From: a virus
Virus record (IMG/VR): IMGVR_UViG_3300008110_000524
Span: 1 to 20,666 of that record
Reading direction: 5' to 3' (one strand)
DNA length: 20,666 bases
In this document: positions 1 through 20,666 of the stretch, piece by piece
How the letters are laid out: every line of letters starts with the position of its first letter
Position numbering within the stretch: position 1 is the first letter of the stretch
The notes under the pieces: model-generated
The model's input: the letters and a program-made list of their open reading frames with translations, nothing else
Told to the model about the DNA's origin: nothing
Database searches by the model: none
Made by a program: the position numbers and the translations under genes

Positions 1-1
1 T

Positions 2-262
2 GTCAAACCATTAGACACCTATGAGTGCTCTATTGCTGGACTGAATACAACTCAAGAGTGTGACTACTATGCTTTCGTGCGAGTTAAGAATGACCTATCT
101 GTAGGTTGGTTCTTGGGTGTGTACGAAAAACAACAGTATATGCTTGACAGCATGTTCATGAAAAAGGGTACAATTGATTCCAGCAATGGCTACACTGTGA
201 AGTCTGATTGCTACAACCTCAAAATCAACCAACTGAAAGGACATGAATATGTCAACCAATAA
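2..262 (+). CDS. C-terminal part of a phage protein of unknown function (start lies left of the window)
   Basis: The frame is open from position 2 to a TAA at 260-262, giving 87 residues with no convincing start. A GTG at 77 has no ribosome binding site in front of it, and the same frame reads through well upstream of it, so I treat the gene as truncated by the window edge. The visible part is mixed alpha/beta in character and ends with a recognisable pattern: a GWFLGVY segment (around residues 36-42), then a KKGTIDSSNGYTV stretch and a final DCYNLKI motif. From memory, this Gly-Trp-rich, DCYNL-ending tail occurs in phage proteins of unknown function, and I assign no role. The stop overlaps the next gene by 14 bases, so it belongs to the same plus-strand transcription unit. 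Confidence 0.75.
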   Translation, partial: VKPLDTYECSIAGLNTTQECDYYAFVRVKNDLSVGWFLGVYEKQQYMLDSMFMKKGTIDSSNGYTVKSDCYNLKINQLKGHEYVNQ

Positions 263-431
263 AGCAACTATTGTCTTCACTGACGACAACGATGGCAGCC
301 TCTCTATTCAGATTACATTTGAACCTGAGCAGCCTAACAAGGAAAGCAACGCACACATCGCTGCTGTGTTGGCTCACCAGTACATCGTCAAGAAAGTTGA
401 TGAGGCTTACATCGATGAATCAGCCGAATGA
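249..431 (+). CDS. Small acidic phage protein, unknown function (60 aa)
   Basis: This is a 60-residue protein beginning MSTNKATIVF. I chose the ATG at 249 over the in-frame ATG at 243 because GAAAGGA at 235-241 lies seven bases before 249 but only one before 243. The product is acidic, has no membrane segment or signal peptide, and has an N-terminal beta-type stretch (ATIVFTDD, then SLSIQITFEPE) followed by a helix (residues about 33-50). It overlaps the preceding gene by 14 bases and the following one by 17 bases, the packing expected of a phage operon. I do not recognise a family. Codon use looks like that of its neighbours, and the close overlaps on both sides are the best evidence that it is real. 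Confidence 0.7.
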   Translation: MSTNKATIVFTDDNDGSLSIQITFEPEQPNKESNAHIAAVLAHQYIVKKVDEAYIDESAE

Positions 432-708
432 ACCTGTGAAGCGCACGTCTGTCACCACCACAGACATGCAGGCAAAGACAAAGAAGGTGGAGTACTATCG
501 CGTTGCTGATACAACAACAACGTTGTGTTTTCTACATCTGCATTGTGGCTTTCTCATCCTCGGTAAGAGCGCTTGTGTAGACCCTGCCAAGTTCAACGTA
601 GCCCTTGGTGAGAAGTATGCATACGAAGATGCCATCAACAAGATGTGGGAGCTAGAAGGTTATCTGCTTAGCAACGAACTTTATGGAGACAATCATGCAA
701 CAGTTTAA
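415..708 (+). CDS. N4 gp49 / Sf6 gene 66 family protein (97 aa)
   Basis: The product matches the pattern of the small phage family known as N4 Gp49/Sf6 gene 66 (function unknown). Diagnostic parts are a beta-hairpin TTTTLCFLHLHCGFLILGKS (residues 34-52), the SACVDPAKFN motif (52-61), a GEKYAYEDAINKMW helix (65-78) and the closing LEGYLL (80-85). The frame is open back to 271, but I start at the ATG at 415: GAGG at 402-405 is nine bases upstream, and the family begins close to this point. The extra N-terminal residues would only be the out-of-frame reading of the previous gene. It overlaps that gene by 17 bases and the next by 14. The family is typical of accessory gene strings in podoviruses and other tailed phages. 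In-cell role and partners are not established. Confidence 0.85.
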   Translation: MNQPNEPVKRTSVTTTDMQAKTKKVEYYRVADTTTTLCFLHLHCGFLILGKSACVDPAKFNVALGEKYAYEDAINKMWELEGYLLSNELYGDNHATV

Positions 709-871
709 ACGACCACAGCATTTGCTGCGTATCCAGTTTGAGAAGGGCTACTATGCCTTCAGCCGTGGCTGGCTCACCAACAGCTACGATCCATCTAGCT
801 TGGCTGGCATGGAATGGGAGCGTGGCTTTAATGCTGCATACTTTGACAACCTTGCACGGATTAGTAAATGA
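695..871 (+). CDS. Small RMF/CrpP-like protein, tentative (58 aa)
   Basis: The 58-residue product starts at the ATG at 695, because GGAG at 684-687 is seven bases in front of it; the in-frame ATG at 683 has nothing comparable. It contains the pattern F-x-K-G-Y-Y-A-F-S-R-G-W (about residues 15-26), then SYD, then EWERGFNAAYF (about 40-50). This G-Y-x-A-x-x-x-G ... W-x-x-G-x-x-x-A-x-x arrangement resembles ribosome modulation factor and the CrpP-like small phage proteins. RMF dimerises ribosomes in stationary phase; CrpP-like proteins have debated roles. Resemblance is by eye only and the segment is short, so the call is tentative. Its stop codon overlaps the next start as ATGA (868-871), so the two are probably translated together. 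Confidence 0.7.
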   Translation: MQQFKRPQHLLRIQFEKGYYAFSRGWLTNSYDPSSLAGMEWERGFNAAYFDNLARISK

Positions 872-1248
872 CATTCAATCGTCTACATAATATGCGCAAC
901 CCTCACCAAGGCAGCAACAAGAAAGTGTTGTGTGTCTGTTCTGCTGGGTTGTTGCGTAGTCCTACGTTAGCTTGGATCTTGTCTAACGAGCCGTTCAACT
1001 TCAACACCAGAGCAGTTGGTACGTCCAGCGAATATGCTTTGATTGTGTTGGATGAGGTGCAGCTTCAATGGGCGGATGCTGTTGTCTTTGTTGACGATGG
1101 CAACTACCAAGCAGCCTGCTACGACCACAAGGAATTGATTGATAATATGGAACATCACGTGTTGAAGATTCCTGACATCTATGAGTATCGTCATCCGAAG
1201 CTTGTAGAGGCTGCGACAGCACAGTTGAAAGAAGCTTTCAAGTTGTGA
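868..1248 (+). CDS. Predicted protein tyrosine phosphatase, COG4551-like (126 aa)
   Basis: A cysteine phosphatase signature C-x5-R is present as C24-S-A-G-L-L-R30-S, directly after a short beta strand (KKVLCV), exactly as in low-molecular-weight phosphatases. A later IPDIYEYRHPKL segment (residues 101-112) carries the probable general acid D103 in the P-D-x-Y-x-Y-x-x-P-x-L form seen in the COG4551 'predicted protein tyrosine phosphatase' family. The length (126 aa, about 110 without the N-terminal extension) suits that family. A soluble cytoplasmic enzyme is expected; its substrate is unknown. The start at 868 overlaps the previous stop as ATGA; a second ATG at 892 would remove only the non-conserved leader. 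It is the last protein gene before the RNA genes. An inactive relative is possible, but both key residues are intact. Confidence 0.85.
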   Translation: MTFNRLHNMRNPHQGSNKKVLCVCSAGLLRSPTLAWILSNEPFNFNTRAVGTSSEYALIVLDEVQLQWADAVVFVDDGNYQAACYDHKELIDNMEHHVLKIPDIYEYRHPKLVEAATAQLKEAFKL

Positions 1249-1254
1249 TATAAC
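1225..1254 (+). promoter_or_regulatory. Sigma70-like promoter for the RNA genes
   Basis: TTGAAA at 1225-1230 and TATAAC at 1249-1254 each match the sigma70 consensus hexamers in five of six positions and are separated by 18 bases. Transcription would start at about 1260-1262, which is the first base of the tRNA-like structure. The promoter overlaps the end of the phosphatase gene. The spacing and the coincidence with the RNA 5' end make it credible, but short motifs like this also arise by chance. Confidence 0.5.
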
Positions 1255-1260
1255 ATTGAC

Positions 1261-1331
1261 AGCGGGGATTCAGGGCATCCGTAAGTCTCATAAGCTCTAC
1301 GCAGAAGTTTCGAGTACTTCCCCCGCTTCCA
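1261..1331 (+). ncRNA. tRNA-like RNA with CAT (Met-type) anticodon and no normal D arm
   Basis: A perfect 7-bp acceptor stem (AGCGGGG 1261-1267 with CCCCGCT 1321-1327) is followed by T1328 and an encoded CCA (1329-1331). A perfect 5-bp T arm (GAAGT 1304-1308 / ACTTC 1316-1320) closes a seven-base loop TTCGAGT. The loop CTCATAA (1287-1293) is the usual Met-type anticodon loop with CAT at 1289-1291. The anticodon helix is odd: CGTA 1280-1283 pairs with TACG 1298-1301, C1297 is bulged, and AGT pairs with GCT through a T-G wobble. The 12 bases left for the D arm (1268-1279) cannot make one without stealing from the acceptor stem. It is 68 nt long without CCA. It may be a decayed tRNA-Met/Ile2 or a working non-canonical tRNA-like RNA; the sequence cannot decide. 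Confidence 0.65.
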
Positions 1332-1338
1332 TTTATGT

Positions 1339-1414
1339 ATATCGGTAGCTCAACTGGCAGAGCAACGGATTCCAAATCCGTAGGTTGTGTGTTCGACTCA
1401 CACCCGGTATCCCA
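1339..1414 (+). tRNA. tRNA-Trp (anticodon CCA)
   Basis: A full cloverleaf can be drawn. The acceptor is ATATCGG 1339-1345 with CCGGTAT 1404-1410 (one T-G wobble). The D arm is GCTC/GAGC (1348-1351, 1360-1363). The anticodon arm is ACGGA/TCCGT (1365-1369, 1377-1381) around loop TTCCAAA with CCA at 1372-1374. The T arm is GTGTG/CACAC (1387-1391, 1399-1403) with loop TTCGACT. The discriminator base is C1411 and CCA is encoded at 1412-1414. Anticodon CCA reads UGG (Trp). Position 73 is normally G in bacterial tRNA-Trp and is a main identity element for TrpRS, so C73 is unusual. The gene lies seven bases after the tRNA-like element and directly before the terminator. Confidence 0.95.
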
Positions 1415-1415
1415 A

Positions 1416-1450
1416 ATAAAAAGGGCAGCTTCATCGGCTGCCCTTTTTTT
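1416..1450. terminator. Bidirectional intrinsic terminator between convergent units
   Basis: AAGGGCAGC (1421-1429) pairs with GCTGCCCTT (1437-1445) around a seven-base loop. A run of A precedes the stem (1415-1422) and a run of seven T follows it (1444-1450), so the hairpin works in both directions. On the plus strand it would end the tRNA transcript. On the minus strand it would end the long virion operon, 13 bases after the last stop codon at 1463. Confidence 0.92.
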
Positions 1451-1462
1451 CGTCTGTACTTA

Positions 1463-4400
1463 TCACCGACGACTTGCTAGTCCACCCTTCGCCAGCTTTT
1501 CTGCTGCATTGAATACAGCATTAAGCTCTTTAATACGACCAGCTTCCTCATAAGCGTCACCGCCAAAGTTTGACCCGTAGTTAGACAATGCTTTGGTAAA
1601 ATCTCTAAGCGTCTGTGCTTTTTGTTTTGCACCAGCAGCATCAAGAATGTTAGCGACTTTATTTATTTCCTTAGCCTTGTCAGATAACGAGTTTAATTTT
1701 GTAGCAGCTTGATGACCACGACCACCCTTCACTGAAACATTTGATGCCATATTGTTGATGACGCTCATCAGATCACGAACACCACCATATGTTGTGTATG
1801 CATCAGCAACACTCTTGTTATTAACCGCATTCTTCAATGTAGCCTCAAACCGTTTGGCTGTCTCGTTATACATCTCAGGCGATGCGTCCCTCTTAGATGG
1901 GGCAGTCAACGCTTCCATATCACTAGCAGCACTGCGTAGTCTAAGCTTGTCAGCCTCAACCATCATGTTTTCTTTTTCAAAATAACCAGCACGTGGTAAA
2001 GCTATTGGACGAACAACTGTTGATGACCCATTGATTGATCTTGCAACAGTGTTCAGGTCTTTATTTTCATAAGCACCCGGTGACATGTTAATTCTTGTGA
2101 ACACATAATCTGCATATGGCATTTTTGTATACAAGATATTATTGGGATTTGTACCACCAAAACCTTCGTTAACTGCGTTCAGGTTTAGATCGCTAGTAAA
2201 AGAAGGAGCACCTACCATAAACTCTTCATGGTAACTAGATGTTTTTTGAGGACTCATGAATCCTTTTGCTTTTACTGGTGCGATCTTGGCTGGTTTATTC
2301 CCATGCCATAGTTTCTTATCGGGAATATCTTTGTATTGTTCACGAAGAGTATCAAGTTTATTCTGATAGCTAGTTGCCATTTTCATACCAACATCTTTAT
2401 CAGACGCTACACTAAATTCACGATTGAACTTAGCCCTGAATTCTCCTTGCAATACACCCAAAACTTCATCGTCAAACATATCAAACGATTCATCTTTCCG
2501 AATGTTACTGAACTCTTTAGTCCTGTACTGTCTAATTGAATCCAACAAATCATTGCGTTGTTTGACGTAGTTCTTTTGCTCTGACATGGTAGCATCGTCC
2601 ATGTCCAATTCTGGAATTTTAAAATTAAGATCACCAGAGTCGAAACCGTTTGTCTTCTTACCAAGAGGTTCTGTCACAACATCGGCTTCAAATGAGGCCA
2701 ACTCATCATCCAACATTGAGTCAGCACCCTTGCTTGGTTTAACAGCAATACCGTTCACAGACACTTCGTTGCCATCAATGTCATACTCAATATTGTCTAC
2801 CAAAGAATCATCAGCCTTCTTAGCAAAAGGCGGTGGTGGTGTCTCAGAAAACTTCAACCCTTTAGCTTGAGCAGTGAAACTATGCAGAGTATTTTCATAC
2901 TCTTCAGGACTGGATACTTTCATACTCTTCAACTGAGCAGGCGTATACGATTCCAACATAGCCTCTTCACCCATGATGTAGTCTTCATCAGAAAAGGCTT
3001 TAGAGGGCGCAGGAGCCTCTATCGTCTGTGCTGGTGGGGTAGATAGGGCTTGCTCTGTTTGGCTCAACGCAGGCGCTTCTGGTGGCTTTGCTGCCGCTTC
3101 AGGAAGCGTAGGCGTAGGCTTTGCTGCAGGTTTAGGCAGCACAGGCTTCTTACCCATCAACATGTTGGCGGTTTGATCCATTGCTGCAGACGGTGCAGGG
3201 CTGGACAATTGTTTGTTGATGATGGTGTCGATGGCTGCATCGTCTGTTGGTGTAACAGTGGCAGCTTTCTTCTTGAGTGTTTCCAAGATTGGTTCAGCAG
3301 CTTCACCGACAGCTTTCTTACCCAACACTTTACCAACAACACCACCTTTGGCGAATGCAAGATTACCCAGCATTGCCTCATACTTATCGACAGCTTTGTA
3401 GTCTTTGGCTTCTTCCAGAGTTACACCATTATTATCACGAGCATAACGTTCGTTGATAACCTTGCGCTGATCTTGTGACAGCTTGTCGAAACGCATCTTC
3501 TTCACACGCAACAAATCCTCAGACATAAACTTACCGTCTGTTTTGTCACGAGCAATACTTGTCACATCACGAACAACGTTTGTCAGCGCCAGCTTCTGCT
3601 CAGTGGGAGACAGTGCTTGGTAGCGCTTGTTTGCTATGGTGCGCTCAATGGCGCTAATGACCATTGGGTTAGCAGCTTCAACAAAGGCACGATCATACAA
3701 ACGGTCACCAGACGATGGACCATACAGTTTGAATGGATCGATACCGAGTCGAACAATCTCTTTCTCAGCAACAGTTTTTGGTGGTGCTTCACGTACACCA
3801 ACCAAGCTGTAGAAGAATTCACCTTCCTTGTACACTGGGCCTTCGCGCAAACGTGGAACAGCTTCTGGAAGTTCTTCTTTGAGAACAGGCAACTTACCCT
3901 GCACACGATTGGTAGCAGCTTCCAAGAAACGATCACCACTTCCTTCAGCAGTGATGACGTTAGGGTCACGCTGAACAGCACCTTCTTCGCGGAACAAGTC
4001 GAAGAATTCGTAAGCGCTCTTGAACACAAATGGTTGTGAGAAACGAGCAACGAAGTCACCCAACACTTTACCCAAAGCAATCTCAAGCTTGTCTGCTTCT
4101 TTCTCAGACGACATAGCGGCAAACACTTGATCAAGGAATTGGTTCTGTGTACCTGCTGGCATCTTCATACCAACGATGGACTCAACCATCTCAGCAGTCT
4201 TTGGCTCCAACCCCATCTTACGCTTAGCCATGAAGTCGGCAACAGCCAATGTTGGACCAAGAGGGAACACAGCACGAGTGTCAACAGTGGAACCATCATC
4301 TTGTTTAATGTTGAACCATTCAGTGTCTTGGTTGTTCAGACGGTAGTCATACGCTGCAGCCAATGCTGCTGTACCAACAACACCCTTAGCAATGTTCTCT

Positions 4401-6688
4401 TGGCCTTTACGGATGAGAGCTTCACCACCGGAAGAGCCTGCAGCTTTCAACAAAGAACCCTGCAACAAGTCTTCCATACCTGACGCTGCACCAAAGACGC
4501 TATAGCGATACTGGAAAGCAATGGCGTTAGACATGAAGCGCGGGAATGTAGCGATCAAACTACCACCGGGAAATTCAGCAGCCTTAACAAACAAGTTACC
4601 TGCAGCTTCTGCACCAGCTTCAAAGGTTTGAATGCCTTGCTTCTGAACCTTTGGTGTGTACGAGAATGTAGCCTTCAGAGTTTCGTCTGTAGCTTGTTGC
4701 AAGATGGATGCTGGGATGGTCTTGCCTTGACCAATCACTTCATACATGTCCAAACCAGCACGGCGCATGTGCTTCTCAACAGAAGCGTTGAAGATGGCTT
4801 TACGGAAGAAAGCGTCTTGTGCCACGTTCAAGGTGTTGAAGACCTGTGCAGCCTTAGACAACTCAGTGGTGGAGCTTTCCTGTGTAGCACTCAAGATGTT
4901 GTTGCGCAACGCAGGGTTGTGTTGCAACAAAGTGTCTGTCACTTCAGTGGACAACCCACCCTTTGCCATGTAGCCATAGACGCTGAATGCATCACTCATT
5001 GTGTCACCAAGACTACGCATAGCTGTGGTGAGTCGTTGACCCTTAGCAGCACCATCCAGTGTACGACCAACAGTGTACAAAGCACCTTCGACCAGCGAAG
5101 CAGCAGAGTTGTATGTCAGACCAACAGTGGTGCCCAAGACGTTACGAACTGTGGTGCCGATACCGGACACAATGAACGCCTTAGATTCACGCTCAGCAAA
5201 ACGAATAGCTTGACCAACACGACCAAGTGCTGACACTTGACTGTCTGGTTTAGCAAACAACTCATCGACCTGCTGCTTAATGACAGGGTCAATCTCTGTC
5301 ATGCGCTTGAGCACCTTTGATGCTGCAGAGTATTGCTGCATTACCTGAGCAGCCTCTGACACAGTCATCTTGTTTGCTTTGGCGAAGTCGTCTGGTGTCA
5401 GTCCTTCTTTACGAATGGCTTGTTCCAGCACAGCATCGTTGACGTTGTCCAAGTTGGAGAACACTTCGTTGATGGCAGAGCTAGTTTGCTGACCCGGTTT
5501 AAGTCGGAATGTAGGATCTTGTTCAATGACGTGCATCGCCACACGAACAGCACGAGCAGACATGTCCTTCTGAACCTTCGCATCTGTCAAAGCTGTAGCA
5601 GGATTGACCTCGTCCAAGATACGTCTACCTTCAATCTTAATGAAGTCTTCAACAACCTTGTCCATGTTCTCAGTGACAGGATCAATCAAGATGCGCTCAG
5701 TAGATGTGATAGGTGCGTTGGGGTCTTTAGGTACTGCTTGTTTCTTCTTCAAGATGTCAGTGAGTTGGTCAGCACCAGTCTTACCAGCAGGGACAGCCAT
5801 AGTACCCTTAGCTTCAAAGAAGCCACCAACAGCACCAATCAAAGCAGCAAGACCAATCTGTGTAGCGTCCAAGTCTTTAGGTGTCTGACCAAGCTCTGTA
5901 GATACAGCTTGTTGTTTCTTTTGTTCGACAACGTTCTGACCAGCACCGATGATTGCCTCAGTACCCATAGTGGCAGCAGTGACAGCAGCAGGTGTAGCCT
6001 TCAACAACGAAGCTGTTGCAGCCTTTGTTGCTTCCTTAGCAATCATCTTCTTACCAGCAGTGGCAACACCGAAACCAATGTAGTTGGTCAAGTCAGTCAA
6101 TGCAGACTTAGCAATGTCTACATACGGTGTCATGCCGGGTTGACCGCCTTCTTCTGTTGCGCTCTTAACCTGATCAAACAAACGTGTACCAGCAGCAAGC
6201 TTCTCCCTGTCAGACATTGGAGAGTTCTTCAGCTTATTCAGAGCAGCGATGTTAGAGAAGGTGTTCCATTCTTGACCACGCAAATTGGACATGAAGCCTG
6301 CAACAAACTGTTCTTTGTTCTGGCCTTCTTTGTACTCTGTACCTGTTGCCACTTTGTTGTAGTCTTGAACAATCTTGAACAACTCAGGATTGGTGTAGAG
6401 TTCTTTGTAGTCAAACTTAGGTGGTTCAGGTTTAGCACGTTCTTCAACGGCAGCAGCCTGCACTTTCTTTAGCTCTGTAGCACGTTGACGTGGAGCAGCA
6501 AAGGCAGGCTTAGTCAGATCGACTTCAGGCTTTGCAGCCATGCGTTCGATTTGTTGTGGTGTTGGTCTAGCAGCAGTCAGTGAAGGTGCTGTGTCTGTAA
6601 AGACAATAGACGGTTTAGTCGGAGTGTCGGTGAACTTAATTGTTGACGAAGAAGATTGCTCTTCCTCATCTAAGAATTTAATAGCCAT
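1463..6688 (-). CDS. Very large internal virion (DNA-ejection) protein, gp16-like by position (1741 aa)
   Basis: This is the last and largest gene of the virion operon. By size and position at the end of the internal-protein series it corresponds to the T7 gp16 class, which enters the cell envelope at infection and helps draw in DNA. Residues 1-35 hold two (I/V)xFTD motifs. Hydrophobic Ala/Gly-rich stretches occur at about 202-250 and 278-292. A Pro/Ala-rich linker lies near 1170-1230. Around 1460-1463 is LWHG, followed by GAPSFTSD, a layout reminiscent of PARP-like ADP-ribosyltransferases but not proven. I saw no lytic transglycosylase motif, unlike T7 gp16. AKGG motifs occur at about 1113 and near the C-terminus. 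The last 400 residues or so are encoded by clearly AT-richer DNA. The start is preceded by GAGG and sits two bases after the previous stop. Confidence 0.85.
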   Translation of the reverse strand: MAIKFLDEEEQSSSSTIKFTDTPTKPSIVFTDTAPSLTAARPTPQQIERMAAKPEVDLTKPAFAAPRQRATELKKVQAAAVEERAKPEPPKFDYKELYTNPELFKIVQDYNKVATGTEYKEGQNKEQFVAGFMSNLRGQEWNTFSNIAALNKLKNSPMSDREKLAAGTRLFDQVKSATEEGGQPGMTPYVDIAKSALTDLTNYIGFGVATAGKKMIAKEATKAATASLLKATPAAVTAATMGTEAIIGAGQNVVEQKKQQAVSTELGQTPKDLDATQIGLAALIGAVGGFFEAKGTMAVPAGKTGADQLTDILKKKQAVPKDPNAPITSTERILIDPVTENMDKVVEDFIKIEGRRILDEVNPATALTDAKVQKDMSARAVRVAMHVIEQDPTFRLKPGQQTSSAINEVFSNLDNVNDAVLEQAIRKEGLTPDDFAKANKMTVSEAAQVMQQYSAASKVLKRMTEIDPVIKQQVDELFAKPDSQVSALGRVGQAIRFAERESKAFIVSGIGTTVRNVLGTTVGLTYNSAASLVEGALYTVGRTLDGAAKGQRLTTAMRSLGDTMSDAFSVYGYMAKGGLSTEVTDTLLQHNPALRNNILSATQESSTTELSKAAQVFNTLNVAQDAFFRKAIFNASVEKHMRRAGLDMYEVIGQGKTIPASILQQATDETLKATFSYTPKVQKQGIQTFEAGAEAAGNLFVKAAEFPGGSLIATFPRFMSNAIAFQYRYSVFGAASGMEDLLQGSLLKAAGSSGGEALIRKGQENIAKGVVGTAALAAAYDYRLNNQDTEWFNIKQDDGSTVDTRAVFPLGPTLAVADFMAKRKMGLEPKTAEMVESIVGMKMPAGTQNQFLDQVFAAMSSEKEADKLEIALGKVLGDFVARFSQPFVFKSAYEFFDLFREEGAVQRDPNVITAEGSGDRFLEAATNRVQGKLPVLKEELPEAVPRLREGPVYKEGEFFYSLVGVREAPPKTVAEKEIVRLGIDPFKLYGPSSGDRLYDRAFVEAANPMVISAIERTIANKRYQALSPTEQKLALTNVVRDVTSIARDKTDGKFMSEDLLRVKKMRFDKLSQDQRKVINERYARDNNGVTLEEAKDYKAVDKYEAMLGNLAFAKGGVVGKVLGKKAVGEAAEPILETLKKKAATVTPTDDAAIDTIINKQLSSPAPSAAMDQTANMLMGKKPVLPKPAAKPTPTLPEAAAKPPEAPALSQTEQALSTPPAQTIEAPAPSKAFSDEDYIMGEEAMLESYTPAQLKSMKVSSPEEYENTLHSFTAQAKGLKFSETPPPPFAKKADDSLVDNIEYDIDGNEVSVNGIAVKPSKGADSMLDDELASFEADVVTEPLGKKTNGFDSGDLNFKIPELDMDDATMSEQKNYVKQRNDLLDSIRQYRTKEFSNIRKDESFDMFDDEVLGVLQGEFRAKFNREFSVASDKDVGMKMATSYQNKLDTLREQYKDIPDKKLWHGNKPAKIAPVKAKGFMSPQKTSSYHEEFMVGAPSFTSDLNLNAVNEGFGGTNPNNILYTKMPYADYVFTRINMSPGAYENKDLNTVARSINGSSTVVRPIALPRAGYFEKENMMVEADKLRLRSAASDMEALTAPSKRDASPEMYNETAKRFEATLKNAVNNKSVADAYTTYGGVRDLMSVINNMASNVSVKGGRGHQAATKLNSLSDKAKEINKVANILDAAGAKQKAQTLRDFTKALSNYGSNFGGDAYEEAGRIKELNAVFNAAEKLAKGGLASRR

Positions 6689-6690
6689 TG

Positions 6691-8058
6691 TTATTGAACC
6701 TCTGCTGGTCGTCCATTGATTGTAATCTTAGTGCCTTTGGGAAGTTTAGCCGCTTCAGCTTCTGCCACACTCTTGAAGTTTTTAACTGGTGTGGCAGCAG
6801 GTGTCTGTGTCGTAGGTGTAGCAGCACCGCTGTCACGCATGACAGAAGGAACGACAGAGGTGAATGAGTTCAGCACCGATGCAACATCACGGTTGAATGG
6901 TTTACCTTCAGCGTCTGTGTAGAGCGACAAAGCGTTCTTGGCTGCATTAGCTTGTGTCTCCAAGATCTGACGGCGAAGAGTGTCGTTGTCACCGATGTAA
7001 TCAATACCAACACTACCATCAGCCTTCTCAACAATAGCAAGCTGCTTAGACTTAATCAAGTCACCATGCTTAGCTGCAACAGCACGAGCAACAGAAGCGG
7101 ATGTGAATGTATTCAGTGTACCAAGTGCAGGAATCTTACCTTCACCCTCACCGTCTTTAGTAACCTTCTTAGCCAATGCTTCAGCACGAATGTCAGCCAT
7201 GAGCTTATCGTATTCAGGCTTAGCTGCTTTACGTGTTTCAGCATCACCGAACATGTAACGATTCTTGATGTCAGCAACTTTGTTAGAGAATTGTGATTGT
7301 TCTGTTGTAAGTGTGTCTTTGATCGTCTTGAAAATATACAAGTCAGCTTTAGCCAAGGCAACATCTTCAGGAGTACCTTTACGTGTAGCATCAAGTAATT
7401 TAGCTTTAGCTTCTTGTTCTTGTTTATCGAAGCTCTTTGGTGGCTGCATTGAAGTAAAGTCAAACTCAGCACCTGTTTCAAACTCTGGACGCTTATAACC
7501 ACTGGCAGCACGAAGCTGATCAATAGAAACACCCATAGCTTTAGCAGTTTGCTCTTCAGCTTTAGAGCCTGCACGGGTAGCAGCACGGCTACGCAGTGTA
7601 CCAATACCAAACAAACTATCTGGTTTAGCTGCAGTTGTTTCTCCTTCAGCTTGACGGGCTGCTTGTGAAACTGCAGGCACCTCTGTATACTTCTTCAACC
7701 GTTCCATAGCTGTCAAAGATGAGGCATTGTCTTCTTTAATCTTTACAACATCTCCAACTTTGAAAGTACCGGGATTAGCCTTAGCAGCTTCAACAGCCAT
7801 AGACATGTACGCTTTGTTTGTAGCAGCAGCAAACAATTCAGCTTCAGTAGCTGTCTTGTCAAATGTACGCAGTGTCTTGATATTCTCAGACACTTCATTT
7901 TCCAGCTTACGGTTATCGGCCTGCACCTTATCGTAGTTTTCTTTCAACGCTTTGATGCCGAACGTAGCAGAAGCCGCAGCTTGTTTTTCGTCTTCCTTTA
8001 GAGTTGCTGTAATATTTTCTGCAGCGCCTGCAATGAATGAACTAAATCTAAATCCCAT
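6691..8058 (-). CDS. Probable internal virion protein (455 aa)
   Basis: A 455-residue, Lys/Glu/Ala-rich, mostly helical protein with no signal peptide. Residues 20-70 look like coiled coil (LKEDEKQAAAS ... KLENEVSENIKTL). The C-terminus is a separate small module: after a Pro/Thr-rich linker (about 408-425) comes FKSVAEAEAAKLPKGTKI followed by TINGRPAEV, a short fold that I recall as a C-terminal add-on in many phage proteins. I do not recognise an enzyme. Its place between the 164-aa gene and the 1741-aa gene suggests an inner-core or ejection protein like T7 gp15. The ATG overlaps the previous stop as TAATG at 8058, indicating coupled translation, and its own stop is two bases before the next start. 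The structural role is inferred from context only. Confidence 0.75.
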   Translation of the reverse strand: MGFRFSSFIAGAAENITATLKEDEKQAAASATFGIKALKENYDKVQADNRKLENEVSENIKTLRTFDKTATEAELFAAATNKAYMSMAVEAAKANPGTFKVGDVVKIKEDNASSLTAMERLKKYTEVPAVSQAARQAEGETTAAKPDSLFGIGTLRSRAATRAGSKAEEQTAKAMGVSIDQLRAASGYKRPEFETGAEFDFTSMQPPKSFDKQEQEAKAKLLDATRKGTPEDVALAKADLYIFKTIKDTLTTEQSQFSNKVADIKNRYMFGDAETRKAAKPEYDKLMADIRAEALAKKVTKDGEGEGKIPALGTLNTFTSASVARAVAAKHGDLIKSKQLAIVEKADGSVGIDYIGDNDTLRRQILETQANAAKNALSLYTDAEGKPFNRDVASVLNSFTSVVPSVMRDSGAATPTTQTPAATPVKNFKSVAEAEAAKLPKGTKITINGRPAEVQ

Positions 8059-8552
8059 TACATATTCTCCATCTTGTTAGGCTTACGGGCCATCAAACCA
8101 GAAAGCTCCACCACCGATTCTTCTTCAACATCTGTTGTGGGAGCAGAGGCTTTCTTCAAAGCATTCTTGATGACGCGATCAGGAATAACATCCTCATCAG
8201 GATCTTTTTCAAACACTTGATATTCAACACCATGTATCTCAGCCAACGTTACAAGCATCTCAATAATGACAGGGATCACCAAGATACCAGCATCAATAGT
8301 GTGTACATTACTAGCTACACCAGCCAGCATCAAAGCATTGGCAACAGCGGCAAGAGGCAAACCAGTTTCAATCAAATCAATAGCTCGATTGATAACTGTA
8401 GGTTGAGACAATGTGTCAATGTAAACATTGGCAACATCACTCACTTTAACATACTTAGGTGGAGTGTTCCAAGGTGTACTGCGTGGTGCATCCGTAAATG
8501 AAATACCGGGTGGTACAGATTTGATAAAATCAATTGTGCTCAAATTAGCCAT
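8058..8552 (-). CDS. Conserved phage protein in the internal-virion cluster (164 aa)
   Basis: The product begins MANLSTIDFIKSVPPGISF and contains a TPPKYVKVSDV segment (about residues 30-40), a central amphipathic to hydrophobic helical part (about 60-108; LPLAAVANALMLAGVASN, then ILVIPVIIEMLVTLAEI) and an acidic, Lys-rich C-terminus. I recall a family of this form in podoviruses of aquatic bacteria without a known function. The central region is hydrophobic but interrupted by charged residues, so a true membrane segment is uncertain. An ISFTD motif at residues 17-21 echoes the (I/V)xFTD motifs of the 1741-aa protein. AGAGGAAATGA supplies a good ribosome site. The gene overlaps the previous one by eight bases and the next by one (TAATG). 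Confidence 0.7.
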   Translation of the reverse strand: MANLSTIDFIKSVPPGISFTDAPRSTPWNTPPKYVKVSDVANVYIDTLSQPTVINRAIDLIETGLPLAAVANALMLAGVASNVHTIDAGILVIPVIIEMLVTLAEIHGVEYQVFEKDPDEDVIPDRVIKNALKKASAPTTDVEEESVVELSGLMARKPNKMENM

Positions 8553-8751
8553 TCTTCATTTCCTCTCGTGACTTACGAATATTTTGAACAAAGCTGGCAA
8601 TAACATCTATGTCAGTCTTCGGTTGTTCCTTAGACGGTAAGGTCTTGGATGGTGACAACAAGCCTTTAGCGTCTTTGGTTTTTGCCGATGTACTGTTACG
8701 TGAAGCAACAATACTTTCAATCTTTTTCATGTAATTTTTAATATGCTGCAT
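8545..8751 (-). CDS. Small basic protein, unknown function (68 aa)
   Basis: A 68-residue, Lys/Ser-rich protein. A helix (residues 1-20, HIKNYMKKIESIVASR) is followed by a Ser/Pro/Lys-rich flexible middle (about 20-45) and a C-terminal helix (about 48-65, VIASFVQNIRKSREEMK). There is no membrane segment and no recognised domain. AAGGA stands about eight bases before the ATG. The gene starts 11 bases after the 835-aa gene ends and overlaps the 164-aa gene by eight bases. The composition resembles a small scaffold or connector between larger virion proteins, but this is only a guess from position. Confidence 0.6.
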   Translation of the reverse strand: MQHIKNYMKKIESIVASRNSTSAKTKDAKGLLSPSKTLPSKEQPKTDIDVIASFVQNIRKSREEMKNG

Positions 8752-8762
8752 GTTATTGTTCC

Positions 8763-11270
8763 TTAGTCAAAGATGCTTTTAATATCAGCAATAGTAATGT
8801 TCTTAACCACTTCACCGAAGAAGCTTCCGAGAGCACTACTACTTTCAGCATCAGCTTTAATGTTTGCTACATCTTTCTGAATAGAAGCAATAGCCAAGTT
8901 AGTGATTCGATCTTTACCACTTTCACCAGTCTTCCAAGAATACGACAACAGGTCACGATAGGTCTGACTTTGTTGTGCGTAAACTGAGGCAGACAATTCT
9001 GTAGCGTTCTTTGCGTTAACAGCGTTAGCGGCATTGACAGCAGCAGTGTTAGCTGTAGAAACATCAGCCAAGATTTTAGCATTAACGACATTGATTTCTG
9101 CAGCCATACGAGTGTTAAACTCTTGACGGTCATTAGCTTCTTGAGCGTTAAACTTTATCAACGCATTAGCTGCATCCATGTTCGCAAGATTTACTTTGTT
9201 GCGTTCACTGGCATTGAACTGACTAGCCGTAAGAGCCAATGTTTCTGAAATCTTAGCTGCCTCCAAAGTATTGTTAGCGTTAGTGATACGTACAGCATTG
9301 GAAAGGGCAGCGTCACTCAGTAAAGCATCAGCAACTTCCTGTGCCTTGAACAGAGAAGTTTGTTGACGCAACTCCAAGTTCTTAACATCCATCATCAAAA
9401 AAGATTTGGCATTATCGACAGCGGCTTGTTGACGATTATTCAAGTTGGTTGTCTCAAGCTGCGACATCTGTGCAGCCTTAGCTAACACCACAGCGTTACG
9501 TGCTGACAAATTCGCAACATCCATTGTGTTAGTCAGTCGCGCATTCTCAATTGCAATAGTAGTCTGTGCATCAAAGTTCTTATCAGCAATGTCGGCTACA
9601 CGAGCAGCGTTCAATACACGAGTCTGAAACGCCTGATCAAATTCTTGACCAAGAAACTGAGCACGTTGCTGTCCAGTCAACACAGCAATCTGTTGACGGT
9701 TGGACAAGTTCTGCAATCCCATCTGCTCAAACACTTTAGCATCAGCAGCAGCAATAGGTGTAGCAGCTTCCAGTGTTGCTTGAACGATGGCTTGACCAGC
9801 AAGGCTAGATGCCCCTAGTCCACGGGCAGCAAGCTGAGCAGTGGCATTTCGCATTGAAGCAGCAGCCCAAGGTGGTGGGGCACCAGCGTCAAAGTTGCTG
9901 AGTAATTTATTCAACTGACCTTGCACAGTCATTTCTTCTGTAACAGCGCCCTGTGCAGCCTGTGTAGCCGCCAATGTCTTTTCAACCCTGCCCATGTCAA
10001 CAGTTGGACCAGCCACCATTTCACCAGCCTGTGCAACACGTGTTGGCGCACCAGCCACTTGAGCAGCAGCACCCTGTGCAGCTTGTACACCAGCCAGTGC
10101 GGTTGTTTCAGGTGCCTGTGTAGCTGCAGTGATCTGTGCTTGTTGAGAAACAGCGCCTTGTTCGGGTTGTAGCTTAGCAAGCTCTGCCGATACAGCAGGA
10201 ACAGCGGTAGCTGCTGTAGCAGTAGGGGCAGTGACAACACCCGGTGCGGCAACACCAGTGGCTTCAGCGGCCTGTGCAGGAACAGCAGATGTAACATCAC
10301 CTATAGTTGGCGTAGTAGCCAACATACCGGGAGTAATTTGAGTTTGCTGTGCTGTGTACGATCCGGCTCGGGGAACGTTCGGAGCACCGACAGTGGTGTC
10401 TGGTGTACTACCACCAACCAATCCTTTTGCTTTATTAATTGCCGTTTCTAAATCTTGTTCACGCCACTGTGGTAATGCTTCATTAATTTCAGTAGCTGTA
10501 TAACCAGATGTAGCTAACCATTTATCTAAATCAGCCTGAGTGCCTTTCCCATTGTTGGCGTTATACCAGTCCTTAATTTCTTGTATTCTTTTTGGATCAG
10601 ATTTAGGTTTTGTTGTTGCAGGAAGAGGAGTAATATTAACACCAATACCACCAGTACCCACACCGGGAGTGTTAGCAATATTAGATGATGTTATGTCTGT
10701 ATTTTGAATACCTTTGAATGTATTATCCACTCCAGCAGTAGCAGCACGTTTAGTACCACCAGTACCCATTGTTTCCGCAATTAGGAATTCATCTGGCCCA
10801 AGTTCCGTGCGTATAGCATCTCGTGATGCTTGACGTGTGGTGCGATCCATATCCACCTGTTTTAACCGATTAACGGCTTGTTCAACAGTTTCACCTGACA
10901 ATCGTGGGATACTGGAAGGATTCGCAAAGTACGAAGACAAATTTGGATCAGACGGTGTATATGCCTTAAGTTTTGCTGCGGCTGCTTCGTCTTCTTTGGT
11001 TTTTACGTCTATGTATCGCTGGCGCTCCGCTTCACTCATGGGACCACCACCACCTACAACAAACTCACTGGTCGCACTACCACCAGCAGCAAACTTCTTT
11101 ACAACGCCACCCTTTGCCATACGCTTTGCGAACTTATCAGACAACGTAGCATACTTCATTTCCAGAGATGGAGATGAACTGATGAAGTCGTCAAAGCCCT
11201 GCATAGGACCGTCATAACCGAGCTTACGAGCTACGATTTCTTTTTGTTTTGCTGTAAAATTGTCAGCCAT
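8763..11270 (-). CDS. Internal virion protein with long helical repeat (835 aa)
   Basis: Domains in order. Residues 1-50 are a helical start. AKGGVVKKFAAGG at 52-64 is a Gly/Lys motif. Residues 80-160 are charged and helical. About 221-283 is a small helical domain (WYNANNGKG, then QADLDKWLATSGY) encoded by AT-rich DNA. About 290-450 is an Ala/Gln/Thr/Pro-rich flexible stretch. About 470-520 is the conserved-looking RNATAQLAARGLGASSLAG segment. Residues 521-762 are eleven gap-free 22-residue units, and 763-835 a short C-terminal region. There is no enzyme motif. The long straight helix, size and place in the series suggest a T7 gp14/gp15-type internal protein that could form or line a trans-envelope conduit at ejection; that role is inferred. 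AAAGGTAAG precedes the ATG. The gene follows the endolysin by 11 bases. Confidence 0.8.
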   Translation of the reverse strand: MADNFTAKQKEIVARKLGYDGPMQGFDDFISSSPSLEMKYATLSDKFAKRMAKGGVVKKFAAGGSATSEFVVGGGGPMSEAERQRYIDVKTKEDEAAAAKLKAYTPSDPNLSSYFANPSSIPRLSGETVEQAVNRLKQVDMDRTTRQASRDAIRTELGPDEFLIAETMGTGGTKRAATAGVDNTFKGIQNTDITSSNIANTPGVGTGGIGVNITPLPATTKPKSDPKRIQEIKDWYNANNGKGTQADLDKWLATSGYTATEINEALPQWREQDLETAINKAKGLVGGSTPDTTVGAPNVPRAGSYTAQQTQITPGMLATTPTIGDVTSAVPAQAAEATGVAAPGVVTAPTATAATAVPAVSAELAKLQPEQGAVSQQAQITAATQAPETTALAGVQAAQGAAAQVAGAPTRVAQAGEMVAGPTVDMGRVEKTLAATQAAQGAVTEEMTVQGQLNKLLSNFDAGAPPPWAAASMRNATAQLAARGLGASSLAGQAIVQATLEAATPIAAADAKVFEQMGLQNLSNRQQIAVLTGQQRAQFLGQEFDQAFQTRVLNAARVADIADKNFDAQTTIAIENARLTNTMDVANLSARNAVVLAKAAQMSQLETTNLNNRQQAAVDNAKSFLMMDVKNLELRQQTSLFKAQEVADALLSDAALSNAVRITNANNTLEAAKISETLALTASQFNASERNKVNLANMDAANALIKFNAQEANDRQEFNTRMAAEINVVNAKILADVSTANTAAVNAANAVNAKNATELSASVYAQQSQTYRDLLSYSWKTGESGKDRITNLAIASIQKDVANIKADAESSSALGSFFGEVVKNITIADIKSIFD
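8985..9710 (-). repeat. Eleven tandem 22-residue (66-nt) coding repeats
   Basis: Residues 521-762 of the 835-aa protein fall into eleven consecutive 22-residue units with no insertion or deletion. Column 1 is Asn in eight of eleven units (Asp, Glu or Ser otherwise). Columns 12-13 are Asn-Ala in eight units, and column 13 is Ala in ten. Column 2 is usually Leu or Phe in the first six units. Units 1, 5 and 6 share the RQQ at columns 5-7. Because Asn recurs at 1 and 12, the basic period is probably 11 residues, a hendecad. DNA identity between units is low, so this is an old, protein-level repeat. Confidence 0.85.
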
Positions 11271-11281
11271 ATCTTACCTTT

Positions 11282-11752
11282 TTAAGCTACCAAACCTTGG
11301 AGATACACAGTTCTACCATTTTGTCGAACCGCTGTCATCACTTGTCGTTTAAGATTGTTACTGTCGTATGAAACATGAACCCAACCACTATCAGGAATAC
11401 CTTGTGTATAGAACTCTAAAATCAATTGTGTGAATTCAAAGTTGTCTGCTATATATTGTGCAAGCTCTGCATTGGCTACACCGGGTATTTCAATGTCAGC
11501 AGCTTGTCCTTTGCAGTGATCGCTAGTACGACTACCACCAACGGCAGCATTAACATCAGGACTACGATAGCCACTATTGACTTTAATACCAACACCATAA
11601 GCATCACGCAATGGTTGCAACACTTGTTCACACAGAGTAGTCAGATTATGCACAACTTCATCGCTATGTGGTGTGTTGTCCATATCCCTGCGTGAAGCTG
11701 TCTCACTCTTAATCATCTCATGCAAAGAGAAGTTGTTAGTCAGCATTGTCAT
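11282..11752 (-). CDS. Peptidase M15 family endolysin (156 aa)
   Basis: This is a zinc peptidase of the M15 type (D-alanyl-D-alanine carboxypeptidase or L-Ala-D-Glu endopeptidase-like), which cuts peptidoglycan peptides. The signature S-x-H-x2-G-x-A-x-D is present (S77, H79, G82, A84, D86), preceded by the GYRSP turn (61-65) and followed by GWVHVSY with the third zinc ligand H126. All metal ligands are therefore in place. The length is normal for the small M15A phage enzymes. There is no signal peptide, so it needs a holin to reach the wall. The ATG overlaps the Rz stop as ATGA and has AAGGAG in front. A second ATG at codon 3 is possible. A virion role cannot be excluded, but its position beside the spanins makes lysis the better reading. 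Confidence 0.9.
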   Translation of the reverse strand: MTMLTNNFSLHEMIKSETASRRDMDNTPHSDEVVHNLTTLCEQVLQPLRDAYGVGIKVNSGYRSPDVNAAVGGSRTSDHCKGQAADIEIPGVANAELAQYIADNFEFTQLILEFYTQGIPDSGWVHVSYDSNNLKRQVMTAVRQNGRTVYLQGLVA

Positions 11753-12204
11753 TTTTTCTCCTTAGTTGTAGGCCAAGCATCTCTCAAGGCTTTCGCATCA
11801 ACTGCGTGTCCGTCAGCGAGTCTTGCCATTTCTTCAAGAGCAACTGTACACTCTCCGAATACGGACGTTGAGGTTGTGGCGTAGTCTCTAACGGCGGGGC
11901 AGGTAGCTGTAGTGATGGCGGTGGTGGCACGGTTTGCTTCGACGCGCACCCGGTGAAGCTCAATACGAGCAGCATCGGCAGCAAGAGAGTTTTTACGAAT
12001 TTGTTGTTGAGCAGCTTTGAGAGCATCATCTTTCTGTCCTTGTAAACGAGCAGCTTCTTTAGCCACCTCTGTTGTTGCAGCCGCTACAGCGGCAGCGTTA
12101 GTTGCTTCCATCTCAGCAATGGTTGCATTCATTCTCCAACCCTGAACAGCAAAGCCACCAAAGAAGGTGGCAATGGCTATGACAATTGTGATAATAATAT
12201 TCAC
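11749..12204 (-). CDS. Rz: Inner-membrane spanin Rz (151 aa)
   Basis: This is an i-spanin: an N-terminal membrane anchor (residues 2-22, IIITIVIAIATFFGGFAVQGW) followed by a long Ala/Glu/Arg-rich periplasmic coiled coil (about 28-100) and a C-terminal part containing two Cys. With Rz1 it would bridge the periplasm and fuse the membranes in the last step of lysis. The start is GTG at 12204, overlapping the previous stop as GTGA; AGGAG lies eight bases upstream and supports it, and there is no competing ATG with a ribosome site. Rz1 lies wholly inside it in the +1 frame, the arrangement known from many phages. The stop overlaps the endolysin start as ATGA. Confidence 0.88.
   Translation of the reverse strand: MNIIITIVIAIATFFGGFAVQGWRMNATIAEMEATNAAAVAAATTEVAKEAARLQGQKDDALKAAQQQIRKNSLAADAARIELHRVRVEANRATTAITTATCPAVRDYATTSTSVFGECTVALEEMARLADGHAVDAKALRDAWPTTKEKK
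11784..12029 (-). CDS. Rz1: Outer-membrane spanin lipoprotein Rz1, nested in Rz (81 aa)
   Basis: The 81-residue product begins with Lys residues, a hydrophobic signal (residues 14-26) and a lipobox F-T-G-C28, so Cys28 would be the lipidated N-terminus of the mature protein. Gly at -1 is standard, while Phe at -3 is less usual than Leu. The mature part is short and Pro-rich (PPPPSLQLPAPPLETTPQP), typical of Rz1, and ends in a short helix. AAGGA stands seven bases before the first ATG at 12029; a second ATG follows directly. The gene sits entirely within Rz in another frame and ends 35 bases before the Rz stop. Partner: the periplasmic part of Rz. Confidence 0.88.
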   Translation of the reverse strand: MMLSKLLNNKFVKTLLLPMLLVLSFTGCASKQTVPPPPSLQLPAPPLETTPQPQRPYSESVQLLLKKWQDSLTDTQLMRKP

Positions 12205-12599
12205 AGAGGATGCTCCTGTTGATAGGGACGTGGCATAGGACGTGGGGGCGGAGGAGGTGGCATATGCTTTGGTGCATCTGTCATCTTACCACGAACATAT
12301 GCTGTAGCAGCCATGAACGCAACAACAACTGTACCCATTGATGCAGAGAATGTGGCAACCAAACTCATTATGAGTGTCACCTTTGTTGGCTCTACAAAAC
12401 CTGATGCTAAATAAATAATGAGGATGAACGGAAGAAACAATGCCAACCACGCCATGATGCGTTGTTGATCAGCAAGCTTGTCCATGTTGTCAATCTGCAA
12501 CATCTTCTCGCTGCGGTCAAGCTCTTCATCTGTTACAACACCATCATGATTCATATCAAAATCATTGTAGATAGAATGTTCTTGTAGTTTTTTACTCAT
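12201..12599 (-). CDS. EF-hand membrane protein, holin candidate (132 aa)
   Basis: Near the N-terminus is a textbook EF-hand loop with ligands D15, N17, D19, (V21), T23 and E26. Two membrane segments follow at about 49-68 and 74-100, then a Pro-rich, His-containing tail (about 113-132). Two membrane helices and a position just before Rz/Rz1 and the endolysin make it a reasonable holin candidate, but the calcium-type loop is not a normal holin feature and a structural or regulatory role is possible. The loop is single, whereas functional EF-hands usually occur in pairs, so calcium binding would need dimerisation or may be lost. The start overlaps the previous stop as ATGA, and its stop overlaps the Rz start as GTGA. 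Confidence 0.75.
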   Translation of the reverse strand: MSKKLQEHSIYNDFDMNHDGVVTDEELDRSEKMLQIDNMDKLADQQRIMAWLALFLPFILIIYLASGFVEPTKVTLIMSLVATFSASMGTVVVAFMAATAYVRGKMTDAPKHMPPPPPPRPMPRPYQQEHPL

Positions 12600-13048
12600 G
12601 ATCTATCTTTGAATAATGTGATAATGATTATTGTAAAGTAAATAGAGAAGGCCAATACACCTGCCAAAACACTCCACCACAATCCTTCAATGATACGATT
12701 GCGCCGCATCATCTTGTTTCTGATTTCTTCTTCGACAGCTTCTTTACGTTGCTTAGCAGCTTTAGCCTGAAACATACGCCAGTCGTCAATGAGTCCCGGC
12801 CTACCGCTGTAGGTCATAGCAAGTTCAAGTTGTTCTTTCTGCACTCGAATTTGTTCAAGAGCAAAGAATTCTTCAGCGTCTGTGTTGACAGTATCACCTG
12901 ACTTATCTAACAAACGCTTACGTAATGTTGCTTCACTGTCTAATAATTGTGACAATGCTTTACCAGCATTCATTAACTCACCAGTGTTTGCTATAGTTTC
13001 TTTAATGACAGCAAATGCGGCGTTGGCTGCGGCGAGTTCTACCAACAT
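12596..13048 (-). CDS. C-tail-anchored coiled-coil protein (150 aa)
   Basis: Most of the protein is soluble and helical (residues 1-115, rich in Ala, Glu, Lys and Arg, with a central RPGLIDDWRMFQ motif near 83-94). A basic KMMRRNR patch then precedes one C-terminal membrane segment (about 123-145, ending TIIIITLF). Positive charges before the segment predict a cytoplasmic body with the tail in the inner membrane. I recall this body-plus-anchor form in podovirus genomes of unknown function. Its place among the lysis genes suggests a holin partner or antiholin-like regulator, but no motif proves it. It starts at TAATG, overlapping the preceding stop by one base, and ends as ATGA with the EF-hand gene. 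Confidence 0.75.
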   Translation of the reverse strand: MLVELAAANAAFAVIKETIANTGELMNAGKALSQLLDSEATLRKRLLDKSGDTVNTDAEEFFALEQIRVQKEQLELAMTYSGRPGLIDDWRMFQAKAAKQRKEAVEEEIRNKMMRRNRIIEGLWWSVLAGVLAFSIYFTIIIITLFKDRS

Positions 13049-13254
13049 TAACGCAGCAACCTTTCACCAACAAAAGTGAGGAAGCCTCCGAAGATTGAAG
13101 CAATGGTCATACCCATCCAGAAACCACCCTTGCTTTGATTGGCAAGTTGTAACAAAGCTTTAATATCAGCATCCATACTATCAACCTTCTTAGTGAGGTT
13201 GTCTACAGTACTAATTAGTTTTCCGTATTCAACGGGATCAATAATATCGCTCAT
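13048..13254 (-). CDS. Small coiled-coil plus membrane-helix protein, XhlA-like (68 aa)
   Basis: The N-terminal part is an amphipathic helix with a heptad-like pattern (residues 10-40, LISTVDNLTKKVDSMDADI) and the C-terminal part one membrane segment (about 44-62) ending in Arg residues. This plan is like the XhlA/haemolysin-associated small phage proteins that assist holins, though sequence similarity is only by eye. The open frame extends back to a TTG at 13317, but that would overlap the lipoprotein gene by 56 bases. The ATG at 13254 lies seven bases after the lipoprotein stop and gives a compact start (MSDIIDP). No strong ribosome site is seen, so translation may be coupled. It ends TAATG with the next gene. 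Confidence 0.7.
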   Translation of the reverse strand: MSDIIDPVEYGKLISTVDNLTKKVDSMDADIKALLQLANQSKGGFWMGMTIASIFGGFLTFVGERLLR

Positions 13255-13261
13255 ATCAGAC

Positions 13262-13636
13262 TCAGCAAGGACCAACAGTAAATTGGTTAGGTTGACAACG
13301 TGGTACACACGGACCAATTACAAAACCATCAGTACACCAGTTTGGCTCGGGAGTATTAGGTTGAGTACTAATAACAGGAGTTGTTACTATCGCTACAGGA
13401 CCGACCACTGGACCAGTGACAAAGCTCACTGTAGGACCAACTACAACCGATGGAGGCTGAACAGGAGTAGGACCGACCACAACCTGAATATCAGATGGAC
13501 CAATCATAAACGGGGCAGGCAATTCAGTGTCTGCTGACAACTGAACAATCATTGTTGCTGGTTCAGGCTCAGAACCGCCACCGCACCCAACTAGGGTCAG
13601 TGTTAGTGTACAAAGGATAGTTGCGATGATTTTCAT
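13262..13636 (-). CDS. Phage lipoprotein with Val-Gly-Pro repeats (124 aa)
   Basis: A signal peptide (residues 1-17) ends in the lipobox L-V-G-C18, followed by Gly-Gly-Gly. There is no Asp at +2, so sorting to the outer membrane is expected. The mature part is poor in charge and rich in Val, Pro, Gly and Thr, with repeated VGP/TGP/IGP turns between residues 46 and 86 (for example VVVGPT twice). The end is Cys-rich: four cysteines in the last 26 residues (NWC, GPC, PRC, GPC). I do not recognise a family. It sits between host-recognition genes and the lysis membrane proteins, so a role in superinfection exclusion or in envelope disruption is possible; neither is shown. GGAG precedes the start, which overlaps the previous stop as ATGA. 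Confidence 0.75.
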   Translation of the reverse strand: MKIIATILCTLTLTLVGCGGGSEPEPATMIVQLSADTELPAPFMIGPSDIQVVVGPTPVQPPSVVVGPTVSFVTGPVVGPVAIVTTPVISTQPNTPEPNWCTDGFVIGPCVPRCQPNQFTVGPC

Positions 13637-14034
13637 AGTTGCTCCGGTAGTGTAAATTCAATCCAAGAAAGGGTGTCTTCATCCCACTGGTAGCCACGCA
13701 CGCCCTCGGGCCACGGCTTTTCCGGGGCAGGGACCGGAGCACACCACAAGTAGGTGAAGCTGTCCAAAGTCCAAGATGGGTAAGGTTGAGGCGTGAAAAA
13801 CCCCACCCCATCCCATGTGTAACCAACCCCTGCGTAATTCTTGCGGAACGCCTTGGACTGATCTGGATCGGGATCGTTTGTGCCGGGGGTGTAATAGATA
13901 CCGCCCCGGGTGTTGTAGCTGGTTTGAATCCAACTTGCGGGATCACCCCAGTTGCCTGTGTCGATCTCTGCTTGGTCAATGACCAGCACTTGCTGGACGA
14001 CATTGTTTTCGTCAATTTGTGCAAAATGTGCCAT
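13633..14034 (-). CDS. Conserved phage protein next to the tail adhesin (133 aa)
   Basis: The product begins MAHFAQIDENNVVQQVLVID, then has SWIQTSYNT, a NYAGVGYTWDGVGFF segment, a PQPYPSWTLDS motif and a closing WDEDTLSWIEF. I recall proteins with this order of motifs (MAHFA..., NYAGIGYTYD, PYPSW) as frequent in tailed phages of aquatic bacteria; their function is not known. Many aromatic residues suggest a small, beta-rich, stable fold. It has no signal peptide or membrane segment. It follows the Gly-rich gene by five bases without a clear ribosome site, so coupled translation is likely. By position it could be a tail tip part or a fibre assembly factor. It belongs to the same GC-rich segment as the adhesin genes. 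Confidence 0.75.
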   Translation of the reverse strand: MAHFAQIDENNVVQQVLVIDQAEIDTGNWGDPASWIQTSYNTRGGIYYTPGTNDPDPDQSKAFRKNYAGVGYTWDGVGFFTPQPYPSWTLDSFTYLWCAPVPAPEKPWPEGVRGYQWDEDTLSWIEFTLPEQL

Positions 14035-14039
14035 GGCGA

Positions 14040-14960
14040 TTACGTTGTAAACGTCCCAGAAGAAGTGAAGGTGTGATAGGTGTACCCACCGGCTGAAGTT
14101 ACTGTGCCACCGGTCGCAACTTGACTGCCTGCGTAGCGAATGATCACAATGCCGGAGCCGCCGTTGCTTCCGCTACCGCCGCTACCCACAGAGCCTGCCC
14201 CGCCTCCGCCCCCGGTGTTAGTGGTGCCAGCCGTGCTGTAAACAACAAAACCAGAATTGGCCCCGTTTCCTCCGCCCCCAGCGCCACCTGCGGTGCTGCC
14301 ATAAGAAGTTGACTGACCCCCGCCACCGCCAGCATAAGTAGAGCCATTCAGCCAAGTTGAGCCTGCGCCGCCCGTACCCGCAGCGCCTGCGGCACCTGCA
14401 CCGCCGCCGCCACCGCCAAGAGGGTAGCCAGCGGGGAAGTCAACAGGCCCCCCGTTATTACCTTGCCCTGATGTCCCTGTGCCGCCATTGCCGCCCCCAG
14501 ACCCGCCCGATCTACCCACTGAAGACCCGCTGTTATAGCTATTCGCTCCGCCGCCGCCACCCGTAGAAGATAGGCTGTTAAAAGACGAAGCCCCACCATC
14601 ACCGCCAATATTGGCAGAACCCGCACCGCCAGCACCCACCGTAACGGAAAATCCTGTGCCTTTTGCAACCCCGGCAGATTGCGTTCTATATCCACCAGCA
14701 CCACCACCACCGGCTCCAAACCAAGCGCCTCCGCCACCACCACCGGCAACAACCAAGTACTCAACATTCAGGGCGTTCGACTTGCCGTACAAGGAACTCA
14801 TGCTCCACGTTGTACCGCTGCCACCGACACCTGCAAGGGTTCGGACGTTGGTTTGGTTCATCGAAATGGTCGCGGTCAGGCTCAGGCCAAGTTCTTGCGC
14901 AACACTGACCGGGCTTGATGTGCCCCCCATATTCAAGGGGCCGCTTGCTGGCATTGTCAT
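14040..14960 (-). CDS. Glycine-rich tail adhesin-like protein (306 aa)
   Basis: The N-terminal 60 residues (SGPLNMGG, SVAQELGL, VRTLAGVG) have the form seen at the start of phage tail-tip and fibre-like proteins. From EYLVVAGGGGGG (about 67) to residue 268 the chain is mostly Gly with Ala, Ser and Asn, including long Gly runs. The end has the motif SGIVIIRY (269-276) and GGYTYHTFTSSGTF. Gly-rich tracts of this kind can pack as polyglycine II helices, as in the known adhesin gp38 of phage S16, where the loops between tracts bind the receptor. A host-recognition role is inferred from that and from the place directly after the fibre. AAAGG precedes the ATG; a second ATG two codons later is a weaker option. 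The DNA is markedly GC-rich. Confidence 0.8.
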   Translation of the reverse strand: MTMPASGPLNMGGTSSPVSVAQELGLSLTATISMNQTNVRTLAGVGGSGTTWSMSSLYGKSNALNVEYLVVAGGGGGGAWFGAGGGGAGGYRTQSAGVAKGTGFSVTVGAGGAGSANIGGDGGASSFNSLSSTGGGGGANSYNSGSSVGRSGGSGGGNGGTGTSGQGNNGGPVDFPAGYPLGGGGGGAGAAGAAGTGGAGSTWLNGSTYAGGGGGQSTSYGSTAGGAGGGGNGANSGFVVYSTAGTTNTGGGGGAGSVGSGGSGSNGGSGIVIIRYAGSQVATGGTVTSAGGYTYHTFTSSGTFTT

Positions 14961-14962
14961 GA

Positions 14963-17782
14963 TTAACCTTTCGACTCAAGGGCGGCTAACCGGGCTTCAA
15001 GCGCGACAACGCGCTGGGCCAATTTTACAGCGGCGACCAGCGCAGCGTTACCGTATGCGACAGACAAGCGGCCATCTTCGCCTTCCATCACAGAGTGCGG
15101 CAGAAGCTCTTGCAGTGACTGGGCCGAAACACCATCCTGAGTGAGTTCAGCATCCGTGCGGTCAAATGTGCCATGCTTAACTTTTGCAAGACGTTCAATA
15201 AAATCAGGACCGTAGCCGCGCCAGTTTGTCTTAACTCGCTCATCAGAGTATGCCGTGACGTTTCCAGTCGCCGTAACAAAGCCAGATACGTTCAGGCCAG
15301 CAGCGCCGCTAAAATTAAAACTTGTACCGTCGTAATACAAATAAACACTACCGCCGTTGGTGACGAAGTAGTAAACACCCGTTGTGCCGTTTGATCTACG
15401 TGCAACAATGTCTCCAGCGCTGTTGACGCCCGACCCACCGGGAAACGATACAGTAGAACTGAACGCGCCGGTTGTTGCAGATACCGTGCCGCCAGATTGG
15501 TTTGTGGCAGTGGTGGCTGTTGTAGCGGATGTTGCACTGGTGGCTGTCGAAGCATTCCCGCTCAGAGTCGCAGTGATCGTGCCTGCACTGAAGTTGCCAG
15601 AGGCATCTCGCGCCACGACCTTGCTGGCGGTGTTGGCCGAGGTGGCATCCACCGCAAATGTGCGGGCAGCAGCGCCGTTGTATGTCCCGGCACTTGTCAG
15701 GTACGTTCCAGCCGTCAGAGCATTAGCAACAGACCCAGCAGAACCTGTAGTATTCTGGTTCAACGTAGGCACATCAGCGGCCTGAATAGCCGACATAACA
15801 ACGTTAGTACCATCACCGCGCAGATATTGACCAGATGTGACAGCTTGTGCCACACGGTTCATTTCAGCTTGTGCTGTTGTATTACCAGTGCCACCATTAG
15901 CAACGGGAAGAGTACCTGTAACACCCGTAGTCAAACTGACATTGGTGATTGTGTTGTTACTACCATTGATTGTTTTGTTGGTCAGCGTTTCAACACCCAC
16001 CAAAGTGACAAAACCAGCAGAGGTCAATGTTGCCTGCGACCAAGCACTACCTGTCCACAAAAACAATTCATTGCTCGTAGTATTCCAATACAAAGCACCA
16101 GTCAACAGCGCGTTACCATCATTGTCCAGTGTAGGCGCTGAAGCCTTCGCACCAAGATAACGATCATCAAAGCTGTCATAGCTTGCAGCAGCAGCGGCTG
16201 CACTAGCACTGGCTGCATTAGCAGAGTTACCTGCATTGGTTTCAGATGTAGAAGCGTTGCTGGCTGAAATAGCTGCAGCAGCAGCAGAGGCAGAGGCAGC
16301 GGTAGCGCTACCCAAGATACCATCAACATACACTTTGGTTGTTGCATCAGTATCAACAGTAGGTGTGCCCAATCCTGTGATTTTGTTAGCGCCCATTGCG
16401 ATGGCACCAGACATTGTGCCACCAGTCAGATTGAGCTTCAGAGCATCAGCAGTGTCAACATATGTCTTTGTTGCTGCGTCAGTACCAGCAGACGGTGCAG
16501 CCAATCCAGTGATCGAATTAGCACCCATCGCAATAGCACCGGACATAGTGCCACCTGACAAACTGAGCTTCAACGCATCAGCAGTGTCAACGTAGGTCTT
16601 TGTTGCTGCGTCAGCACTCGACGTAGGAGCACCCAAGTTCGTAATCTTGTTGCCACCCATTGCCAACGCACCCGTCATGGTGTCGCCAGCTTTGCTAACC
16701 TTTGTAGCAATCTCGTTCGTCACTGTGGTGGCAAAGTTGGGATCATCACCCAACGCTGCAGCCAACTCATTCAATGTGTCGAGAGCACCGGGAGCGCTAT
16801 CGAGCAGGTTAGAGATGGAAGTGTCAACATAACCTTTAGTGGCTGCATCACCTGTGGCAGTAGGCGTAGCCAATCCTGTCACTTTGTTGCCACCCATCGC
16901 CAAGTTACCTGACATGGTGTCGCCAGCTTTAGCAACCTTCAACGCATCAGCAGTGTCAACATACCCTTTAGTGGCTGCATCACCTGCATTGGTTGGTGCT
17001 GTGAGGTTGATGATGGTGGCAGTGGTGCCAGCATTCATGTTCAAGTTGCCGTTGATGACAACATCATTGAACGAGGAAGAACCGCTAGAGGCTGTGACAT
17101 TACCTGTCAAGTCACCTGTGACATTACCAACAACAGCACCAGTGTGTGTACCAGTAGTGTTACCAGTGACAGCACCAGTCAAGCCGCCTACAAAACCTGT
17201 AGTAGCTGTGATGGTTGTACCAGTGATTGCTTGCGCAGAAGCACCACCAATAACAGCACCGTCAATCGTACCAGCGTTGATGTCAGCAGAAGCAATGACA
17301 GCAGCAGTATTCACTGTCAGGTTAGTAACTGTCGCAGCAGCAGGTGTTGTTGCACCAACAACAGTGTTGTCAATGGTGCCTGCATTGATGTCAGCAGTAT
17401 CAGCAATCAAGCTATCAATGTTTGCTGTGCCATCAATGTACAGGTCTTTGAACTCCAATGAACTAGTACCGAGGTCAATGTCGTTGTCTGTTACAGGAAC
17501 GATGGCACCATCTTGAACGCGCACTTGCTCAGTAGATGTGCCGCTGACTTCAACAAACACACCAACACGGTTGTTCACAGTGTCAACAGCTACTTTGTTC
17601 TTCGCATCAGCATCACCAATCAAAGGGACGTAATGACCCTCTGCTGCTGTACCATCATGCTTGTGTCCTGCCGTTTGCTCAAAAGCATCACGCAGTGCAT
17701 TCAACTCGTTGTTGATTGGAGCAGCACGTACAACAGCCGTTGGTACGATGTCTGCTGAAGATTGTCTTACATAACCTGTCAT
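14963..17782 (-). CDS. Tail fibre with C-terminal S74 intramolecular chaperone (939 aa)
   Basis: Residues 1-120 form a probable tail-attachment part (VPTAVVRAAPINNELNALR, then HKHDGTAAEG). About 196-230 is a run of TG repeats (GAVTGNTTG and similar). Residues 268-486 hold 44-residue repeats with TMSGxxAMG and DAATKxYVD motifs, separated by one 35-residue insert. An Ala/Ser-rich linker follows (about 490-535), then a receptor-binding region. Residues 846-939 are a Peptidase_S74 domain opening with S846-D-E-R-V-K851, the Ser/Lys pair used for self-cleavage, and closing with a coiled coil (ALEARLAAL). In this family the domain trimerises the fibre and then cuts itself off before the Ser. AAGGA precedes the start. 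Base composition and codon choice change at about 15.7 kb, inside the gene. Confidence 0.9.
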   Translation of the reverse strand: MTGYVRQSSADIVPTAVVRAAPINNELNALRDAFEQTAGHKHDGTAAEGHYVPLIGDADAKNKVAVDTVNNRVGVFVEVSGTSTEQVRVQDGAIVPVTDNDIDLGTSSLEFKDLYIDGTANIDSLIADTADINAGTIDNTVVGATTPAAATVTNLTVNTAAVIASADINAGTIDGAVIGGASAQAITGTTITATTGFVGGLTGAVTGNTTGTHTGAVVGNVTGDLTGNVTASSGSSSFNDVVINGNLNMNAGTTATIINLTAPTNAGDAATKGYVDTADALKVAKAGDTMSGNLAMGGNKVTGLATPTATGDAATKGYVDTSISNLLDSAPGALDTLNELAAALGDDPNFATTVTNEIATKVSKAGDTMTGALAMGGNKITNLGAPTSSADAATKTYVDTADALKLSLSGGTMSGAIAMGANSITGLAAPSAGTDAATKTYVDTADALKLNLTGGTMSGAIAMGANKITGLGTPTVDTDATTKVYVDGILGSATAASASAAAAAISASNASTSETNAGNSANAASASAAAAAASYDSFDDRYLGAKASAPTLDNDGNALLTGALYWNTTSNELFLWTGSAWSQATLTSAGFVTLVGVETLTNKTINGSNNTITNVSLTTGVTGTLPVANGGTGNTTAQAEMNRVAQAVTSGQYLRGDGTNVVMSAIQAADVPTLNQNTTGSAGSVANALTAGTYLTSAGTYNGAAARTFAVDATSANTASKVVARDASGNFSAGTITATLSGNASTATSATSATTATTATNQSGGTVSATTGAFSSTVSFPGGSGVNSAGDIVARRSNGTTGVYYFVTNGGSVYLYYDGTSFNFSGAAGLNVSGFVTATGNVTAYSDERVKTNWRGYGPDFIERLAKVKHGTFDRTDAELTQDGVSAQSLQELLPHSVMEGEDGRLSVAYGNAALVAAVKLAQRVVALEARLAALESKG
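16325..16981 (-). repeat. 44-residue (132-nt) fibre shaft repeats
   Basis: Five DAATK or DATTK copies stand at residues 268, 312, 391, 435 and 479 of the fibre. The spacings are 44, 79, 44 and 44 residues, so 79 is one unit plus a 35-residue insert (containing LLDSAPGALDTLNELAAAL). Between them recur TMSGxxAMGxNxITGL blocks. The last copies are also similar as DNA (for example around 16395-16480 and 16525-16610), pointing to fairly recent duplication or repeated conversion in the shaft. Confidence 0.85.
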
Positions 17783-17790
17783 GATATTCC

Positions 17791-19347
17791 TTATCGTCTA
17801 TCATTCACGGAGTAGTTCAATACCAACCCCTGAATAGTGTGACTAGCATTTGTATCGTTTGTCACATATTTAAAAGCTATAGAAAAACCAGAGCCTGAAA
17901 TATTTGTCTTCTCTACTGGTGACGGGTTGCCATCATAAATAGCAGCAGCATCGTATACAGCTTCGTTGTAATAAGCAGCAGCACCTGTTGTTGTCAACAT
18001 ATAGTTGGCTGGGTTAAACACGTTCTGGCTGTCTTCAAAATCATATGCAACACCTAACGAAATAGTTGAGGCACCTTCACCACGCAAGAATGTTGTGATG
18101 TTGTAAAAGTTCTTACGGATTGTAGGATCTTGAAAGTAGTAATAGGGGGTTTGGTAGATAGACAAAATGGGGTCACCATCAAAGGATGTTCCTGTTTCTT
18201 GTTTATACACTTTACCTGTAGCATCCCCGTGAATCACAATCTCATCAGCACCTATATAACCACTCGACACAGACGTTGCAGGAAAACCAAACAACTGTCC
18301 AAACTCGTAACTGAAACCACCATCGCGTTGACGCAATCCACCGATCAAACCAAACGTACCCTCAGTGGGTATGAACAACCTAAACTGTGACTTCTTACGA
18401 ATGACAACAGAACTAACAAGTTCTGGGTCAAGGTCTTCAGCAACAATCTCCTGAAGGATGGCATTGATGGTAAACTGAATCTGCTTAGAGATTGTCTCCA
18501 ACTCAACGTCACCGATTTTGTTTGTACCCGCCACTGGTCTGAAACCGTCTGGTCCCAAGAACAACAGATTTCCCCCAAGTTCTACCACACTATCAGAGGC
18601 TACACAGCCCAAGTTGGTAGTAACTTCACTGACTATAAAATCAGCAATGTTGGTGCCCTGCAAAGCCTTGATAGCATTCTTACCAAAGATGTACAACGTA
18701 TCACGGAACGGTTTAATCTGTACAATCTCAAACCCTACGTTAATAACACCTGCACCATTGGCTGGGTTGAAATCTGTCTCAGCGAGTGGTGCAGAGAAGT
18801 ACAGGTTAAACGGTTCAGAAGCCTGTCCCGCCAAGAACATGTGATTCTTAAATGACGATGCAAACTTTGGAGCCGTTGGAGCATTAGCATGTGTCACCTG
18901 TGTGTAGGTTGTACCATCATATGTTGCGGCAGGATTGATACCGTCTGTCAGAAACAGCTTGTTAGCAACCCAGTTGTAACGAAGCATCCTCACCTTCTTC
19001 ACTCCCACCATAGTGACAGTGCCGGGAGTTGTTACAGCAACCCAAGCTGAGGTAGCGTTATTCCATCGGAAGAAGTAAGCAGTACCAGCCGAAGGTTTAC
19101 GGCAAGCAAAGATGGCATCGTTAACACCTTCAGCAACAGCAACACCTAACACATTTCCTGTGCCAGTCACAGTACCATATGTGTTGGAATATCCGCTCAC
19201 ACGACGATACCCACCAGTAGTGGATGGTTCGTAATTGATGAGCTGTGTAGCCGAGCCGGGTTCTAGTTCACCTTGCGACAACACATCACGGTTGGTGTTC
19301 ATACCACCAATCGATGTCACTTTGAAACCTAAGATGCGATCTGCCAT
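17791..19347 (-). CDS. Tail tubular protein B-like tail nozzle protein (518 aa)
   Basis: A beta-rich 518-residue protein with repeated short strands and Gly-containing turns, consistent with the propeller-like tail tube of short-tailed phages (T7 gp12, P22 gp10 class). Recognisable pieces are an N-terminal GGMNTNRD and YRRVSGY pair, a central KNHMFLAGQ and FRDTLYIFGKNAI region (about 165-215), and a later GNLLFLGPDGFRP (about 257-270), the repeating blade pattern of such proteins. I rely on the pattern and on gene order, directly after the tail tube A gene and before the fibre, which it probably holds. The start overlaps the previous stop as TAATG; the fibre gene follows after eight bases with its own ribosome site. 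There is no signal or membrane segment. Confidence 0.75.
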   Translation of the reverse strand: MADRILGFKVTSIGGMNTNRDVLSQGELEPGSATQLINYEPSTTGGYRRVSGYSNTYGTVTGTGNVLGVAVAEGVNDAIFACRKPSAGTAYFFRWNNATSAWVAVTTPGTVTMVGVKKVRMLRYNWVANKLFLTDGINPAATYDGTTYTQVTHANAPTAPKFASSFKNHMFLAGQASEPFNLYFSAPLAETDFNPANGAGVINVGFEIVQIKPFRDTLYIFGKNAIKALQGTNIADFIVSEVTTNLGCVASDSVVELGGNLLFLGPDGFRPVAGTNKIGDVELETISKQIQFTINAILQEIVAEDLDPELVSSVVIRKKSQFRLFIPTEGTFGLIGGLRQRDGGFSYEFGQLFGFPATSVSSGYIGADEIVIHGDATGKVYKQETGTSFDGDPILSIYQTPYYYFQDPTIRKNFYNITTFLRGEGASTISLGVAYDFEDSQNVFNPANYMLTTTGAAAYYNEAVYDAAAIYDGNPSPVEKTNISGSGFSIAFKYVTNDTNASHTIQGLVLNYSVNDRR

Positions 19348-20060
19348 TATTTCACTCGCTGTGGAACGCTAGAAGGCACGATCATTGTCGAACGCATGGA
19401 CAACGGTTCATCCATCAACAAGCGGCGCATACTCTTAATACCCTGCTCAAATCTATCACGGTGAATATTAGCACTTTGTTCGTTAGAACGGTAGAGCATC
19501 ATGTAAGTCATACCACCATCAATGATGACGTTGTCAAAACGAGTAGGGACAATACACACATCTGTGCTATTGACCATGTCGTCGGGAAACGTCCAGTACT
19601 TATATTCGATGACATAAGCTTGATCAGCAGGTGGTGTGACACCAAATTTACTATCCTGTGTCTGATATATGGCTTCGGGAACACCGTAACCACCAGCACC
19701 AGACATATCATCTTTAGGGCGATACTGATCCAAGTATTGCGTGTAAGGCATTACAGACAGACGCTTAGGTTCGTTGTTGGCGGAAGATAGTTGACGCAGG
19801 TAAAACGATTCCCAATCAACGCTAGAAAAGCTAGAAGGGAAACTATAAACGGACGTACCGTCTGTGGCGAGTGTCTGAGTTCCAGTGACTAAAGCGAAAG
19901 GCCATTCTTGTGCAGAATGCATCAACTCTTTAACAGATGAATTGATTGCCTGCTTAGCTAAAGCTTGAACGTTTCGAGCACCGTCGAATTCTGTGGAGTC
20001 CATATTGACTTCACCCATTCGTCGCAGCAATTCATTTGTTAAGGAGATGTATGTGGACAT
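19347..20060 (-). CDS. Tail tubular protein A-like head-tail adaptor (237 aa)
   Basis: The N-terminal helices (SLTNELLRRMGEV, then ARNVQALAKQAINSSVKELM) followed by QEWPFAL are the usual opening of the T7 gp11 / P22 gp4 type adaptor that sits below the portal. The middle is beta-rich (TDGTSVYSFPSSF, YVIEYKYWTFPDD), and the end has a helix with an EQSANIHRDRFEQGIK segment. The length is close to the family's usual 190-240 residues. It forms the upper tail tube with the downstream tail tube B, to which it is joined by TAATG. No ribosome site is seen before the ATG at 20060, and a terminator hairpin lies just upstream, so expression should be lower than that of the capsid-type gene before it. 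Confidence 0.8.
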   Translation of the reverse strand: MSTYISLTNELLRRMGEVNMDSTEFDGARNVQALAKQAINSSVKELMHSAQEWPFALVTGTQTLATDGTSVYSFPSSFSSVDWESFYLRQLSSANNEPKRLSVMPYTQYLDQYRPKDDMSGAGGYGVPEAIYQTQDSKFGVTPPADQAYVIEYKYWTFPDDMVNSTDVCIVPTRFDNVIIDGGMTYMMLYRSNEQSANIHRDRFEQGIKSMRRLLMDEPLSMRSTMIVPSSVPQRVK

Positions 20061-20071
20061 ATTTTATAAGC

Positions 20072-20103
20072 AAGAAAGGGGTGAGCCTTTGACGACCCAC
20101 CCC
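20072..20103 (-). terminator. Terminator hairpin after the capsid-type gene
   Basis: Read on the minus strand, GGGGTGGGTC (20103-20094) pairs with GGCTCACCCC (20087-20078) over ten base pairs including two G-U pairs, with a six-base loop, followed by TTTCTT (20077-20072). It lies 17 bases after the stop of the 162-aa gene and 12 bases before the tail tube A gene. It probably works as a partial terminator or 3' stabiliser, setting a high capsid to low tail ratio. Confidence 0.75.
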
Positions 20104-20119
20104 ATAGATAACTTAGCTA

Positions 20120-20608
20120 TTAAGCCAGTTGGTCGCGGTCAACTTCGGTAGTAGCAGGACGACCATCAACGCTCACCAGCACAGCCCACACACGCAGCGA
20201 ACCAGAGGTAGGAGCGGTAGTAGCAGTGGCGATCAGCAAGTCGATGGTGTCAGCAGTGCCGATCACGACAGGTTGGAAAGCAGCAGCGTTCTGAGCGTAA
20301 GCGCCAGCAGCAGCAGCGTCACCGTCGAAGCCGTCAACGAACACGTCAGCGTCAACACCAGTCACGCCCAAGTCGTAAGTGGTGTCGTTGGACTCACCAC
20401 CAGCAACGGTGATAACTTCAAAGCCAGCGTTCAAGATGACGGTGTTGGCGGGAACAGAGATGCACTCAATCACGTCAGCAGCAGCCAAGGCAGAACCTTT
20501 GGCGGTAGCAGCAGCAGCGAAGTCGATGACCTTGTCAACGACATAAGGCACAGGAGCAGCGGTGCGACCAGCGGAAGCGCCACCAGCGAGGGTAGTAACA
20601 GTAGCCAT
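20120..20608 (-). CDS. Probable capsid decoration or accessory head protein (162 aa)
   Basis: A 162-residue, Ala/Val/Thr/Asp-rich protein with almost no Lys after the first part and many alternating beta-type stretches (VIECISVPANTVILNAGFEVI, split by turns; RVWAVLVSVDGRP). The low complexity, acidity and abundant GAC, GTC and GCA codons suggest a highly expressed, stable surface protein. In podovirus gene order the place before tail tube A belongs to the major capsid protein or a small protein after it. At 162 residues this is too short for an HK97-type capsid protein, so a decoration or cement protein is most likely; the main capsid gene would be just off the right edge. AAAGGAAAT is a strong ribosome site, and the gene is bracketed by hairpins. 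Confidence 0.6.
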   Translation of the reverse strand: MATVTTLAGGASAGRTAAPVPYVVDKVIDFAAAATAKGSALAAADVIECISVPANTVILNAGFEVITVAGGESNDTTYDLGVTGVDADVFVDGFDGDAAAAGAYAQNAAAFQPVVIGTADTIDLLIATATTAPTSGSLRVWAVLVSVDGRPATTEVDRDQLA

Positions 20609-20646
20609 TTTAAATTTCCTTTATTGAGAGATGTGTATGTAGAAAC

Positions 20647-20666
20647 GGGGAAGCCTTTTGAGCCTC
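20647..20666 (-). terminator. Partial hairpin, likely terminator of an upstream gene, cut by the window edge
   Basis: On the minus strand GAGGC (20666-20662), loop TCAAAAG and GCTTCCCC (20654-20647) form the visible part of a stem that would continue beyond the window, followed by GTTTCTAC. The 3' half is nearly the same as the hairpin at 20072-20103. The remaining bases up to the start codon at 20608 are an A/T-rich leader with a strong ribosome site. Confidence 0.5.

Follow-up and report, generated by a model that had tools for sequence, protein, structure and literature searches.

Whole-unit length variation in the predicted helical repeat of a probable virion protein from HMO-2011-type podophages

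The stretch of DNA analysed here (the window) is a virus record of 20,666 bases, probably a fragment, whose genes correspond in content and order to those in the structural half of Puniceispirillum phage HMO-2011. It encodes, in order, an adaptor, a 518-aa structural protein, a fibre, and small and lysis genes, followed by genes for proteins of 835, 68, 164, 455 and 1741 aa (Table 1). The 835-aa gene is the first of a conserved module, which is closed by the 1741-aa protein, the largest of the window, whose gene lies where podophages encode their large ejection protein. The order of genes in this module is common to HMO-2011, the CRP phages, phiM6, Slicky01, CHOED and MQM1; the downstream succession of ~65, ~170, ~450 and >1000-aa genes is also found in the window, and in some relatives the ~65-aa gene is replaced or absent.

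Elsewhere in the window, an M15 endolysin (11282-11752) adjoins a spanin-like pair on the minus strand, in which an Rz1-like lipoprotein ORF (11784-12029; LSFTGC, with a weak Pfam LysC/Rz1 match) is nested, in another frame, inside an Rz-like ORF (11749-12204). A tRNA-Trp with a CCA anticodon (1339-1414, plus strand) lies just past the end of the structural module. A 126-aa protein (868-1248, plus strand) displays a CSAGLLRS (CX5R) phosphatase-type motif and a weak Pfam match to DSPc (E 0.017).

Table 1. Genes of the module and features of the 835-aa protein, with window positions
Feature	Position	Strand	Basis
835-aa repeat protein, HMO-2011 gp25 family	8763..11270	-	ORF; homologues in viral contigs and phage records
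68-aa gene, downstream, same module	8545..8751	-	60-74 aa gene at the equivalent place in relatives
164-aa gene, downstream, same module	8058..8552	-	164-192 aa gene at the equivalent place in 15 phages
455-aa gene, downstream, same module	6691..8058	-	306-928 aa gene at the equivalent place in relatives
1741-aa gene, downstream	1463..6688	-	synteny with HMO-2011 phage1322_22; two AKGG motifs
N-terminal conserved module, residues 1-30 (FTAKQKEIVARKLGYDGPMQGF...)	11181..11270	-	conservation across relatives
AKGG motif, residues 50-65	11076..11123	-	motif scan of 16 window proteins
Ala/Pro/Gly/Thr-rich variable linker, residues 66-420	10011..11075	-	length differences not multiples of 11
N-anchor domain, residues 443-512 (RGLGASSLAGQAIVQA...)	9735..9944	-	profile from 78 sequences
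Segment A, residues 521-652, six predicted 22-residue helix-turn units	9315..9710	-	22-residue period; N-cap at column 3; AlphaFold2 model of relative L042
Segment B, residues 653-762, ten 11-residue units	8985..9314	-	11-residue period; continuous helix predicted by AlphaFold2
C-anchor, residues 766-825 (YRDLLSYSWKTGESGKDR...)	8796..8975	-	profile matches in 71 sequences

Homologues of the 835-aa protein were found in 59 viral contigs and 22 phage records, and include those from Roseobacter, Pelagibacter, Rhizobium, Sinorhizobium, Pseudoalteromonas, Vibrio and Aeromonas phages. Homology to gp25 of HMO-2011 (phage1322_25; 46 % identity over residues 414-834, E 6e-62) covers the N-anchor, the repeat and the C-anchor, which places the protein in the HMO-2011 gp25 family. 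Members of this family, from Puniceispirillum, Roseobacter CRP, Pelagibacter, Rhizobium and Vibrio CHOED phages, share gene order and register with the window protein, but differ from it in unit number and, in some CRP phages, in the addition of an S74 or LysM domain. They are annotated only as hypothetical protein; Pfam and PHROG searches of the window protein returned nothing significant, S74 included, and extra scans of the long relatives with the same collections returned nothing.

With regard to gene surroundings in the relatives, a gene annotated as toxin-activating lysine-acyltransferase directly follows the repeat gene in HTVC115P (L065:5009-5458), and genes annotated as acyl- or acetyltransferases are located near the repeat-family gene of CRP-738 and Y3. 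In Pseudoalteromonas phage Y3, a protein sharing the N-anchor (L090:8177-8303) is encoded a few genes before a gene of ~10 kb, which is annotated as a DdrB-like ParB superfamily domain.

The 835-aa protein itself has a modular layout. Its N-terminal module (FTAxQKEVVARKxGYxGPM...AKGG) opens a small upstream ORF of its own, apart from the repeat protein, in several relatives (L006, 4663-5238; L008, L016, L019 and L029), suggesting that it is separable or mobile. The 835-aa protein has one AKGG motif and the 1741-aa protein has two (RMAKGGVVKK, AFAKGGVVGK and KLAKGGLASR), whilst the motif is absent from the 14 other window proteins scanned; it is possibly a shared signal for a common virion compartment. 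A variable linker then leads to the N-anchor, which is followed by the repeat, divided here into segments A and B, and by the C-anchor. Those homologues that have no C-anchor are cut at or near contig ends.

The original prediction divided residues 521-762 (8985-9710, minus strand) into eleven gap-free 22-mers, eight of which begin with Asn (column 1) and eight of which have Asn-Ala at columns 12-13; this register is borne out without indels, and both counts hold (8 of 11 units). The period is significant when the autocorrelation of the repeat is compared with that of 500 shuffles (z of 6-7 for lags 22 and 44, against some 3 for lag 11). By BLOSUM score, z reaches 7.0 at lag 22, 6.4 at lag 44, 4.7 at lag 55 and 3.7 at lag 11, the corresponding values by identity being 6.0, 6.2, 4.2 and 2.8. 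At the DNA level, Tandem Repeats Finder detected no tandem repeats in this part of the window, indicating that the units are old and diverged; the repeat of relative L042 likewise has none.

The proposal that the true period is probably 11 residues applies to one half of the repeat and not to the other. In segment B of most relatives, lag 11 is equal to or stronger than lag 22 (7.8 versus 5.3 in Slicky01), whilst in the window's own segment B it is lag 22 that is stronger (4.3 versus 2.8). In segment A, by contrast, the 22-residue period dominates, and homologues carry a much cleaner repeat (NLSNxQQTALANAQ...) than the window protein, L042 reaching a z of 13.7 at lag 22 versus 3.9 at lag 11. 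The consensus of 155 segment A units reads N L [S/N/D/T] N x Q Q [A/T/V] A [L/V/I/M] x N A Q ..., in which helix N-cap residues (Ser/Thr/Asp/Asn) occupy column 3 in 91 % of the units, but the half-way column 14 in only 16 %. From this spacing, a helix seems to start once per 22 residues.

Variation in the length of the repeat proceeds strictly by whole steps. Profiles of the N-anchor and C-anchor were used to measure the distance between the two anchors in each homologue, the window protein included, and in all 71 measurable sequences this equals the reference plus a multiple of 11. Most fall in class 0 (45 sequences), with the remainder at +110 (6), +220 (5), +330 (3), +88 (3), -66 (4), -77 (2), -11 (2) and -44 (1). 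Three held-out phages that took no part in profile building also fit (CHOED at -55, MQM1 at -44 and CRP-212 at -66), so that whole-step change between relatives, the check put forward with the original prediction, extends to 74 of 74 measurable homologues, with n from -7 to +30 and no exception. No register-breaking indels were seen, and the seven homologues that could not be measured, being cut at or near contig ends, all keep the register up to their final unit. The linker before the N-anchor served as a control: of its 35 distinct lengths, 2 are divisible by 11, about the chance expectation. If the nine distinct non-zero classes are treated as independent, the chance probability is (1/11)^9, or about 4e-10, a figure that is indicative since the classes are not fully independent. 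The unit arithmetic of the repeat is stronger than the original prediction could have known.

Block alignment places almost all of the length changes in segment A, where they comprise even numbers of hendecads, i.e. whole 22-mers. Changes by a single hendecad lie mostly in segment B (phiM6 and RHph_N3_13). CRP-9 and CRP-207, in which the first unit is affected, are exceptions, as are some of the changes in the divergent HTVC033P. Within one lineage, segment A consists of 6, 11, 16 or 21 units, and in L042 blocks of five units have been duplicated, with an identity of 0.45 at the five-unit lag versus about 0.3. In units 6-15 of the L042 segment A these duplicated blocks are 110 residues long, and the structural model has a shorter helix at every fifth unit; together, the five-unit duplications and the shorter fifth helix suggest a superhelical period of five helices in this lineage.

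Such variation might reflect neutral drift, with unit number limited only by the register of the fold and free of functional meaning, in either of the locations considered below. Consistent with this, 45 of the 71 measured sequences have one length, the others follow lineages (e.g. the 110-aa block duplications in one clade), and no quantity was found that tracks repeat length. Across 12 phages, the length of the repeat displays no significant correlation with those of the 164-, 455- and 1741-aa-type neighbours (Spearman -0.54, -0.49 and 0.05; p 0.07, 0.11 and 0.87, respectively). Set against drift is the retention of one length at only about 45-78 % identity, which is unlike the expectation from drift alone. 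On balance, this explanation is possible, if somewhat doubtful.

With regard to location, the 835-aa protein is a large, probably virion-borne protein of abundant ocean phages, and an ejection role is plausible on the indirect evidence of its gene position and of domains found in remote relatives. A C-terminal S74 chaperone domain is present on CRP-3, CRP-738 and CRP-235, the last of which also has an N-terminal LysM, and CRP-212 resembles CRP-3 over the S74-bearing C-terminal part of the latter. The S74-bearing CRP relatives match phrog_4287 and phrog_6121, which are named 'DNA ejection protein' and 'virion structural protein', respectively. At comparable places in phages 7-11, Privateer and H6/1, S74 proteins are annotated as ejection proteins; that of Privateer was found in virions by mass spectrometry, according to its database record. 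Like the family described here, 7-11 gp20 and Privateer gp18 head an ejection-type gene set, and they have S74 in common with CRP-3, CRP-738 and CRP-235; the window protein, unlike them, is devoid of a C-terminal S74. Outside S74 there is no detectable likeness to these two proteins, in which no comparable 22-residue array was noticed. SU10 gp22 is a relative of 7-11 gp20, and the N-anchor matched neither of them outside S74, the only match to the 7-11 family being S74 itself.

The ejection sets of T7 (gp14-gp15-gp16) and SU10 (gp20-24) are alike to the present module in their position at the end of the structural genes and in their very large last protein, but have no sequence similarity detected to this family. 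In hhalign comparisons built on shallow profiles, the repeat protein against T7 gp14, and its neighbours against gp13-16, gave probabilities under 1 %, and no sequence homology was found between the neighbours and T7 gp13-16, SU10 gp20-24 or 7-11 gp21-24. A search of the available literature returned no proteomics of HMO-2011-type virions. For SU10, gp20-24 are present in virions and lost on genome release (PMC9509320).

The S74 domain is also typical of external fibres. The 835-aa protein might accordingly be an external trimeric tail fibre, spike or needle that contacts the cell wall, in which the repeat forms the shaft and a C-terminal chaperone brings about trimerisation. The S74 domains of CRP-3, CRP-738, CRP-235 and, by C-terminal similarity, CRP-212 would fit such a role, as would the LysM of CRP-235 and the location of fibre and tail genes upstream of the 835-aa gene. 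However, the window protein and most of the relatives tested have no S74, S74 proteins annotated for ejection exist, the window already encodes a fibre protein with a weak S74 match, and the gene is grouped with large proteins rather than among the fibres. Weighing these points, an external fibre appears rather unlikely.

The original prediction saw in the repeat a single straight hendecad coiled-coil rod of 242 residues and about 36 nm, which could be ejected so as to bridge the envelope and whose length would be set by unit number. Whole-step length changes among relatives agree with this, as does the true 11-residue period of segment B, and AlphaFold2 gives for window residues 421-835 a single helix (546-781) without turns, albeit at low confidence (mean pLDDT 55, with values of about 70-81 confined to residues ~660-750 and values below 50 across much of segment A). 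A hendecad coiled coil with one seam is expected to peak near 98.2 degrees in hydropathy. In the window protein and its relatives, however, power at this angle is near zero, the peaks of the repeat being at 131 and 164 degrees, and the pairing of an 11-residue period with power near 98 degrees was not found. The 164-degree peak may be an alias of twice 98.2 degrees, a pattern expected where two opposite faces of a helix are buried. Further evidence against a rod comes from the N-cap, which recurs once per 22 residues, and from relative L042 (52 hendecads), for which AlphaFold2 predicts, at higher confidence (pLDDT mostly 80-90), ~16-residue helices and turns, one per 22-mer, with helices beginning one residue after the N-cap column. 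This is a monomer model (pTM 0.48), in which segment B is again one long helix of low confidence. A rod would also have to reach ~86 nm in the longest relatives (572 residues x 0.15 nm). Consequently, a single 36-nm rod is unlikely, and that length does not follow once segment A has separate helices; by our own estimate, the window repeat would consist of a solenoid of roughly 6 nm and a helix of ~16 nm.

On these models, segment A is most likely an alpha-solenoid, and segment B looks like a continuous helix. In the window's own segment A, the model of which is continuous, the solenoid is predicted from homology and motif. A Foldseek search of the structural model against the PDB gave no match at E ≤ 0.001, a second look with VIA-align reached at most Z 6.1, which is within the chance range for helical repeats, and a profile search of the PDB found no match. 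Among viral models, Foldseek matched three at E ≤ 0.001, with identities of 63, 25 and 25 %, and none of these has a known function. The L042 model is weakly similar in its stacking of short helices to the designed extendable helical-repeat fibres PDB 8g8i (Z 5.3, rmsd 8.6 over 281 residues) and 8eoz (Z 4.1, rmsd 5.0 over 123), which are unrelated in sequence and whose Z values are at chance level for helical repeats. A beta-solenoid or curli-like reading, prompted by the Asn pattern and the 164-degree peak, was rejected, as both AlphaFold2 models are all-helical and the composition is helix-forming (about 1 % Gly and practically no Pro).

An assembly factor, i.e. a scaffold or tape-measure-like protein setting a head or tail dimension, is very improbable: variation by 11-residue units is also seen in the tape measures of long-tailed phages (PMC3271669), but the relatives here are short-tailed, with tails shorter than any rod version, and repeat length has no significant correlation with that of other module proteins. 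In MQM1 the capsid measures 70.6 nm and the tail 9.2 nm (PMC10410586), and the CRP phages are short-tailed (PMC6918029); a tail tape measure was rejected on the strength of these short tails of relatives. The 11-residue tape measure proteins (Belcaid et al. 2011, PMC3271669) likewise have variable unit numbers, gap-free alignments and block duplications, such as those of 44 residues, comparable to the blocks described here. They differ in belonging to long tails and in their W/F markers, as opposed to the short tails of the present relatives and an Asn marker, and in that half of the repeat here has a 22-residue period with predicted helix-turn units.

The reading that we prefer is of an ejected podophage protein with a modular helical spacer, first solenoid and then long helix, and we regard its chances as about even. 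In this scheme the 835-aa protein, as the product of the first gene in the module, would be a structural and probably ejected protein of HMO-2011-type podophages, the middle of which forms a length-adjustable helical spacer between the conserved N-anchor and the conserved C-terminal part. Segment A would be an alpha-solenoid with one ~16-residue helix and one ~6-residue turn per 22-mer, and segment B a continuous helix with an 11-residue period. Units would be gained or lost only whole, since other changes would break helix packing. Of this scheme, the register, the changes by whole units, the two periodicities and the order of genes are observed, and the solenoid and the long helix are predicted. 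We infer the virion location and the ejection of the protein, as well as its service as a spacer, either across the cell envelope or inside the ejection apparatus. A more specific version, in which a natural, extendable solenoid with a single helix per repeat, adjusted by whole helices from ~3 to 21 in short-tailed phages, acts as an adjustable spacer of the ejection apparatus that matches host envelope geometry, is speculative and improbable. A 'ruler' function of the repeat is likewise hypothetical and unproven, as no measured quantity tracks its length.

The strict whole-unit variation seen across many phages amounts to a natural length series within one protein. By allowing both comparison and shortening, this series makes the question of a spacer or ruler testable for such a virion protein, and, if the solenoid is real, nature would have in this repeat a counterpart of the extendable helical-repeat fibres made by design.
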